Shown: positions 1 through 64,000 of the stretch, one piece after another
How positions within the stretch are numbered: the first letter of the stretch is position 1
Layout of the letters: the number at the start of each line of letters is the position of its first letter
NCBI RefSeq assembly: GCF_025791835.1
Contig: NZ_JAOXLP010000003.1
Location: 186,001-250,000 of the forward strand
DNA length: 64,000 bases
Origin: Roseomonas xinghualingensis
GTDB taxonomy: Bacteria > Pseudomonadota > Alphaproteobacteria > Acetobacterales > Acetobacteraceae
Reading direction: 5' to 3'
The notes under the pieces: model-generated
Databases searched by the model: none
What the model was told of the DNA's origin: nothing
The model's input: only the letters and a program-made list of their open reading frames with translations
Position numbers and translations under genes: made by a program

Positions 1-2
1 GC

Positions 3-338
3 AAGCAGATCCTGGTGGTGGATGCCCCCGATACGCTTGCCGTCTGCACGCCGGTGGACGGCGACACGGTTGCCGTGATCGGCGAGAACCGGAAGCTGCT
101 GGTCTTCCCGCTGGAACAGGTGCCGGAGATGTCGCGCGGCCGTGGCGTAGCCCTGCAGGGCTATCGGGACGGCGGGCTGGCCGATGTGAAGGTCTTCGCC
201 AAGGCCGATGGCCTCACCTGGCAGCTGGGCGACCGGACGCGGACGGAGACGGCGCTGGCTCCCTGGCGCGCCAATCGTGGCGCCGCGGGCAAGATGCCGC
301 CGAACGGCTTCCCCAAGTCGAACCGCTTCAGCGGCTGA
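3..338 (+). CDS. parC: DNA topoisomerase IV subunit A, C-terminal end (partial)
   Basis: Only the last ~110 codons are present; the gene enters from the left edge. ParC with ParE decatenates daughter chromosomes. The visible part matches the end of the C-terminal beta-pinwheel domain that wraps DNA (IGENRKLLVF, MSRGRGVALQGYRDGG) and the basic tail that follows it. No start codon is in the window, so the frame is open to the edge. It converges on bpt with a strong hairpin between the two stops. Identity rests on the C-terminal domain alone; GyrA is less likely because the tail and the bpt neighbour fit ParC of alphaproteobacteria. Confidence 0.85.
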   Translation, partial: KQILVVDAPDTLAVCTPVDGDTVAVIGENRKLLVFPLEQVPEMSRGRGVALQGYRDGGLADVKVFAKADGLTWQLGDRTRTETALAPWRANRGAAGKMPPNGFPKSNRFSG

Positions 339-352
339 TTCCAGGTGCCTGC

Positions 353-375
353 CCCCGTCCCCGCAGGGGACGGGG
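353..375. terminator. Hairpin between convergent parC and bpt
   Basis: A perfect 10-bp GC stem (CCCCGTCCCC paired with GGGGACGGGG) with a 3-nt loop sits between two convergent stop codons. It has no clear T-tract on either strand, so it is a plausible shared terminator by position and stability only. Confidence 0.5.
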
Positions 376-428
376 CGGTCCTCGCCGCGATCGGCGTCGC
401 GGGGGATGAGCGGCTGCCCGGCGCCGCC

Positions 429-1193
429 CTATCCCACGCTTTCGGGGATCAGCGTCGCCGCCGGCACTTCCCCGTCGCGCAGCGGGTGCCACACGCCGTT
501 GGTCAGGATCTCGCTGGGCTTGAAGGCGGCCTTGTAGGCCATCTTGGTGCTCTGCGGGACCCAGTAGCCCAGATAGACATAGGGCAGGCCCAGTTCCCGG
601 GCCCGCTCCACCAGTTGCAGGATCGCCAGTGTGCCGAGCGAGCGGGCGGCGTGCTCCGGCTCGAAGAAGGAATAGACGGCGGAGAGCCCATCCTTCAGCC
701 AATCGGTCAGGCAGGCGCCGATCAGCCGGTCCGGCGCCTCGCGGAACTCGATCAGCATGGTGGTGATCGGCGTGTCCTCGACCATGGCGCGGTAGTCGTA
801 GAAGCCCATGGCCGCCATGTCGCCGTCCCGATGGCGAGCGCGCTGATAGCGCTGGAAGAGGGCGAACTGCTCGGCCGTGGCGCGGGCGGGCACCTCCTGC
901 GCCACGACCCCGGCATTGGCGCGCTGGATGCGGCGCTGGGTGCGGCTGGGCTGGAAGTCCTCCACCACGATGCGGATCGGGATGCAGGACTGGCAGCCGG
1001 GGCAGACCGGCGCATAGGCAATGTTGTGGCTTCGCCGGAAACCAGCGCGGGAGAGGCGGTCATGCAGTGCTTCCCCTTCCGGGCCCGAAAGCTCGGTCAC
1101 CACTTTCCGCTCCGTCCGCCCGGCCAGGTAGGGGCAGGGCAGGAGAGCGGTGGTGTAGAAGAACTGCGGGCGGCGTTGAGCACGGTGCAGCAT
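429..1193 (-). CDS. bpt: Aspartate/glutamate leucyltransferase (bacterial protein transferase)
   Basis: 254 aa, full family length. Bpt transfers leucine from Leu-tRNA to proteins with N-terminal Asp or Glu, making them substrates for ClpAP through ClpS (N-degron pathway), in the cytosol. The N-terminal half carries the conserved cysteines (Cys64, Cys67, Cys70 in APVCPGCQSC), and the C-terminal acyltransferase fold shows the family motif LPYVYLGYWVPQSTKMAYKA. The start used is an ATG giving MLHRAQRRPQFFYTT, the usual beginning for this family. It lies beside parC, a common alphaproteobacterial arrangement. Confidence 0.93.
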   Translation of the reverse strand: MLHRAQRRPQFFYTTALLPCPYLAGRTERKVVTELSGPEGEALHDRLSRAGFRRSHNIAYAPVCPGCQSCIPIRIVVEDFQPSRTQRRIQRANAGVVAQEVPARATAEQFALFQRYQRARHRDGDMAAMGFYDYRAMVEDTPITTMLIEFREAPDRLIGACLTDWLKDGLSAVYSFFEPEHAARSLGTLAILQLVERARELGLPYVYLGYWVPQSTKMAYKAAFKPSEILTNGVWHPLRDGEVPAATLIPESVG

Positions 1194-1369
1194 GGAATGC
1201 CTAGTTTCGACGGAAACGAGGGCCGCCGTCCATGGTCTTGCACCGCGATGCAGGCGCTGCCCCGGGCAAGGCGTTTCCGCTCGTTCCGTCCAGGAGGAGC
1301 GGAGCTTTCATGATCTGGGGTGCCGGGCCTCCGGCGTCCAGGCACAGCCGTATTTCCAGGGTCCCAGGC

Positions 1370-1411
1370 GCAGCCGCGTTTCTAAGGTTCGCAGCCGCGT
1401 TTCTAAGGTTC
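1370..1411. repeat. 21-bp tandem duplication over a stop codon
   Basis: Two exact tandem copies of a 21-bp unit (1370-1390 and 1391-1411, beginning GCAGCCGCG), with a third partial GCAGCCGCG at 1417-1425 and a degenerate relative near 1344-1362. The stop codon of the penicillin-acylase gene (1403-1405 on the minus strand) is inside the right copy, and the left copy repeats the same last codons and stop beyond the gene. It looks like slippage duplication of the 3' end of that gene. Confidence 0.7.
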
Positions 1412-3748
1412 AAGGCGCAGCCGCGCCATGGCCGGTGCCTGGGCGGGCAGGGGGGTGAGCCGGCCCGCCGCCCATCCGGGCATCATGTCGCGCCAGTGCC
1501 GGGAGAAGGGGTTGCCCGACTGGCCTGTGGCGATCGCCGCCGCCACCCCATCGGGCGCGGCGAGGTCCATCACGATCCGAAGCCCCGGCCCATGGATATG
1601 GGAGAAGTCCCTCCCCATGCCGCCACGGTTGATGGTCTGGCCATCACCCGGCGTCGGCGCCTCGATCCGCAACCACTCGCCGAGCAGGGGCACGAAGCGC
1701 AGCAACGGGTGCTCCAGCCGGATGCGATGCGCCTCGCCCCAGCGCCAGGCGGCGGAGTCCTCGCCGAAACGCGGTGTCAGCCCGGCGACGGCCGCTTCCA
1801 GGGCACGGGCGGAGAGAGCCTCACAGCCCCCCGTGCCACACCAGCCGGCGCCCTCCGGCGAAAGCAGGGTGCGCAGGAATTCCGGCTCCGCCGTCCAGGC
1901 CTCTCCCGGCACGCCACCCTGGGCCAGGGCCATACGGCCCAGTTCCCGGGTCCAGGCATTGAAGATCAGCGGCTGGGGCAGTTCCGGACGCATCGCGCCA
2001 TCCCAGCCGATCAGCAGGTCGCGCGCGGCTCCGGCCGGCCCGTTGGGGCGCGGCGCGGCGAGGAGCAGCGGCAGCATCTCTCGCGCCATGAGGCTGGTGG
2101 CATCCGCTTGCATCGCTGCGAAATCGCCGGGCGCATGGCGCTGGCGCTGGCGCAGCAGCTCCCCGATACGGCGGAAGCGCCAGTCGCCGAACCAGTCGCG
2201 CCCGAGGAAGGCCCCGCCCTGGGCCGGTTGCACGCGGTTGTTGGCATTGGCCACCACATCGCTGGTAGGCGCCACGACATGCGGCATGGCATCGAAGGGG
2301 ACCCAGCCTATCCAGTCATGCACGCCATCCCAGCCGGGCACCGGCACGGAGCCGTCGCCGGCCGCGCGCAGCGGGGTGCGGCCTGTGAGGAACATGGCGA
2401 TGCCACCCGCCGCATCGGCCACCATCAGGTTCTGCGCCGGAGAGGCGATCAGCGCCGCCGCGGCCCGTGCCTCAGCGATGGAGCCTGCCCTGTTCAGCGC
2501 CAGCAGCCCCGCCGCCTGGCTGTCCCCTGGGGCCAGATTGGCCATGGCGACGGCCATTACCCGGTCGCCCGGCGGGGTGTCATCCAGGTCCGAGATCACC
2601 GGGCCATGGCGCGTCTCGCGGACGCGCAGCACCACATCCGCACGGCCCCGCACGGCGATGCGCTCCTCCCGGACCGTGAAGGGCCGTGGGCCCTCGGGCG
2701 TCTCATAGGCATCCGGGCCGGCGAGCCGCTCGATGAAGAGGTCCTGGGTGTCCGAATGGGTGGTGGTGAAGCCCCAGGCCAGGCGCTCGTTGCGGCCGAT
2801 GACGATCATCGGCACGCCCGGCGCGGTGGCTCCTGCCAGGAAGCGGCCGCCCGGCAGCTCAATGCGCGCGAGGTACCAGAGCGTCGGCGCCTGGAGCGCG
2901 AGATGCGGGTCGGCCGCCAGCAGCGCTCCGCCGGTGGTAGAGCGCGATGGGGCCACGGCCCAGGCATTGGAGGCGGAATTCGGCAGCGGGGCATCCTCGC
3001 CCCAGCGCGGGGTGGCGGCCAGCAGTCCCGCGAGGCGCTGCGGTTCCGGCAAGGCGGCAAGATCGGCGCGGCCGTGGCTGTCATCCGAGGGCCAGAGCTG
3101 CCAGAGGCGCTCGGCGGGCAGGATGGCCGCCAGCCGCGCGCGCTCGGTTTCCACGCGCCAGTTGCCGGAAAGCCAGAGGCCCATGACCTTGCCCCAGAGA
3201 AGGCTGTCCGAGGGATGCCATGGCTCCGGCACGCCCAGCGCCAGGAACTCCGGCGCGGCGAAGCGGCCGCGCGTGCGGATCCAGGCATTCACCCCGGCGG
3301 CATAGGCTTCCAGCAGATCCTGCGCATTGGCAGGAAGGGCGGCAAGATCGGCCTCGGCGCGCTGGCGGAGGCCCAGGGTGCGGACGAAGCGGTCCATGCG
3401 CAGGGTGGAGGGGCCGGCGATCTCGCTCAGCCGCCCGGCACCGCCTCGGCGCGTCATCTCCATCTGGAAGAGCCGGTCGCGGGCATGCAGCACGCCCATG
3501 GCCATGGCGGCATCCCGCTCGGACTGCGCCCGGATGCGGGGGATGCCATGCGCGTCAAAGCCGATCTCGACCGGGGCGGAGAGGCCGGCGAGCCGCAGTG
3601 CCTCCTCCTCTCCTGGAAGGGTCATCCAGATCGCGCCGGCCAGCAGCGTGATGAGCAGGATTGGGATGCCCAGCACCAGCAGGACCGCGCGGCGCAGCCA
3701 GCGCCAGGGGGAAGGAACGTGCCGGTGAGCAGGAGCCATCGCCGCCAT
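1403..3748 (-). CDS. Penicillin acylase family protein (Ntn hydrolase), membrane anchored
   Basis: 781 aa, normal for the family. Members hydrolyse amide bonds (beta-lactam side chains, acyl-homoserine lactones, other N-acyl compounds) after autocatalytic cleavage into alpha and beta chains. A transmembrane or signal-anchor segment at about residues 20-42 predicts export to the periplasmic side. The alpha-chain motif HARDRLFQMEMTRR is at about 88-101. The nucleophile is likely Ser260 in NSASNAWAVAP, followed by LLAADPHLALQAP, the canonical start of the beta chain. No partner genes indicate the substrate. The ATG at 3748 keeps the membrane segment; an internal start would remove it. Confidence 0.88.
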   Translation of the reverse strand: MAAMAPAHRHVPSPWRWLRRAVLLVLGIPILLITLLAGAIWMTLPGEEEALRLAGLSAPVEIGFDAHGIPRIRAQSERDAAMAMGVLHARDRLFQMEMTRRGGAGRLSEIAGPSTLRMDRFVRTLGLRQRAEADLAALPANAQDLLEAYAAGVNAWIRTRGRFAAPEFLALGVPEPWHPSDSLLWGKVMGLWLSGNWRVETERARLAAILPAERLWQLWPSDDSHGRADLAALPEPQRLAGLLAATPRWGEDAPLPNSASNAWAVAPSRSTTGGALLAADPHLALQAPTLWYLARIELPGGRFLAGATAPGVPMIVIGRNERLAWGFTTTHSDTQDLFIERLAGPDAYETPEGPRPFTVREERIAVRGRADVVLRVRETRHGPVISDLDDTPPGDRVMAVAMANLAPGDSQAAGLLALNRAGSIAEARAAAALIASPAQNLMVADAAGGIAMFLTGRTPLRAAGDGSVPVPGWDGVHDWIGWVPFDAMPHVVAPTSDVVANANNRVQPAQGGAFLGRDWFGDWRFRRIGELLRQRQRHAPGDFAAMQADATSLMAREMLPLLLAAPRPNGPAGAARDLLIGWDGAMRPELPQPLIFNAWTRELGRMALAQGGVPGEAWTAEPEFLRTLLSPEGAGWCGTGGCEALSARALEAAVAGLTPRFGEDSAAWRWGEAHRIRLEHPLLRFVPLLGEWLRIEAPTPGDGQTINRGGMGRDFSHIHGPGLRIVMDLAAPDGVAAAIATGQSGNPFSRHWRDMMPGWAAGRLTPLPAQAPAMARLRLEP

Positions 3749-3771
3749 ATGGCCCGGAGTCCCGCCGCTGG

Positions 3772-5658
3772 CTATGTCGGAACGGACTTGCGCTGCTGTC
3801 GGCCCGCGGCGTTGGCCAGGGCTTCGCGCAGCGCCTCCAGACCATAGGGTTTGCGGAGCAGGGGAAGGCCTGCCTCGGCCACGCGCGCGGGAGCGCCGCC
3901 ATAGCCGCTGGTCAGCAGCACCGGCAGGCCCGGGCGTCTGGCCGCCACGCTCCGGGCCAGATCCAGCCCGTCCATGCCGCCAGGCATCAGCACATCCGTG
4001 AAGACGAGATCCGCCTCCAGACCACGCTCCAGCATTTCCAGCGCATCGGCCGGAGAGGAGGCCCGCACCGCGGCGTGTTCCAGGTGCCGCATCATGTCGA
4101 GCACGAGGGAGGCCACGGCGTCATCATCCTCCACCACCAGCACCCGCAGCGAACGCGCCGCGGCGGTGTTCGGCGCCGCCTCCTTGCTTGCCTCCTCATG
4201 GGCGCGCGGCAGCAGCAGGGTGACGCAGGTGCCCTGGCCGGGCTTGCTGCTCACCCGCGCCACACCGCCGCTCTGGCGAGCGAAGCCATAGACCTGCGCA
4301 AGGCCCAGTCCGTTCCCGCCGCCGCCCTTGGTGGTGAAGAAGGGCTCGAAGGCACGGGCCAGCGCCTCGGGCGCCATGCCGGTGCCATTGTCCTCCACAT
4401 CGAGGCGCAGGAAATCGCCACTCAACTCGTCCGCCTCCTCTGTTCCGGCAAGGGTGACGTTCTGCACGGCGATACGCAGCCTGCCGCCACGCGGCATGGC
4501 ATCCTGCGCGTTCAGGGCGAGGTTGGTGACCGCCAGCTCCATTTCGGAAGGGTCCGCCATGACGGGCCAGGTGCCTTCCGGCGCATCGATCTCGACGGTG
4601 ATGTCGGCGCGGAGCGAGCGGGACAGAAGGGCGTCGATTTCGGCAAGCCAGGGGCCGAGCGCCACCGGCTCCGGTCGCAGCGCCTGTCGGCGGGCGAAGG
4701 TCAGCAGGCGGCGGGTGAGGTCCGCGCCGCGCTGGGCAGCCTGGGCGATGCTGGCGAGCAGCTTCTCGCGCCGCGCCGGGTCATCGGCACGCGCGAGGAG
4801 GGAGATGCCGGCCATCACCACCGCCAGGAGGTTGTTGAAGTCATGCGCAACGCCGCCGGTAAGCTGGCCGAGGGCTTCCAGCTTCAGGGTCTGGGTCAGG
4901 CGTGCCTGGGCCGCCTCCCGCGCCGCCATCTCGCGCTCCACCTCTCGCTGGAGGTTGGCATTGGCATCGCGCAGGGCCAGCTCGGCCCGCTTGCGCGCGG
5001 TGATGTCGATGCAGAGACCGGTGACGCGCTTCGCCGCGCCGTCTTCGCCGCGATGCAGCCTGCCGCGCGCGGAGAGCCACAGAATATCGCCCCGGCTGTT
5101 ATGCGCGCGGTACTCAACCTCGAATTCCGGGCCTCCCTCCTTCAGGCTTTGCTGCAGAACCCGCTCCACCTCCGCGCGGTCATCCGGAAGGACGCTGGCG
5201 AGCCAGGCCTCGAAGGAAGGCTTGATGCTGCGGCCCAGGCCGAGAAGATCGCGATACTCCTCGGACCAGGTGACGGCGCCGGTGGAGAGGTCCCAGTCCC
5301 AGGCGCCGGCGCCGGCATAGCGATGCGCCAGGCGGACCCGCTCCTCGCTTTCCCGCAAGGCCGTGTCGATCGCCAGCAGCTCGGCGCGGCGATCCGCGAC
5401 CTCATCCGCCAATGCGGCATTCGCCTCCTCAAGCTCCGAGGCGAGGCTCCAGAGATCCTGCAGCGCGGCGCCCAGAAGCGTGTCGTCCTCCTCGGCGGCC
5501 GCGAGGCGGGCTGAGGCAAGGGCGCGGCCGACCGCGACCTGCCGCTCGGCAGCCTTCAGCCGCCGGGAGAGGGACGCCGCCTCCGCTCGTGCTTCAGTCA
5601 GCGCGAGATGCAGGTCATCAGACTGCCCGCCCGATGCCCCGGAGTCGCTCTCCCGCAT
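3772..5658 (-). CDS. PAS-domain hybrid sensor histidine kinase with receiver
   Basis: About 628 aa from the ATG at 5658; an upstream in-frame start at 5721 would add 21 poorly conserved residues. Order of domains: coiled-coil N-terminus, PAS/PAC (ESEERVRLAHRYAGAGAWDW to VTGLCIDITARKRAE), a second coiled coil, HisKA with the phospho-acceptor His in GGVAHDFNNLLAVV, HATPase_c (NLALNAQDAM, DNGTGM, GGGNGLGLAQVYGF), then a receiver domain (VLVVEDDDAV, FTDVLMPGGMDG, LLRKPYG). No transmembrane segment is seen, so it should be cytosolic. The closest style is the FixL-like/blue-light kinase group. No separate response regulator is adjacent, so the signal and output are unknown. It ends 23 nt from the start of the acylase gene. 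Confidence 0.88.
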   Translation of the reverse strand: MRESDSGASGGQSDDLHLALTEARAEAASLSRRLKAAERQVAVGRALASARLAAAEEDDTLLGAALQDLWSLASELEEANAALADEVADRRAELLAIDTALRESEERVRLAHRYAGAGAWDWDLSTGAVTWSEEYRDLLGLGRSIKPSFEAWLASVLPDDRAEVERVLQQSLKEGGPEFEVEYRAHNSRGDILWLSARGRLHRGEDGAAKRVTGLCIDITARKRAELALRDANANLQREVEREMAAREAAQARLTQTLKLEALGQLTGGVAHDFNNLLAVVMAGISLLARADDPARREKLLASIAQAAQRGADLTRRLLTFARRQALRPEPVALGPWLAEIDALLSRSLRADITVEIDAPEGTWPVMADPSEMELAVTNLALNAQDAMPRGGRLRIAVQNVTLAGTEEADELSGDFLRLDVEDNGTGMAPEALARAFEPFFTTKGGGGNGLGLAQVYGFARQSGGVARVSSKPGQGTCVTLLLPRAHEEASKEAAPNTAAARSLRVLVVEDDDAVASLVLDMMRHLEHAAVRASSPADALEMLERGLEADLVFTDVLMPGGMDGLDLARSVAARRPGLPVLLTSGYGGAPARVAEAGLPLLRKPYGLEALREALANAAGRQQRKSVPT

Positions 5659-5770
5659 GGGCGCCTGCCGTTGCACAGATCCTCCACACCTAATTGGCTT
5701 GTGGCGTGAAGAACGGCGCAAAGGGCGGTGAGTTGAGAGAGAAGCGGCTGCCGGCGCCGCTTTGAGGAAT

Positions 5771-6571
5771 TCAGATCAGCTGTGTCCCCAACTCGGCCGC
5801 CTCGGCGGCCAGCAGTGGCAGCAGCCGTTCCGCCATGCCGCCATCCGGATGCAGGGCGAGGGGCGCGCCGATATTGAGCGCGGCAACCACCTTGCCGTCA
5901 TAGCGGCGCAGAGGCACGGCGAGAGAGCGGAAGCCCAGCTCCATCTCCTCCTCCACCAGCGCATGCCCGGATTCGCGCGCGCCGAGAATGGCGGCACGGA
6001 TGCGGGCTGGATCGGTTTCGGTACGCGGCGTGATCGGGTTTGGCCGCAAGCTGGCCAGAAACCCATCCAGCGCCGCATCGGGCAGGGCGGCGAGGAGAAC
6101 GCGTCCCAGCGCCGTGCAATGGGCGGGCAGGCGCGTGCCGATCATGCCGTTGAAGGGCAGGAGCCGTGCCGGCTGGCCATAGGCGACGAAGACGATGTCC
6201 TCGCCATCCAGCATGGCGGCCGAGCAGGCGGCCATGGTGGCGTTGGAGATGCGCTCGCAACGCGGCTGCAGCAGCGTGGAGATGCCGTTCGAGCCGAGAT
6301 AGCCGGAGGCAAGCCGCAGCACGCGTGGCGTAAGGCGGAAGAGACGTCCGTCACACTCCACCAACCCAAGATTCGATAAGGTGTGCAGGGCACGCCGCGT
6401 GGTGGCGCGGGGCAGATCCACGGCACGGGCTGCTTCTGCCAGGGTCATCTGGCGGCGCTCCGGCCCGAAGGCCGAGAGAATGGCCAGGCCGCGTGCCAGG
6501 GCTTCCGAATGGTCCGGCCCATGGGCCGCGCGCTCCCGCCGTTCCGCCGCTTCGGCGCCCAGTCTCGGCAT
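5771..6571 (-). CDS. IclR family transcriptional regulator
   Basis: 266 aa from the ATG at 6571, which is preceded by GGAACGGAACG; the longer reading back to 6646 would run into the divergent promoter region. The N-terminal winged helix (LARGLAILSAFGPERRQMTLAEAARAVDLPRATTRRALHTL) and the C-terminal effector domain (LPAHCTALGRVLLAALPDA, ESGHALVEEEMELGFRSLAVPLR) match the PcaR/PcaU/PobR branch that senses aromatic acids. It is divergent from the Rieske oxygenase gene, so it probably controls that operon. Two palindromes lie in the shared intergenic region. Confidence 0.9.
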   Translation of the reverse strand: MPRLGAEAAERRERAAHGPDHSEALARGLAILSAFGPERRQMTLAEAARAVDLPRATTRRALHTLSNLGLVECDGRLFRLTPRVLRLASGYLGSNGISTLLQPRCERISNATMAACSAAMLDGEDIVFVAYGQPARLLPFNGMIGTRLPAHCTALGRVLLAALPDAALDGFLASLRPNPITPRTETDPARIRAAILGARESGHALVEEEMELGFRSLAVPLRRYDGKVVAALNIGAPLALHPDGGMAERLLPLLAAEAAELGTQLI

Positions 6572-6590
6572 CGTTCCGTTCCTACCCCGA

Positions 6591-6651
6591 CGCAATATTG
6601 CGCCTCGCGCGGATGGGGTTCTACAGTCGCACGAAAGTTCGGTCACCGGAC
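6591..6651. promoter_or_regulatory. Palindromes in the IclR / Rieske divergent promoter
   Basis: The 101-bp divergent gap holds a perfect 12-bp palindrome CGCAATATTGCG (6591-6602) and an imperfect one, GTTCGGTCACCGGAC (6637-6651). IclR proteins bind palindromes of this size as dimers, so these are candidate operators. The second lies just upstream of the Shine-Dalgarno (GGAGGGG, about 6656-6662) of the oxygenase. Confidence 0.45.
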
Positions 6652-6672
6652 ATTCTGGAGGGGTCCACCACC

Positions 6673-8010
6673 ATGATGAGTGCGGAGCAGAACCGCCGGC
6701 TGACGCAGGTGGGACCAGGAACCCCGGGAGGCGCGCTGCTGCGCCGCTACTGGCAGCCGATCGCCTTGCTGGACGAGTTGGAGGGGCCGCGCCCCATCCG
6801 CCCGGTGCGAGCGCTTGGCCAGGATTTCGTGCTGTTCCGAGACGAGGCGGGGCATCTTGGCCTGATCGACCGCGACTGCCCGCATCGCGGCGTGGACCTC
6901 ACCTATGGGCGGCTGGAGGATGGCGGTTTGCGCTGCCCCTTTCATGGCTGGCTCTTCGCCACGGACGGGCGCTGCCTGGAGACGCCGGCGGAGCCGGAGG
7001 GCAGTACGCTCTGCCAGCGCATCCGCACGCGCTCCTATCCGGTGCAGGTCCGCTCCGGCATCGTCTTCGCCTATCTCGGCGAGGGTGAGGCACCGGCATT
7101 GCCCGCCTTCGACTGCTTCGTGGCGCCGGAGACGCACACCTTCGCCTTCAAGGGGCTGATCGAGTGCAACTGGCTGCAGGCGCTGGAAGTGGGCATCGAT
7201 CCCGCCCATGCCTCCTTCCTGCACCGCTTCTTCGAGGATGGGGACGAGAAGGAAGCCTATGGCAAGCAGTTCCGCGGCGCCTCCGACGGCTCCGACCTGC
7301 CGATGACCTATGTGCTGCGCGAGTTCCCGCGCCCGCAGATCGAGGTGGAGAACACGGATTACGGCCTGCGCCTGACCGCGCTGCGCCGCATCAGCGACCA
7401 GACCACGCATGTGCGCGTGACCAACCTGTATTTCCCGCAGGCCTTCGTCATCCCGATGAGCGCGGAGATGACGATCACCCAATGGCACATGCCGGTGGAT
7501 GACACGCGCTGCTACTGGATCGCGATCTTCACGAGCTTCGGCGCGCCGGTGGACCATGCCACCATGCGTGCGCAGCGGCTGGAGACCTACGCGCTGCCCG
7601 ATTACCTGCCGCGCCGGAACCGCCGCAACGAATATGGCTATGACCCACAGGAGCAGGCGAGCCAGACCTATACGGGCATGGGCCACGACATCAACACGCA
7701 TGACCAGTGGGCGGTGGAGAGTCAGGGCGCGATCCAGGACCGCACGCGGGAGCATCTCGCCTCTACCGACAAGGCGATCGCCGCCAATCGTCGCCTTCTG
7801 ATGCGTGCCATGGCGGCCATGGAGGAGGGAAGGGCGCCGCTGATGGCCGTGGGGCCGGACGAGGCCGCTTCCATGACCGGGCCGGCCACGATCGACGGCA
7901 TGGCGCCGACGGAAGGCTGGCAGGCTCATTGGCGCGCCGCCGTCGCCCGCCGCCGCTCCGCCGCGCCATGGTCCCCGCCCGCGCTCAGTCTGGGCCTGGC
8001 GGCGGAGTGA
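6673..8010 (+). CDS. Rieske [2Fe-2S] aromatic ring-hydroxylating oxygenase, alpha subunit
   Basis: 445 aa from the ATG pair at 6673, preceded by GGAGGGG; the frame is open further upstream but that part crosses the regulator promoter. The Rieske cluster ligands are Cys69/His71 (DRDCPHRG) and Cys88/His91 (LRCPFHGW). The mononuclear iron site is Asp176-X2-His179-X4-His184 (GIDPAHASFLHRFFED). This is the phthalate/phenoxybenzoate dioxygenase-like single-component type. It needs a reductase, and none is encoded nearby. It starts a probable operon with a glutamine-synthetase-like ligase (26 nt gap) and an ABC importer. The substrate is not known from sequence. Confidence 0.9.
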   Translation: MMSAEQNRRLTQVGPGTPGGALLRRYWQPIALLDELEGPRPIRPVRALGQDFVLFRDEAGHLGLIDRDCPHRGVDLTYGRLEDGGLRCPFHGWLFATDGRCLETPAEPEGSTLCQRIRTRSYPVQVRSGIVFAYLGEGEAPALPAFDCFVAPETHTFAFKGLIECNWLQALEVGIDPAHASFLHRFFEDGDEKEAYGKQFRGASDGSDLPMTYVLREFPRPQIEVENTDYGLRLTALRRISDQTTHVRVTNLYFPQAFVIPMSAEMTITQWHMPVDDTRCYWIAIFTSFGAPVDHATMRAQRLETYALPDYLPRRNRRNEYGYDPQEQASQTYTGMGHDINTHDQWAVESQGAIQDRTREHLASTDKAIAANRRLLMRAMAAMEEGRAPLMAVGPDEAASMTGPATIDGMAPTEGWQAHWRAAVARRRSAAPWSPPALSLGLAAE

Positions 8011-8035
8011 GCGCGCCGAAGGAGGCTTCGGCCCG

Positions 8036-9469
8036 ATGAGCTTCGTGGAACGGCACGGGCTGCGCGATGACCTCGCCCGCGCGCGGGCACAGGAGGTGAT
8101 CCAACGGATCGAGGCGGAGGGGATCGGCGTGCTGCGCCTTTCCTGGCCCGACCAGCACGGCATCCTGCGCGGCAAGACGGTGGTGGCCGCCGATGCGGCG
8201 CGGGCGCTGCGCGACGGCATCGCCATGACCACGACGATGCTGCTGAAGGACAGCTCGCATCGCACCGCCTGGCCGGTCTTCGACGCCGGCGCGGGCATGG
8301 GGATGAAGGAGATGCAAGGGGCGGCGGATTTCGTGATCCTGCCCGATCCCGCCAGCTTCCGCGTGCTTCCCTGGGCGCCCCATACGGGCTGGCTGCTCTG
8401 CGATGCCTATTTCCAGGATGGGCGCCCGGTGCCGCTCTCGGCCCGCCACCAGCTTCGTCGCGCGCTGGACCGCGCGGCAGGGATGGGCTTCGGCTTCACC
8501 ACCGGCATCGAGCTGGAATTCCATCTGTTCCGCCTGCTCGACCCGAAGATGGCGCCGCAGGATGCGGGCCAGCCCGGCACGCCGCCCGAGGTTGCGCTGC
8601 TGAGCCAGGGCTACAACTACCTGACCGAGAGCCGCTACGACGCGCTCGACCCCGTGCTGGAGATCCTGCGCCACGCGGTGGAAGGCCTCGACCTGCCGCT
8701 GCGCTCGATGGAGATCGAGTACGGGCCAAGCCAAGTGGAATTCACCTTCGATGCGCAGGACGCCATGGCCTCGGCCGATACGGTCATCCTGTTCCGCTCC
8801 GCCGTGAAGCAGGTGGCGCGGCGGCATGGCTACCACGCCAGCTTCATGTGCCGGCCGCGCATCCCGAACGTCATGTCCTCGGGTTGGCATCTCCACCAGT
8901 CGCTGACCCGTCGCGAGGATGGGCGCAACGTCTTCGTCGGAGAGGGTGGGGCGCTGCTTTCGGAAACGGCGCGGCACTATCTGGGCGGATTGCTGCATCA
9001 TGCACGCGCGGCCGCCGCCTTCTCGACGCCGACGATCAATGGCTATCGCCGTTACCGCCCGCTCTCCCTGGCACCGGATCGCGCGGTTTGGGGAATCGAC
9101 AATCGCGGCGTGATGGTGCGCGCCCTCGGGCAGCCGGGAGACCGCGCGACCCGGCTGGAGAACCGGGTCGGCGAACCAGGGGCCAATCCCTATCTCTACA
9201 TGGCATCGCAGCTGCATTTCGGGCTGGACGGCATCGGGAATGCCCGCGATCCCGGCCCGCCCGCCGATACACCCTATGAAACGGATGCGCCGCCACTGCC
9301 GCGCAACCTGTCCGAGGCGCTGGATGCGCTGGACAGGAACGATACGGCAGGCGAGGCTTTCGGAAGGGGCTTCATCGACTGGTTCCTCCGGATCAAGCGG
9401 GCGGAGATCGCGCGCTTCGAGGCGGAGGTTTCGGAGTGGGAGCAGCGGGAGTATTTCGAACTCTTCTAG
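8036..9469 (+). CDS. Glutamine synthetase family protein (gamma-glutamyl ligase-like)
   Basis: 477 aa. It has the beta-grasp and catalytic domains of the GS superfamily: ELEFHLFRL, the metal/glutamate region IEYGPSQVEFTFDAQDAM, the ATP/ammonia region SSGWHLHQSL, and NRVGEPGANPYLYMASQL near the C-terminus. The last motif differs from housekeeping GlnA, where an Arg-rich RIEFR-type stretch is found. Family members outside GlnA add glutamate to amines (PuuA, IpuC, the gamma-glutamylanilide synthases). Placed between a Rieske oxygenase and an importer, it may glutamylate an amine before or after oxygenation. That is inference; a plain nitrogen-assimilation paralogue is possible. Confidence 0.85.
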   Translation: MSFVERHGLRDDLARARAQEVIQRIEAEGIGVLRLSWPDQHGILRGKTVVAADAARALRDGIAMTTTMLLKDSSHRTAWPVFDAGAGMGMKEMQGAADFVILPDPASFRVLPWAPHTGWLLCDAYFQDGRPVPLSARHQLRRALDRAAGMGFGFTTGIELEFHLFRLLDPKMAPQDAGQPGTPPEVALLSQGYNYLTESRYDALDPVLEILRHAVEGLDLPLRSMEIEYGPSQVEFTFDAQDAMASADTVILFRSAVKQVARRHGYHASFMCRPRIPNVMSSGWHLHQSLTRREDGRNVFVGEGGALLSETARHYLGGLLHHARAAAAFSTPTINGYRRYRPLSLAPDRAVWGIDNRGVMVRALGQPGDRATRLENRVGEPGANPYLYMASQLHFGLDGIGNARDPGPPADTPYETDAPPLPRNLSEALDALDRNDTAGEAFGRGFIDWFLRIKRAEIARFEAEVSEWEQREYFELF

Positions 9470-9540
9470 GGCGCGTCTGCCGATGGCCTGAACGGCCAAG
9501 GGCACGAATCGTCCTCCCGTGAAGAAGGCGAGGGGCGGGA

Positions 9541-10326
9541 ATGGCGATCCTGGAACTGGAGGCGGTGGAGAAATCCTTCCCCGCGCGCGGCGGCCCACCG
9601 ACGCTGGCCATGGACAAGCTGTCCATCTCCGTGCGGGAAGGCGAGTTCCTCTCGATCCTCGGTCCCTCGGGCTGCGGCAAATCCACGCTGCTGCAGATCG
9701 CCGCCGGGCTGATGGAACCATCCGGTGGCACGGTGCGCGTGGCGGGGCGGCCAGTGAACGGGCCACCGCCCGAGGCGGTCTATGTGTTCCAGCAATATGG
9801 CCGTTCCCTGCTGCCCTGGCGCAGCGTGCGGGACAATGTGGCCTTCGCGGTGGAGCACCGGCCTGGCATGTCGCGCGCAAAGTCGCGCGCCGTAGCGGAT
9901 GCGCAGCTGGAAGCCGTGGGGCTGACCGGTTTCGGTGACCATTATCCCTGGCAGCTTTCAGGCGGCATGCAGCAGCGCGTCGCTCTCGCCCGCGCGCTGG
10001 CGGCGGAACCGAAGATCCTGTTGATGGACGAGCCCTTCAGCGCGGTGGACGCACTGACCCGGTTGGATCTGCATCGGCTGATGCTGGAGCTTTGGGAGAA
10101 GCGCGGGCTGACCGTCGTGCTGGTGACGCATGATGTGGAGGAGGCGGTGGCGCTTTCCGACCGCGTCGCGCTGCTGACCAAGCGCCCCTCTACCATCGCG
10201 CGCGTCGTGGAGACGGGGTTGCCCCGTCCGCGCGACGCCGTGGAGGTACGCGAGACGCCCCGCTTCCTCGAATTGCGGCATGAATTGTTGGAGGTCCTAC
10301 TGACCCGGGGTGGCCATGCGGCGTGA
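9541..10326 (+). CDS. ABC transporter ATP-binding protein, NitT/TauT family
   Basis: 261 aa. Walker A GPSGCGKST, signature LSGGMQQRVALARAL, Walker B ILLMDEPFSAVD, and the switch His in VTHDVEEA are all intact. The Q-loop region YVFQQYGRSLLPWRSV is typical of nitrate/sulfonate/taurine importers. It energises the two permeases encoded downstream at the inner membrane. Its 3' end overlaps the next gene, consistent with translational coupling. Confidence 0.93.
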   Translation: MAILELEAVEKSFPARGGPPTLAMDKLSISVREGEFLSILGPSGCGKSTLLQIAAGLMEPSGGTVRVAGRPVNGPPPEAVYVFQQYGRSLLPWRSVRDNVAFAVEHRPGMSRAKSRAVADAQLEAVGLTGFGDHYPWQLSGGMQQRVALARALAAEPKILLMDEPFSAVDALTRLDLHRLMLELWEKRGLTVVLVTHDVEEAVALSDRVALLTKRPSTIARVVETGLPRPRDAVEVRETPRFLELRHELLEVLLTRGGHAA

Positions 10327-11080
10327 GCGGCTTCTCGGTCTTGTCCCGGGTCTGGCCTTCCTGGCGCTGCTGATAGCCGGGCTGGAATGGGCGGTGCAGG
10401 CCGGGTTGATCCGGCGCGCGCTGATGCCGCCGCCCTCGGCCATCTGGGAGGTGTTGCGGGACCTGCTGACCTCCGGCGAGGTGATCGGGCCACTTGTCGC
10501 CACCCTACGCCTCGTTTTCATCGGCTTTGGCATCGGGTCTGTGGTGGGCATCGCCCTGGGCACCGCCATGGGATGGTGGGGCGCGGCCTACCGGCTGCTG
10601 GAACCGCTGGTGGAGATGATGCGGCCCATCCCCAAGGCCGCGCTCGTGCCACCGCTGATGCTGTTCCTGGGCATCGGCGACACGATGAAGATCACATCGG
10701 TCTCCCTGGCCGTCACCTTCCCTATTCTGGTGAACACGCTTCAAGGGGTGCGCGGCGTGGACCGCGTTCTGCTGGATTCCGCCCGCACCCATGGCTGGGG
10801 CACGGCGCGGGCACTGTGGTATGTCGTGCTGCCGGCCGCGCTGCCTTTCATCCTCGCCGGGATGCGGACCAGCCTGGGTCTCGCGCTCATCATCGCCGTG
10901 CTGTCGGAGATGCTGACGGGGCAGGGGGGGCTGGGCTTCCTCATCCTCGACATGCAGCGCAGCTTCCTGATCCGGCAGATGTATGCCTGGCTGGTGATCC
11001 TCGCCCTTGTGGGCCTTGCCCTGAACGCGCTCTTCGCCTGGGCCGAAGCCCGGGCGCTGCACTGGCAACAAAGACACTGA
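10316..11080 (+). CDS. ABC transporter permease (first), NitT/TauT family
   Basis: About 254 aa with six or so hydrophobic segments (LLGLVPGLAFLALLIAGLEW at the N-terminus). The inner-membrane-component EAA loop is seen as LLDSARTHGWGTARALWYVVLPAALPFI. ATG at 10316 is used; GTG at 10310 is an alternative. It overlaps the ATPase gene by 11 nt and is followed by the binding protein. Confidence 0.9.
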   Translation: MRRERLLGLVPGLAFLALLIAGLEWAVQAGLIRRALMPPPSAIWEVLRDLLTSGEVIGPLVATLRLVFIGFGIGSVVGIALGTAMGWWGAAYRLLEPLVEMMRPIPKAALVPPLMLFLGIGDTMKITSVSLAVTFPILVNTLQGVRGVDRVLLDSARTHGWGTARALWYVVLPAALPFILAGMRTSLGLALIIAVLSEMLTGQGGLGFLILDMQRSFLIRQMYAWLVILALVGLALNALFAWAEARALHWQQRH

Positions 11081-11093
11081 GGAGACAACAGGA

Positions 11094-12062
11094 ATGACCG
11101 CGATCACCCGCCGCGCCGCGCTCGGCGCATCCCTCGCCCTTCCGCTGGCCGCGCCCGCGCTGAAGGCGCAGTCCCTGACCAAGCTGCGCGTCAGTGTCAT
11201 CCCCGTGCTGGACGTGGCGCCGCTGCACGCGGCGATCCGCCAGGGCTATTTCGCCGCCGAGGGCATCGAAATCGACACCTCCACCACCGCTGGCGGCGCC
11301 ACCGGGCTGCCCGGCGTGGTGGCCGGCCAGTTCCGCATGGCCTTCACCAACACCGTCTCCGCACTGCTTGGAATCCGCGAGGGGCTGGACTTCCGCTTCG
11401 CGGCGGCTTCCGTGCGGTCGCAGGCGACGCCGCCGGACAATATGGCGATCCTCGTCCGCAAGGGCTCTGGCATCACGAGCGGCAAGCAACTGGAAGGCAA
11501 GCGGGTTGCCTCCAACACCCGCAACAACGTCGTCTGGCTGCGCGGCATGGCCTGGATCGATAAGACCGGCGGCGACTGGAAGAAGGTGACGGCCGTGGAG
11601 GTGCCCTTCCCGCAGATGGCCGATGCGTTGGCCGGCGGGCAGATTGATGCAGGGCTCTTCAGCGAACCTTTCGTGACCGCCGCCCTGCAGTCGCATGGCG
11701 ACAAGCTGGAGCGCATCGGCTGGTTCATCCAGGAGACGGCGCCTTCCTCCTCCATCGCCCAATACGTCGCCATGAAGGAGGATCTGGAAAAGAATGGCGA
11801 GGTGTTCGAGCGTTTCGCGCGCGGCTTGTACAAGGGCACGGACTGGGTGAACGAGCGGCTTGGCAAGCCGGAGCTGCTGGAGCTGATCTCGGGCTTCTCC
11901 CGCGTTCCGGTGGAGCGGCTGAAGGATTGCGGCTTCACCGTCTATGTGAAGGACGTGACGGAAGCCGAGATCGCGGAGGTGATCGCCACCATGACGCGCT
12001 ACGGCCTGGGCGGCCGCTTCCCCGCGCCCTCCGAGCTGATCTTCCGCACGGCGAAGGCCTGA
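11094..12062 (+). CDS. ABC transporter substrate-binding protein, NitT/TauT (SsuA-like)
   Basis: 322 aa. The N-terminus MTAITRRAALGASLALPLAA is a Tat-like signal peptide with cleavage probably near AQS, so the protein is periplasmic. The NMT1/SsuA-like fold is shown by VIPVLDVAPLHAAIRQGYF, GLPGVVAGQFRMAFTNTVSAL and LEGKRVASNTRNNV. It lies between the two permease genes. Members bind small organic ligands (sulfonates, pyrimidine precursors, aromatic acids); the ligand here is probably the substrate of the Rieske/GS-like pair. Confidence 0.9.
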   Translation: MTAITRRAALGASLALPLAAPALKAQSLTKLRVSVIPVLDVAPLHAAIRQGYFAAEGIEIDTSTTAGGATGLPGVVAGQFRMAFTNTVSALLGIREGLDFRFAAASVRSQATPPDNMAILVRKGSGITSGKQLEGKRVASNTRNNVVWLRGMAWIDKTGGDWKKVTAVEVPFPQMADALAGGQIDAGLFSEPFVTAALQSHGDKLERIGWFIQETAPSSSIAQYVAMKEDLEKNGEVFERFARGLYKGTDWVNERLGKPELLELISGFSRVPVERLKDCGFTVYVKDVTEAEIAEVIATMTRYGLGGRFPAPSELIFRTAKA

Positions 12063-12063
12063 G

Positions 12064-12855
12064 GTGGCGGGCGGGACCATCGCGGCGCCGCAAAGGTTCC
12101 GCCCCACTTCCGGTCTGCTGTTGGTGCTGGGGCTGTTCCTCCTCTGGGAGGTTTCGGCCCGCACCGGGATGGTGGACAGTCCGAACTGGCCGCCGCTCTC
12201 CCGCGTGCTGGCGGCGCTGGCGCGAGACACGGCCTCTGGCGAGATCCCGCTCCTCGTCGGCTCGACGCTGATGCGGATGTTCATGGGGCTGGCGGCAGGC
12301 ACGGTGGCGGGGGTGGCTCTCGGGCTGCTCTTCGGTGCCAGCCGCTTCGCGGCCCGCGTACTGGGCCCGACCGTGGAACTGCTGCGGCCGATCCCCATCC
12401 CCGCGATCATCCCGCCGCTGGTGCTGTTCCTGGGGCTGGACAACACCATGAAGATCACCATCGCGGCCATCACCGCCTTCTTCCCCGTGCTGACCAACAC
12501 GGTGCAGGGGCTGCGGGCGGTGGAGGCGGACCAGATCGCCATGGCCCGCACCTTCGGCGTGCCGCCCTGGCGGCGCCTGTTCCGCGTCACCCTGCCGGCG
12601 ATCCTTCCCTATGTGATGGCCGGGCTGCGCGTGGCGCTGGCGCTCGCCCTCGTCACCACCGTGGTGGCCGAGATGATCGCGGGCGAGCAGGGGGTGGGCC
12701 ATTACCTCGTGCTGATGCAGTTCGCCGGGCGCGCGGAGGAGATGTATGGCGCCGTGCTGGTGCTGGCGGTGCTGGGCTATGCGCTGAACCGCGGCTTCCT
12801 GGCCTTTGAGCGGCACATGATCGGCTGGTTCTTCGCGACGGGACGGGATGGCTGA
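12064..12855 (+). CDS. ABC transporter permease (second), NitT/TauT family
   Basis: 263 aa, GTG start one base after the binding-protein stop. Membrane segments and the EAA loop (MARTFGVPPWRRLFRVTLPAILPYV) match the first permease, to which it is clearly paralogous. Two permeases with one ATPase suggest a heterodimeric channel. Its last codons overlap the MFS gene start by 8 nt. Confidence 0.9.
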   Translation: MAGGTIAAPQRFRPTSGLLLVLGLFLLWEVSARTGMVDSPNWPPLSRVLAALARDTASGEIPLLVGSTLMRMFMGLAAGTVAGVALGLLFGASRFAARVLGPTVELLRPIPIPAIIPPLVLFLGLDNTMKITIAAITAFFPVLTNTVQGLRAVEADQIAMARTFGVPPWRRLFRVTLPAILPYVMAGLRVALALALVTTVVAEMIAGEQGVGHYLVLMQFAGRAEEMYGAVLVLAVLGYALNRGFLAFERHMIGWFFATGRDG

Positions 12856-14032
12856 AGCCCCCGTTCCCGGGGCCACGCGCTGGCGCGAGATCATTGCGCT
12901 GATCGCAGCCGGGATCGCGGCGGCAATTCAGCTCGGCAAGGTTGCGCCTTCGCTTCTCGCGATCGGCGAATCATTCGGGATTGGCCTGGAGGGGGCGGCC
13001 GGGCTCATCTCCGTCTTCTCACTCATGGCCGCAGTGGGCGGGTTGATGGCCGGGCTGCTGGCAGCCCGCACAGGGGCGCGCCGTTCCCTCCTGGTGGGGC
13101 TCTGGACCCTGGGGGGCGCCGGGCTGGCGGCGGCGGCCGCACCGTCGGTGGCCGTGCTCTATGCCGTGCGGTTGCTGGAGGGGGCGGCCTTCCTAGCGGT
13201 GGTGATCTCGGCCCCCACCCTCATCAACCGCCGCGCCGCGCCGGCGGATCGTGGCCTCGCCATGTCGGCCTGGGGCGTTTTCATGCCGGCTGGCGTGGCG
13301 CTCGGCGTCCTGGGCGCGCCGCTGGTGGAGGCGCAGGGCTGGCGTATCGCCTGGGCCGTGGCTGCCCTCATCCCCTTCGGCGCTGCCGTGCTGGTGGGCG
13401 CGCTGATGCCGCGCTGGGCCGCGCCACCCGTCCCGGCCTCATCAGGGCTTCCGGGGCAGGTCGCGAAGCTCTGGAGGGCGCGGTCTCCCTTTCTCGTGGC
13501 AGGCTGCTTCTCCTGCTACGCGGTTCTTTACTTCGGCCTGGCCGGCTTCCTGCCCGCGCGGCTGGTGCAGGGCTTCGGTCTTTCCCTTTCATCGGCCGGG
13601 CTGGCCGGGGCGGCGGCGGCCATCGCCAATATCGCGGGCAATCTCACCGCCGCTGTGCTCATCCGGCTGGGGTGGCATCCGGCGGCAATGCTGGGCTGGG
13701 CAGGGGCGGCGATGACCATCCTCACGGCTGCCGCCCTCGCGCTTCCTGTCTCGCCCACGCTTTCCATCGCGGCGGCGCTGCTCGCCTCGGCGCTGGGCGG
13801 GCTGATCCCGGCATCCCTCTTTGCCCTCGCGCCGCGCGCCGTGCCGGAGCCGGCGCTGGTGGGCCCGGGGCTTGGCCTGCTGGTGCAGTTCAACAATGTC
13901 GGGCAGGTGCTGGGGCCGATCGCCATTGCGGCGGCGGCCGGGCGGAGCTGGTCGCTTACGGCAATCCCGCTGCTGCTGGTGGGGGCCGCCTTGCTGGCCA
14001 TGGCGCCCAGGCTACGGCGCATAGACCAATAG
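12848..14032 (+). CDS. MFS transporter (CynX/NimT-like)
   Basis: 394 aa with about 12 hydrophobic segments and the MFS loop LLAARTGARRSLLVGLWTLGGAG. It starts inside the end of the permease gene, so it belongs to the same operon and may move a pathway product or an alternative substrate. The specific cargo is not readable from the sequence. Confidence 0.85.
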   Translation: MAEAPVPGATRWREIIALIAAGIAAAIQLGKVAPSLLAIGESFGIGLEGAAGLISVFSLMAAVGGLMAGLLAARTGARRSLLVGLWTLGGAGLAAAAAPSVAVLYAVRLLEGAAFLAVVISAPTLINRRAAPADRGLAMSAWGVFMPAGVALGVLGAPLVEAQGWRIAWAVAALIPFGAAVLVGALMPRWAAPPVPASSGLPGQVAKLWRARSPFLVAGCFSCYAVLYFGLAGFLPARLVQGFGLSLSSAGLAGAAAAIANIAGNLTAAVLIRLGWHPAAMLGWAGAAMTILTAAALALPVSPTLSIAAALLASALGGLIPASLFALAPRAVPEPALVGPGLGLLVQFNNVGQVLGPIAIAAAAGRSWSLTAIPLLLVGAALLAMAPRLRRIDQ

Positions 14033-14069
14033 GGCGACCGGCTGCCCGGAGCGGCGGTGCAAAACGAAA

Positions 14070-14101
14070 GAGGCCCGGACGTGTCGCCACGTCCGGGCCT
14101 C
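14070..14101 (-). terminator. Rho-independent terminator of the aldehyde dehydrogenase gene
   Basis: A perfect 14-bp stem (GAGGCCCGGACGTG / CACGTCCGGGCCTC) with loop TCGC. Read leftward, it is followed by a T-rich run (TTTCGTTTT), so it works mainly for the minus-strand gene. It also separates this gene from the convergent MFS gene. Confidence 0.8.
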
Positions 14102-14136
14102 GCCGTGAACCCGGCCAGGCCGGGCGGGAGTGGCCG

Positions 14137-15648
14137 TTAGGCCATGTTCACCATGATGGTCTTCTTGTGGGTGAAGTGCTCCAGCATCGCCTCCAGCGAG
14201 GCTTCCTTGCCGAGGCCGGAGGACTTCACGCCGCCATAGGAGAGATTCGCCTGCACGACGAGGTTCTGGTTGATCTGCACCAGCCCCGCCTCAAGCTTAT
14301 GCGCCAGGTTCAGGCCCACCTTCAGGTTGTTGGTCCAGAGGCTGGCAGCCAGCCCGTATTCGCTGTCATTCGCCTCCTCCAGCACCGCCTCCGGATCGTC
14401 GAAGGGGAAGATGCAGGTGACGGGGCCGAAGATCTCCTCGCGCACCAGGCGGCTGTCCTTGGTCAGGCCGGTGAAGATATGCGGCTGGATGAACAGCCCC
14501 TTCTTCAGGGCCTGATCCTTCGGCATGGCGGAGCAGGCTCGGCCGGTGGCGCCGGCGGTCGCCTTGCCTTCCTCGATGAAGCCGCGAACCTTCTCGAACT
14601 GGCCGTCCGAGATGATGGTGCCGATATCCGTCTTCTCGTCCAGCGGATCGCCCATGACCATCTGGTCCACGCGCTCGGCCATGGCGTCCACGAACTTCTG
14701 GAAGATCGGCCGCTCCACATAGATGCGGCTGGCGGCGGTGCAGCTCTGCCCCTGGCGCGTGAAGCGCATGGAGGTGAGGGCACCGGCCAGGGTCTTCTCG
14801 AAGTCGCAATCCGCGAAGACGATCATCGGCGACTTGCCGCCCAGTTCAAGCGTGACCGGGATCAGCTTCTCGGCGGCCGTTCTGTAGACGATCTTCCCGG
14901 TCTCGACCGAGCCGGTGAAGGTCACCTTCCGCACCTTCGGATGCGCCACCAGCGGCGCGCCGCATTCCGGGCCGAAACCGGAGACCATGTTGAACACGCC
15001 GGCGGGCAGGATGCGGTTCATCAGCTCGCAGATGCGCAACACCGCGAGCGGCGCCTCCTCGGCGCTCTTCACCACCACGGAATTACCAGCCACGAGGGCG
15101 GGGGCGACCTTCAGCGCCATCAGCAGCATCGGCACGTTCCAGGGGATGATGGCGCCCACCACCCCCAGCGGCTCACGCACCGTCACGGAAAGGACATCCG
15201 GCGCGAAGGGAACGGTCTCCCCCTTCAGCTCGCCGCCCAGGCCGCCGAAGAACTCCAGGATGTCGGCGACGGTATTCGCCTCCACGCGGCTCTCGGTGCG
15301 CAGCGCCTTGCCGGTCTCCAGCGCGATGAGGCGGCCCAGCTCCTCCACATGGGTCCGCATCAGGGTGGCGCATTGCGCCACCAGCGCGCCGCGCTTGCGG
15401 GCGGGCATCCTCGCCCATTCCTTCTGGGCGCGGGCGGCGTCCTCAACCGCGGCATCGACATCGGCGGCATCGCCCTCCGCGGCGCGGGCAACCTCTTCCC
15501 CGGTCGCGGGGTTCACCACGGCGAAGCTCTTGCCGGAACGGGCGGGTACGTAGCGGCCGCCGATGAAATGCTGGCCCGACAGGGCCTTGGCCAGCACGAA
15601 GGGATCGGTGGTGGGCGCCTCTGGCGTCGGATGGGGGCGGTCGAGCAT
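14137..15648 (-). CDS. NAD(P)-dependent aldehyde dehydrogenase
   Basis: 503 aa from the ATG at 15648, preceded by a strong GGAGGA; longer in-frame starts upstream lack one. Conserved features: Asn in IIPWNVPMLL, general base Glu in VTLELGGKSP, catalytic Cys303 in RQGQSCTA, and EEIFGPV near the end. It oxidises an aldehyde to the acid. It is divergent from malonyl-CoA decarboxylase, so malonic semialdehyde or a related short aldehyde is a possible substrate. That is an inference from position; the family is broad. Confidence 0.9.
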   Translation of the reverse strand: MLDRPHPTPEAPTTDPFVLAKALSGQHFIGGRYVPARSGKSFAVVNPATGEEVARAAEGDAADVDAAVEDAARAQKEWARMPARKRGALVAQCATLMRTHVEELGRLIALETGKALRTESRVEANTVADILEFFGGLGGELKGETVPFAPDVLSVTVREPLGVVGAIIPWNVPMLLMALKVAPALVAGNSVVVKSAEEAPLAVLRICELMNRILPAGVFNMVSGFGPECGAPLVAHPKVRKVTFTGSVETGKIVYRTAAEKLIPVTLELGGKSPMIVFADCDFEKTLAGALTSMRFTRQGQSCTAASRIYVERPIFQKFVDAMAERVDQMVMGDPLDEKTDIGTIISDGQFEKVRGFIEEGKATAGATGRACSAMPKDQALKKGLFIQPHIFTGLTKDSRLVREEIFGPVTCIFPFDDPEAVLEEANDSEYGLAASLWTNNLKVGLNLAHKLEAGLVQINQNLVVQANLSYGGVKSSGLGKEASLEAMLEHFTHKKTIMVNMA

Positions 15649-15824
15649 GGGGCGTTTCCTCCAGCGGTCCGGAACGGGGCGGGGAGGGTGCATCCGGCGG
15701 CCGCGGGCCGCAAGCATGGTGCGCCGACGCATTCATTCTGGCGCAAGCGTGCCTTGCCGGGGCGCGGCCGGACCGTCAATCTGGCCGGGAGGGCACCCGT
15801 AGGCGCCCGGATTGGAGAGAAGGC

Positions 15825-17237
15825 ATGTCTGAGGCCGCAACCACGATCGACCAGGATGCCCGGGCGGATTCCGCGCCAGCCACGGCTCGATCCTGGATCG
15901 AGCGGCTCTGGTCATCCATCGCGGACCGGGGGCGCCTCTTCGCTTCCGTGCCCAACGACTCCGCGCCGCCGCTGGAGCGCGCGAAGAGCCTCGTTGAGGC
16001 ATTGCTGACGGAGCGGGGCGAGGCCTCGGGTGCCGCCGTGGCGCGGGAGGTGATGACCGCGCTGCGCGACCTGGCCCCGGAGGACCGAGCCGCCTTCCAC
16101 CTCTTCATGGCCACCAGCTTCGACCCGAATCCCGACGTGCTGCGCGCGGCGGCGGAGGCTTATCTGGCCGATCCCTGCCCGACGAATGTCGGCCGCCTGG
16201 CCCGCGCCGCGGAGCCGCCGCGCCAGGAATTGCTGCGGCGCATGAACATGTCTCCCGGCGGCACCGCCGCTCTGGTGGAGCTGCGCCGCCAGCTTCTGCA
16301 CGAGGTGAAGGGGGAGCCGGCGCTGCAACCGCTGGAGGCGGACCTGCACCACCTCTTCGTCTCCTGGTTCAACCGCGGCTTCCTGCAGCTGAGGCGGATC
16401 GACTGGCAGACCCCGGCTGCGATCCTGGAGAAGATCATCCGCTACGAGGCGGTGCATGAGATCGCCGGCTGGCACGACCTGCGCCGCCGCCTGACAGCCG
16501 ACCGCCGCTGCTACGGCTTCTTCCACCCCTCGCTGCCGCACGAGCCGCTGATCTTCGTGGAGGTGGCGCTGGTGCAGGGCCTGGCCTCCTCGGTCCAACC
16601 GCTGCTGGACGCCGAGGGCGAGGCGGGGGCGGAGGAGCGGGCGGCGGAGGCCGATACCGCCATCTTCTACTCCATTTCCAACTGCCAGGACGGGCTGCGG
16701 GGCATTTCCTTCGGCAACTTCCTCATCAAGCAGGTGGTGGAGGACCTGAAGGCGGAGTTGCCGCAGCTCACCCGCTTCTCCACTCTTTCGCCGATCCCGG
16801 GCTTCCGCCGCTGGCTGGACAAGCGGATGGAGGAGGGCGCGGCGGATGCCGAGCTGGCCCTGCCGCTTGCCGGGCCCGACTGGTGGAAGGACCCGGCGCA
16901 GGCCGAGGTGCTGCGCCTGCCGCTGCTGCGGCTCTGCGCCGAGTACTTGACGAATCCGGACGGGCGGATGGATCCCGTGGCGCGCTTCCATCTCGGCAAC
17001 GGTGCGCGCCTCGAACGTATCAACTGGCTGGGCAACACCGCGCCCCGCGGCATGCAGGAATCCTACGGACTGATGGTCAACTACCTCTACGAGCGCGAAG
17101 AGATCGAGCGGAACCACGAGGCCTTTGTGCGCGGCGGCACGGTGGTGCGCTCCGGCGAGGTGGATGCGCTGCTCGCTCCGGGCAAGGCGGCCTCCGCGCG
17201 GAAGGACAAGTCCCGCGCCATCGTGAAGGCCTCCTGA
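15825..17237 (+). CDS. Malonyl-CoA decarboxylase
   Basis: 470 aa, typical of bacterial MCD/MatA. It converts malonyl-CoA to acetyl-CoA and CO2. The N-terminal helical domain (AREVMTALRDLAPEDRAAFHLFM) is followed by the catalytic acetyltransferase-like domain: FHPSLPHEPLIFVEVAL, YSISNCQDGLRGISFGNFLI, VARFHLGNGARLERINWLGN. The His in the last block and the Ser/Asn of the middle block are family signatures. It is followed 2 nt later by a CoA-transferase gene, so both act together. No MatB (malonyl-CoA synthetase) is present beside it. Confidence 0.93.
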   Translation: MSEAATTIDQDARADSAPATARSWIERLWSSIADRGRLFASVPNDSAPPLERAKSLVEALLTERGEASGAAVAREVMTALRDLAPEDRAAFHLFMATSFDPNPDVLRAAAEAYLADPCPTNVGRLARAAEPPRQELLRRMNMSPGGTAALVELRRQLLHEVKGEPALQPLEADLHHLFVSWFNRGFLQLRRIDWQTPAAILEKIIRYEAVHEIAGWHDLRRRLTADRRCYGFFHPSLPHEPLIFVEVALVQGLASSVQPLLDAEGEAGAEERAAEADTAIFYSISNCQDGLRGISFGNFLIKQVVEDLKAELPQLTRFSTLSPIPGFRRWLDKRMEEGAADAELALPLAGPDWWKDPAQAEVLRLPLLRLCAEYLTNPDGRMDPVARFHLGNGARLERINWLGNTAPRGMQESYGLMVNYLYEREEIERNHEAFVRGGTVVRSGEVDALLAPGKAASARKDKSRAIVKAS

Positions 17238-17239
17238 TC

Positions 17240-18448
17240 GTGGCTCCTGGTTTCGCTCCCGGGGCCCTCAACGGGCTCAAGGTCCTGGACCTTACCCGCG
17301 TCCTGGCTGGTCCCACCTGCACCCAGATGCTCGGCGACCTCGGCGCCGAGATTATCAAGATCGAGCGCCCCGGCGCCGGCGACGACACGCGTGGCTTCGC
17401 GCCGCCCTATGTGCCGCGCACGCAGGAGAGCGCCTATTTCGTCGGCGTGAACCGCAACAAGAAGTCGGTGACGCTGGATATCTCCAAGCCCGAGGGGCAG
17501 GCGATCATCCACAGGCTGCTCGGCGAGTGCGACATCCTTGTCGAGAACTTCAAGGTCGGCGCCCTGGCCAAGTACGGGCTGGCCTGGGAGGACCTGAAGG
17601 ACCGCTACCCCCGGCTGATCTACTGCTCCATCACCGGCTTCGGGCAGACCGGCCCCTATGCGCCGCGCCCGGGTTATGATGCGCTGATCCAGGCCATGGG
17701 CGGCGTCATGTCCATCACAGGCGAGATCGAGGGCGAGCCGCAGAAGGTCGGCGTGCCCGTGGCCGATCTTTTCTCCGGCCTCTATGGCTGCATCGGCGTG
17801 CTGGCGGCGGTGAATCACCGCCACGCGACGGGGAAGGGGCAGCGTATCGACATCGGCATGCTGGACACCAGCGTCGCCTGGCTGGCGAACCAGGCCTCGA
17901 ACTTCCTGGCGACCGGCGAGAACCCGAAGCGGCTCGGCAACCAGCACCCGAACATCGTGCCCTATCAGGTCTTCCCGACGCAGGACGGCTACATCGTTCT
18001 CTCGGTCGGCAACGACCCGACCTTCGAGCGCTTCTGCAAGCTGACGGGGCAGGAGGCGCTGCTGGCCGATGAGCGATTCGCCACCAATGCCAAGCGTGTG
18101 GAGAACCGCAAGCTCGTCACCGACACGCTGACGCCGGTGATGCGCTCCCGCACCACCAAGGATTGGGTGGCGGCGCTGGAGGCGGCGAAGATCGGCTGCG
18201 GCCCGATCAACACGCTGAAGGACGTCTTCGCCGATCCGCATGTGCAGGCGCGGCAGGTGATCGTGGAGATGGAGCATGCGAGCGGCGAGACCGTGCAGGT
18301 GATCGCCAATCCCGTGCGCCTTTCCGAGACGCCGCCAAGCTACCGCAGCGCGGCGCCGGTGCTTGGCCAGCACACCGAGGAAGTGCTGGAGCAGTTCGGC
18401 CTGGGCAAGGACGAGATCGCCAAGCTACGGGCCGATGGCATCGCCTGA
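17240..18448 (+). CDS. CaiB/BaiF family III CoA-transferase
   Basis: 402 aa, GTG start 2 nt after the decarboxylase stop; the frame is open far upstream but that part is the decarboxylase gene. The family fold is shown by LKVLDLTRVLAGPTCTQMLG at the N-terminus, the active-site Asp region in RPGYDALIQAMGG, and VPVADLFSGLYG. It moves CoA between acids. Coupled to malonyl-CoA decarboxylase, it may activate malonate with a CoA donor such as acetyl- or succinyl-CoA, replacing MatB. Other acids are possible. Confidence 0.9.
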   Translation: MAPGFAPGALNGLKVLDLTRVLAGPTCTQMLGDLGAEIIKIERPGAGDDTRGFAPPYVPRTQESAYFVGVNRNKKSVTLDISKPEGQAIIHRLLGECDILVENFKVGALAKYGLAWEDLKDRYPRLIYCSITGFGQTGPYAPRPGYDALIQAMGGVMSITGEIEGEPQKVGVPVADLFSGLYGCIGVLAAVNHRHATGKGQRIDIGMLDTSVAWLANQASNFLATGENPKRLGNQHPNIVPYQVFPTQDGYIVLSVGNDPTFERFCKLTGQEALLADERFATNAKRVENRKLVTDTLTPVMRSRTTKDWVAALEAAKIGCGPINTLKDVFADPHVQARQVIVEMEHASGETVQVIANPVRLSETPPSYRSAAPVLGQHTEEVLEQFGLGKDEIAKLRADGIA

Positions 18449-19295
18449 GGCGCCTCGCCCTGGCGCCTTCCGGTGCAGCGTCGGCCCTTATCAGGCCACG
18501 CTGCGCTGGGTGGAGTGGGGACCGGCGGATGGAGAGCCGGTCCTCTGCGTCCATGGGCTGACGCGTAACGGCCGTGACTTCGACGTGCTGGCCGCACGAC
18601 TCGCCGCGCATGGCCGGCGGGTGATTTGCCCGGATGTTTTCGGCCGGGGCTTCAGCGACTGGCTCCCGGACCCGAAGCTCTATTCCGTCCCGGTTTATGC
18701 GCAGGCCTTCGCGCAGTTCCTGGCGCATCTCCCGAAACCCTTCGATTGGATCGGCACCTCCATGGGAGGGCTGATCGGCATGGCCTTGGCCGCCATGCCG
18801 GAATGCGCGCCGCGCCGCATGGTGCTGAACGATATCGGGCCATTCCTGCCGGCCCGTGCCTTGCAGCGCATCGCTGCCTATCTGGCGCTGGCGCATGATT
18901 TCGCGTCCATCGAGGAGGTGGAGACGCATCTTCGCCTGGTGCACGCATCCTTTGGCAACTTGTCGGATGCAGCCTGGCGCCAGATGGCCGAGAGCAGCGC
19001 CCGCCTGACGCCAGAGGGACGGTGGGTTCTGCACTACGATCCCGCTATCGCGGCTTCGGCGGCAAACACGCCCATCACGGACATCGATCTCTGGCAGAAC
19101 TGGGAGATCCTGCGCCTTCCCATCCTGGTTCTGCGGGGAGCCGAAAGCGATCTTCTGGACGAGAAGACAGCGGCGGCGATGGAAGCAAGGCCGCAGACGC
19201 GCGTTGTCACCTTCTCCCATTGCGGCCATGCGCCGGCATTGATGGAGCCGGAGCAGACAAGCATCATTGTTGGTTTTATCACCCAGAACGCTTAA
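18435..19295 (+). CDS. Alpha/beta hydrolase
   Basis: 286 aa, starting at an ATG inside the last codons of the CoA-transferase gene (14-nt overlap). The fold signatures are CVHGLTRNGRDFD (oxyanion hole), GTSMGGLIG (nucleophile Ser) and FSHCGHAPAL (catalytic His); LRGAESDLLD holds the acid. It may be a thioesterase or ester hydrolase. The overlap suggests it is expressed with the decarboxylase and CoA-transferase genes. Confidence 0.87.
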   Translation: MASPEAPRPGAFRCSVGPYQATLRWVEWGPADGEPVLCVHGLTRNGRDFDVLAARLAAHGRRVICPDVFGRGFSDWLPDPKLYSVPVYAQAFAQFLAHLPKPFDWIGTSMGGLIGMALAAMPECAPRRMVLNDIGPFLPARALQRIAAYLALAHDFASIEEVETHLRLVHASFGNLSDAAWRQMAESSARLTPEGRWVLHYDPAIAASAANTPITDIDLWQNWEILRLPILVLRGAESDLLDEKTAAAMEARPQTRVVTFSHCGHAPALMEPEQTSIIVGFITQNA

Positions 19296-19362
19296 GCAAC
19301 CGCACAGGAAGGTTTGCGTTCCAGCACCCAGATCCGATCCTGGTATCGCTGGAGATTTTTGA

Positions 19363-20490
19363 ATGGCAATGCTTTCGCGGCGTGGGACGATGCTTCTTCC
19401 CCTTGGCCTCGCCGGTCTCACCGCTGCCTGTGCTCATTCCCCCTCCGAAGCCGTTCTTGTTCCCGATCCCAGCGGCCGCGCTGATCCTGAGCAGCGGGCC
19501 CTTCTGGAAACTTACGCGCAACTCGGCGCCCGCCCGGTTGAGGCTCTGACGCCGGCCGAGGCCCGCGCCCAGCCCAGCTTTGCCGATGCGGTGCGTTCCC
19601 GTGCGCTGGCCATGCAGAACACCAACCCGCAGCGGGTGATCGGCAGCCAGGAGGACATGACTCTCAACACGGTGCCGACGCCACTGCGCGCCCGTCTCTA
19701 TCGTCCTATCCCGGCACATAACCGGCCGCTGCCGCTGATCGTCTATTTCCATGGCGGCGGCTGGGTGACAGGTAACATCGATACTTATGACGCCACCGCA
19801 CGCGCGCTCTGCGCGGAAAGCGAGGCGCTTGTTCTCTCCGTGCAGTATCGCCAGGCGCCTGAATTCCGTTTCCCCGCGGCGCAGGACGATGCAAATGTCG
19901 CCTGGGTCTGGGCGGTGACGAATGCAGCCTCCCTCGGCGCTGACCCGAACAACATCGCCATCGCGGGAGAGAGTTCGGGCGCCAACCTGGCGATCAACGC
20001 CGCCCTGTACGCACGCGAGATGGGCGCCCGCATGCCGCGCGCCATGGTGCTGATCTATCCGGTGGCGGGCACTGATATGAACGCGCCCTCCTATGTCCAG
20101 TTCGGCAATGCGCGCCCGCTGGGCAAGGCTTCGGTCGCCTGGCACCTGCAGAACTACACGCGCAGCCCGGCGGATCTGCGGGACCCGCGGCTGGATGTCT
20201 ATAACCGCGCCGATCTCGCGGGGCTCCCGCCCGCCATCATCGTGAATGCCGAAATCGACCCGCTGCAATCCGATGGCGAGCGCCTGGCCGAGAAGCTGCG
20301 CGTGGCGGGCGTGCTGGTGCAGCGCGTTGTCTACCCCGGCGTCACGCATGAGTTCTTCGGCGCCGATGCGGTTCTGGGCAAGGCGCGGGAGGCTCAGCGA
20401 TTCGTCGGGGAGCAGGTGCGGATTGCCTTTGCCGCGCCGCCGGCGCCCCAACCAGCACCGCGCCGGCGTACGCGCCAGCCCGGGATGTGA
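19363..20490 (+). CDS. Alpha/beta hydrolase, HSL/esterase family, probable lipoprotein
   Basis: 375 aa. The N-terminus MAMLSRRGTMLLPLGLAGLT runs into a lipobox ending AAC (Cys24), so it is probably a membrane-attached lipoprotein. The hormone-sensitive-lipase motifs are YFHGGGWVTG, GESSGANLA (nucleophile Ser), EIDPLQSDGE (Asp) and VTHEFFG (His). The C-terminus is Pro/Arg rich. It likely hydrolyses short acyl esters in the cell envelope. It lies 67 nt after the previous hydrolase and may be a separate unit. Confidence 0.88.
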   Translation: MAMLSRRGTMLLPLGLAGLTAACAHSPSEAVLVPDPSGRADPEQRALLETYAQLGARPVEALTPAEARAQPSFADAVRSRALAMQNTNPQRVIGSQEDMTLNTVPTPLRARLYRPIPAHNRPLPLIVYFHGGGWVTGNIDTYDATARALCAESEALVLSVQYRQAPEFRFPAAQDDANVAWVWAVTNAASLGADPNNIAIAGESSGANLAINAALYAREMGARMPRAMVLIYPVAGTDMNAPSYVQFGNARPLGKASVAWHLQNYTRSPADLRDPRLDVYNRADLAGLPPAIIVNAEIDPLQSDGERLAEKLRVAGVLVQRVVYPGVTHEFFGADAVLGKAREAQRFVGEQVRIAFAAPPAPQPAPRRRTRQPGM

Positions 20491-20500
20491 CGATCCGCTC

Positions 20501-22414
<1,914 letters not shown>

Positions 22415-22458
22415 CGGCGGCGTTCCACCCTGGCCGCAAGCCATGGTAGAGGGCCGCG

Positions 22459-22917
22459 ATGACCGCCCCTCTCACCGTCGCCGTCGGTGCCGACCACGCC
22501 GGCGTTGCCCTCAAGTCCACCCTCCGCCAGGCGCTGGAGGAAGCAGGCCATTCTGTTCTCGATATGGGAACGCATGGACCCGAGAGCGTGGATTATCCCG
22601 ATTTCGGCCTCGCCGTCGCGGATGCCGTGAACAATGGCCGGGCCAGCTTCGGCGTGCTCGTCTGCGGCACCGGCATCGGCATCTCCATCGCCGCCAACCG
22701 CGTGCCGGGGATCCGCTGCGCCCTGGTGCATGACGCGACCGGCGCCCGGCTCTCCCGCGAGCACAACGACGCCAATGTCATTGCGTTCGGCGCCCGCATG
22801 ATCGGCCCCGAGCCCGCGCTGGAGGCCTTGCGTGCCTTCCTCGCCACCCCCTATGCCGGCGGCCGTCATGACCGCCGGGTCCTGAAGCTCTCTCCCGACT
22901 GGACCCGCACGCCATGA
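22459..22917 (+). CDS. rpiB: Ribose-5-phosphate isomerase B
   Basis: 152 aa, full length. It interconverts ribose 5-phosphate and ribulose 5-phosphate, the latter being the substrate of the RibB enzyme encoded downstream. Signatures: [19 protein letters not shown], the active-site Cys in [16 protein letters not shown], and [15 protein letters not shown]. It overlaps glyA by 4 nt (ATGA), so it is translationally coupled. Confidence 0.94.
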
Positions 22918-24218
22918 ACGAACAGACCCCCGCCGCCAGCACCGACCGCTTCTTCAACGCTCCCCTCTCCGAGATCGATCCCGAGATCGCCGATGTGATC
23001 TCCCGCGAGCTGGTGCGCCAGCAGGACGGGATCGAGCTGATCGCATCCGAGAACATCGTCTCCCGCGCCGTGCTGGAGGCCCAGGGCTCGGTCCTGACGA
23101 ACAAGTACGCCGAGGGCCTGCCGGGCAAGCGCTACTATGGCGGCTGCGAGGTGGTGGACATCGCCGAGACCCTGGCGATCGAGCGTGCCAAGAAGCTGTT
23201 CAACTGCGGCTACGCCAATGTGCAGCCCCATTCCGGTGCCCAGGCGAATGCGGCGGTGTTCTTCGCCCTGCTCCAGCCCGGCGACACCTTCATGGGCCTG
23301 GACCTCGCCGCGGGCGGGCATCTCTCCCATGGCTCGCCGGTCAACCTGTCGGGCAAGTGGTTCAAGGTCGCGCCCTATACCGTGCGGCGCGAGGACCAGC
23401 AGATCGACATGGAAGAGGTGGCGCGGATCGCCCGCGAATCCCGCCCCAAGCTGATCCTGGCCGGCGGCTCCGCCTATGCCCGCGAGTGGGACTTCGCCCG
23501 CTTCCGCGAGATCGCGGATGAGGTGGGCGCGATCTTCATGGTGGACATCGCCCATTTCGCCGGCCTGGTCGCCGGCGGTGCGCATGCCTCGCCCTTCCCC
23601 CATGCCCATGTGGTGACCACCACCACCCACAAGACCCTGCGGGGCCCGCGTGGCGGCATGATCCTCACCAATGACGAGGCGCTGGCGAAGAAGCTGAACT
23701 CCGCCGTCTTCCCGGGCACCCAGGGCGGGCCGCTGATGCATGTCATCGCCGCCAAGGCCGTGGCGCTCGGCGAGGCGCTGCGCCCCGAGTTCCGCGCCTA
23801 TGCCCGCGCCGTGGTGGACAATGCCAAGGCCCTGGCCGCCGAGTTGAAGGAGCAGGGTTTCGGCCTCGTCACCGGCGGCACGGACAACCATCTGGTGCTG
23901 GTGGACCTGCGCCCGAAGAACCTGACCGGCAAGGCCGCCGAGGCCGCGCTGGGCCGCGCCGATCTGACGGTGAACAAGAACGCCATCCCCTTCGACCCGG
24001 AGAAGCCCTTCGTCACCTCCGGCGTGCGCCTCGGCTCCCCCGCCGCCACCTCGCGTGGATTCGGGGAGGCGGAGTTCCGCGAGATCGGGCGTCTCATCGG
24101 GCAGGTGCTGGACGGGCTTTCCCGTTCCAATTCGCCTGAGGGCAATGCGGCGGCCGAGAAGTCGGCCGGCGAGGCGGTGCAGGCGCTCTGCGCCCGCTTC
24201 CCCATCTACCGCAGCTAA
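22914..24218 (+). CDS. glyA: Serine hydroxymethyltransferase
   Basis: 434 aa. This PLP enzyme interconverts serine and glycine with tetrahydrofolate. Signatures: [37 protein letters not shown], and the PLP Lys in [15 protein letters not shown]. The rpiB-glyA-nrdR order is usual for alphaproteobacteria. Confidence 0.96.
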
Positions 24219-24232
24219 GATAGCCCCGTCGG

Positions 24233-24685
24233 ATGCGCTGCCCCTTCTGCCAGTCCGAGGACACGCAGGTGAAGGACAGCCGTCCGGCGGAGGATGGCGC
24301 GAGCATCCGTCGCCGCCGTTCCTGCAATGCCTGCGGTGCCCGCTTCACCACCTTCGAGCGGGTGCAGCTGCGCGAGCTGACCGTGGTGAAATCCGATGGC
24401 CGCCGCGTGGCCTTCGACCGCGAGAAGCTCGCCCGCTCCATCCGCGTCGCGCTGCGCAAGCGGCCGGTGAACGAGGACCAGGTGGAGCGCATCGTCTCCG
24501 GCATCCAGCGCCGCCTGGAATCGGAGGGGGCGGAGGAGCTGACCTCCAAGGTCATCGGCGAGCGCGTGATGGAAGTGCTGCGGGAGCTGGATCCGGTGGC
24601 CTATGTGCGCTTCGCCAGTGTCTACCAGAACTTCCGCGACGCGAAGGACTTCCACGCCTTCCTGGGTTCCCTGGACAACAGCTGA
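24233..24685 (+). CDS. nrdR: Transcriptional repressor NrdR
   Basis: 150 aa. It has an N-terminal zinc ribbon (CPFC at 3-6, CNAC at 31-34) and a central ATP-cone ([20 protein letters not shown]). It represses ribonucleotide reductase genes when dATP is high by binding NrdR boxes. It sits 14 nt after glyA. Confidence 0.95.
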
Positions 24686-24725
24686 ACCCTGGACAAGCGT
24701 GGGAGGGGCGCGCAAACGGCCTGCC

Positions 24726-25835
24726 GTGTCTGATCTTGAGCATATGCGCGCGGCCCTCGCCCTGGCCGCGCGGGGCCTGGGCAATACCTGGCCCAATCCG
24801 TCCGTGGGCTGCGTCATCGTGCGGGACGGGCGCGTGGTCGGGCGCGGCTTTACCCGCCCCGGCGGGCGCCCCCATGCCGAGACCGAGGCGCTGCGTGCCG
24901 CTGCTGGAATGGCGAAGGGCGCCACCGCCTATGTCACGCTGGAACCCTGCTGCCATTGGGGCCGCACGCCCCCCTGCACCGATGCGCTGATCGCATCCGG
25001 CATCTCCCGCGTGGTGGTGGCGCTGCGCGATCCGGATCCCCGCGTGGATGGCGTTGGGTTGCAGCGCCTGCGCGATGCCGGGATCACGGTCGATGTCGGG
25101 GTGCTGGAGGAGGAGGCCCGGCGGGTGAATGCCGGCTTCATCAAGCGGTTCGCGTGCCGCCTTCCCATGGTCACGCTGAAGCTCGCCACCACGCTGGATG
25201 GCCGCATCGCCACCCGTACCGGCGAAAGCCAGTGGATCACCGGCCCGGAGGCCCGGCGCCTCGCCCATGCCCTGCGTGGGTCCCATGACGCGGTGATGGC
25301 CGGGAGCGGCACGCTACTGGCCGACGATCCCGAACTGACCTGCCGTCTTCCCGGCTATGCCCCCATGCCCACCGTGCGGGTCATCGCGGATGCCCGCCTT
25401 CGCACCCCGCCCGGCGCCCGGCTGTTCAATTCAGAGGCTCCGGTCTGGATCGCCACCCGGCCCGGCCATGATCCCGCGGCCCTGGCCGCGCTGGAACAGC
25501 GCGGGGCCGCGCTCCTGGACGTGCCCGCCGCGTCAGGGGGCGGGCTGGAGCCCGAGGCGCTGCTGCGCATCCTGGCGGCCAGGGGCATAACCCGGCTCAT
25601 GGTGGAGGGCGGGGCGGTGCTGGGCGCCTCCCTGCTCCGGGCCGGGCTGGTGGACCGGCTCGCCTGGTTCGCCGCACCCTCGCTGATGGGTGGAGACGGG
25701 CTTTCCGGCTTGGAATCGCTGGGCGTGGAGTGCCTGGACCAGATGCCGCGCCTGCGGGTCACCGGCCGCCGCCCGGCCGGGGAATGCTGGCTGATCGAGG
25801 CCGATATCCTGCCAGCGCCTTCCGCGATGGGCTGA
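24726..25835 (+). CDS. ribD: Riboflavin deaminase/reductase RibD
   Basis: 369 aa from GTG at 24726 (VSDLEHMRAALALAARG), with GGGAGGGG upstream at 24702-24709; ATG at 24744 is an alternative. It carries out the second and third steps of riboflavin synthesis. The N-terminal cytidine-deaminase domain has HAETEAL and EPCCHWGRTPPC (zinc site). The C-terminal reductase domain has LKLATTLDGRIATRTGESQWI and LMVEGGAVLGAS. It is complete and heads the rib genes ribD-ribE-ribBX-ribH. Confidence 0.93.
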   Translation: MSDLEHMRAALALAARGLGNTWPNPSVGCVIVRDGRVVGRGFTRPGGRPHAETEALRAAAGMAKGATAYVTLEPCCHWGRTPPCTDALIASGISRVVVALRDPDPRVDGVGLQRLRDAGITVDVGVLEEEARRVNAGFIKRFACRLPMVTLKLATTLDGRIATRTGESQWITGPEARRLAHALRGSHDAVMAGSGTLLADDPELTCRLPGYAPMPTVRVIADARLRTPPGARLFNSEAPVWIATRPGHDPAALAALEQRGAALLDVPAASGGGLEPEALLRILAARGITRLMVEGGAVLGASLLRAGLVDRLAWFAAPSLMGGDGLSGLESLGVECLDQMPRLRVTGRRPAGECWLIEADILPAPSAMG

Positions 25836-25917
25836 TCCGCGCCGTCTCCCCCTTGTCACATGGCGCCCCGCGCGCCATCCCCTGCTGCGCCTGCCCCCAC
25901 CAGACGGAACCCGCCCC

Positions 25918-26535
25918 GTGTTCACCGGCATCGTCACCGCCATCGGCACGATCCATCGCCTTCAGCCGATCGGCGGCGGGCAGGACATGCGCGTGGCCAT
26001 TGCCACTCCGCCGGGCTGGCTGGGGAATGTGGCGATCGGCGCCTCCATCTGCTGCTCCGGCTGCTGCCTGACGGTGGTCTCCCTCGAAGAGAACCTGTTC
26101 GAGGTGGAGATCTCCGCGGAAAGCCTCTCCCGCACCACGCTCGGCGCCTGGGCGGAGGGGACGCGGATCAATCTCGAGCGTTCCCTCCGCATGGGGGACG
26201 AGATGGGCGGCCATGTCGTCTCCGGCCATGTGGATGGGGTTGCCGAGGTGCTTTCAATCACGCCCGAGAACGGCTCCCACCGCTGGACCTTCCGGCTTCC
26301 GCCCGGCCTTGCCCGCTTCGTGGCCGAAAAGGGCAGCATCACCATCGATGGCGTCTCCCTCACCGTGAATGCGGTGGACGGTGAGACCTTCGGCGTGAAC
26401 CTCATTCCCCACACCACCGAGGTGACCGCGCTCGGCGCGCTGACCCCGGGCGCGCGGGTGAATATCGAGATCGACATGCTGGCGCGTTACGTCGCCCGCC
26501 TTCGCCAATTTGAGATGGGGGAGTTCAACGCGTGA
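25918..26535 (+). CDS. ribE: Riboflavin synthase, alpha chain
   Basis: 205 aa, GTG start giving MFTGIVTAIG, the invariant family beginning. Two homologous lumazine-binding barrels follow in tandem (VAIGASICCSGCCLTVV; and EKGSITIDGVSLTVNAV). It dismutates two 6,7-dimethyl-8-ribityllumazine molecules to riboflavin. The end overlaps ribBX by 4 nt. An 82-nt gap separates it from ribD; I see no FMN riboswitch in that gap. Confidence 0.94.
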   Translation: MFTGIVTAIGTIHRLQPIGGGQDMRVAIATPPGWLGNVAIGASICCSGCCLTVVSLEENLFEVEISAESLSRTTLGAWAEGTRINLERSLRMGDEMGGHVVSGHVDGVAEVLSITPENGSHRWTFRLPPGLARFVAEKGSITIDGVSLTVNAVDGETFGVNLIPHTTEVTALGALTPGARVNIEIDMLARYVARLRQFEMGEFNA

Positions 26536-27650
26536 GCGCCCAGACCCGCACCACGAGTTTCGCCGATTTCATCAGCCCGACGGAGGAGCTGCTGGAGGAG
26601 GCGCGGCGTGGCCGGATGTTCATCCTGGTGGATGACGAGGACCGGGAGAACGAGGGCGACCTGGTGATCCCGGCGCAGTTCGCGACGCCGGACGCCATCA
26701 ACTTCATGGCCCGCCACGCGCGGGGCCTGATCTGCCTGGCGATGACCCGCCACCGGGTGGAGCAGCTTGGGCTGCCGCTGATGGCGCAGAGCAACCGCAC
26801 CCGGCACCAGACCGCCTTCACCGTCTCGATCGAGGCGCGGGACGGGGTGTCCACCGGCATCTCGGCCGCCGACCGCGCGCGCACGGTGGCGGTGGCGATC
26901 AACCCCGAGCTGGGGCGCGAGCACATCGTCACCCCCGGCCATGTCTTCCCGCTGGTGGCGCGCGAGGGCGGCACGCTGGTCCGTGCCGGCCATACCGAGG
27001 CGGCGGTGGACTTCGCCCGCCTCGCCGGGCTGAACCCCTCGGGCGTGATCTGCGAGATCATGAACGAGGACGGCACCATGGCCCGGATGCCGGACCTGGT
27101 CTCCTTCGCCCAGCACCATGGGCTGAAGCTCGGCACCATCGCGGACCTGATCGCCCATCGCCGCCGCACCGAGCGCCTGGTGCGCCGTGTGGAGGAGGGG
27201 GTGCTCGAGGACGCGCCCGGCGGTCCCTGGCGGGTGGTGATCTATGCCAACACCCTGGAATACGGGGAGCATGTGGCGCTGGTGAAAGGCGACCTGTCGC
27301 GTCCCGGCCCGGTGCCGGTGCGCATGCATGCGGTGAACCTGCTGGCCGACATCACCGGGCGGCACGGTCCGAAGGACCTGCACCAGGCGATGGATGAGAT
27401 CGCCCGCGAAGGGCGGGGCGTGGTGGTGCTGATCCGCGACGTGAAGCCGACCGCCCTGTCCGAGCGGGTGCGCGCCGGGCGGGAGAAATCCGCGCCCGAG
27501 CTGCGGGACTACGGCATCGGCGCGCAGATCCTGTCCGACCTGGGTGTGCGCGACATGATCCTGCTCTCCAACCATCCCCGCCCCATCGTGGGCCTGGAAG
27601 GCTACGGCCTCACCATCACCGACATCCGCCCGATCGGAGACGCCCCTTGA
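26532..27650 (+). CDS. ribB: 3,4-dihydroxy-2-butanone-4-phosphate synthase with degenerate GTP cyclohydrolase II-like domain (RibBX type)
   Basis: 372 aa, GTG start. Residues 1-205 form an intact DHBP synthase: VDDEDRENEGDL, ARHARGLICLAM, DGVSTGISAADRA, EAAVDFARLAGL. Residues ~215-370 look like GTP cyclohydrolase II, but the zinc cysteines (the ECLTGD...CDCG region of active enzymes) are absent. That segment reads MHAVNLLADITGRHGPKD, and the REGRxIGL-type catalytic stretch reads IRDVKPTALSERV. This fits RibBX fusions described in Proteobacteria, whose C-terminal domain has no cyclohydrolase activity. A separate ribA should then exist outside this window. Confidence 0.92.
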   Translation: MSAQTRTTSFADFISPTEELLEEARRGRMFILVDDEDRENEGDLVIPAQFATPDAINFMARHARGLICLAMTRHRVEQLGLPLMAQSNRTRHQTAFTVSIEARDGVSTGISAADRARTVAVAINPELGREHIVTPGHVFPLVAREGGTLVRAGHTEAAVDFARLAGLNPSGVICEIMNEDGTMARMPDLVSFAQHHGLKLGTIADLIAHRRRTERLVRRVEEGVLEDAPGGPWRVVIYANTLEYGEHVALVKGDLSRPGPVPVRMHAVNLLADITGRHGPKDLHQAMDEIAREGRGVVVLIRDVKPTALSERVRAGREKSAPELRDYGIGAQILSDLGVRDMILLSNHPRPIVGLEGYGLTITDIRPIGDAP

Positions 27651-28132
27651 GCACTGCCGACGCCCCGCTCCGCGCCGCACCGGAACTCACCGGCCCGCCG
27701 CCCCGTGTCCTCGTGATCCAGGCGCCCTATTACGCCGAGGTCGTGGGCGGCATGGTGGAGGGGGCGCTGGCCGTCCTTGCCGGCTTTGGCGCCGAGGCGG
27801 AGGTGGTGGATGTGGCCGGCGCCTTCGAGCTGCCGGCGGCGCTTCGCATGGGGATACGCACCGGAAAGTATGATGGCTATCTGGTGTTCGGCTGCGTTGT
27901 GAAGGGCGAAACCGACCACTACGACCATATCTGCCGCGAGGCCTGCCGGGGCGTGATGGACATCTCCGTGGAGACCGCCGCGCCGATCGGCTTCGGCCTC
28001 CTCACCGTCCATACCATCCAGCAGGCCGTCGCCCGTTCCTCGCCCGACCGTCACAACAAGGGCGTCGAGGCGGCCAATGCCATGATCGGCCAGATCGCCC
28101 TGGCCCGACGATTCGCGGAGACTACCGCATGA
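27647..28132 (+). CDS. ribH: 6,7-dimethyl-8-ribityllumazine synthase
   Basis: 161 aa, TTG start overlapping the ribBX stop by 4 nt. It condenses the RibB product with the RibD product. Family motifs: DVAGAFELPAAL, FGCVVKGETDHYDHI (with the catalytic His), GLLTVHTIQQAVAR. The overlap with nusB (4 nt) shows the operon continues. Confidence 0.93.
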   Translation: MSTADAPLRAAPELTGPPPRVLVIQAPYYAEVVGGMVEGALAVLAGFGAEAEVVDVAGAFELPAALRMGIRTGKYDGYLVFGCVVKGETDHYDHICREACRGVMDISVETAAPIGFGLLTVHTIQQAVARSSPDRHNKGVEAANAMIGQIALARRFAETTA

Positions 28133-28638
28133 ACCAGGTGCCGAAGCGGAATCCCCGCCCCAATGCAGGCCGCCCCCGCACCGGTGCCCGCGTGGCCGCC
28201 GTGCAGGCGCTCTTCCAGTCCGAGGCGGGCGGCGAGAGCGCCGAGGCGGTGATCGACCAGTTCGTGCGCCACCGCATCGGTACGCTGAACAGCGATGGTG
28301 GCTTCGAGGATGGCCGCGTGCCCCAGGCTGACGTGCCGCTGTTCAGCAAGATCGTGCGCGGCGCCGCCAAGAACTCGGAGACGATCGACGCGGCCATTGC
28401 GGGCCATCTTTCGGCTAGCTGGTCGCTGGAGCGGCTGGACCCGGTGCTGCGCGCCCTGCTGCGCGCCGCCGCCGCCGAGCTGTGGAGCGGCGCGGATACG
28501 CCGGCCAGGGTGGTGATCAACGAGTACATGGACATCGCCCACGGCTTCTTCGACGGCGAGGAGCCCCGCTTCGCCAATGGCGTGCTGGACGCGCTCGCCC
28601 GGCAGATGCGCGGCGGCGAGTTCCAGCCGCGCGGCTGA
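28129..28638 (+). CDS. nusB: Transcription antitermination factor NusB
   Basis: 169 aa all-helical protein. Motifs: RVAAVQALFQSE near the N-terminus, DAAIAGHLSASWSLERLDPVLRALLRAAAAEL in the middle of the fold, and VVINEYMDIAHGFF close to the end. It binds boxA RNA with S10 (NusE) in rRNA antitermination. ribH-nusB-thiL is a classic order. Confidence 0.94.
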   Translation: MNQVPKRNPRPNAGRPRTGARVAAVQALFQSEAGGESAEAVIDQFVRHRIGTLNSDGGFEDGRVPQADVPLFSKIVRGAAKNSETIDAAIAGHLSASWSLERLDPVLRALLRAAAAELWSGADTPARVVINEYMDIAHGFFDGEEPRFANGVLDALARQMRGGEFQPRG

Positions 28639-28653
28639 CCTCGCCATCACCCG

Positions 28654-29622
28654 GTGAGCCTTCCCCCTGAATTCGCACTGATCGCGCGACACTTCCGCAG
28701 GCTGGCGGGGGAGGGGGCGCTCGACCTTTCCGATGACGCCGCCATCCTGGCCCCGCCCGCCGGGCGGGAGCTGGTTCTGGCGGCGGATGCCCTTGTGGAG
28801 GGCGTCCACTACCTGTCGGAGGACCCGCCGGAGACGATCGGCCGCAAGCTGCTGCGGGTGAACCTCTCCGACCTCGCCGCCATGGGGGCGGAGCCGCTGG
28901 CCTATCTGATGACCACGGCACTGCCGCACGGCACCTCACCGGAATGGCTGGAGGAGTTCACCGCCGGCCTGGCGGCGGACCAGCGCGAGTTCGGCCTTCA
29001 TGTGCTGGGCGGCGATACGGTTTCCGTCCCCGGTCCCGCCTGCCTTTCCCTGACGATCATCGGAACTGTCCCACCCGGCGCGGCACTTCGCCGTGCCGGC
29101 GCCCGGCCGGGTGACGATCTCTGGGTTTCGGGCACGATCGGTGACGGCGCCCTTGGCCTTGCGGTGCTGCAGGGACGGGGACCCGCCGATCCTGAGGGCT
29201 ATCTCGCCCGCCGCTACCGGTTGCCTGAACCGCGCCTCGCCCTTGGGGCCGCGTTGCGGGGCCTTGCGCGGGCCACAATGGATGTCTCGGACGGGTTGGC
29301 GCAGGACCTGGCCCATCTCTGCCGCGCGGGTGGGTTGGGGGCCGTGCTGGAACTGGCCGCGCTGCCGCTCTCGGCCCCGGCCGCCGCCCTGGCGGCGAAG
29401 GATCCTTCCTGGCTGTCCCGTCTTGCCAGCGGCGGCGATGATTACGAACTGCTTTTCGCCGCGGACCCTGCCGATGCGGACCGGGTGAAGGCGGCCGCCA
29501 GCGCGGCGGGCACCCCCGTGACCCGGATCGGGCATTTCGTGAGTGGCGAGGCCGAAGTCACGGTGCTGAACCAGGACAGGAAGGCCGTGGACCTTCAGCG
29601 CGGCGGATGGAGCCACTTCTGA
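28654..29622 (+). CDS. thiL: Thiamine-monophosphate kinase
   Basis: 322 aa, GTG start 15 nt after nusB. It phosphorylates thiamine phosphate to thiamine diphosphate. PurM-like fold: DLSDDAAILAPPAG, LRVNLSDLAAMGAEPLAYL (metal/ATP site), MDVSDGLAQDLAHLCRA, and SGGDDYELLFAA. A short inverted repeat, GAGGCA...TGCCTC, overlaps its stop (29621-29635), where it converges on the MFS gene. Confidence 0.94.
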   Translation: MSLPPEFALIARHFRRLAGEGALDLSDDAAILAPPAGRELVLAADALVEGVHYLSEDPPETIGRKLLRVNLSDLAAMGAEPLAYLMTTALPHGTSPEWLEEFTAGLAADQREFGLHVLGGDTVSVPGPACLSLTIIGTVPPGAALRRAGARPGDDLWVSGTIGDGALGLAVLQGRGPADPEGYLARRYRLPEPRLALGAALRGLARATMDVSDGLAQDLAHLCRAGGLGAVLELAALPLSAPAAALAAKDPSWLSRLASGGDDYELLFAADPADADRVKAAASAAGTPVTRIGHFVSGEAEVTVLNQDRKAVDLQRGGWSHF

Positions 29623-29656
29623 GGCAGGCTGCCTCGGCGGCAGGGAAGGGGCCGGC

Positions 29657-30880
29657 TCAGGCGCCGGCCACCCGCATCCGGAAGGATCCCGTGGCGTAGA
29701 GCGTCACCGCGGCCACGATCAGTGGCGGGACGGAAACCCAGCAGACTGCCTCCCAGCCATAGGTGTTCAGCACCCCCCCGGAGACGAAGGACCCGATCAC
29801 CATGAGCCCGAAGACCAGGAAGTCGTTCAGGCTCTGAACCCGCGTGCGCTCCTCAGGCCGGTGGCATTCGAGGACCATGGCCGAGGCGCCGATAAAGCCA
29901 AAGTTCCAGCCCAGGCCGAGCAGGACCAACGCCAGCCAGAAATGCCCGGTTGTAAGGCCCGAGAGCCCCGCCGCGGCGGCGCAGGCCGTAAGGAAGAGGC
30001 CGGCGAGCACCACCTTGGGGGCGCCAAAGCGCGAGATGATCCGGCCGGTGACGAAGGAGGGGCCGTACATCGCGATGACATGCCATTGCAGTCCGAGATT
30101 CGCGTCTTCCTGCGGAAGCCCGCAGAGGCGCATGGCCAGTGGCGCCGAGGTCATCACGAAATTCATGATGAGGTAGGAGATCGCGCCGGCCGTGACGGCG
30201 CTGATGAAGCGCGGCTGGCGGGCGATTTCGGCCAGCGAGCGCCCGGTGCCGGCTTCCCCCGCCTTCGGCGTCGGCAGGCGGACCCCCAGCAGGATCAACG
30301 CGCAGAGGACCGCGATGCCGGCCTGGGCGACATAGGTGGCGGCGAACAGATAGGGCGGCCAGAGCTCCATCGTGTGGGTGACGAGCTGCGGCCCGATCAC
30401 CCCGGCGAACACGCCCCCGGCCATGACGGCGGAGATGGCGCGGGCGCGGCGCTCCGGCGGGGTGCAGTCAGCGGCGGCGAAGCGGAAGCTCAACACCACG
30501 GCTGCATAGGCACCGCCGAAGAAGGTGGCGGCGCAGAACAGCCAGAAGGACCCCAGCACGACCGCAAGCGCCGCGAGCAGACCTACGAGGACGCCGCACC
30601 CGGTTCCAAGCAGGAAGGCCGCGCGGCGGCCGAAGCGTTGCGCCACGGCTCCGGCGGGCAGGGTACATGCGGCCATGCCCACCACGAAGATGGTGATGGG
30701 AAGGGTGGAAAGCGCCTTATCCGGGGCGAGTGTGTTGCCCACCACGGAGCCGGTCGCATAGACGATGGTGGCGTTGGCTCCGGCCAGGGCCTGGGCGATG
30801 GAGAGCCGCACGACATTGCCGCGCTCATGCGCCATCGCTGGCGCCCGCAATCTGTCGTGCGCTTCCTTGGTGATCGCCAC
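29657..30880 (-). CDS. MFS transporter
   Basis: 407 aa with about 12 hydrophobic segments. The N-terminal half shows VVGMAACTLPAGAVAQRFGRR (MFS loop 2-3 motif); the second half shows VTGRIISRFGAPKVVLAG. GTG at 30880 is used; ATG at 30835 is an alternative. It converges on thiL. The substrate is unknown; drug-efflux-type annotation would be a guess. Confidence 0.85.
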   Translation of the reverse strand: MAITKEAHDRLRAPAMAHERGNVVRLSIAQALAGANATIVYATGSVVGNTLAPDKALSTLPITIFVVGMAACTLPAGAVAQRFGRRAAFLLGTGCGVLVGLLAALAVVLGSFWLFCAATFFGGAYAAVVLSFRFAAADCTPPERRARAISAVMAGGVFAGVIGPQLVTHTMELWPPYLFAATYVAQAGIAVLCALILLGVRLPTPKAGEAGTGRSLAEIARQPRFISAVTAGAISYLIMNFVMTSAPLAMRLCGLPQEDANLGLQWHVIAMYGPSFVTGRIISRFGAPKVVLAGLFLTACAAAAGLSGLTTGHFWLALVLLGLGWNFGFIGASAMVLECHRPEERTRVQSLNDFLVFGLMVIGSFVSGGVLNTYGWEAVCWVSVPPLIVAAVTLYATGSFRMRVAGA

Positions 30881-31102
30881 TTCCGAACGCCCCTTATGAT
30901 GCGGCAGAGCCAGATCATGAGACTAGCTCGTTGCTGTGACGAAGCCAATCCGATGAAATATCATGATTTTTGGGCGCTCGCCTGCCCTGGGGGCGACATT
31001 GCTGACGTTGCGGTGAACGCTTGCCGGGCTTCACCCCGGCGCGGGGTTCATGCCCCCGCGTCGTGGCGGCGCTCTCCGTGCCATCCGAAGCGCGGCGTGC
31101 GG

Positions 31103-31124
31103 CCGGCCGGTTGAGCCCGGCCGG
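31103..31124 (-). terminator. GC-rich hairpin after bamE
   Basis: An 8-bp stem CCGGCCGG / CCGGCCGG with a 6-nt loop lies just past the bamE stop (minus strand). There is no T-run, so this is a weak call based on position. The rest of the 250-nt gap between bamE and the MFS gene shows no gene. Confidence 0.35.
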
Positions 31125-31130
31125 TACCGA

Positions 31131-31670
31131 TCAGGGGGCCGGCGCGGCCGGACCCGGAGCGTCGGGCTGGGTCGGGGCGGGGCCGAAGCGGCCGATATTA
31201 CCGAAAAGGGCCTGCAGCAGGGAGCGCTCATTGCCCGGAACCGGCGTGGTCCGCTCCACCATCTGCACGCTCTTCATCTCGGACTCGCCGAGTTCACGCA
31301 CGCCCTGGACGACGCCGCCATCGTTGAAGCGGACCACCACGACGCGCTGGTCATTCACCCCCGGCAGCCGGCCCGGGCGGACATGGCTGGTGGCGCTGAT
31401 GTAGTACCACTCGCTCTGATCAAAGGTGGAGGTGGCGGTGGGGGAGCCGAGGAGCGCCGCGACATCGGCGCGGCTGGAGACGTTGGGGACGATCTCCCGC
31501 AGGATCTCGGCATCGACGCGGTTGCCGCGCAGCTCATCCGGGGCACCAAAGAGTGCGCAGCCACCCAATGGCGCGGCGAGCACCAGGGCCAGCAGGGCGG
31601 CGCGCGCAGTTCGGCGCCGCGGCTCGGGGTGCGGGGCGGGCGGATTGACGGGGACGTTCGGGCGGGCCAT
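31131..31670 (-). CDS. bamE: Outer membrane protein assembly factor BamE (SmpA/OmlA)
   Basis: 179 aa from the ATG at 31670; upstream in-frame codons to 31748 are not family-like. A lipoprotein signal with lipobox APLGGC is followed by the BamE fold: ILREIVPNVSSRADVAALLGSPTATSTFDQSEWYYIS, then RVVVVRFNDGGVV. It is part of the BAM complex at the inner face of the outer membrane. The C-terminal tail is Pro/Ala rich. It is divergent from the ubiquinol-cytochrome c chaperone gene. Confidence 0.88.
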   Translation of the reverse strand: MARPNVPVNPPAPHPEPRRRTARAALLALVLAAPLGGCALFGAPDELRGNRVDAEILREIVPNVSSRADVAALLGSPTATSTFDQSEWYYISATSHVRPGRLPGVNDQRVVVVRFNDGGVVQGVRELGESEMKSVQMVERTTPVPGNERSLLQALFGNIGRFGPAPTQPDAPGPAAPAP

Positions 31671-31768
31671 CTCGCAGGATCGATTGCCACTGCCCCGCGG
31701 CCCGGTCAACCGATCCTCTCGCCGCGCCGGGCCCGACGGACCGCGCAACGGAAAGCCTGACGAACACC

Positions 31769-32317
31769 ATGGCCCTTTTTGGCCTCATCCGCCGCCGCAC
31801 GCATGAGCGGGCCGGCTTCGCCCTTTACACCGCCGCCGTCTCGGCCGCCCGCGATCCGGCGCTGTTCGGCGAGGATGCGGTGCCGGACACGCTGGAGGGG
31901 CGCTTCGACCTCATCGCGTTGCACGCCGCCCTTCTGGTCCGCCGCCTGCGCCGCGACCCCGACAAGCGTGGCGCCGCCCTGGCCCAGGCCGTCTTCGACG
32001 CCATGTTCGCCGATATGGACCTGAACCTGCGCGAGATGGGCGTGGGCGATATGTCCATAGGCAAGCGTGTTCGCCGCATGTGGGAGGCCTTTCACGGCCG
32101 GGCCCTGGCCTATGAGGCCGCGCTGGAGGTGGGGGACCGTGCGGCGCTGGAGGAGGCGCTGCTCCGCAACGTCTGGGCCGGGGAGGCGCCGGAGGGCGCC
32201 GCCGCCCGCCTGGCCGACCATGGCATGGCGCTGGACGCCGCCCTGGCCACCCAGCCCTTCGAGGGCTTCGTGGCAGGGCTGGCCGATTTCGGCGTCCCGG
32301 TGAAAGGAAGGACATGA
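31769..32317 (+). CDS. Ubiquinol-cytochrome c chaperone family protein
   Basis: 182 aa. Matches the bacterial CBP3/UQCC1-like family, which helps assemble cytochrome b into the bc1 complex: GFALYTAAVSAARDPALFG, LEGRFDLIALHAALLVRRL, AVFDAMFADMDLNLREMGVGD, MWEAFHGRALAY. It overlaps yceD by 4 nt. The bamE (divergent)/chaperone/yceD/rpmF/plsX/fabH order is conserved in related alphaproteobacteria. Confidence 0.9.
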   Translation: MALFGLIRRRTHERAGFALYTAAVSAARDPALFGEDAVPDTLEGRFDLIALHAALLVRRLRRDPDKRGAALAQAVFDAMFADMDLNLREMGVGDMSIGKRVRRMWEAFHGRALAYEAALEVGDRAALEEALLRNVWAGEAPEGAAARLADHGMALDAALATQPFEGFVAGLADFGVPVKGRT

Positions 32318-32808
32318 AGCCCGAGCTGAGCCGTATCCTGCGCCCAGGCGCCGTCGGACCGAAGGGCCGCACCGAGCAGCTCGAGGCGACGCCCGAGGAG
32401 CGCGCCATCCTGGCTGACCGGCTGGGCCTGATCGCGCTGGATGCGCTTTCGGCCAGGCTAGAGCTCGTGCCCGCGCCCGGCGGGGTAATCCGCGCCCGGG
32501 GCATGCTGCGCGCCGCCGTGGTTCAATCCTGCGTGGTGACGCTGGAGCCGGTGCCCCAGACCATCGAGGCCCCGATCGACTGGCGGATCCTGCCTCCGGG
32601 CGAGGAACCGGCCGAGGATCTGGATGACGGGCCCGACGAGATCGAATCCGAGCCGGATGGCTCCATCGAACTCGGGGAGGCGCTGGCCCAGGACCTTGCC
32701 CTCGCGCTGGATCCCTATCCCCGTTCTCCGGGGGCCGAGATACCGGCGGAGGCGATAGACGCCGCCGGCTCGCCCTTCGACGCTCTGCGCGCCCTGAAGA
32801 AGCACTGA
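32314..32808 (+). CDS. yceD: YceD/DUF177 family protein
   Basis: 164 aa. Conserved CVVTLEPVPQTIEAPIDW and acidic stretch DGPDEIESEPDGSIELGEALAQDLALALDPYPR mark the DUF177 family. The gene is almost always just before rpmF and is linked in several bacteria to 23S rRNA/ribosome maturation. 105 nt separate it from rpmF. Confidence 0.9.
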   Translation: MKPELSRILRPGAVGPKGRTEQLEATPEERAILADRLGLIALDALSARLELVPAPGGVIRARGMLRAAVVQSCVVTLEPVPQTIEAPIDWRILPPGEEPAEDLDDGPDEIESEPDGSIELGEALAQDLALALDPYPRSPGAEIPAEAIDAAGSPFDALRALKKH

Positions 32809-32913
32809 ATCACGCAAACACTTGCCCCTGGGCATGGCGGATGGTAAGGCGCGCGCCTCCCAAGAATCCCGTCCGTTCGCGTGACGCGTTGCAATTAGAA
32901 AGGCCCGGCACCG

Positions 32914-33117
32914 ATGGCCGTTCCGAAGAGAAAAGTTTCGCCCTCCCGCCGCGGCATGCGCCGCAGCCATGAGGCCCTGAACAACGAGGCGCATGCTGAG
33001 TGCCCGAACTGCGGCGAGCTGCGCCGTCCGCACAACATCTGCGTCTCTTGCGGCTTCTACGATGGCCGTGAGGTGGTTGCCGCCGGCAAGCCGCTGAAGG
33101 CTGCCGTCCGCGCCTGA
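32914..33117 (+). CDS. rpmF: 50S ribosomal protein L32
   Basis: 67 aa, begins [21 protein letters not shown]. The zinc-ribbon cysteines are intact (CPNCGE and [12 protein letters not shown]). GAAAGG lies upstream at the ribosome-binding position. It starts the conserved rpmF-plsX-fabH fatty-acid/ribosome cluster. Confidence 0.97.
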
Positions 33118-33173
33118 CCGGACATTCCCGTCTGGTTCGACTGACCCGTCCGAATAGCTGAGGAGCGCCGGAA

Positions 33174-34232
33174 TTGCCCGCATCCGGGGTTGCCGGGCCG
33201 GCGGAGCGTTTCGCGCTCGCGGTCGACGCCATGGGGGGGGATCATGCCCCTGATGTCGTGCTGGACGGGCTTGAGCAGGCGGCGGAGCGTCATCGCGGCG
33301 CCCGCTTCCTGCTGGTGGGCGACGAGGAGCGGCTGAAGGCCGGCCTCGCCACCCGCCCGCGCGCAGCCGCCATCTGCACCATCCGGCATGCGCCGGACGC
33401 CATTCCTGGCGACATGAAGCCCACTGCCGCGCTGCGCGTGCGCCGTGCCTCCATGCGCCTTGCCATCGACGCGGTGGCGGCGGGGGAGGCGGATGCCGTT
33501 GTCTCGGCCGGCAATACCGGCGCGCTGATGGCGCTGGCCAAGATCGTGCTGCGCACCATGCCCGAGATCGACCGGCCGGCGCTTGCCGCCATCGGCCCCT
33601 CGGCGCGCGGGGACGTGGTGCTGCTCGATCTCGGCGCCAACATCTCCTACGAGGCGCGCAACCTGGTCGAGTTCGCGGTGATGGGCGATGCCTTTGCCCG
33701 CGCCGTGCTGGGCCTGACCGCACCGACCATCGGCCTGCTTAATGTCGGCTCCGAGGAGCTGAAGGGCGATGAGCGCATCCGCCATGCGGCGGAGATCCTG
33801 CGCGAGAGTCATATCGGCGCGAATTTCCACGGCTTCGTCGAGGGCCACGACATCACCGCCGGCACGGTCGACGTGGTGGTGACGGATGGCTTCACTGGCA
33901 ATGTCGCGCTGAAGACCGGGGAGGGGGCGCTGAAGCTGGTCGGCAGCCTGCTGCGCCAGGTTTTCAACTCGTCCTTCCCCGCGCGCCTTGGATACCTGCT
34001 CGCCCGCCCGGCGCTCGACCGGCTGCGCGAGTGGATGGACCCCCGCCGCTACAATGGCGCGGTGCTGATCGGACTGAATGGCGTGGTGGTGAAGAGCCAT
34101 GGCGGCACGGATGCCCTTGGCTTTGCCCACGCGGTGGATGTGGCGATGGACATGGTGACGCACGGATTCAACGAGCGCATCCGCACGGGCGTCGCCCTGC
34201 TGGGCCAGAAGCAGCAGATGGTGACCGGCTGA
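33174..34232 (+). CDS. plsX: Phosphate acyltransferase PlsX
   Basis: 352 aa, TTG start preceded by GAGGAGCG; the first residues PASGVAGPAERF are followed by the family start ALAVDAMGGDHAP. It makes acyl-phosphate from acyl-ACP for phospholipid synthesis. Other motifs: SAGNTGALMALAKIVL, LLDLGANISYEARNLVEFAVMG, VVVTDGFTGNVALKTGEG. It overlaps fabH by one base. Confidence 0.95.
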   Translation: MPASGVAGPAERFALAVDAMGGDHAPDVVLDGLEQAAERHRGARFLLVGDEERLKAGLATRPRAAAICTIRHAPDAIPGDMKPTAALRVRRASMRLAIDAVAAGEADAVVSAGNTGALMALAKIVLRTMPEIDRPALAAIGPSARGDVVLLDLGANISYEARNLVEFAVMGDAFARAVLGLTAPTIGLLNVGSEELKGDERIRHAAEILRESHIGANFHGFVEGHDITAGTVDVVVTDGFTGNVALKTGEGALKLVGSLLRQVFNSSFPARLGYLLARPALDRLREWMDPRRYNGAVLIGLNGVVVKSHGGTDALGFAHAVDVAMDMVTHGFNERIRTGVALLGQKQQMVTG

Positions 34233-35185
34233 TGATCCGTTCGGTGATTGCGGGCACGGGCGGCTATCTGCCCGCGCGCAGCCTGAGCAATGATGAGCTG
34301 GCCGCCGAGTTCAACCTCGATACTTCCGATGCCTGGATTAGCGAACGCACCGGCATCCGGCGCCGCCACATGGCTGCCCCCGGCGAATCGACGGCCGACA
34401 TGGCGGCCGCTGCCTGCCGCGAGGCGCTGGCCCAGGCGGGCGCCGAGGCATCCCAGGTGGATGCGATCATCCTGGCCACGGCAACGCCCGATTCCGCTTT
34501 CCCCTCTACCGCCACGCGCGTGCAGCAGAAGCTGGGCATCACGCAGGGCTTCTCCTTCGACATCTCGGCCGCCTGCACGGGCTTCATTTACGCGCTCGGC
34601 GTGGCTGATTCGATGATCCGTGCCGGCAATTGCCGCAACGTGCTGGTGGTTGGTGCCGAGGCCTTCACCCGCATCCTGGACTGGAATGACCGCGGCACCT
34701 GCGTGCTGTTCGGTGACGGCGCCGGCGCCGTGCTGCTGCGCGCCACCGAGGATTCGGGCGAATCGAACCCTCGCGGCATTCTCTCGACCCATCTCCACTC
34801 TGATGGCCGCCATGGCGACATCCTGCAGGTGGAGGGCGGGCTGGTCCGCATGGCAGGGCGAGAGGTGTTCCGCCATGCCGTCTCCAAGCTCGCCTCCGCC
34901 GTGGACGAAGCGCTGGCCCATAATGGCCTTGGGCATTCGGACGTGCAGTGGCTGGTTCCGCACCAAGCGAATCTGCGGATCATCACCGCCATGGGGAAGA
35001 AGCTCGGCCTGCCCTCCGAACAGGTGGTGGTAACGGTGGACCGTCACGCCAACACCTCCGCCGCCTCGATTCCTCTTGCCTTGGCCGAGGCGACGCGGGA
35101 CGGGCGAATCAGGAAGGGTGATCTGGTGCTGATGGAGGCCATCGGCGGCGGGCTTACCTGGGGTGCTGCTCTCGCGCGGTTCTGA
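34232..35185 (+). CDS. fabH: 3-oxoacyl-ACP synthase III (FabH)
   Basis: 317 aa from the ATG overlapping the plsX stop (TGATG). It condenses acetyl-CoA with malonyl-ACP to start fatty acid synthesis. Triad: Cys in FDISAACTGFIYAL, His in WLVPHQANLRI, Asn in DRHANTSAASIPLAL. The N-terminus MIRSVIAGTGGYLPAR and DAWISERTGIRRRH are typical. Confidence 0.96.
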   Translation: MIRSVIAGTGGYLPARSLSNDELAAEFNLDTSDAWISERTGIRRRHMAAPGESTADMAAAACREALAQAGAEASQVDAIILATATPDSAFPSTATRVQQKLGITQGFSFDISAACTGFIYALGVADSMIRAGNCRNVLVVGAEAFTRILDWNDRGTCVLFGDGAGAVLLRATEDSGESNPRGILSTHLHSDGRHGDILQVEGGLVRMAGREVFRHAVSKLASAVDEALAHNGLGHSDVQWLVPHQANLRIITAMGKKLGLPSEQVVVTVDRHANTSAASIPLALAEATRDGRIRKGDLVLMEAIGGGLTWGAALARF

Positions 35186-35311
35186 CCCGCGCGACTCACC
35201 TTGGCATTTCGGCAACACTGCGTGCTGGAGTCCACACTTAGCGCCCGAGTCGATTGACGGCGCCTCGCTCGGACGGTCCAATCCCCCCATGGCGAGAGGG
35301 GGCATGGCCGC

Positions 35312-35620
35312 ATGAACACCATCACCCGCGCGCAGCTGGCCGAGGCGATCTACATGCAGGTCGGCCTGTCTCGGAACGAGAGCGCGGCCCTGCTCGAGGA
35401 CGTACTCAACCGGATCTCCACGACACTGGAGAGCGGGGAGGCGGTGAAGCTTTCGGCTTTCGGAACCTTCACCGTCCGGCAGAAGGCCCAGCGGATCGGG
35501 CGTAACCCCAAGACGGGCGTGGAGGTGCCGATCACCCCTCGCCGCGTTCTCTCCTTCCGCGCCAGCCAGGTGCTGAAGGCCCGCATCAACGGCGAGACGC
35601 CGCCGCGGGGTGAGGACTGA
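35312..35620 (+). CDS. ihfA: Integration host factor subunit alpha
   Basis: 102 aa HU/IHF fold. It begins [21 protein letters not shown] and has the DNA-binding arm [25 protein letters not shown] with the intercalating Pro. IHF bends DNA and is also a cofactor in many tyrosine-integrase reactions, such as the one at tRNA-Pro 0.5 kb away. A possible promoter (TTGACG at 35254, 17-nt spacer) lies in the gap after fabH. Confidence 0.95.
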
Positions 35621-35631
35621 GCAGGAGCGCG

Positions 35632-36096
35632 ATGAGCGGCATGAGCGTGCTTGGCGAGATCACCCCAGCTTCCCCCGAAGAGCTGAGCGAGGGCGTTCCG
35701 GAAACCCCGGCGCGCGCGCGCAAGTCCCCGAATGCCTTCCGCACCATCAGCGAGGTGGCGGAGGATCTGCATATCCCGCAGCACGTGCTGCGTTTCTGGG
35801 AGACGAAGTTCCCCCAGCTGAAGCCGCTGAAGCGCGGGGGCGGGCGCCGTTATTACCGCCCGGAGGATATCAATCTCCTGCGCCGGATCGGCGACCTTCT
35901 CTATACCCAGGGCTACACCATCAAGGGCGTGCAGCGCCTGCTGCGCGAAGGTGGGCTTGAGGGCGTGGAAGCCGCGGGGGAGGGAGATGATTCGCCCCTG
36001 CCGGAGCCATTGGCCGGGGGCACGGAGCTGCGCGCCTGCCTGGACGAACTGGAGGAGATCGCGGCAGCCCTCAAGGCACTCACCGCATTACGCTGA
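35632..36096 (+). CDS. MerR family transcriptional regulator
   Basis: 154 aa, 11 nt after ihfA; the start follows CAGGAGCGCG. The MerR-type HTH is [30 protein letters not shown] followed by [37 protein letters not shown]. The C-terminal region is short and acidic, without metal-binding cysteines. This ihfA-merR pair next to tRNA-Pro is conserved in alphaproteobacteria; its targets are not established by the sequence. Confidence 0.92.
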
Positions 36097-36162
36097 GAAG
36101 CGAGAATATTAAGCCCGGACGGGGTTGAGGGGCGGGCGGACGGGTGCTAGATCCCGCGGCGT

Positions 36163-36239
36163 CGGAGCGTAGCGCAGCCTGGTAGCGCATCAGTCTGGGG
36201 GACTGGGGGTCGTGGGTTCGAATCCCGCCGCTCCGACCA
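36163..36239 (+). tRNA. tRNA-Pro (GGG)
   Basis: 77 nt including encoded CCA. Acceptor CGGAGCG pairs with CGCTCCG; the D arm is GCGC..GCGC; the anticodon stem TCAGT/ACTGG encloses CTGGGGG, giving anticodon GGG at about 36197-36199; the T arm GTGGGTTCGAATCCCGC is intact. A tyrosine integrase gene starts 118 nt downstream, so the 3' end is the probable attL crossover. Confidence 0.97.
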
Positions 36240-36356
36240 TTCTTCCCCCGCCTTTCCAAGATAGAACAACGACTTGAGTGTTCCCTTGGATACCCCTTTT
36301 GTTCTCTTTTGATCGCTCTGGTATCCTCCCGGCGGTAGCCAGGTGGTAGCCGGACA

Positions 36357-37787
36357 GTGCGAATTACAAAGCGGGCATGCGAGGAACTGGCGAAAAGCCA
36401 GGCTTTCGAAAAGCGGACGGTCCACTGGGACCAGGAGCTTCGTGGATTCGGCCTACGGGTGAATGGCCCTGGGCGCCTTTCCTTCGTCCTGAAATACCGC
36501 GTTCGCGGCGATAAGCAGCAGCGATACTTCACCCTCGGCGACTGGCCGGCTGTGGCGCCCGATTCCGCTCGCCGTGAAGCAGCGACCATCAAGGTGGCCG
36601 CTGCACGCGGTCAGGATCTCATCGCCGAGCGGAGACTGGAGGCCGAGACAGCTGCCCAGGCGCGCAAGGAGGAGAAGCGGCGCGCGCTCCCTGTCTCAGA
36701 GCTGCTGGATGCCTGGCGTGCGGCGACCGAGGCGGAGATCGCCCGCAAGGCGGCTGAGGATCGGAGTGTCCTCTACGAGCGCGAGTTGCTCCGGCTTGAG
36801 GAGAAGATCCTGCGGCCGGCGATCGGCAAGGCGACGGTAGGCAGTCTGGACCCGCTATGCTTCCAGGCGCTGATCGAGGTGCAGACCTCTGTCAGCACCG
36901 CCCGGAACCTGCGGAACCTGCTCGTTCGCTTCATTCGGTTCACTCGGGCCCGCTTGGTGCTGCAGGGCATCACCGTGCACTGGCCGGCTTCGTTCGAGGT
37001 GGCTGCGCGGCCTGTCAGCCGCAGCTTCCGCTTCTCCCTGGAGGAGACCGCACGGATATGGATCGCCGCCGGTGCCCTGGGCCGGCGCGGCGCCCTTGTG
37101 CGCTTCATGTTGCTGACCGGATGCCGGCGGATCGAGGCGCAGAAGGTCCAGCGTGCCCATTTGGTGCTGAACGACCCGACGAATGGCCCCTATTGGGCTC
37201 AGCCCAGCCATCTGGTGAAGAACAGCCTCTTCCACCGCGTGCCGCTCTCAGGGCCGGCGGTTGCCCTTGTGTCCTGGCTCCCGGACCGGGGGATCGATCG
37301 GCACCGTGACGTATCGCCGCTGCTCTTTGCGGGGCGGGGAGGGAAGCTGGTTGGAGACTGGACTGTCATCCGCCGCGCCCTGCTGGAAGGGGCGGGACTG
37401 ACCCAGGGCACCCTGCACGACTTCCGGCGCACGATCGTCTCGACACTTGGTGACAATGGCTTCGACCCGCAGGTCGCGGACAGCCTGCTGAATCACGCGG
37501 CAGCCACCACAATGAGTGGGGTGATGAGCGTCTACCAGGTGTCGGAGTTCTGGAAGAAGAAGCGCCAAGCCATCGATCTCTGGACCCGGCTGCTGATGAA
37601 GGAGGTGGCTCGCCTGCAAGGGGTGAAGCCCCGGGATGTCTGGCGGTTTAGCGAGCCCTTCGAGGATGCACGAATCCGGCGCCCTGAGCGCGCAGGCACG
37701 AGGGCCCAAAAGCGCGCCCAGCGGCGGCGAGTTACTGCTGACGAGGAGCTGCCCGCCCCTTTGTTGCTGGCCTCAACTCTTCCCTGA
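36357..37787 (+). CDS. Tyrosine recombinase / phage integrase
   Basis: 476 aa, GTG start. The N-terminal DUF4102-like arm-binding domain (WDQELRGFGLRVN, LSFVLKYRVRGDKQQRYFTLGDW) places it in the P4/tRNA-targeting family. The catalytic residues are Arg257 (LTGCRRIEAQ), His354 and Arg357 (LHDFRRT), the HXXW-position His in LLNHAAATT, and Tyr393 (MSVYQVSEF). It would insert the phage into tRNA-Pro. The C-terminal ~70 residues are a basic extension. The last 56 nt overlap the opposite-strand excisionase-like gene. Confidence 0.93.
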   Translation: MRITKRACEELAKSQAFEKRTVHWDQELRGFGLRVNGPGRLSFVLKYRVRGDKQQRYFTLGDWPAVAPDSARREAATIKVAAARGQDLIAERRLEAETAAQARKEEKRRALPVSELLDAWRAATEAEIARKAAEDRSVLYERELLRLEEKILRPAIGKATVGSLDPLCFQALIEVQTSVSTARNLRNLLVRFIRFTRARLVLQGITVHWPASFEVAARPVSRSFRFSLEETARIWIAAGALGRRGALVRFMLLTGCRRIEAQKVQRAHLVLNDPTNGPYWAQPSHLVKNSLFHRVPLSGPAVALVSWLPDRGIDRHRDVSPLLFAGRGGKLVGDWTVIRRALLEGAGLTQGTLHDFRRTIVSTLGDNGFDPQVADSLLNHAAATTMSGVMSVYQVSEFWKKKRQAIDLWTRLLMKEVARLQGVKPRDVWRFSEPFEDARIRRPERAGTRAQKRAQRRRVTADEELPAPLLLASTLP

Positions 37788-38001
37788 GCCACTCCTCAAG
37801 GCTGCTGGGGAGGTAGTAGGCGAACTTCCCCAGCTTGTGGTGCTGAGGTCCCCTGCCAGCTGCCGCCCACTTCCGGAGCTGCAGTTCCGTGATGGTCGTG
37901 TATCCGTGGTCATGGAACCAGGACACAGCGGCCTCGCGTGTGAGACCCTTCTCGACCGGCGGAGCCTTCGGCAGCTCGGCAATCCGCTCACGCTTCGGCA
38001 T
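37732..38001 (-). CDS. Excisionase-like / AlpA-type DNA-binding protein
   Basis: 89 aa. The segment LTREAAVSWFHDHGYTTITELQLRKWAAAGRGPQHHKLGKFAYYLPSSLEEWL is a winged MerR/AlpA-like helix-turn-helix, as in phage Xis proteins. It is the last gene of the leftward early operon and converges on the integrase with overlap, which is a common int/xis layout. The Xis role is inferred. Confidence 0.65.
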   Translation of the reverse strand: MPKRERIAELPKAPPVEKGLTREAAVSWFHDHGYTTITELQLRKWAAAGRGPQHHKLGKFAYYLPSSLEEWLREELRPATKGRAAPRQQ

Positions 38002-38338
38002 CGGGCAACGTCTCCAGAAGGTCGGGCGCTCCGCGATTTGCGCGGCGCCGGAGTTGGTGGTGTGGGCGGTCGTGATTGAGGTGGCAGCGCTGGCAGAGAG
38101 CCCGGAGGTTCTCGTCCGAGCTGTTCTCTGGCTGGTGGTCGAGGTGAGCGACCGTCAGCACGACGATGCTGCCCGTCTTGGGGTGCGGATGGCCGTCCTT
38201 AGCGCCGCAGCCTGGCGCCTCGCAGACCCATTTCGCGCGATCTCGGCGGATCCGGATGCTGATCTCCGGCCAGTCTGCCGGGTACCGCTTGCGGTTCTCA
38301 GCGGAGATCGGCACCGGCGCCTTCCTTCTCCTGCTCAT
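37988..38338 (-). CDS. HNH endonuclease
   Basis: 116 aa. CEAPGC...CQRC zinc pairs enclose the HNH core VAHLDHQPENSSDENLRALCQRCHLNHD. The N-terminal Arg/Lys-rich part (RRRKAPVPISAENRKRYP) could bind DNA. Phage HNH proteins can nick DNA for packaging, homing or exclusion. Here it is in the early operon, not by the terminase, so a packaging role is less likely. Overlaps both neighbours. Confidence 0.85.
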   Translation of the reverse strand: MSRRRKAPVPISAENRKRYPADWPEISIRIRRDRAKWVCEAPGCGAKDGHPHPKTGSIVVLTVAHLDHQPENSSDENLRALCQRCHLNHDRPHHQLRRRANRGAPDLLETLPDAEA

Positions 38339-38507
38339 CCCAGGCGACGCCGATCATGGCGCCCGCGCGCTCCACGGCCTGCTCGCGCGTCAGGCCGAGC
38401 GCCTTCATGCAACGGATCAGTTCGGTCAGGTGCACGAGCAGCTGCACAGCTGCAGCTGCCTGTGTGGGGAGGCCAGTGTCATCAATGACCTCGATGTGGA
38501 TCTTCAT
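38298..38507 (-). CDS. Hypothetical early phage protein (69 aa)
   Basis: Starts at ATG 38507, which overlaps the stop of the methyltransferase gene (ATGA); a longer frame to 38558 has no support. Sequence KIHIEVIDDTGLPTQAAAAVQLLVHLTELIRCMKALGLTREQAVERAGAM suggests a short beta strand plus helices. No family recognised. Its 3' end overlaps the HNH gene by 41 nt. Confidence 0.6.
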   Translation of the reverse strand: MKIHIEVIDDTGLPTQAAAAVQLLVHLTELIRCMKALGLTREQAVERAGAMIGVAWDEQEKEGAGADLR

Positions 38508-39136
38508 GACTGCGGCCCGCCTACTCCGCTGGTGAAGCGTGTGGTCTCGTTGCCCCATGCGTCCCAGCCGGGAGCCAGCTCGCGGGCAAAGAGCTCGACG
38601 CGCGGGCCCGGAAAGAGGCGCTCGATGTCGGCGCGCATCTCCTCCGGCTTCCGGCTGTGCTCGCGGGTGGGTGCGATGATGAGGTTCCGGACGCTGCGCG
38701 AGAGCAGCTCCGTCCGACCTCGCGTGCCGACGAGGTACGGCTCCATGGCGCTGCGAAAGATGTAGCCGGTGCCGAAGGCCCAGCGTCGGCCACGGCGGCT
38801 TTGCTTGGCCCAGGCGCCCATGGTCTTAAACTCAAAGTGCCATGCCTGCAGCGTCGCTAGTGCTTGCGGTAGCATGGGGGCAGTCGCCCACATCACGAGT
38901 GCGCAGCCGTCTGGGTGCGCGAGCCCAGAGACTGGAAGCGTCTGGATGTCCGCCAGATCCAGGCACGCATAGTGCTGCTGCGGACTCTTGCGATCACCTG
39001 CCTCGGAGTGGAGTTGGAAGGCCCAAGGCGGATCGGCCAGTATCGTGCGGTACCAGCGCCGGCGGAGACCTTTGAAGGGCCACGGAGTGACGCCCTCCAG
39101 GAGGTCTGGCGTATAGGTGAGATCGGCGTTCAGCAT
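38504..39136 (-). CDS. MT-A70 family adenine methyltransferase
   Basis: 210 aa. The catalytic DPPW is at 35-38 (ILADPPWAF), with HYACLDLADIQTLPV and ALVMWATAPMLPQAL following in the usual order, and FARELAPGWDAWGNE near the end. It should make N6-methyladenine, most likely on DNA. Typical roles are shielding phage DNA from host restriction or changing regulation; no cognate nuclease is beside it. One-base overlap with the upstream gene (TGATG). Confidence 0.9.
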   Translation of the reverse strand: MLNADLTYTPDLLEGVTPWPFKGLRRRWYRTILADPPWAFQLHSEAGDRKSPQQHYACLDLADIQTLPVSGLAHPDGCALVMWATAPMLPQALATLQAWHFEFKTMGAWAKQSRRGRRWAFGTGYIFRSAMEPYLVGTRGRTELLSRSVRNLIIAPTREHSRKPEEMRADIERLFPGPRVELFARELAPGWDAWGNETTRFTSGVGGPQS

Positions 39137-39444
39137 CAGCCTGCAACTTCCGCATCCACAGCCTCAATCGATAGGCTGACCCGAAAGTCCCTGCCTCCGT
39201 CGGTGCGAGCGAATTCGATGCTTACGGTTGGCGACATGTGCTCGATGTCGAGATCCGCTTCGACCATGAGGACAAGAGCTTCATCTGCCATCTGGGTGGC
39301 TAAGCGCTCAGCGATGCGGGGGAGGTCCTCTCGTAATCTCACCACGAAGCTCGGCCAGCGGCTGACGTCCACTGCAGGTATGGGTGTTGCGCTGCTGGCG
39401 GCAGCATCGAGTTCTGCGCGCTCCTTGGGAGTGAGGTGCTCCAT
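39136..39444 (-). CDS. Hypothetical early phage protein (102 aa)
   Basis: ATG at 39444 (MEHLTPKERAELDAAASS) lies 2 nt after the previous stop; the longer frame back to 39507 overlaps that gene. The C-terminal half (LVLMVEADLDIEHMSPTVSIEFARTDGGRDFRVSLSIEAV) looks like an antiparallel beta sheet. No family recognised. Confidence 0.6.
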   Translation of the reverse strand: MEHLTPKERAELDAAASSATPIPAVDVSRWPSFVVRLREDLPRIAERLATQMADEALVLMVEADLDIEHMSPTVSIEFARTDGGRDFRVSLSIEAVDAEVAG

Positions 39445-39446
39445 GG

Positions 39447-39824
39447 TCAGTTCATGCCTCCCTGGATCACGGTGAAGCGCGGCCGGGTCGACTGGGGCGT
39501 GCGCCAATGCACAGGCACCTCAGGAGCGGGGAGGAGAGGCAGAATCTCGATGAGACGAAGCACCAGCGTCGCCTGCCGCACCACCTCCTGCAGGTGGTGG
39601 GGTACCGCCTCCGGGGCCGCCGGGTGGGCGGCGCGGGCGCTGACCAGGTAGGCGGCGATGCGCCGCCCAGCCTCGCGCAACGGGCCGGCCTGCTCACCCT
39701 GCAGTTCGAGCAGGCGATCGGTGTGCTCCGCCAAGTCGTCCAGCAGGGCCGGCAGCATGTGGGGGCGATGCTGCGAGACGGTGATGGCCGCCTGGGCGGC
39801 GTGGATGAGGTCGCGGGCGATCAT
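39447..39824 (-). CDS. Hypothetical early phage protein (125 aa)
   Basis: ATG at 39824 overlaps the stop of the upstream gene (ATGA) and has GGAG before it. Mostly helical: ARDLIHAAQAAITVSQHRPHMLPALLDDLAEHTDRLLELQGEQAG, a possible coiled coil. It ends in RFTVIQGGMN, a tail like that of many small phage proteins. No function assigned. Confidence 0.6.
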   Translation of the reverse strand: MIARDLIHAAQAAITVSQHRPHMLPALLDDLAEHTDRLLELQGEQAGPLREAGRRIAAYLVSARAAHPAAPEAVPHHLQEVVRQATLVLRLIEILPLLPAPEVPVHWRTPQSTRPRFTVIQGGMN

Positions 39825-40156
39825 GCCGCATGGCTCCAGCTGGGCGCAGTAGCGCCAGGGGGAAAGACGAGGGCCCAGGCCGAGTGGACGTCGCTGCTCG
39901 CGACGACGAGGTCCTGAAGGGAGAGGCAGCAGCACGCGTAGTCGCGGCGCTCATAGGCCGCATGCAGGCGGCGAAGCGGCGTCATGAGCTGCAGCACGGC
40001 TTCGCGCACAGGCCGTGCATTGCGGCCACGGAGCAGGAGCAGCTGCATGGCGATGCGATTCACCCGCTCAATTGGCTCGGGCAGTCCAAGCAGATCGGGC
40101 GTGAGCGTGCGAATGGCCCGGTTAATGGCCTCTACGAGATCCTGGGGCAGGCTCAT
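39821..40156 (-). CDS. Hypothetical early phage protein (111 aa)
   Basis: Helical, with MSLPQDLVEAINRAIRTLTPDLLGLPEPIERVNRIAMQLLLLRG and a Cys triplet in RDYACCCLSLQDLV. It has general resemblance in length and composition to the neighbouring 116- and 126-aa proteins (tandem paralogues are possible). Four-base overlaps at both ends. Confidence 0.6.
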   Translation of the reverse strand: MSLPQDLVEAINRAIRTLTPDLLGLPEPIERVNRIAMQLLLLRGRNARPVREAVLQLMTPLRRLHAAYERRDYACCCLSLQDLVVASSDVHSAWALVFPPGATAPSWSHAA

Positions 40157-40503
40157 GCCGCCCTCGCCTGAGCGGCGAGCTGATGCCGAGGCGAGAAGAC
40201 CTCAGTCCAGCGGTCGGCGAGGGCGAAGCAGGCGGTCTGCAGCTGGCGCAGCGCGACCTCGAGACCGGCACGGTTCTGCGCGTGATACTCGACGCGGCAG
40301 TCCCGCAAGACACGTTCCACGACGGAGGTCGCACGCGTGATGGGGGCGAGCTCCTCGCCACCCTTCATCCAGTCAATCTCTGCGAGGATCAGCCCGGCGG
40401 CAGTAAGCGGCTGGGCAACGTCGCGCGGGTTCCGCCCGAGATAGATCGTGGCCAGAGAAGCGCAGCAGAGCAGGCGGGAAGGATAGTTCTCGCGCGGGGT
40501 CAT
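40153..40503 (-). CDS. Hypothetical early phage protein (116 aa)
   Basis: Helical protein (LLCCASLATIYLGRNPRDVAQPLTAAGLILAEIDWMKGGEEL). ATGA overlap with its neighbour. The segment HAQNRAGLEVALRQLQTACFALADRWTEVF echoes the end of the 111-aa protein (YERRDYACCCLSLQDLV...WALVF), so the two may be diverged duplicates. No family recognised. Confidence 0.6.
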   Translation of the reverse strand: MTPRENYPSRLLCCASLATIYLGRNPRDVAQPLTAAGLILAEIDWMKGGEELAPITRATSVVERVLRDCRVEYHAQNRAGLEVALRQLQTACFALADRWTEVFSPRHQLAAQARAA

Positions 40504-40880
40504 GCGCCGTTACCCTGTGCCGCTGCCCAGAGGCGGAGGATCTTCGCCACGCTGCGCACCTCGGCCGACGCATGGCCGTCGAGGATCCGCGCCGCGGCCA
40601 GCAGGGCATCCACTGGCAATGCCGCTTCACTCGAGCTGGGAAGCGGTTTGTCAGCATGCACCGGCGCTGCAGCACGCAGCATGTCGCGGAGGGCCTCGAA
40701 GGCGCCGCGGACGGTGTGGTGCGGCCGCACGTCCCGGGCTGCCTGGTCCGCCATGTCGGCCAGCACGAGCATCGCGTCTGCAGACAGGGCAGGCGAGGAG
40801 AAGGCCTCCAGGGCCAGCCTGTAGAGAGATGGTGGGATGAAGGAGAGCCCTTCAGGGGGCAGCATGTCAGCGTCCGTCAT
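40500..40880 (-). CDS. Hypothetical early phage protein (126 aa)
   Basis: Helical, Ala-rich: LYRLALEAFSSPALSADAMLVLADMADQAARDVRPHHTVRGAFEALRDMLRAAAP, then ALLAAARILDGHASAEVRSVAKILRLWAAAQ. Four-base overlaps with both neighbours. No function can be read from the sequence. Confidence 0.6.
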   Translation of the reverse strand: MTDADMLPPEGLSFIPPSLYRLALEAFSSPALSADAMLVLADMADQAARDVRPHHTVRGAFEALRDMLRAAAPVHADKPLPSSSEAALPVDALLAAARILDGHASAEVRSVAKILRLWAAAQGNGA

Positions 40881-41260
40881 GCGGCCACCTGCTGGGCCGC
40901 GTGCGTGGTCCGCCAGGCGAAGAACCAGTCACTGACGTTGCCGAGCTGATCCTCCAGCCCGAGCTCGCACGCCACCTGACGCACATTCCGCCCCGTGGCG
41001 AAGAGGCGCTCCGCCTCCGCGCGGTCGGGGTGAGGCAGGGAGATGCGGGCACGGCCGACGGTATGCCCCTGCGGAAAGCGGACCAGGCTAAAGCCCAGGC
41101 GCGCGGCCATCGGATAGAGGCTGATAGGGCCCGCAATGCGCGGGCCCTCCAGCTGGTTCATCAGGCGCAGGATCTCGTCAGTGGGGATCGAGCGGTCGGG
41201 CCAGAGCGACGCCAGGAGCGCACTGCGCTCCGGCGTGGCGAGCTGCTCGCGGTGCGCCAT
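40877..41260 (-). CDS. Hypothetical early phage protein (127 aa), possible helix-turn-helix
   Basis: The C-terminal part DRAEAERLFATGRNVRQVACELGLEDQLGNVSDWFFAW has the spacing of a helix-turn-helix. The N-terminus (LLASLWPDRSIPTDEILRLMNQLEGPRI) looks like a second small helical unit. One-base overlap with the operon's first gene. DNA binding is a guess from this pattern. Confidence 0.6.
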   Translation of the reverse strand: MAHREQLATPERSALLASLWPDRSIPTDEILRLMNQLEGPRIAGPISLYPMAARLGFSLVRFPQGHTVGRARISLPHPDRAEAERLFATGRNVRQVACELGLEDQLGNVSDWFFAWRTTHAAQQVAA

Positions 41261-41499
41261 TAGGAGACCGCCCCCGCACGACGTGCAGCATCGGCGATCA
41301 TGCTGGCGTAGCGCGCGGCCTGGTTGGCCGAGAGCGCCTCGACAGTGCCGTTGATGGTGAGATGGACGGTGCCGTCGGGACGGGCAGCGACGCTCAGCTC
41401 GTGATCGAGCTCACGGGTGACCTGGTTGTCCCGCCGGCGCGGCGAGGCAGCGCGCTGCGGAAGACGGGCGGCGTGCAGATGGGGCGATAGAACAGGCAT
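41260..41499 (-). CDS. Hypothetical protein, first gene of the leftward early operon (79 aa)
   Basis: ATG at 41499 preceded by GGAGG at the right distance. The basic N-terminus (HLHAARLPQRAASPRRRDNQ) is followed by a small sheet/helix unit (LSVAARPDGTVHLTINGTVEALSANQAARYASMIADAARRAG). The promoter region immediately upstream carries three repressor operators, so the whole operon down to the excisionase should be repressed in the lysogen. Confidence 0.65.
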   Translation of the reverse strand: MPVLSPHLHAARLPQRAASPRRRDNQVTRELDHELSVAARPDGTVHLTINGTVEALSANQAARYASMIADAARRAGAVS

Positions 41500-41521
41500 C
41501 AAGGCCTCCGTGCTGGACGGA

Positions 41522-41566
41522 GGCCATAATGGCCACTATGGCCAACCGGTCAAGGCCAAAATGGCC
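41522..41566. promoter_or_regulatory. Left operator: three GGCCANNNTGGCC palindromes
   Basis: Copies at 41522-41534 and 41531-41543 share the middle GGCC (9-bp period); a third is at 41554-41566. They sit between the repressor gene end and the early operon start, where a left operator of a lambdoid switch belongs. The copy at 41522 is identical to the one at 42320 beside cro. Confidence 0.8.
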
Positions 41567-41572
41567 AGGATG

Positions 41573-42259
41573 TCAGAGCCAGTTCCAATGGCCAATTACC
41601 CTGCCAAAGATGCGAACTTCGTCGGCCGGGATCGTATAGGCTTCGTATGCAGGGTTATCGCTGCTGAAGCGGATCTTCGGCGGGTTTCCAGGAAGAGCCT
41701 GGAGGCGTTTGAACACCACCCCCATGCCGTTCCAGGCCAAATAGGTCCCGTCTGGCCCCAACCAGTTTTGGCTCACGTCAACCATCACTCGGTCCTGAGG
41801 CCGAAGAAGGGGAAGCATGCTGTCGCCCTGAACTCGAACAACCGCGACAGTTGCATGCCTATGCTCGGCGGGAAGAAAGTCCCGTGGGACTATCCACTCT
41901 GAAACTACTTCTGCACGACCTTGCCAATCGAGAACCGGTTCTGTGCCGTGTCCCGCTGCCCCATCAGCAATATACTCCTTCACAAGCATATATCCTGGTG
42001 GCGGCGGCTCTAATGTGACTGCCGCTCGCTGCGGCGGTAGCTTGGCGTGCTTGCCTGAAATCGGCTTACCGACGGCCGCGAGCAATTCCTCGGGCTCAAC
42101 GCCGAGTGGCTCCGCAAAGCGCTGCGCCCAGCTTTGGCTCAGCTTGCGCTTCCCCAAGACCAATTTGCTCAACGTGCTTGGGTCTGTGTCGGTCATGCGG
42201 GCCAGATCGGCCGCCTGAACACCCTTCACGTCGAGAATTTCCTGCAATCGAGTCGTCAT
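41573..42259 (-). CDS. CI/LexA-like phage repressor (XRE HTH + S24 peptidase)
   Basis: 228 aa from the ATG at 42259; the longer frame to 42562 crosses the operators and cro. The N-terminal HTH is TTRLQEILDVKGVQAADLARMTDTDPSTLSKLVLGKRKLS. The C-terminal S24 domain has nucleophile Ser147 (VQGDSMLPLLRPQDRVMVD) and Lys184 (GVVFKRLQALPG), so it should self-cleave with RecA after DNA damage and induce the prophage. No Shine-Dalgarno precedes the ATG, which follows an operator directly, so it may be leaderless as lambda cI is from PRM. Divergent from cro. Confidence 0.88.
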   Translation of the reverse strand: MTTRLQEILDVKGVQAADLARMTDTDPSTLSKLVLGKRKLSQSWAQRFAEPLGVEPEELLAAVGKPISGKHAKLPPQRAAVTLEPPPPGYMLVKEYIADGAAGHGTEPVLDWQGRAEVVSEWIVPRDFLPAEHRHATVAVVRVQGDSMLPLLRPQDRVMVDVSQNWLGPDGTYLAWNGMGVVFKRLQALPGNPPKIRFSSDNPAYEAYTIPADEVRIFGRVIGHWNWL

Positions 42260-42261
42260 GT

Positions 42262-42341
42262 GGCCACATTGGCCAAATGGCTCTTGCAGGTCAGCGGCCA
42301 AGTTGGCCTTGACCGAAGTGGCCATAATGGCCACTCTGGCC
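42262..42341. promoter_or_regulatory. Right operator: four GGCCANNNTGGCC palindromes
   Basis: Copies at 42262-42274, 42296-42308, 42320-42332 and 42329-42341, the last two sharing a GGCC. They fill the 84-bp gap between the repressor and cro start codons and touch both: 2 bp from each ATG. This is the expected place for an OR that controls both PRM- and PR-like promoters. Confidence 0.82.
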
Positions 42342-42343
42342 AC

Positions 42344-42556
42344 ATGACCCTCGATGAATTTCGGCGTGAGCGCCAATGGACCCTGGCCGATCTCGCACGC
42401 GAGCTCGGCCTCCATGATGCCCGAACGGTGCATCGATATCTCAACCATTCCCGAATTCCTCGACCAGCGGTCATGCGTCGCATCGTTGAGTTGTCCGGCG
42501 GGAAGGTGACGCCCTCTGATTTCTACGGCGCACCGTGCAAGGCGAGGCGTGCGTGA
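42344..42556 (+). CDS. Cro-like DNA-binding protein
   Basis: 70 aa from ATG 42344, directly after the last operator; the upstream in-frame extension would cross all the operators. MTLDEFRRERQWTLADLARELGLHDARTVHRYLNHSRIPRPAVMRRIVELSG is a Cro/YdaS-type helix-turn-helix. No Shine-Dalgarno is visible, so leaderless translation is possible. It is divergent from the repressor and should favour lytic growth. Confidence 0.75.
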   Translation: MTLDEFRRERQWTLADLARELGLHDARTVHRYLNHSRIPRPAVMRRIVELSGGKVTPSDFYGAPCKARRA

Positions 42557-42653
42557 TGTCATCCGTGGTTATCAGGTCGAGCACGGTTTTACCTTGCAAC
42601 GGATTCGCTTGTTGTGCAGCCGGAACCTCTCCGGATGATCACGAGATGTGCGC

Positions 42654-43232
42654 ATGAGGAGCCGCAACTTGCACACTGACGAAGAACTCCGGGGTTTGAA
42701 GACGGCGTTCGGGAATCTCGTCAGCTTTGTCGGCGGCGGTACCGCGGCGGAGACGGTCACCCGCGTCGGAAAATCGCAGCTGTCCGATTACTCCAACCAC
42801 AACCGGATGGACTCATTTCCTCCAATTGACGTCGTCGCGGACCTCATTGCCGTTGCAGCTCAGCCGTTTGTCCTTCGGGAGCTGGCGCTATTGGCTGGCT
42901 ATCAGCTTACTGCTTTTGAGCCGGTCGATAGCACGCAGCTTGCAGCCGCTATCGCCGAAGGCACGCGCGAGGCAGCCGACGTGCCTGCAGCTTATCTCGA
43001 TGCACTTGCTGATGGGCGCCTCAGCAGAACTGAGGCCCACGAGGTTCAGCGTCAGGCCATTGAGGCGGCCGACAAGATGATGAGCATCGCCGGCATTGCG
43101 GGCCAGATCGCCCGCACGACCGCCTCTACGAACTCGCCCACTGCCCCCGCAGTGGAGGGTGAGGGTACGTCCGCCTCCGGTCCAAAGCCAAGCAAGGACC
43201 GGGGCGGACGGAAGCCCCGCAAGCGGACGTGA
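42654..43232 (+). CDS. Putative phage regulatory protein (CII-position), 192 aa
   Basis: ATG at 42654; GTG at 42648 is an alternative and neither has a clear Shine-Dalgarno. The segment LKTAFGNLVSFVGGGTAAETVTRVGKSQLSDYSNHNRMDSFPPIDVVADL looks like a helix-turn-helix with a recognition helix. The middle is helical and the C-terminal tail is a basic, Pro/Gly-rich linker (KPSKDRGGRKPRKRT). It stands where lambda has cII; that role is inferred from position. Overlaps the next gene by 4 nt. Confidence 0.65.
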   Translation: MRSRNLHTDEELRGLKTAFGNLVSFVGGGTAAETVTRVGKSQLSDYSNHNRMDSFPPIDVVADLIAVAAQPFVLRELALLAGYQLTAFEPVDSTQLAAAIAEGTREAADVPAAYLDALADGRLSRTEAHEVQRQAIEAADKMMSIAGIAGQIARTTASTNSPTAPAVEGEGTSASGPKPSKDRGGRKPRKRT

Positions 43233-43591
43233 CCGCGGGGCCCTCCGCCGGCCCTCGAGGTCGACGAGCGGCCCCACCCCTCGCCCCTAACCGTATCGCT
43301 TTCGAAGCAATCAATCGGGCCGCACTGCCCGTGCTCGAGGAGCTTTGTGCCCGCTGGCTGCCCGGCGGGCGACGGGAGGGGGAGGAGTGGAAGTGCGGGG
43401 ACCTGGCCGGCAATCCCGGCCGCTCCTGCAGCGTGAACCTCCGCACCGGCAAATGGGCCGACTTCGCGGAGGGGCCTTCCGGCGGCGACGTGATCAGCCT
43501 CGCCGCCGCGATCTTCAATCTGAGCCAGGGCGAAGCCGCCCGGCGCATCGCCGACATGCTCGGCATCGACCTGGGAGGTCGCCATGTCTGA
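43229..43591 (+). CDS. Primase-like zinc-binding domain protein
   Basis: 120 aa, GTG start. EEWKCGDLAGNPGRSCSVNLRTGKWADFAEGPSGGDVISLAAAIFNLSQGEAARRIADML is the beta-hairpin/helix pattern of CHC2/primase N-terminal domains found ahead of DUF927 or TOPRIM-helicase proteins. The cysteine set is reduced, so zinc binding is uncertain. Overlaps the DUF927 gene by 8 nt; the two probably work as a split primase-helicase. Confidence 0.7.
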   Translation: MTAGPSAGPRGRRAAPPLAPNRIAFEAINRAALPVLEELCARWLPGGRREGEEWKCGDLAGNPGRSCSVNLRTGKWADFAEGPSGGDVISLAAAIFNLSQGEAARRIADMLGIDLGGRHV

Positions 43592-46151
43592 ACAGACTAC
43601 TTCGCTACCCGGCGGCCAAGACCCCTTCGCTCCGCCGAAGGGGATGAACGGCACTCATTATGAAGGCCTCGTCACGAAGACGGATCCGGAGGAGATCTGG
43701 GAGCCGTCCAAGCTGCCGCTGTCGGTTTCCGTGCCGGGACCGCGAGACCTGTACCATCCGGCCTTCGGCCCAGCGGTTGATGTCTGGCCGTATTTCGACC
43801 CCAAGGGGGCGCTGCTGTTCGTGGTCGCCCGCTTTGAGGGTGAGGTGGACGGCAAGAAGAAGAAGGACGTCGCGCCCTTCTGCCACGGCCGCCGCGTGTG
43901 GACCGACCGCAAGCACCGCCGCCAGGACCGCACCGGCTGGCACATGAAGGCGCCGCCGGCCCCGCGCCAGATCTTCAACCTGCACAAACTCACAGAGCGG
44001 CCGGACGCACCGGTGCTGGTGGTCGAGGGCGAGAAGACGGCCCAGGCTGCCGAGCTGCTCTTCCCGGACTTCGTGGTCGTCACCAGCCAGGGCGGCAGCA
44101 AGGCCGCGGCGCGCAGCGACTGGACCGTGCTTCATCGCCGGAAGGTCGTCGGCTGGCCGGACCGCGACGATCCCGGCCGGCGCTACATGAACGACGTGGC
44201 GGCGGCGGCTCGTCCCCCGAAGGGGCTCAGCAAGGCCGCCACCTTCGACATCGTGCAGGTGCCGACCGACTGGCCGGAGGGCTGGGACCTGGCGGATCCG
44301 CTGCCGCCCGGTGTTGGAGAGGACCTGCTGCAGGAGCTGCTGGAGGGGGCGATGGACGCCGACCCGCCGCAGCTGCCGCCGGGCTTCACGATGAGGGCCG
44401 AGGGGCTGTTCCACTATCCGGAGTCCGAGGAGGGAGAGCGCACCTTCATCTCGGCCCCGTTCGAGGTGGTCGGGGAGGCGAATGACGGCAACGGCATGAA
44501 CTGGGGCCTGTTGATCCGCTGGCTGGACCGGGACACCCGCCGTCACCAGTGGTCGGTACCGAAGCGCCTGGTGCATGCCGACGGCAACCGCATCGCCGAG
44601 GAGCTGGAGGATGCCGGCCTGCACTGCAACCCGAGCGGCAAGGCCCGGTCCCTCCTGAAGCAGTTCATCGGCGGTGTCCGCAGCAAGCGGCGCCTGATCT
44701 GCGTCGACCGGACCGGCTGGCACAACCCGAACGGGCGCAGCGTCTTCATCCTGCCGGGCGGCGAGGCCTTCGGGCCGGCGGCCAGCACCGTCATCCTGCA
44801 GACCGAGCACGCGGGGACCGACGGTGCCTTCATCGCCTCGGGCACGCTGCAGGAGTGGCAGGACCAGGTTGCCCGCTATGCGTCCGGCAATGACCGGATC
44901 GTCCTGGCGATCTGCACGGCCCTGGCGACACCGCTGCTGGACATCGTGGGCGGCGATAGCGGCGGGATCCACATCACCGGCGACAGCCAGACCGGCAAAT
45001 CCACCACGCTCTATGCGGCGGGAAGCGTCTGGGGGAAGGGAGCTCGCGGTGCCCAGGTCCGGCAGTGGCGGGCGACCGCGAACGGCCTGGAGGGGGCTGC
45101 GGCCGAGACCAGCGACACGGTCCTGATCCTGGACGAGATGGGGCAGGCCAGCGGCAGTGACGTGGCGGACACCATCTACATGCTGGCCAATGGCTCCGGG
45201 AAACTCCGGGCCGGGAAGGAGGGCGGATCCCGCCGGTCCAGGACCTGGCGCACGATGTTCCTCAGCACGGGCGAGATCACCCTGGCGGCCAAGATGGCCG
45301 AGGCCGGCCGCAAGATGATGGCCGGCCTGGAGGTGCGGCTGGTGAACCTGCCGGCGGACGCCGGGGCGGGGATGGGCGTCTTCCAGAAGCTGCACGGCAT
45401 GGCCGGCCCGGCCGAGCTCGCCAAGCACATCGCGACGGCCGCGAAGACGTCCTACGGCACGGCGGGCCGCCGCTTCCTCGGCCACCTCGTCCGGGCACGG
45501 ACGGCGGACCAGAAGAAGCTGGAGGCCCGGGTGAAGGCGGCCCAGGCCGAGTTCGCCAAGCGCTACCTGCCCGACAACGCCGCCGGCCAGGTCCGCAGCG
45601 TGGCCGACCGCTTCGCCCTGGTCGGTGCGGCAGGTGAGCTGGCCATCCAGTGGGGTGTTCTCCCCTGGGCCAAGGGCGAGGCCTCGGCCGCCGCAGCCGC
45701 GTGCTTCAAGACCTGGCTCGGGGAGCGGGGCGGGGCAGGGGCCACGGAGGACCATCAGGCTCTCAGCCAGGTGCAGGGCTTCATCGAGGCGCATGGCGAG
45801 AGCCGCTTCACGCCCCTCGTCCGCCAGGACGCCGATGGGTACCTGGAGGCCCCCCGGGCCGATGGTCAGCGGACCCAGAACCGCGTGGGCTGGCGGCGGC
45901 GGCCGGCTGGGGACAGCGAGGGGTGGGAGTACCTGATCATGCCCACCGCGTGGACCAACGAGGTCTGCAAGGGGCTGGATCCGAAGCGCGTGGCTGCGGT
46001 GCTGCGGCAGGCTAGTCTGCTGATCTGCGGCAGGGGCAAGGACCCCTCGATGACCGTGAAGGTGCCGGGCGAGGGCACCATCAGGGTCTATCGGGTGAGT
46101 GGCGCAATTTTAGGCATGCGCGAGACGATGGGCGAAGACGAGGCCGAGTAG
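43584..46151 (+). CDS. DUF927-domain phage replication protein (TOPRIM-like + helicase-like ATPase)
   Basis: 855 aa. Around residue 150 APVLVVEGEKTAQAAELLFPDFVVVTSQGGS is TOPRIM-like (primase). The DUF927 helicase part carries Walker A ITGDSQTGKST (Lys472), Walker B TVLILDEMGQASGSD and an arginine-rich sensor region (GSRRSRTWRTMFLST). Such proteins unwind and prime phage or plasmid origins. The stop is 21 nt before a dense iteron array, which is probably its origin. Confidence 0.85.
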   Translation: MSEQTTSLPGGQDPFAPPKGMNGTHYEGLVTKTDPEEIWEPSKLPLSVSVPGPRDLYHPAFGPAVDVWPYFDPKGALLFVVARFEGEVDGKKKKDVAPFCHGRRVWTDRKHRRQDRTGWHMKAPPAPRQIFNLHKLTERPDAPVLVVEGEKTAQAAELLFPDFVVVTSQGGSKAAARSDWTVLHRRKVVGWPDRDDPGRRYMNDVAAAARPPKGLSKAATFDIVQVPTDWPEGWDLADPLPPGVGEDLLQELLEGAMDADPPQLPPGFTMRAEGLFHYPESEEGERTFISAPFEVVGEANDGNGMNWGLLIRWLDRDTRRHQWSVPKRLVHADGNRIAEELEDAGLHCNPSGKARSLLKQFIGGVRSKRRLICVDRTGWHNPNGRSVFILPGGEAFGPAASTVILQTEHAGTDGAFIASGTLQEWQDQVARYASGNDRIVLAICTALATPLLDIVGGDSGGIHITGDSQTGKSTTLYAAGSVWGKGARGAQVRQWRATANGLEGAAAETSDTVLILDEMGQASGSDVADTIYMLANGSGKLRAGKEGGSRRSRTWRTMFLSTGEITLAAKMAEAGRKMMAGLEVRLVNLPADAGAGMGVFQKLHGMAGPAELAKHIATAAKTSYGTAGRRFLGHLVRARTADQKKLEARVKAAQAEFAKRYLPDNAAGQVRSVADRFALVGAAGELAIQWGVLPWAKGEASAAAAACFKTWLGERGGAGATEDHQALSQVQGFIEAHGESRFTPLVRQDADGYLEAPRADGQRTQNRVGWRRRPAGDSEGWEYLIMPTAWTNEVCKGLDPKRVAAVLRQASLLICGRGKDPSMTVKVPGEGTIRVYRVSGAILGMRETMGEDEAE

Positions 46152-46172
46152 AAACGAGGGGGCAAAAACAGC

Positions 46173-46358
46173 GTGTTACCGTGTTACTCTGTTACCGCGC
46201 TGTTTTTGCCCGAGAATTCGGTAACACGAAAGCCCGTGTTTCCTGTTACCGTGTTACCTCTGAGGGCGAAGAGGTAACACGGTAACACGCCAAGCGCCGG
46301 AGCGTGTTACCAAAAAGCGAAGCAAAATCAGCGTGGTAACAGAGTAACACGGTAACAC
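46173..46358. repeat. Iteron array of twelve GGTAACAC/GTGTTACC-type 8-mers, mirror-symmetric
   Basis: Copies (F = GTGTTACC sense, R = GGTAACAC): F at 46173, 46181, 46189; R at 46220; F at 46243, 46251; R at 46273, 46281; F at 46304; R at 46335, 46343, 46351. The order 3F-1R-2F-2R-1F-3R is a mirror image of itself. The centre is a perfect 18-bp inverted repeat (46244-46261 / 46270-46287) around an 8-nt spacer. Several copies differ by one base (46181, 46189, 46243, 46335, 46343). The left F cluster is itself enclosed by an inverted repeat ending in TGTTTTTGCCC. It follows the DUF927 gene, so a replication origin or partition/regulatory site is the likely role. The rest of the 595-nt gap (46152-46746) holds R1 and no gene I can support. 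Confidence 0.85.
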
Positions 46359-46549
46359 AGCGGATTTTCCCCCTCCTTCGCAACCGGGAAGACACACCAC
46401 CTCAGCTGCACAGAAAGTGGGCAACTTAGAAGTTCAAGCTTCCGTGAGTTCCGTGTAAGTTCTCCCAACGGCGCCGGGCGGGGGCCTGCCGCCTGAGGTG
46501 AAAGTGGATCAGCCCTTCAGCGCGCGCGGGAGCGCCTTTGTTCATGTTG

Positions 46550-46642
46550 CTTGCCCAGATTCCCCATTTTCCGGTAGGGCTGAACCTACGCTGAGGCGAG
46601 ATGCGCCCGGGGCTGCCATGGCCTCGGGCGCATTTGCGTTTC
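46550..46642 (+). repeat. ~90-bp repeated element, copy R1
   Basis: First of three related copies (R1, R2 at 50041, R3 at 52759). All begin CTTGC(C/G)CAGATTCCCCA, have GGTA at offset ~25 and CTG(A/T)GG at ~47, a GC hairpin starting at offset 53 and end CGTTTC. Here the hairpin is GCGCCCG (46603) with CGGGCGC (46625). The element lies upstream of the DUF6362-like gene and argues for the downstream start of that gene. Confidence 0.75.
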
Positions 46643-46746
46643 CGCCTCCTGGCGCCACTGGCGGCGCCATCCCCGACCTTCATCCACCCTCCGGCGACGC
46701 GGATGCCCGCGAGCGCCCCTTCGCGCGTGGGAGCGCATCCGAACCC

Positions 46747-47607
46747 ATGTCCCGCACCCCGAGCCCCGCCCTGCGCGAGCTGCCCGAGGCCATCTATGAC
46801 GCCGAGGTGGTCGAGTTCCGCCTCCAGGATGCCGGCGCCACGCTGCTGGCGCTCCCCGGGCGCGGGTGCTTTCCCGCCGGTTACCGGACGAACTGGCCGC
46901 AGGTGGTGGTGGACGTCGCTGACGCCGCCCCCTTCCGGGAGGAGGACATCCCCATCCCGCCGCCGACGGCCAAACGCATCACCCAGATGGACGAGGCCTT
47001 CGGCTGGCTGCGGCTGCTGCCAGCCGACAAGGCGGAGCACCGCCGGATCATCCTGCTGCGCTCCCTGACCAGCCCCCGACATGGCCGCCACCTCCACAGC
47101 TGGCGGAAGATCGGGGAGATGCTGAGCCTGGAGCACCGGACGGTGCAGCGGCGCTTCGCCGAGGGCATCGGGTGGATAACGGCCGAGCTCTACAAGCAGC
47201 AGCTCGGCGGCGTGCAGTGGGCCTTCGACTGGCAGCGGCTGCGCCAGGTGGCCGGCTCGCTGAACCCGAAGACCCTGGTCCCGGAGGAGCCGCCAGTACC
47301 GGCCAGCTTGGCCCGGGCGCAGCTGCAGGGAGATGGCCCCATCCTGGTGAAGACGCCGGAGACCCGGGCGCTCGAGGTGGCCCGCTATGTCCAGCTGATG
47401 TCGAGCCGCTCCCGCGCCGCCCTGATGCACTTCCCGGCAGACGGGTCGGTTCGCCCCCTGGCAGGCGGCCGGGGCTTTGGGGAACGCGAGGTGGTGGTGC
47501 TGGAGATGGCCGGCCTCGTCGGCCGGGAAGGGGAGGACGGCCAGTTCCGGCTGACCTCCATCGGGATCCAGGCCCAGGGCATGATCCCGCGCGGTGTGGC
47601 GGTGTAG
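46747..47607 (+). CDS. DUF6362-like phage protein with helix-turn-helix
   Basis: 286 aa from ATG 46747; ATG 46618 or earlier starts are in frame but read through the R1 element and give low-complexity sequence. The middle part HRRIILLRSLTSPRHGRHLHSWRKIGEMLSLEHRTVQRRFAEGIGWI is a helix-turn-helix like those of DUF6362 phage proteins. The C-terminal part (LEVARYVQLMSSRSRAALMHFPADG) is helical. The role may be replication or packaging control; weakly supported. Confidence 0.65.
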   Translation: MSRTPSPALRELPEAIYDAEVVEFRLQDAGATLLALPGRGCFPAGYRTNWPQVVVDVADAAPFREEDIPIPPPTAKRITQMDEAFGWLRLLPADKAEHRRIILLRSLTSPRHGRHLHSWRKIGEMLSLEHRTVQRRFAEGIGWITAELYKQQLGGVQWAFDWQRLRQVAGSLNPKTLVPEEPPVPASLARAQLQGDGPILVKTPETRALEVARYVQLMSSRSRAALMHFPADGSVRPLAGGRGFGEREVVVLEMAGLVGREGEDGQFRLTSIGIQAQGMIPRGVAV

Positions 47608-47617
47608 GCTTGACCAA

Positions 47618-48364
47618 TCACTTCTTGCTGGCAGGAGCAGCTTTAATCGCTCTGCTATGGGCGCTACTTCCGGCTTTTCTCGCCGGCCGTGGCGCACTGG
47701 TGCCCCGCGCCTTGCCTGGGCTCCGCGCCTTTTTGGGACCGGCTCGAACCGCATCCTTCGGATCGAAGTAGAGCGCTACTGGAATATGCCGGACCATGTA
47801 AGATAGGCCTGATACTTCGTGGAGATGTGTGCTTCGGAATGCTAATGGGTTTGCTGTGCAAGTAATGGTTTGAATATCTGGACGTTGAGTGACGAGGTGC
47901 TGTTTCCAGCTGCTCATCATCTGCGCGACGCCTTGATTATAGCAGTAGATGATCAGCCCGCCTGCTTCCTGGCCAGGCATTCCACCGGAGTACCGCGTAC
48001 TGAGCTGCTGGAATCCTTTGTAAAGCCAATCATAGTCATGATGAGTCTTCGCCTCACCCAGCCATAGGAAATTCTCTCGACCTTCGACCACAACGTCGCA
48101 ATGCCCACCAATGTCAGTGTCGTGCGACGCCTGAAAGCCGATGTCCTTCAGCGACGTGACAATATCGTTCGTCAAAAGATCTTCATCTTTGTGCTGACGG
48201 TGATGTCGGGTGCGAGTGAGGTTCTGGGCGACATGATCAATCGCCTTTTCCACGGCCGTGACACGCTCCGCATGGCATGTAGCCATGAACATCTCCATGC
48301 GACACTGAAATGCCACATCTGGAAATGCCAACTTGAGTTCCTCAATCGTCCACTGCTTAGTCAT
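47618..48364 (-). CDS. Predicted PD-(D/E)XK-type nuclease, third gene of a cargo operon
   Basis: 248 aa. The nuclease core is DLLTNDIVTSLKDIGFQASHDTDIGGHCDVVVEGRENFLWLGEAK: Asp90, Glu104 and Lys106 with the right strand pattern, then HHDYDWLYKGFQQLSTRY. Residues 215-248 are a Lys/Ala/Pro-rich tail, probably disordered. The base composition is poorer in GC than the flanking phage genes. It overlaps the 140-aa gene by 8 nt. A role in phage defence or exclusion is inferred; I recognise no named system. Confidence 0.7.
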   Translation of the reverse strand: MTKQWTIEELKLAFPDVAFQCRMEMFMATCHAERVTAVEKAIDHVAQNLTRTRHHRQHKDEDLLTNDIVTSLKDIGFQASHDTDIGGHCDVVVEGRENFLWLGEAKTHHDYDWLYKGFQQLSTRYSGGMPGQEAGGLIIYCYNQGVAQMMSSWKQHLVTQRPDIQTITCTANPLAFRSTHLHEVSGLSYMVRHIPVALYFDPKDAVRAGPKKARSPGKARGTSAPRPARKAGSSAHSRAIKAAPASKK

Positions 48365-48779
48365 GCTGCGCGTCTACTATTCCTCGCAGCTTCGGCGATG
48401 GGACGAAGAACGGTACTAGGTGAGCCTCGTAGTTGCTGACCAGTTCGCCAGATACCGGGTGCACAAGTGTCCCAGACAGCTTGGCGTCGCGAAGATCTTC
48501 AGGGTCGATCTCGTGCTCTGCTTGGTTGTCATCAATGAACAAGGTGTGCGTGTCGAGTGCATGAATCTTCGAGCTGACGAGAATTGTGACTGCAGTCAGA
48601 AGATCGCCATCGGGTGCTCTCTTGCCCACCACGCGGCAAAGATTGCTGAAGGTGAGCATACGTACCTGCTCTGCAGGTAGCGAAGCGACAAAGTCGATGA
48701 TCTTTAAGCATAGCTTCGCCGCCGGAGCTGCTCCCCAGATGCGAGCTACCTCTGATTTAAGATCATCAACTGGCGGCAT
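48357..48779 (-). CDS. Unknown protein (140 aa), middle gene of the nuclease operon
   Basis: PPVDDLKSEVARIWGAAPAAKLCLKIIDFVASLPAEQVRMLTFSNLCRVVGKRAP is helical, followed by LLTAVTILVSSKIHALDTHTLFIDDNQ. Together they resemble a winged-helix outline but match no family I know. It overlaps the 375-aa gene by 14 nt and the nuclease gene by 8 nt, so the three are one transcription unit and likely one system. Confidence 0.65.
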   Translation of the reverse strand: MPPVDDLKSEVARIWGAAPAAKLCLKIIDFVASLPAEQVRMLTFSNLCRVVGKRAPDGDLLTAVTILVSSKIHALDTHTLFIDDNQAEHEIDPEDLRDAKLSGTLVHPVSGELVSNYEAHLVPFFVPSPKLRGIVDAQHD

Positions 48780-49893
48780 CTGCCGGCTCTAACGCATCCG
48801 CCGCTGTAATTGCAGCGAGGAAATGCTCCAGCCTGCCCCGAACGAAATTGAAATCGCGGCTTCCCGTGGCGTTACGCACCACTACTTCAAACAGGGTAGG
48901 GCGCTCTGAGTCCCGCTCCTTCTGAGAGCTCTGGAGACTTAACTCTGGTCTGGATGAGACCTCCTCCGTTAATGCTACGAACCACTGGATGCTGACCCTG
49001 AAGGGCTCAATTGGCGCCGCCAAGGCCTCCTTGCCTGCGCGGTGATAGATCTCCTGCCTCAGGCAGAGATTGTTACGCCGCATCCTCTCGTATTTGGTGC
49101 TGGCGGTAGTGGTGCCAAAGGCAAGCTCCACGACCGTTCCCTCATCGTCAGCTTCATACATGCCGCTGATAAGCGGAAAGAGGTTAAGTGGAGCGCTCAA
49201 TGCCTCGCGTTCAGCCAAGCTGTTGAAGGCTTGGCGGACTTGAGCGTGAGTGACTTGGGCTGCGGATCTCAACATGCCATCGGGGTAATCAACCCGCACG
49301 TCAACCAGATTGCCCTCGTACGGAAGATATACGACCTCGAAGGTCTGGCGCTTCTCCTGGCGAACGCCGAGCACTTGATCGTAGTCGGCAAGGGCCTCCC
49401 GAGCGGCGGGAGGGAGGTCCTCAGGATCGACCTCCTCCCTGAATGTCAGGCCGCGCGTTGCCGAGAACACGACAGCCAGTCCCTCGCCCGCCTCGATCAC
49501 TGCGACAAGCTGCAAGGGGGTCGGAAAATGCTCCTCAATCTCCGCCTCGGAGAGCCCTGCCGGGAAGCGGGCGGTGAACGCGTTGGGCTCGATATCTAGC
49601 GAAAGGAAATGGTCGATGAGAGCAGCCTTATCCTCGGTATCCATAAGGTAGAGACGGACTAGCTTCTCGCCACACAGCTGATGCTCAACGAGGGTCTGCT
49701 GGAGCGCAGTGGCCTGCTCTGCGTTCAGCGCATCTGGTGCGGCGAGTTTAGCGACGGTGAAGTCCCATCCCCTGCCACGGGGCAACCCGTCAGCCTGCAA
49801 TGCCTTCTGGGCAGGGATCCATGGCATCCGCTTTCGGAGCGTGCGAGCGATAGGCGCTACATTGAGAACGGGCTCTTGGTTCGACACTGTCAC
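48766..49893 (-). CDS. Unknown protein (375 aa), first gene of the nuclease operon
   Basis: GTG start at 49893 (TVSNQEPVLNVAPIARTLRKRMPWIP). The protein is largely mixed alpha/beta without motifs I recognise: LVAVIEAGEGLAVVFSATRGLTFREEVDPEDLPPA and FEVVYLPYEGNLVDVRVDYPDG are sheet-rich, and HFLAAITAADALEPAD is a short helix at the end. No Walker, HNH or membrane motifs. It could be a sensor or a partner of the nuclease. Confidence 0.68.
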   Translation of the reverse strand: MTVSNQEPVLNVAPIARTLRKRMPWIPAQKALQADGLPRGRGWDFTVAKLAAPDALNAEQATALQQTLVEHQLCGEKLVRLYLMDTEDKAALIDHFLSLDIEPNAFTARFPAGLSEAEIEEHFPTPLQLVAVIEAGEGLAVVFSATRGLTFREEVDPEDLPPAAREALADYDQVLGVRQEKRQTFEVVYLPYEGNLVDVRVDYPDGMLRSAAQVTHAQVRQAFNSLAEREALSAPLNLFPLISGMYEADDEGTVVELAFGTTTASTKYERMRRNNLCLRQEIYHRAGKEALAAPIEPFRVSIQWFVALTEEVSSRPELSLQSSQKERDSERPTLFEVVVRNATGSRDFNFVRGRLEHFLAAITAADALEPADAAS

Positions 49894-50040
49894 GCTTTGC
49901 CTGGCCTCGGAAGCCCACTGTTGCGGGAGGGTATCTACCTGATGTGTTCCGATCTGTCCCTTTTGATTCGCTCTAAGCAGGAATGAAGAAGGTCTTCATC
50001 ATTCTGCATGCTGAAATGATTACAGATTGTCCACTTTCTA

Positions 50041-50133
50041 CTTGCCCAGATTCCCCACTCTGAGGTAAGGGTATCGACACACTGAGGTGACGAGCGCCCG
50101 GGTGCCGGAAGGCACTGGGCGCTTCGTCGTTTC
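50041..50133 (+). repeat. ~90-bp repeated element, copy R2
   Basis: Second copy, 93 bp, same length as R1. Hairpin GCGCCC (50094) / GGGCGC (50117) with an inner GTGCC/GGCAC stem around a GGAA loop, then TTCGTCGTTTC. It lies ~150 bp upstream of the minus-strand nuclease operon. The stem sequences differ from R1 and R3 but pair, which indicates conserved structure. Confidence 0.75.
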
Positions 50134-50239
50134 AGGACCTCGCCGACGCCGATTTGTCCGGCTTCGATACCCCCGCGACGTGCCGTGTGCCAGGCCGCTC
50201 TAAAGACTCCGGAGCGGCCCACGCTTCATCTCGACCCCT

Positions 50240-50560
50240 GCGACTGAGCGGGTGGGACCGCTAAGCTGTTAGGCGGGGTGCTGGTGAAAGCCCGGCCCAG
50301 TTCGATGACCCGCAGCGGACAAGGCTCGGGCCCGTGAGAGAGTAGGGATGCGCGTGGGAGGCTGCGGCTGCAGCCGTCTGACCACGCAGCTCGAAATCAA
50401 GCCGGGATGGGAAGCGAGTGGCTGACCAGGGTCATCGCCCTTCCACCCTTCCACCCTTCCGCCTGATCAGGTGTGTCGGGTGCCACAACTCAGGCAACGC
50501 CCCTCCGGGCCGGTGGCGGATCGCAGCTTGGAGACGGCCTAACCGGCTGCCTGGCGATGG
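50240..50560 (+). other. Unassigned non-coding segment, possibly a structured RNA
   Basis: Part of the 681-nt gap 49894-50574. It has no convincing frame on either strand but several inverted repeats, for example GGCTGCGG/CTGCAGCC around 50361-50377, and the order GTGAAAGCCC, GCAGCGGACAAGG, GAGAGTAGGGATGCGCGTG. The look is like a folded RNA such as a group II intron remnant or retron-type RNA, but no reverse transcriptase or intron end is visible. Function unknown; the call is weak. Confidence 0.3.
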
Positions 50561-50574
50561 CACCATGAGCCGGC

Positions 50575-50808
50575 TTAGGCAACCAAGCCCGCTATGTATT
50601 TGTCAGCGGCAAAGCGTAAGCCAATCGCCAAGATGACGTGAGTGACGGACGATAGGTAGACGATTTCGAGCGGGAAACTATCCCGCGTTGCAAGAGCAAG
50701 CGGGATGGTGGCGACGCCGATGAGGAACAGACCTGAGCTCACATTGTTCAGCCAGGTTGCAACGAGCTTCGTCTTCTCATTGTGCTGAAGCTTTTCTTCC
50801 GCGTTCAT
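50575..50808 (-). CDS. Small two-helix membrane protein (77 aa)
   Basis: Strong Shine-Dalgarno (GGAGGGCGAG) just before ATG 50808. A hydrophilic N-terminus (MNAEEKLQHNEKTKLVATWLNN) is followed by two membrane helices (VSSGLFLIGVATIPLALA; IVYLSSVTHVILAIGLRFAA). It could be a phage membrane effector or holin-like protein, or part of the neighbouring cargo. No family recognised. Confidence 0.65.
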   Translation of the reverse strand: MNAEEKLQHNEKTKLVATWLNNVSSGLFLIGVATIPLALATRDSFPLEIVYLSSVTHVILAIGLRFAADKYIAGLVA

Positions 50809-50888
50809 CTCGCCCTCCGGTGAAGCACCTGAGAGGGCCAGAGCCTTTTCACTTCGTCAAACGACCATTTGGCGCTGTGAAGGAGAGT

Positions 50889-51305
50889 CTAGTTGAAGCC
50901 TGGGATCACGGCTTCAGCGTAGCAGCGGCACCAGCCGATCTCACAGCAGGTAAGCTCGCCTGGGAAACCGGCAGTCGGCGGCTTGGCGTAGCGGAAGCGC
51001 TTGCCGTCCAGCTTCGCGCAAGTGGAGCAGGCATCCTCCGCGCCGGAGCTGCGCCAGATGAAGGTCTTACAACCGATCGCGACAGCCCGTTCACGATCTT
51101 CTCTCGCCGAGGCGGCAAACCAGTCCCTCATCTCGGCTTGGTAGGACGCGATGGCTGCAGCCCGCGCCTCGGGCGACAGCCCCTTCAGTCTCGGTTCCCG
51201 GACTCGCACGTTCCGGCGCACAGGCGGCTGGCTCGGAGATGGCCTTAGGTCACCTTGAGCAGCTGCGGACCTCGGGGAGGTAAACAGGTCTCGGAGCCAC
51301 TTCAT
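50889..51305 (-). CDS. Phage head-morphogenesis-like protein fragment (138 aa)
   Basis: The end KTFIWRSSGAEDACSTCAKLDGKRFRYAKPPTAGFPGELTCCEIGWCRCYAEAV matches the C-terminal zinc-like motif of minor head/SPP1 gp7-Mu F proteins (Trp..C..C..LDGK....P..C.CR..). The long N-terminal part of those proteins is absent. Starts at 51305 or 51422 are possible; neither has a good Shine-Dalgarno. It is on the strand opposite the structural genes, so it is a displaced fragment or a repurposed small protein. Confidence 0.5.
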   Translation of the reverse strand: MKWLRDLFTSPRSAAAQGDLRPSPSQPPVRRNVRVREPRLKGLSPEARAAAIASYQAEMRDWFAASAREDRERAVAIGCKTFIWRSSGAEDACSTCAKLDGKRFRYAKPPTAGFPGELTCCEIGWCRCYAEAVIPGFN

Positions 51306-51636
51306 GTTGAGATCTCGACGAATCAGTTCACCCAAGGCTGCGCCAAGGTCCTGAGCTGAGGCTAGTCGGCGCGCCTGAGAAGCACGACGTGGACCGAAGG
51401 ACTGAATTTTTCTCTGTTCCATCGGCCCACACGAACATTCCCCGATGATGCAGGCGGGCAGCGTTACCGGACCTCTGCGGCCAGCTTTGTGAGAGCTGAA
51501 TGGCCGCTCCCGGAGCTGGCTACCGAAAAGCGGACAGGCGGTGCCGCCTCTGACCCCGCCACACGTGACTGCCTGCGGGTGTTCGTCAGCATCGAGAGAG
51601 CATGGCCGGTGCTGCCACACCGACCATGCCCGCTCC

Positions 51637-52449
51637 TTATGAACCTAGAGCCTGGCTGATCGCCTTCTCAACGGGCGTCTGTTCACTCAGTGGTTTGGAC
51701 AGATCGAAGCCGCGACGTGGCAGAAGCGGCGGCTGCGCCATGAACTTCGGTCGCGTTCCACGGTGAGGCTGCGCCGCATGCACGAGGAAGGGGTGGCACA
51801 AATAAACCGTGCCCGCTTCCCCTGTCGCGAGAACCTCGGGCCTGCAGCTGGTGTCCGCAAAGCCGTCCCAGGCGAGGTCTCGTAAGGTCGCCCCGTCCTC
51901 GCCACAACACGCAAGCTTGCGCGCGATATCCTGATGTGAACCGACGCGGATACGCGTCGGTGCGTCGTCCTTTCCCACGTCGGAGAATAGGAAGAGCATG
52001 AGGAGCGCGCGTCCCCTTGAAGCGAGATTGGCCCGCCACGCCATGAAGTCGGATTGATCGTCGCCAGGCAGCGCGAAGCTCACGTCCACATGCCATCCAT
52101 CGTCCCCGGGCGCCTCCGCTGAAGGAAATCGGATCGGGAAGGTGCCAAGGCCGCCGGGAGGCAACCAGTTCCCGGCTCCCGCGAGTGCATCGTAAGCGGC
52201 GTGCAGGCGCGGGGTGTTGGCTGCATCACGGAAGACCTGATCCGCGTAGCCGCCGAGACGAATGACTGGCCTTGTCCAGCTCGATGGATCGTCCGGGTCG
52301 CAGCCTGTTTCACGCCACAGGATCGCGCGCCCCTGATCTGCTAGGGCTTGTGGAAAGGCATCATCAATCCGTACGAAGCCATTGATGACGAAGGCCTCTG
52401 TCTGCGCTGAGGTCAGCGCAGTGGTCGCATCGGGCATAGAGAATTCCAT
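51637..52449 (-). CDS. Phytanoyl-CoA dioxygenase (PhyH)-like Fe(II)/2-oxoglutarate oxygenase
   Basis: 270 aa. The facial triad is His120-X-Asp122 (GWHVDVSF) and a distal His in CHPFLVHAAQPHRGTRPK (His224, or His219); Arg233 would bind 2-oxoglutarate. It begins FVINGFVRIDDAFP, the normal PhyH start. Such enzymes hydroxylate small molecules; a few act on nucleotides or siderophores. It looks like cargo (a moron gene) because no phage function is evident. Confidence 0.8.
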   Translation of the reverse strand: MEFSMPDATTALTSAQTEAFVINGFVRIDDAFPQALADQGRAILWRETGCDPDDPSSWTRPVIRLGGYADQVFRDAANTPRLHAAYDALAGAGNWLPPGGLGTFPIRFPSAEAPGDDGWHVDVSFALPGDDQSDFMAWRANLASRGRALLMLFLFSDVGKDDAPTRIRVGSHQDIARKLACCGEDGATLRDLAWDGFADTSCRPEVLATGEAGTVYLCHPFLVHAAQPHRGTRPKFMAQPPLLPRRGFDLSKPLSEQTPVEKAISQALGS

Positions 52450-52758
52450 AGGTCCAGCTTGCCGCGACGTGCGCGGCGGAAGGGCGCTTGGCCCCGCTCG
52501 GCACTTCCCCTCGGAAGCACGCTAAGCGCGCAGGAAGATCGTGGACCTGAAGAACATCATGCGGAGGAGGATAGAAGTGTTTGCAGGCGACGGCAAGGAA
52601 GACGGAAGGGCGCGCTATCAACTGCTGCCTATGAACCGCTGGACGCTAACGTCTGCGTTGCGGGTGGCTGTATCACCATTCGGATGACCGAAATGGGCGC
52701 GAAGCTGACGACAGCAACGCCACCTAACGTTAGCAAGATTACCGGGCGCCAATTTGGC
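52450..52758. other. Gap upstream of the PhyH-like gene with no supported gene
   Basis: About 310 nt without a supportable gene on either strand. It precedes element R3. The promoter for the leftward PhyH-like gene should lie here, but I cannot point to boxes. Confidence 0.5.
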
Positions 52759-52848
52759 CTTGCGCAGATTCCCCAGTTTCAGGTACAGAAATCTCGAAAC
52801 TGTGGTGGATAGCGCCCGGGGCCTTGTGGCCCGGGCTTTTTTCGTTTC
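52759..52848 (+). repeat. ~90-bp repeated element, copy R3, ending in a strong terminator
   Basis: Third copy, 90 bp. The hairpin GCCCGGGGCC (52814) / GGCCCGGGC with loop TTGT is followed by TTTTTT, a textbook intrinsic terminator on the plus strand. No plus-strand gene precedes it, so the element may itself be a short transcript. The 200 nt that follow to the recombinase hold an imperfect inverted repeat (52946-52985). Confidence 0.75.
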
Positions 52849-53057
52849 CGGGCTATCCCGTCGTGACCACCACCTGAGTAACGCCCTCTAGGGCTGTCGC
52901 AGCCTTCGCCATGCCGTCGGTGAACCGTCTTCGCAGCTACGGCACCTGTCCCAATTCGGAAAACGACCCTTCCAGTCCGGAACAGCGCATACCCCCGCGT
53001 GACCGTCGGGGTGTGACAATGCCCACAACGCCCGTTGAAGAGTGACACAGCGCTAGA

Positions 53058-53804
53058 ATGCCCCGCCCTCGGCTGAAGGCGCCCACACAGGGCGCAGCCG
53101 GCGGACCCCTCTTCGTCGCCTACTACCGTGTTTCGACCGACCAGCAGGGCCGCAGCGGCCTCGGGCTTGAGGCTCAGAAGGCGGCAGTGGCCGCTTTTCT
53201 CGCCTCTCAGCCGGCCGCGCGGCTCGCCGCCGAGTTCGAGGAGGTGGAGAGCGGGAAGCGGAACGACCGCCCGCAGCTCGCCGCTGCCCTCACTGCTTGC
53301 CGCGCCAGGCGCGCGGTCTTGGTCATCGCGAAGATTGATCGCTTGGCGCGCAACGCGCGGTTCCTTCTCTCCGTCGTGGAGGGTGTCGGCGATGCCGGCG
53401 TCGCCTTCTGCGACCTGCCCCAGATACCGCCCGGTCCGACCGGGAAGTTCCTGCTCACGCTGCTGGCCGCCGTGGCTGAGCTAGAGGCTGGGCTTATCAG
53501 CCAGCGCACCAAGGCGGCGTTAGCTGCTGCGAAGGCGCGAGGCGTGAAGCTCGGAGGTCCCCGGAACTGCCCCGGCCTCGATACCGCGCTCACCAAGCGC
53601 GCCCGAGCCGCCCGAACGGCCATTGCAGCAGCCTATCACGTCGACGTCTGGCCCTACATCGAAGCGGCCCAGCGCGCCGGCGCCACCAGCCTCCGCCAGA
53701 TCGCGGAGGCGCTCACCGCCCGCGGCGTCCGCCCGCCCTCTGGGGGCGAGGTCTGGCACGCGAAGCAGGTCTCGCGCCTGCTCCAGCAGAGGAAAGCCGC
53801 CTGA
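53058..53804 (+). CDS. Serine recombinase (resolvase/invertase family)
   Basis: 248 aa. Catalytic Ser26 is in YYRVSTDQQGRSG; the resolvase core continues through LVIAKIDRLARNARFL and LLTLLAAVAELEAGLISQRTKAAL. A C-terminal Hin-like helix-turn-helix domain follows (GATSLRQIAEALTARGVRPP...VSRLLQQRK). The phage already has a tyrosine integrase, so this may act on a second site (cargo or host-range inversion, dimer resolution). It overlaps the next gene by one base and begins the rightward late block. Confidence 0.9.
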   Translation: MPRPRLKAPTQGAAGGPLFVAYYRVSTDQQGRSGLGLEAQKAAVAAFLASQPAARLAAEFEEVESGKRNDRPQLAAALTACRARRAVLVIAKIDRLARNARFLLSVVEGVGDAGVAFCDLPQIPPGPTGKFLLTLLAAVAELEAGLISQRTKAALAAAKARGVKLGGPRNCPGLDTALTKRARAARTAIAAAYHVDVWPYIEAAQRAGATSLRQIAEALTARGVRPPSGGEVWHAKQVSRLLQQRKAA

Positions 53805-54139
53805 TGGCCGCCCGCCCCAAGACCACCGCCGCGCAGAAGGCGCCGCCGATGACCCGCCCGGTCGTCAAGGAAAAGGCCTTCATTGCCAAAGTCGCGGAGT
53901 ACGCTCTCGCGAAGGCCGACGCCGATGCCTGCGAGGCACGGCTGAAGAAGCTGAAGCCGGAAATCCTGGCAGGCATGGGCGAGCACCGGAGCGTCATCGC
54001 TGGCAACCACGTGGTGAGCCGCGGCGAGGTGCCGGACGTTCCGCCCACCGACAACGTCACCATCACGCGCGAGATGGTCGGCCAGGTCATCCCCGGACGG
54101 AAGGGCCGCGCCGGCTACAACACCCTCACGGTGCAGTAG
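53804..54139 (+). CDS. Hypothetical phage protein (111 aa)
   Basis: Starts at the stop of the recombinase gene (TGATG). A Lys/Ala-rich, helix-forming N-terminus (FIAKVAEYALAKADADACEARLKKLKPEIL) is followed by a short beta-rich tail (GNHVVSRGEVPDVPPTDNVTITREMVG). No family recognised. Confidence 0.6.
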   Translation: MAARPKTTAAQKAPPMTRPVVKEKAFIAKVAEYALAKADADACEARLKKLKPEILAGMGEHRSVIAGNHVVSRGEVPDVPPTDNVTITREMVGQVIPGRKGRAGYNTLTVQ

Positions 54140-54144
54140 CGCCG

Positions 54145-54771
54145 ATGAAGTTCGGGGAGGTGAAGGCCGACTTCGGGCCTCTCACCCGGGGGCTGAGTGA
54201 CCTGGCGCAGCGCCAGGTGCCGTTCGCGACAGCGCGCGCGCTCACCAGCATGGCCCAGACGGCTGCGGTCGCGAACCGCCGCGCGCTGCCATCGGTCTTC
54301 GACCGCCCCACCCCGTTCACCATGAACGCCTTCAGCGTTCAGCCGGCCCGCAAGGGCAAGCCGATCGCCCGCGTCTTCGCCAAGCCGAGGCAGGCCGAGT
54401 ACCTGCAGATGCAGGAGACCGGCGGCACCCGAACCCCCGAGCTGTCGAAGCAGGGCGGCACGGGGAAGGGCCAGGCGCTCGTCATCCCGCGCGCCATTCG
54501 CCGGAACGCCTTCGGCAACATCCCGCGCGGAGCGCTCGCCGCGGCGAAGAAGCGCAAAGACGTCTACGTCGGCAGGACCGAGACGGGCGCAGGCGGCTTC
54601 TTCCGTCGCCTCGCCGACGGCGGACTGCAGCCGCTCGCGGTCTTCGTTCGGGCGGCGAAATACAAGCCGCGCCTGGGCTTCCAGGCGCGCACCGCGAAGG
54701 TCGTCAAGGCGACCGCACTGCCTGCTTTTCGCGAGCAGCTCGCCAAGGCGCTCGCGACTGCCCGCCGCTGA
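54145..54771 (+). CDS. Phage minor tail protein Z / virion-morphogenesis-like protein
   Basis: 208 aa. PFATARALTSMAQTAAVANRRALPSVFDRPTPFTMNAFSV is like the N-terminus of lambda gpZ-type proteins, and QALVIPRAIRRNAFGNIPRGAL recalls their C-terminal part (YGNMSRGQ). Most gpZ genes are in the tail region, so the place before the terminase is unusual. The assignment is tentative. Confidence 0.5.
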   Translation: MKFGEVKADFGPLTRGLSDLAQRQVPFATARALTSMAQTAAVANRRALPSVFDRPTPFTMNAFSVQPARKGKPIARVFAKPRQAEYLQMQETGGTRTPELSKQGGTGKGQALVIPRAIRRNAFGNIPRGALAAAKKRKDVYVGRTETGAGGFFRRLADGGLQPLAVFVRAAKYKPRLGFQARTAKVVKATALPAFREQLAKALATARR

Positions 54772-54790
54772 GGCGGGCTTCCTTCAGGAG

Positions 54791-54964
54791 ATGAGCTTCA
54801 TGCGGCAATCGCTCGCGCAGCGCCTCTACGCGCAGGTCCTCGCCACGCACCCGCAGCCCCGGGACGCGGCACAGGCGCGGATCCTGCTGAGCCGTCTGCC
54901 GCGCAATCGGCTTGAGGCCCGGCGCCTGGTCGCCACGAAGGGCCGGGTCGCGCGGGTCGGATGA
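54791..54964 (+). CDS. Small phage protein (57 aa)
   Basis: Short frame with AGGAG right before the ATG and an ATGA overlap with the next gene. Reads MSFMRQSLAQRLYAQVLATH, then an Arg-rich helix (ILLSRLPRNRLEARRLVATKGRVARVG). Coding is supported by signals and coupling, not by family. Confidence 0.45.
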   Translation: MSFMRQSLAQRLYAQVLATHPQPRDAAQARILLSRLPRNRLEARRLVATKGRVARVG

Positions 54965-55320
54965 ACCGCGTCCACAAGCTGGCCATCGTCGGCGCACATC
55001 GCTCCGGGAAGACCGAGGCGGCGCTCGCCTATGCGCTCCTCGCTGCGCGACGCGGCCCTGTGATGTTCATCTGCGAGAATGACGTCGACGCGAAGCAGCT
55101 ACGCAGCCAGGTGATGATGGAGGCGGAGAGCAAGCCTCTTCTGTTCTGTGGCCTCAGCCGCTTCGTTCTCGTTTCGGCGTTTGCTTTGCCGTTCCAGACG
55201 ATTGTGGTCGACGCGGTGCCGAGCTCCGTCGCCACGAAGCAGATCTCCATCTTCGCCGCCCGTGCTGCAGCTCACCACGGCGAAGCATGGCTGGCCGCGA
55301 CGCACGCGACGCCGGCCTGA
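54961..55320 (+). CDS. Short P-loop protein (119 aa)
   Basis: Walker A VGAHRSGKTEAALAYALLAA at the N-terminus, then VMFICENDVDAKQLRSQV. The protein is much shorter than P-loop ATPases; a hydrophobic stretch near residues 69-87 (VLVSAFALPFQTIVVDAV) may carry a degenerate Walker B. It could be a truncated ATPase or a small nucleotide-binding phage protein placed ahead of the terminase. The 221-nt gap that follows shows only a C-rich tract (about 55445-55461). Confidence 0.5.
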   Translation: MNRVHKLAIVGAHRSGKTEAALAYALLAARRGPVMFICENDVDAKQLRSQVMMEAESKPLLFCGLSRFVLVSAFALPFQTIVVDAVPSSVATKQISIFAARAAAHHGEAWLAATHATPA

Positions 55321-55541
55321 CCGCTGGCGCCGCATCCACGTCCTCCCGACCGAGACCCAGAGGTGGTCCGACGGGGAGAAAGCACGGGATGCGGCGCTGC
55401 GGGGCCGGGAGGTTGACCCGAGGGCGGGCAGGAGGGGCTGCATAGCCACCCCACCCCCCCCGTTCTGGGTCCCTCCTGGCCCCCACCCCTCGCACGGGAC
55501 GCTTCGCGCCCCGATGCTCCCCCAGCTATGGAGAAAAAAAG

Positions 55542-56258
55542 GTGTCCGCACCCCTGTCCGCGGACAGCCGCGGCGGTCTCTCGCTTCGGGAATTTGCCCG
55601 CCGGGAGGGCTGCGACGATGCCCTCGTCCGCCGGGCGGTGAAGCAGGGGAAACTCCAGCTTTCATTGGACGGCACGCTCGATCCGGCGCTTGTCGGGAGC
55701 GGCTGGCGCCGGGGTAACCGGCACCCTGCACGAGGTGCGGACATAGTTGCGGACAGGCATGCGGACATCTCGCAAGAGTCCGCACCTGTCCGCACCCCGG
55801 TGTCCGCACCCGCGCCGCAGCCGTCCGCACGCCGGATGGAGCCGCAGCCGCATGGCGGCGAGCTGCAACGCCGCGCCAGGCCGCCGGAGGATGAGCCCGA
55901 CGAGGAGATCGATCTCGAGGGTTTCCAGCGCGACGTCCTGGCCGGGAACGTCCCGGACCTCGCTCGCTCGGAGAAGGTGAAAGCCGCCGCCGCTGCCATC
56001 CGCGGCATGGTGGCCGCCCGGCGTGATGCCGACGCGGTCGTGGAGATCGGGGTGGCCGAGGCCGTCATGTTCGAGACCTTTCGGGCCTTTCGGGACGCCT
56101 GGATGAACTGGCCCGCCCGCGTTGCCCCGCTCATCGCCGCGGACCTCGGGATCGAGGCCGGCCGCGTGCTCGAGGCCCTGACCCCACATGTCCAGCAGCA
56201 GCTCGAGGATCTCGGCGAGCCGGAACCCGACTTCACCCCGCCCGACGACGAAGCATGA
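55542..56258 (+). CDS. Terminase small subunit (Nu1-like)
   Basis: 238 aa, GTG start with GGAG eight bases upstream. The N-terminal MerR/Nu1 winged HTH is SLREFARREGCDDALVRRAVKQGKLQLSLDGTLDPALV. A Pro/Ala/Arg-rich linker follows, then a helical C-terminal domain (SEKVKAAAAAIRGMVAARRDADAVVEIGVAEAVMFETFRAFRDAWMNWPARVAPLIA). It picks the packaging site and recruits the large subunit. The gene itself holds a cluster of TGTCCGCA repeats. Confidence 0.8.
   Translation: MSAPLSADSRGGLSLREFARREGCDDALVRRAVKQGKLQLSLDGTLDPALVGSGWRRGNRHPARGADIVADRHADISQESAPVRTPVSAPAPQPSARRMEPQPHGGELQRRARPPEDEPDEEIDLEGFQRDVLAGNVPDLARSEKVKAAAAAIRGMVAARRDADAVVEIGVAEAVMFETFRAFRDAWMNWPARVAPLIAADLGIEAGRVLEALTPHVQQQLEDLGEPEPDFTPPDDEA
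55543..55829. repeat. TGTCCGCA repeat cluster within the small-terminase gene
   Basis: TGTCCGCA at 55543, a perfect palindrome TGTCCGCGGACA at 55555-55566, three inverted copies TGCGGACA at 55736, 55748 and 55760 with exact 12-bp spacing, then direct copies at 55777 (AGTCCGCA), 55787, 55801 and 55822 (CGTCCGCA). The reading frame through the cluster is low in conserved amino acids, so selection may be on the DNA. A cos or pac recognition site is the obvious candidate. Confidence 0.6.
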
Positions 56259-58371
56259 GCGCCTGGCGCGCGCGGCCCGGAAGGGCCTGACGCCGCCGCC
56301 CCGGATCTCCGTCCCGGACTGGGCGGACCGCTTTCGCCGCCTGGCCAAGGGCGCCGGCGCCCGCACCGGCCGCTGGAAGACCAGCACCGTCGAGGTGGCC
56401 CGCGGGCCGATGCTCGCCGTCACCGAGCCGGGCGTCCACATCATCACGGCGATGGTGTGCACGCAGCTGATGAAGACGGCGCTCCTCGAGAACGTCTTCG
56501 GCTATTTCGCGCACCTCGATCCGAGCCCCATGCTGCTGCTGCAGCCGAAGGAGGCCGCGGCCGAGCAGTTCTCGAAAGAGCGCATCTCGCCGATGGTGAA
56601 GGCCACCCCGGTCCTGCGGGACCTGGTGGGCAGCAGCAAGACGCGCAACGCTGACGAGACGCTGCTCTTCAAGGCCTTTCCCGGCGGCTTCCTGGCCTTG
56701 GCCGGCGCCGGCTCGCCCGACAACCTGGCGCGGCGCCCCATCCGCGTCCTGATGTCGGACGAGGTGGACAAGTACCCGGTCACCCGCGAGGGCGAGCCGA
56801 TCGCGATCGCCGAGGAGCGCACCGCCTCCTTCGACCTGAACTGGCTTTCGATCCGCGCCTGCTCCCCGACAGTGGAAGACGAGAGCCGGATCGCGGATTC
56901 CTACGAGGAGAGCGACAAGCGCCGGGCCTCCCTGGCCTGCCCGCACTGCGGGCACCGCCAGTTCCCGAACTTCCATCGCCATGTCCTCCCGGACGACGAC
57001 GGCAAGGCCGGGTGGAAGCCCGAGAAGGCCGCGATCAGCTGCGAGGCCTGCGGGTGCGAGTGGTCCGAGGGCGATCGCCTCCGTGCGCTCTCCACTACGC
57101 TCTGGCACCAGACTAAGCCTTTCGAGTGCTGCGGCGAGCGCCAGTCGCCCCTGGACGTCTACGAGCGCGCTTGGCGCACTGAGGACCCCAGCGACCCCGC
57201 GGCCAACCAGAGGGCTGTGGACGCCGTCTGGGACCGCTGGAAGGGCCCCCGCTGGGACGTGCACCGGGCGAAGTGCTGCCACTGCGGCAGCTGGGCCGTG
57301 CCGAACAAGCACGCCGGCTTTCAGGCCGGGAAGCTCTACTCGCCCTGGCAGAAGGACAAGCCATCGGACATCGCCACGAAGTGGCTGGATGCCCAGGGCA
57401 ACCAGGACAAGCTGCAGGTCTGGTGGAACACCCAGGACGGCAACCCCTACCGCCCGACGGCGGGCCGGGTGGTTGCCCTAGACGTCCTCCTCGCTCGGCG
57501 CGAGGCCTGGGAGGCGGAGGTGCCCTTTGGGGTGGGTCTCCTCACCGCCGGCGTGGACGTCCAGGACGACCGCATCGAGGTGGAGATCGTCGGCTGGGGC
57601 CTGGACGAGGAATCCTGGTCCGTCAGCTACGAGGTCTTCGACGGCGATCCCGACAGCGAGGAGCTGTGGAAGCGGGTTGATGAGTACCTACTGCGGACCT
57701 TCTACCGGGCCGATGGCCGCCCCTTCCGGGTACAGGCTGCCTGCATCGACACAGGCGGCCACCACACCCAGAAGGCCTACGCCTTCTGCAAGGCCCGGCT
57801 GGGCCGCAAGGTCTGGGGCATCAAGGGCGAGAGCGCGCAGAACGGCGCCCGCTCGCCCGTGTGGCCGGCCAAGCGGCCCACGGCGAGGACGAAGGCCAGC
57901 TACCGGCCCTTCGTGATCGGCACCAATACGGCGAAGGACATCATCCGGCACCGGCTGACCTTCGAGAAGCCCGGGCCCGGCTTCACGCACGTGCCCGAGG
58001 ACCGCGACGTCGTCTGGTACGAGCAGATGCTCTCCGAGCGGAATGTGCTGAAGGAGGAGGGCGGGCGCCGCTTCCGCGTCTGGGAGTGCCCCTCGCACAA
58101 GCGGAACGAGGCCTTGGACTGCCGCGTCTACGCCTACGCCGCGCTGCAGGGCCTGCTGCACTTCGGCAAGAAGCTGAACCGCATCACCGCCGTGGCGCAG
58201 ATGCCTCACGAGGGCCCGCGCCCCGAGATCGTGCTGCCGGCACCGCCGGCGGTGCCCATGCCGGAAGAGGCGGCCGAGGCCGCTCCGTCGGCATCCACTC
58301 CCCCGTCGGCACCGGAGCCGCCGCCGCGCGCGCCGCGCCCGGCTGCTCGGGCAAGCCGCTGGGCATTCTGA
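56188..58371 (+). CDS. Terminase large subunit (GpA-like)
   Basis: 727 aa from ATG 56188, which overlaps the small-subunit gene by 71 nt. The ATG at 56255 is out of frame and ends after 11 codons. The family N-terminus ISVPDWADRFRRLAKGAGARTGRWKT is followed by the ATPase part (LLLQPKEAAAEQFSKERI, VLMSDEVDKYP) and CPHCGHRQF/CEACGCEW zinc pairs. The nuclease part is LLTAGVDVQDDRIEVEIVGWGLDEE and CIDTGGHHTQKAYAF, then CPSHKRNEALDCRVYAYAAL. It packages DNA into the prohead. Confidence 0.9.
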   Translation: MSSSSSRISASRNPTSPRPTTKHERLARAARKGLTPPPRISVPDWADRFRRLAKGAGARTGRWKTSTVEVARGPMLAVTEPGVHIITAMVCTQLMKTALLENVFGYFAHLDPSPMLLLQPKEAAAEQFSKERISPMVKATPVLRDLVGSSKTRNADETLLFKAFPGGFLALAGAGSPDNLARRPIRVLMSDEVDKYPVTREGEPIAIAEERTASFDLNWLSIRACSPTVEDESRIADSYEESDKRRASLACPHCGHRQFPNFHRHVLPDDDGKAGWKPEKAAISCEACGCEWSEGDRLRALSTTLWHQTKPFECCGERQSPLDVYERAWRTEDPSDPAANQRAVDAVWDRWKGPRWDVHRAKCCHCGSWAVPNKHAGFQAGKLYSPWQKDKPSDIATKWLDAQGNQDKLQVWWNTQDGNPYRPTAGRVVALDVLLARREAWEAEVPFGVGLLTAGVDVQDDRIEVEIVGWGLDEESWSVSYEVFDGDPDSEELWKRVDEYLLRTFYRADGRPFRVQAACIDTGGHHTQKAYAFCKARLGRKVWGIKGESAQNGARSPVWPAKRPTARTKASYRPFVIGTNTAKDIIRHRLTFEKPGPGFTHVPEDRDVVWYEQMLSERNVLKEEGGRRFRVWECPSHKRNEALDCRVYAYAALQGLLHFGKKLNRITAVAQMPHEGPRPEIVLPAPPAVPMPEEAAEAAPSASTPPSAPEPPPRAPRPAARASRWAF

Positions 58372-58378
58372 GGACCTC

Positions 58379-58636
58379 ATGTCGGACATCATTCAGGTCG
58401 GGGTCTTCGCGGGCATGTCGCGCGGAGCTCTCGAGGGCTACCGGGCGCAGCTGCAGGCTGCCCTTATCGAGCTCGGTACGGGCCAGAAGGCTGTCACGGT
58501 TGCCTACTCCCAGGGGACCGGCGCGCGGAACGTGACCTTCGCCCCGACGGACGACGAGAAGATCCGGGGCCTCATCCGGCAGATCAACGCCGCCCTCGGC
58601 ATTAGCCGAGGCGCCCGCAGCGTGGTCTTCCGGTGA
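58379..58636 (+). CDS. gpW-like head-to-tail joining protein
   Basis: 85 aa. LEGYRAQLQAALIELGTGQKAVTVAYSQGTGARNVTFAPTDDEKIRGLIRQINAALG fits the gpW fold (helix, beta hairpin, helix). It lies between terminase and portal genes, as lambda W does. It should close the portal after packaging. Overlaps the portal gene by 4 nt. Confidence 0.8.
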   Translation: MSDIIQVGVFAGMSRGALEGYRAQLQAALIELGTGQKAVTVAYSQGTGARNVTFAPTDDEKIRGLIRQINAALGISRGARSVVFR

Positions 58637-60276
58637 GCCGGAAGCGCGAGGCGAAGGCCCTCCGCGCTGCCGCCAAGGCCGAAGGCGGACGCGCCAAGGT
58701 GCAGGGCCCCAGCGGCAGCTACGCACCGGGCGGCCTGGCCGGCGGCTTCGCCTATGATGCGGCGAACCTCTTCGGGCAGGAGACGTCGGAGTGGCAGCCC
58801 TGGCTCCGCTCTCCCGACGCCGAGATCAATCATGACCGCGACCGCATGGTCGCGCGCTCTCGGGACCTGGTCCGCAACGACGGCTGGGCCACGGGCGGCA
58901 TCACCCGGATCCTGGACAGCGCGATCGGCAGCCAGTTCCGGCTGGTCGCGAAGCCGGACTACCGGGCCCTGCAGGCCTACAGCCGCAGCTTCGACGCGGT
59001 CTGGGCCGATGAGTTCGGCCGGGCCGTCGAGGCCGAGTACCGCATGTGGGCGGATGACGCATCGAAATGGTGCGATGCCGCCCGGCAACTGACGATGACG
59101 CAGATGTACTGGCTGGCGCTGCGCCACAAGATCCTGGATGGCGAGGCCCTCGCCGTCATGCTGTGGACGCCGGAGCGGGTGGGACTGGGTGGGGCGCGAT
59201 ACAACACCACGGTCCAGCTTCTCGACCCCGACCGCTTGTCCAATCCCTACCAGCAGGTCGACACGCCGAACCTGCGAGCCGGCATCGTGCTGGACGGTCT
59301 CGGAGCGGCGACGGGCTACCACATCCGCCGCGCGCACCAGGGCGAGAACTTCGCCGCGATCGAGAGCATGATCTGGGACCTGTTCCCGCGGGAAACCCCG
59401 TGGGGCCGCCCCGTCACCATCCATGATGGCGAGCTCGATCGGCGCGGGCAGCATCGGGGTCTCGGTATCCTGTCTCCGGTCCTGTCCCGACTGAAGATGG
59501 GCTCCCGGGCCGATCGTGCCGAGCTCGCGCAGATGCTGCTGCAGACGATCTTCGCGACCGTCATCCAGAGCCCCTACGACGAGCAGGACGTTCTCTCCTC
59601 CGCAGATGATGACGGCGAGCTCAGCGCCTACCAGGAGCTGCGGAAGCAGCACGCGCAGGAAAACCCGATCGCCGTCGGCGGGGTGAAGATCCCGCGTCTG
59701 GCGCCAGGCGAGGAGCTGAAGGCCATCACCTCCACGCACCCCAACTCGGGGTTCGTGGATTTCCAGAGCCACGTGCTGCGGGCCTTCGCCGCCTCCGCCG
59801 GCCTCTCGGCCGAGCAGGTCTCCTGGGACTACTCGAAAACGAACTACTCCTCCGCCCGCGCCGCCATGCTCGAGGCCTGGAAGACCCTGATCCGGCGCCG
59901 CGACAACTTCGCCGTCGGCTTCGCCAATCCGATCTGGGGCTGCCTGCTGGAGGAAATCATGGACGCCGGCCGGGCCCCACTGCCGCGCGGCGCGCCGTCC
60001 TTCATCGAGATGAAGACCGCCTACATGCGCTGCAACTGGATCGGCCCGGCCCGCGGCTGGGTGGACCCCGTCGCGGAGCGCCAGGGCGCGGTCCTCGGCA
60101 TGGAGGCGGGCTTCGGCACGCTCGAGCAGGAGAGCGCCGAGCAGGGCCGGGACTACGAGGAGAACCTCGACCAGCGCCAGGTCGAGATCCGCATGATGAA
60201 GCAGCGCGGGCTGCCACTGCCCCAATGGGCGGCCGGCCCACCCAACCAGCCGCAGGGCGGCAGGAACGAACGATGA
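58633..60276 (+). CDS. Phage portal protein (lambda gpB family)
   Basis: 547 aa, GTG start. The portal signature region includes ARSRDLVRNDGWATGGITRILDSAIGSQFRLVAKPD, DGEALAVMLW and PDRLSNPYQ. The long C-terminal part has GEELKAITSTHPNSGFVDFQSHVLRAFAASAGLSAEQVSWDYSKTNYSSARAAMLEAW. It forms the dodecameric channel for DNA. Four-base overlap with the next gene. Confidence 0.92.
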   Translation: MSRKREAKALRAAAKAEGGRAKVQGPSGSYAPGGLAGGFAYDAANLFGQETSEWQPWLRSPDAEINHDRDRMVARSRDLVRNDGWATGGITRILDSAIGSQFRLVAKPDYRALQAYSRSFDAVWADEFGRAVEAEYRMWADDASKWCDAARQLTMTQMYWLALRHKILDGEALAVMLWTPERVGLGGARYNTTVQLLDPDRLSNPYQQVDTPNLRAGIVLDGLGAATGYHIRRAHQGENFAAIESMIWDLFPRETPWGRPVTIHDGELDRRGQHRGLGILSPVLSRLKMGSRADRAELAQMLLQTIFATVIQSPYDEQDVLSSADDDGELSAYQELRKQHAQENPIAVGGVKIPRLAPGEELKAITSTHPNSGFVDFQSHVLRAFAASAGLSAEQVSWDYSKTNYSSARAAMLEAWKTLIRRRDNFAVGFANPIWGCLLEEIMDAGRAPLPRGAPSFIEMKTAYMRCNWIGPARGWVDPVAERQGAVLGMEAGFGTLEQESAEQGRDYEENLDQRQVEIRMMKQRGLPLPQWAAGPPNQPQGGRNER

Positions 60277-60575
60277 TGCCGCACGCCGTGCTGAGCCGTC
60301 GCGGGGCCTTCGGCCTCGCGGCGCTGCTCTCCCTTGTCCGCCCGGCGCCCGCCGGCGGCTCCCAGGCGTACGCCCGGGAGATCGCAGGCGAGCTCCTGGA
60401 GATCCGATGCTTCGGCGAGGGCATCTGCCTAGATGCCCAGGGAGGGGAACCCATCCAGGGCGAGATGATCCACTGCGTCCGCACGGGCAACGTGATGGCG
60501 CCTCTGCCACCCGAGGTCGCCGCCAAGGGGCAGGTCGCTCCCTGTGGCTGGGACACGCTGGAGAACGTCCGGTGA
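60273..60575 (+). CDS. Small exported phage protein (100 aa)
   Basis: ATG at 60273 overlaps the portal stop. The N-terminus MMPHAVLSRRGAFGLAALLS plus LVRPAPAGGSQA is a Tat-like or Sec signal peptide (twin Arg). The mature part is short with three cysteines (IRCFGEGICLDAQGG, VAPCGWD). An exported protein among head genes is unusual; function unknown. Confidence 0.55.
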   Translation: MMPHAVLSRRGAFGLAALLSLVRPAPAGGSQAYAREIAGELLEIRCFGEGICLDAQGGEPIQGEMIHCVRTGNVMAPLPPEVAAKGQVAPCGWDTLENVR

Positions 60576-61459
60576 CGTCCTTCCCGCACCTCGCCCAGCG
60601 CCTCTTCAACGTCCCGATCGCCATCCACCCGCAGAAGGCGGAGGTGGTGATGGCGGCCCTGGCGGACCGGCTGGGCATCGCCAGCATGTTCCGGGGTGGT
60701 GAGCAGATCGCGCTGCAGCCACAGGCCTTCGATGACGACGATTACGGCGGGCCATCCTCCCGCTCCGGCCGCCGGGAGTGCGATCAGGGTTACGACCTGG
60801 TGGGCGGCGTCGCCGTCATCCACGTCACCGGCACGCTGGTGCAGAAGCTCGGCACCCTCCGGCCATACTCCGGCATGACGGGTTATGACGGGATCCGCCT
60901 CGCGCTGCTGGCGGCGATGCAGGATCCCGAGGTCCAGGCAGTCGCCTTCGACATCGACAGCCCTGGCGGTGAAGTGGCCGGGTGCTTCGATCTGGTCGAC
61001 GTCGTCTACCGCCTTCGCGGCGAGAAGCCGATGTGGGCCATCCTGGACGAGAACGCTTTCTCGGCCGCCTACGCCCTGGCCAGTGCCTGCGACCACATCA
61101 CCGTGCCACGCACCGGCGGCACGGGCAGCGTGGGTGTGATCGGCATGCATGTCGACCTTTCCCAGGCGCTGGGTAAGGCCGGCATCACCGTCACCATGAT
61201 CCGGTACGGCGAGCACAAGGCCGAGGGGAACCCCTACGAGCCCCTGAGCAAGGACGCCCTCGGCCGCATGCAGGCCGACATCGACACGATGGGCGAGCTC
61301 TTCATCGATACCGTGGCGCGGAACCGGGGCCTGAAGGCCTCCGAGGTCCGGGCCACCAAGGCCGGCACCTTCCTCGGCGATGCCGGGGTTCGGGCAGGCT
61401 TTGCCGACGCGGTGAGCTCACCCGGCGCGGCCTTCCGCGCCCTCCTCAACACCCTCTGA
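60572..61459 (+). CDS. S49 family prohead protease (lambda gpC-like)
   Basis: 295 aa, GTG start with 4-nt overlap. SppA-like ClpP fold: VAVIHVTGTLVQK, FDIDSPGGEVAGCFDLVD, nucleophile Ser in DENAFSAAYALASACDHI, RTGGTGSVGVIG, and Lys in RYGEHKAEGNPYEPLS. It cleaves head proteins during capsid maturation. In lambda a scaffold is encoded in the 3' part; here a separate scaffold-like gene follows. Confidence 0.92.
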   Translation: MTSFPHLAQRLFNVPIAIHPQKAEVVMAALADRLGIASMFRGGEQIALQPQAFDDDDYGGPSSRSGRRECDQGYDLVGGVAVIHVTGTLVQKLGTLRPYSGMTGYDGIRLALLAAMQDPEVQAVAFDIDSPGGEVAGCFDLVDVVYRLRGEKPMWAILDENAFSAAYALASACDHITVPRTGGTGSVGVIGMHVDLSQALGKAGITVTMIRYGEHKAEGNPYEPLSKDALGRMQADIDTMGELFIDTVARNRGLKASEVRATKAGTFLGDAGVRAGFADAVSSPGAAFRALLNTL

Positions 61460-61500
61460 CTCCGCGCCGCCCATGGCGGCCTATCCTCCCTGAGGTCCTG

Positions 61501-62226
61501 ATGCCCCGTACCCGCAAGACCCCGGCAGCGGCCGCGCCCGCGCGCCGTAAGGCCCGCTCGCGCGCCGCCGTCGCCGATGCCCTGGTGCCCTTCGCCCACC
61601 TGATGGAGCCCGGCGCCGACGCCGCGGCCCAGCCCCACGCCAAGGCCAAGCGCGCCGAGGGCGACAATCGCCGCGAGGACGACGAGGAGGAGCAGGAGGA
61701 GCGCAGCCGCGCCCGCCGTGCCCGTCGCGCCGAGGACGACGACGACAACGAGGGCGACGACGACGAGGCCCGCCGCGAGGGCGCCGATGAAGACACCGAC
61801 GGCGACGATGACGACGAGGAGGAGCGCGACCGCGCCCGCGGCCGTCGCACCGCCGCCGAGGAAGACGAGGACGCGGAAGACGACGAGGAGCAGGACGAGA
61901 AGGACGAGCGGGATCCGAAGGCCCGCGCCGCCCGGTCCCGCGAGCGCGCCCGCTGCGCCCGCATCCTCGGCTCCAAGGCTGCCAGTGGCCGCGCTGCCGC
62001 CGCGGCGAACCTCGCCTGCAACACCACTATGAGCGCCAAGGCGGCCATCCGCCTTCTCGGTACCCTGCCGAAGCAGCAGGCCGCTGTTCCTGGGCTCGGC
62101 CAGCGCATGGCCGCCCTCGGCAACCACCCGTCCTCCGCCGAGGCGCCCGTGCCGGATCGCAAGAAGGCCGCCGCGGCCTCCTGGGACGCCGCCATGAAGC
62201 GCGCCGGCATCGCCACCCGCGGCTGA
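61501..62226 (+). CDS. Highly charged scaffold-like protein (241 aa)
   Basis: Residues ~48-145 are almost only Asp, Glu and Arg with Ala/Gly, an intrinsically disordered polyampholyte. The C-terminal domain (RCARILGSKAASGRAAAAANLACNTTMSAKAAIRLLGTLP) is helical. Its place between protease and gpD, and its C-terminal domain, fit the scaffold of lambda-like heads. Low-complexity DNA (GAC/GAG/CGC repeats) may be slippage-prone. Confidence 0.65.
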   Translation: MPRTRKTPAAAAPARRKARSRAAVADALVPFAHLMEPGADAAAQPHAKAKRAEGDNRREDDEEEQEERSRARRARRAEDDDDNEGDDDEARREGADEDTDGDDDDEEERDRARGRRTAAEEDEDAEDDEEQDEKDERDPKARAARSRERARCARILGSKAASGRAAAAANLACNTTMSAKAAIRLLGTLPKQQAAVPGLGQRMAALGNHPSSAEAPVPDRKKAAAASWDAAMKRAGIATRG

Positions 62227-62242
62227 TCAGGAAGACCAGACC

Positions 62243-62632
62243 ATGCCCACCGCACCCGTCCTCAACGAGGGATTCTACCCCGGCCACTTCCTGGTCTCCC
62301 AGGCGAACGGCTTCCGCTCCCGCGACACCATCATCGTCGCCAATGCCACCGGCGCCGCGGTCACGCTCCAGGCCGGCACCGTGCTGGCGAAGCTGACCGC
62401 CACCGGGAACTACGTGCCCTATGACAATGCCGGCACCGACGGCAGCGAGGTGGCCTCCGCCATCCTCTACGCGACGGTCGTGGTGCCTGCCTCCGGCACG
62501 AAGCGCGCCGCCGCGATCACCCGCGCGGCCGAGGTGAACACTGCCGAGCTGCAGTGGGACGGCAGCGTGGATGCCGCGGGCAAGACCGCCGGCCTCGCCG
62601 ACCTCCTCGCCCAGGGCATCGTCGCCCGCTGA
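62243..62632 (+). CDS. Head decoration protein (lambda gpD-like)
   Basis: 129 aa: FYPGHFLVSQANGFRSRDTIIVANATGAAVTLQAGTVLAKLT, then ASAILYATVVVPASGTKRAAAITRAAEVN and ELQWDGSV. Trimers cap and stabilise the expanded capsid. Followed by a hairpin before the capsid gene. Confidence 0.9.
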   Translation: MPTAPVLNEGFYPGHFLVSQANGFRSRDTIIVANATGAAVTLQAGTVLAKLTATGNYVPYDNAGTDGSEVASAILYATVVVPASGTKRAAAITRAAEVNTAELQWDGSVDAAGKTAGLADLLAQGIVAR

Positions 62633-62637
62633 CCCCG

Positions 62638-62658
62638 GCGCCCGCCGCCGGCGGGCGC
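62638..62658 (+). terminator. Hairpin between gpD-like and capsid genes
   Basis: Stem GCGCCCGC / GCGGGCGC with a 5-nt loop, then GAGCCCCTTTCT. It could be a partial terminator or RNA-stability element that sets the ratio of decoration to capsid protein. No promoter is evident after it. Confidence 0.35.
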
Positions 62659-62739
62659 GAGCCCCTTTCTGACCGCCTGGCCCGGTCCCTCGGCGCGCCG
62701 TGACGGCGGCCGTCCCCCATTCTGGGAACCCCCCTCACG

Positions 62740-63771
62740 ATGAGCATTCTGAACATCTTCCGGAACGATGCCTTCTCGACCGTGGAGATGACCGCGGCCG
62801 TCGAACGCGCGCCGTTCAAGCCCGCCGGCCTCGGCACGCTCGGCATCTTCGAGGACAAGCCGATCCGCACCACGGCGCTCGCCGTGGAGGAGCGGAACGG
62901 CATCCTGACCATCATCCCGACCTCGGAGCGCGGTACCGCGCCGAAGCCCCGCCAGACGGAGAAGCGCAAGATGCGCTACTTCGAGGTGCCGCGACTGGCC
63001 GCCGACGACACCATTTTCGCCTCCGAGCTGCAGGGCATCCGCGAGTTCGGCGAGGAGACGGTGCTGATGCAGATTCAGGCCGAGGTGGCCCGGCGTGTTG
63101 CTGGCCCCACCGGCCTGACCTCCAACATCGAGTACACCTGGGAGCGGCACCGCCTCGGCGCCGTGCAGGGCTTGCTGCTCGATGCCGACGGCTCCGTCCT
63201 GTACGACTGGTTCGATGAGTTCGGCGTGGTGAAGCCTGCCGCGATCGCCTTCGACCTGAAGGGTGCCAACACCAAGGGGACGCTGCGCAAGAAGTGCGCG
63301 GCGGTGGTGCGGGCCATGCAGCGCGCCTCCCAGGGTGCCTGGACGCCCAACACCCGCGTGCACGCGATCTGCGGTGACGCCTTCTGGGACGACTTCGTGA
63401 GCCACGATGACGTGGTGCAGACCTACACGAACTGGAATGCGGCCGTGGAGCTGCGCGGCGGCACGGCCTTCGCCTCCATGCCCTTCGGCGATATCGATTG
63501 GCAGAACTATCGCGGCTCGGACGACAACTCCGAGATCGCGGTCGCACCGGACGAGGTGAAGTTCTTCCCGGTGGGGGCGCCTGGCGTCTTCCAGCGCGCG
63601 CTGTCGCCGGGCGAGAGCTTCCAGTGGATCAACACCCTGGGCAAGCCGATCTACATCCAGATGATCACCGACAAGGACCGGGATCAGTGGGTGAAGGCCG
63701 AGGCCTACTCCTATCCGCTGCACATCTGCACCCGCCCGGAGATGCTGCAGAGCGGCAAGCGCGGCGCCTGA
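62740..63771 (+). CDS. Major capsid protein (lambda gpE family)
   Basis: 343 aa. It starts MSILNIFRNDAFSTVEMTAAVERAPFKPAGLG. The gpE family patterns LGIFEDKPIRTTALAVEERNG, PRLAADDTIFASELQGIREFG, DWFDEFGVVKP and YSYPLHICTRPEMLQSGKRG are present. It forms the icosahedral shell. Confidence 0.93.
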   Translation: MSILNIFRNDAFSTVEMTAAVERAPFKPAGLGTLGIFEDKPIRTTALAVEERNGILTIIPTSERGTAPKPRQTEKRKMRYFEVPRLAADDTIFASELQGIREFGEETVLMQIQAEVARRVAGPTGLTSNIEYTWERHRLGAVQGLLLDADGSVLYDWFDEFGVVKPAAIAFDLKGANTKGTLRKKCAAVVRAMQRASQGAWTPNTRVHAICGDAFWDDFVSHDDVVQTYTNWNAAVELRGGTAFASMPFGDIDWQNYRGSDDNSEIAVAPDEVKFFPVGAPGVFQRALSPGESFQWINTLGKPIYIQMITDKDRDQWVKAEAYSYPLHICTRPEMLQSGKRGA

Positions 63772-63778
63772 GGGCGTC

Positions 63779-64000
63779 GTGCCGATCGACATTGACGCGC
63801 TCACCGGCGCCGCCCTCCTGGGGGCGTTCGGCGAGCCGATCACCTATCAGCCCGCCGGCCAGGCGGGCTTGCTGCCGGGCCTGCGCGGAATCTTCGATCG
63901 GACGCAGCTGCAGGTACTGATGCCGGAGGAGATCGCGGCCTCCTCCGTGGCTAAGACCTGGTTGGGCGTGCGCCTGAGGGACTTCCCGCGAGACTTCCAG
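63779..64000 (+). CDS. Head-tail connector (lambda FII-like), partial
   Basis: GTG at 63779 with GAGGG in front, eight bases after the capsid stop; it runs off the right edge after 74 codons. It reads PIDIDALTGAALLGAFGEPITYQPAGQAG, LLPGLRGIFDRTQLQVLMPEE, then WLGVRLRDFPRDFQ, like FII-type head-tail joining proteins. Confidence 0.65.
   Translation, partial: MPIDIDALTGAALLGAFGEPITYQPAGQAGLLPGLRGIFDRTQLQVLMPEEIAASSVAKTWLGVRLRDFPRDFQ

What the first reader, a model, noticed from the sequence alone, without database searches (positions are those of the whole stretch)
47618..49893. Unrecognised three-gene nuclease operon in prophage cargo position
Three overlapping minus-strand genes (375, 140 and 248 aa) form one unit. 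The last has a PD-(D/E)XK-like core (Asp90, Glu104, Lys106); the other two match nothing I know. The base composition is lower in GC than the phage genes around them, the strand is opposite to the flanking phage genes, and elements R1 and R2 lie on either side. A prophage locus with overlapping unknown genes plus a nuclease is the classic look of an anti-phage system. Seen: overlaps, motif, strand, composition. Inferred: defence.
Basis: partly seen in the sequence, partly recalled or inferred. Interest (0 to 1): 0.75.

Follow-up and report, generated by a model that had tools for sequence, protein, structure and literature searches.

The report
Three-gene mobile nuclease defence cassette
A prophage carries three overlapping genes, found together in other phages, plasmids and chromosomes, that look like an immune device against other phages: a DNA-clamp-like sensor, a small adaptor and a DNA-cutting enzyme.

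Summary
In detail: three intact minus-strand ORFs (A 375 aa, B 140 aa, C 248 aa) overlap by 14 and 8 bp, have low GC, and sit in a prophage between two copies of a 72-nt repeat. They form a conserved cassette: 93 of 99 loci fetched through C (two known duplicates removed) keep order A-B-C on one strand. Among 398 Pseudomonadota genomes, the window's own included, every A found (5 of 5) and every B found (7 of 7) lies beside C. C is a PD-(D/E)XK nuclease: D90, E104, K106 are present in 90 of 90 relatives, and the confident model matches OkrAI/BamHI. A's model (pLDDT 95) resembles the DNA-ring protein RdgC, the fold of lambda's exclusion protein RexA. A is replaceable: elsewhere B is fused to HsdR or a type ISP restriction enzyme, probably to an S3-like protein, and C to a NACHT-HEAT receptor. 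25 of 67 viral copies lie beside a P2-type portal, the known P2 defence hotspot. A same-genus prophage lacks the cassette. Best reading: sensor + adaptor + nuclease anti-phage system. Untested: activity, trigger, and whether it equals the P1-blocking three-gene system of Rousset et al. 2022.

The parts
48766..49893 (-). Gene A, 375 aa (GTG start): RdgC-like protein; N-terminal helical domain (about 1-75) plus RdgC-like core (about 76-365); proposed sensor / DNA clamp
   Evidence: phrog_12777, 3.9e-49; pLDDT 95.3
48357..48779 (-). Gene B, 140 aa: adaptor; in other loci fused to the C-terminus of HsdR and of a type ISP enzyme, more weakly to an S3-like protein
   Evidence: (phrog_11490, 2.4e-21)
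47618..48364 (-). Gene C, 248 aa: PD-(D/E)XK nuclease (E61, D90, E104, K106, Q120, R124); proposed effector; low-confidence C-terminal tail (about 208-248)
   Evidence: (phrog_9664, 2.1e-52)
46540..46611 (+). Repeat copy R1, upstream of the likely start of the DUF6362 gene; also present in the operon-free relative, so not an operon boundary
50031..50102 (+). Repeat copy R2, about 140 bp upstream of gene A; in the operon-free relative it directly follows the DUF6362 stop codon

Best explanation
A compact anti-phage defence cassette carried as prophage cargo. Shown: three conserved overlapping genes that occur together; C has the PD-(D/E)XK core with an invariant active site; A's predicted fold is RdgC-like; B is a separable module; the cassette is absent from the same place in a related prophage. 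Inferred mechanism: A, probably as a dimeric clamp, engages phage DNA or a replication/recombination intermediate made during infection. B links A to C. On engagement C is licensed to cut DNA, either the invader's or, abortively, all DNA in the cell. Other loci replace A by a different DNA-engaging or infection-sensing protein (type I HsdR, type ISP enzyme, NACHT-HEAT receptor), as expected of a sensor + adaptor + effector design.
Against: No activity was tested. A has no sequence-level similarity to RdgC or RexA (hhalign probability 0.2 and 0.1); Foldseek TM-scores are low (0.33/0.39) and rmsd is large, so the domains are arranged differently. A is acidic (pI 4.9; family median 6.1), which does not by itself favour DNA binding. 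C has no Foldseek hit below 1e-3 (best 1.2e-2). No structure was predicted for B or for any complex. The A and B profiles were built in part from loci found through C, which favours co-occurring copies. Flanking genes of chromosomal/plasmid copies show only scattered known defence genes (each family shown matches 1 of 129 proteins; 25 of 110 families shown), with no control set run. The S3 fusion rests on one 3.3-kb contig and a partial B match (E 3e-7).
Confidence: 0.72

Rival explanations
1. It is the already validated 'three genes with no clear predicted domain' system of the P2 hotspot (Rousset et al. 2022, protects against P1; the name Rst_3HP in DefenseFinder is, as I recall, this system), so the system is known by function and only its anatomy is new.
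For: Same kind of place for the relatives (gpA-gpQ interval), same gene number, no Pfam domain, Rst_3HP mostly on prophages. Rst_3HP is reported from Vibrio europaeus, and A-B-C also occurs in Vibrio species. E. coli P2-like prophages do carry A-B-C: 28 of 5426 genomes.
Against: No sequence of that system was seen: its accessions are in supplementary tables that could not be read. PADLOC 2.0.0 finds nothing in either E. coli subtype at E up to 10 apart from one spurious Cas9 row (E 0.25); I recall, without a call, that PADLOC lists a 3HP system, which would speak against identity.
Confidence: 0.35
2. A phage recombination or replication module: an RdgC-like protein plus a nuclease serving the prophage's own DNA metabolism, not defence.
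For: RdgC acts in recombination; phages encode RdgC-like proteins, and one viral structural match is named exonuclease. The operon lies near the primase gene.
Against: Different GC, convergent with the DUF6362 gene, absent from the closest relative prophage, present on plasmids and bacterial chromosomes, and B or C fused to restriction enzymes and a NACHT protein.
Confidence: 0.1
3. A toxin-antitoxin or plasmid-addiction unit: C is a DNA-cutting toxin, B (with A) the antitoxin.
For: B and C overlap as toxin-antitoxin pairs do; the cassette occurs on small plasmids such as a 6.1-kb Klebsiella plasmid; B is acidic.
Against: An antitoxin would not be expected as a C-terminal fusion to HsdR and type ISP motors; C also occurs fused to NACHT-HEAT without B. 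The two ideas are not exclusive: some defence systems behave as toxin-antitoxin pairs (established knowledge).
Confidence: 0.15
4. C is a site-specific or modification-dependent restriction enzyme and A-B set its specificity, so it is an unusual restriction system without a methylase.
For: C's best structural neighbours are the type II enzymes OkrAI, BamHI, BglII, and McrC, the nuclease of a modification-dependent system. B is fused to type I and type ISP enzymes.
Confidence: 0.2

Closest known systems
E. coli RdgC (PF04381; PDB 2owl, 2owy)
   Different: No sequence similarity; A has an extra N-terminal helical domain and sits in a nuclease operon; ring formation untested
Lambda RexA / RexAB exclusion system
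   Same: RexA is an RdgC-fold, DNA-binding prophage exclusion protein (PMC11077077, abstract and passages seen); A shares the RdgC fold
   Different: A has no detectable sequence similarity to RexA; RexB is a membrane protein, here the partners are B and a nuclease
Three-gene P2-hotspot system of Rousset et al. 2022 (Rst_3HP)
   Same: Three genes without clear predicted domains between gpA and gpQ of P2-like prophages, protects against P1 (PMC9122126, section 10 read)
   Different: Homology could not be tested; its anatomy was not described in the parts read
BamHI/OkrAI, McrC, NucC, Can2/Card1 PD-(D/E)XK nucleases
   Same: Fold and catalytic residues of C
   Different: Only 6-17% identity in the structural alignments
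Type I HsdR and type ISP restriction enzymes
   Same: In L080 and L173 the B domain is their C-terminal extension and C is the next gene
   Different: The window's cassette has no motor, methylase or specificity subunit
Bacterial NACHT defence proteins
   Same: In L085 C is the C-terminal domain of a NACHT-HEAT protein
   Different: The window's cassette has no recognised NTPase
Kinetochore protein CENP-N/Chl4

Membership tests
PD-(D/E)XK nuclease superfamily (C) | Catalytic D...E-x-K (with upstream E and downstream Q) conserved | tested here: met
   E61, D90, E104, K106, Q120 in 90 of 90
PD-(D/E)XK nuclease superfamily (C) | Characteristic alpha-beta core fold | tested here: met
PD-(D/E)XK nuclease superfamily (C) | Metal-dependent DNA cleavage | not testable with these tools
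   needs biochemistry
RdgC family PF04381 (A) | Sequence match to the family profile | tested here: not met
   No Pfam match at E up to 1; hhalign against 23 RdgC proteins probability 0.2
RdgC family PF04381 (A) | RdgC fold | tested here: met
   domain placement differs (low TM, large rmsd)
RdgC family PF04381 (A) | Ring-shaped dimer binding DNA | not testable with these tools
   no complex prediction or biochemistry
RexAB system | RexA homologue | tested here: inconclusive
   hhalign to the single lambda RexA sequence probability 0.1; RexA not among the 50 structural rows shown, which excludes nothing
RexAB system | Partner gene is the RexB membrane protein | tested here: not met
   The only partners in the operon are B (phrog_11490) and the nuclease C; no transmembrane prediction was run on B
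Rst_3HP (Rousset et al. 2022) | Three genes in the gpA-gpQ interval of P2-like prophages without known domains | tested here: met
   Met for relatives L003, L180, L181, between replication genes and portal, all 'hypothetical protein'; the window's own copy is in another type of prophage
Rst_3HP (Rousset et al. 2022) | Homologous proteins | not testable with these tools
   Its accessions are in supplements that cannot be read here; PADLOC search negative
Any PADLOC-DB 2.0.0 system | Profile match of A, B or C | tested here: not met
   0 families at E up to 1 for the window's proteins; four A and two C of relatives L002, L003, L008, L009: none at 0.01
Type I / type ISP restriction-modification | Motor plus methylase plus specificity domains | tested here: not met
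   No such domain in A, B or C; present in the partner-change loci L080 and L173

The most novel reading that the evidence does not exclude
B and C form a plug-in nuclease module that evolution couples to different infection sensors: an RdgC/RexA-like DNA clamp (A), type I and type ISP restriction motors, an S3-like ribosomal-protein decoy, and (C alone) a NACHT-HEAT receptor. A would be a new class of immune sensor, watching DNA-replication or recombination intermediates, whose helical N-terminus plus RdgC-like core parallels kinetochore CENP-N.
Probability: 0.35. Interest if true: 0.85.

Novelty: new variant of a known kind. Interest (0 to 1): 0.7.

Why it matters
If true, a compact cassette, present in about 0.5% of complete E. 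coli genomes (28 of 5426) and in phages, plasmids and chromosomes of Pseudomonadota and cyanobacteria, ties together two open threads: how RexA/RdgC-fold proteins take part in phage exclusion, and how one nuclease module can be coupled to very different sensors. It gives a testable sensor-adaptor-effector model, and natural fusions that show which parts touch.

Tried and rejected
Pfam, NCBIfam and PADLOC gave nothing convincing for A, B, C; PDB sequence searches gave no row for C alone or for the A and B profiles, and for the C profile only designed helical proteins and similar noise. Profile comparison of A with 23 RdgC proteins and with lambda RexA showed no sequence relation, so A is called RdgC-like by fold only. 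No RdgC gene was found in 20 genomes of the window's family. Scans of viral contigs with the window's A or B alone, as single sequences, found no relative. The class-level search found C in no genome besides the window's own (1 of 385), against 8 of 398 for the phylum draw, two of these in the same class; the two draws differ. Promoter and terminator scans showed nothing above shuffles; no Rfam family at gathering score besides the tRNA. No exact 18-mer of the tRNA-Pro recurs in the window, so the right attachment site was not found in it. R1/R2 as operon boundaries: rejected, since the operon-free relative has both. Literature: six accession numbers of relatives occur in no held paper. Beyond listings I saw: passages of PMC11077077 (and its abstract), PMC12894663, PMC9090908, PMC13249269, PMC12629846, and section 10 plus passages of PMC9122126. 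One search was swamped by unrelated 'HP1' papers.

Full report
WHAT IS THERE. The three minus-strand ORFs are at the stated coordinates, A 48766-49893 (375 aa, GTG), B 48357-48779 (140 aa), C 47618-48364 (248 aa), overlapping by 14 and 8 bp. The public protein set holds A as a 353-residue protein (P0123), a length that fits a start at Met23; residue R22 is nearly invariant in the family, which favours the GTG start. GC is 0.54-0.59 against 0.70-0.72 in the primase, DUF6362 and recombinase genes, and third-position GC 0.57-0.68 against 0.83-0.90. The surroundings are a prophage: integrase 36357-37787 next to tRNA-Pro 36163-36239, CI-like repressor 41573-42562, DUF927 primase 43584-46151, DUF6362 gene ending at 47607, serine recombinase 53058-53804, terminase subunits, portal, protease and major head protein to 63771.

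A CONSERVED CASSETTE. Each protein matches a PHROG family of unknown function (phrog_12777, 11490, 9664). The same order A-B-C occurs in an Acinetobacter phage record, a P2-like element in a Klebsiella phage record, a Moraxella phage where it is not annotated, and plasmids of Pseudomonas, Calothrix, Enterobacter, Vibrio and Klebsiella, with different neighbours. Viral and genome scans brought 67 and 24 loci. Of 101 locus files, all found through C, 95 hold all three on one strand with small gaps. L077 repeats the window (L001) and L089 repeats L006, so this is 93 of 99. The six exceptions: L056 and L057 are cut by the contig end; L072 and L101 have an ORF of 161 and 154 aa in B's place that the B profile misses; L080 and L085 are the partner changes below. 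There are 85 distinct C proteins, so the loci are partly redundant. Reciprocal test in 398 Pseudomonadota genomes, own included: C in 8, B in 7, A in 5; each B and each A is beside C. One of the eight C matches (G521, E 2.6e-7) is a distant 408-residue protein without A or B. The A and B profiles came in part from loci found through C.

PATCHY AND MOBILE. None of the 99 other genomes in the relatives search has C, nor any of 384 others in the class draw. In a same-genus genome (L125) a collinear prophage, 75% identical in DNA over the primase gene and 95% in the recombinase protein, has the DUF6362 stop at 13569 and repeat R2 with its core at 13593, where the window has 2.4 kb with A-B-C between. 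E. coli carries matching DNA in 28 of 5426 complete genomes in each of two searches, with 6 and 21 of them covering at least 80% of the query; the two examples opened lie between replication endonuclease and portal genes. A P2-type portal gene lies 8-141 bp beyond C, convergent, in 27 of 101 loci, 25 of the 67 viral ones (one is the source of the query). Rousset et al. describe this gpA-gpQ interval as a hotspot of anti-phage systems (PMC9122126, section 10 read).

GENE B AND THE PARTNER CHANGES. B has no convincing match outside its own family. Its role shows in other loci. In L080 (Sphingopyxis metagenome-assembled genome) B is the C-terminus (residues 1034-1165, E 7e-19) of a type I HsdR that follows HsdS, and C is the next gene. 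In L173 B is the C-terminus (1634-1761, E 3e-20) of a 1764-residue type ISP enzyme (Type_ISP_C E 8e-98, ISP_coupler, Mrr_cat_2, helicase and methylase domains), again followed by C. In L176, a 3.3-kb contig, a partial B (E 3e-7) ends a ribosomal-S3-like protein, followed by C. In L085 (Microcoleus metagenome-assembled genome) C is the C-terminal domain of a NACHT-HEAT protein without B. The B profile held none of these fusions; of 2100 shuffled tails none reached 1e-3 (best 4.5e-3). I read B as the adaptor between a DNA-engaging or sensing protein and C. From its sequence pattern I suspect a winged-helix fold, but no structure was predicted.

HOW IT MOST LIKELY WORKS. A senses an infection-specific DNA state as an RdgC-like clamp, B couples it to C, C cuts DNA. 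The composition, the mobility, the hotspot position of relatives and the exchange of A for restriction motors or a NACHT receptor support defence strongly; the trigger and the choice between cutting phage DNA and killing the cell are inference. Against: A's acidity, absence of any assay, and scattered rather than dense defence neighbours: among 129 flanking proteins of chromosomal and plasmid copies the PADLOC matches include Drt2, PDC-S36, AbiEii, HNH, GajB-like helicase and type I methylase, each family matching one protein (only the first 25 of 110 families are shown, no control set; the methylase is probably L080's own).

WHAT IS KNOWN. Rousset et al. [quoted passage not shown] DefenseFinder's Rst_3HP (named in PMC9090908, as mostly on prophages) is, as I recall, that system. 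It may be this family. PADLOC 2.0.0 does not recognise the E. coli copies, but I could not confirm that it contains 3HP models. If it is the same, defence is already shown and the new parts are the fold of A, the nuclease identity of C and the exchangeable partners.

THE REPEATS. R1, R2 and R3 share a 16-nt core found three times in the genome. R3 stands about 240 bp before the serine recombinase gene. R3 and the PhyH gene are both missing from the fetched stretch of L125, which has other ORFs between R2 and the recombinase. They could be recombination sites at which cargo is exchanged; this was only partly followed.

Noticed in passing
window 46540-46611, 50031-50102, 52749-52820; serine recombinase 53058-53804: Three same-strand copies of a 72-nt repeat, unique to this spot in the genome; the cargo beside them (A-B-C; a PhyH-type dioxygenase gene) differs from the related prophage. 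Possible recombination sites of the serine recombinase for cargo exchange.
   Followed up: partly
L173:2990-8913: Type ISP restriction enzyme with B fused to its C-terminus, followed by C.
   Followed up: yes
L176:96-1804 (minus strand): Ribosomal protein S3-like protein (KH_2 and S3_C domains) with a partial B domain, followed by C: a possible decoy sensor.
   Followed up: partly
L179:5627-9012: A 408-aa protein with a distant C-like domain (C profile E 3e-10) between a PIN-domain gene and a TIR (CAP12/Pycsar-type) gene, no A or B: perhaps another defence locus.
   Followed up: partly
window 46153-46378: Dense GTAACAC direct and inverted repeats, including a 57-nt inverted pair, between the primase and DUF6362 genes; perhaps a phage origin or control region.
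   Followed up: no
window 51637-52449: PhyH-type dioxygenase gene as prophage cargo between R2 and R3.
   Followed up: no
L003 (OM835953.1): Record of Klebsiella phage KP12, filed under Vequintavirinae, holds P2-type genes; its A-B-C stretch is 99% identical to E. coli P2-like prophages, so this contig may be host prophage DNA.
   Followed up: partly
L004:2383-4510 (KR093637.1): Complete A-B-C operon in Moraxella phage Mcat13 left without annotation.
   Followed up: yes
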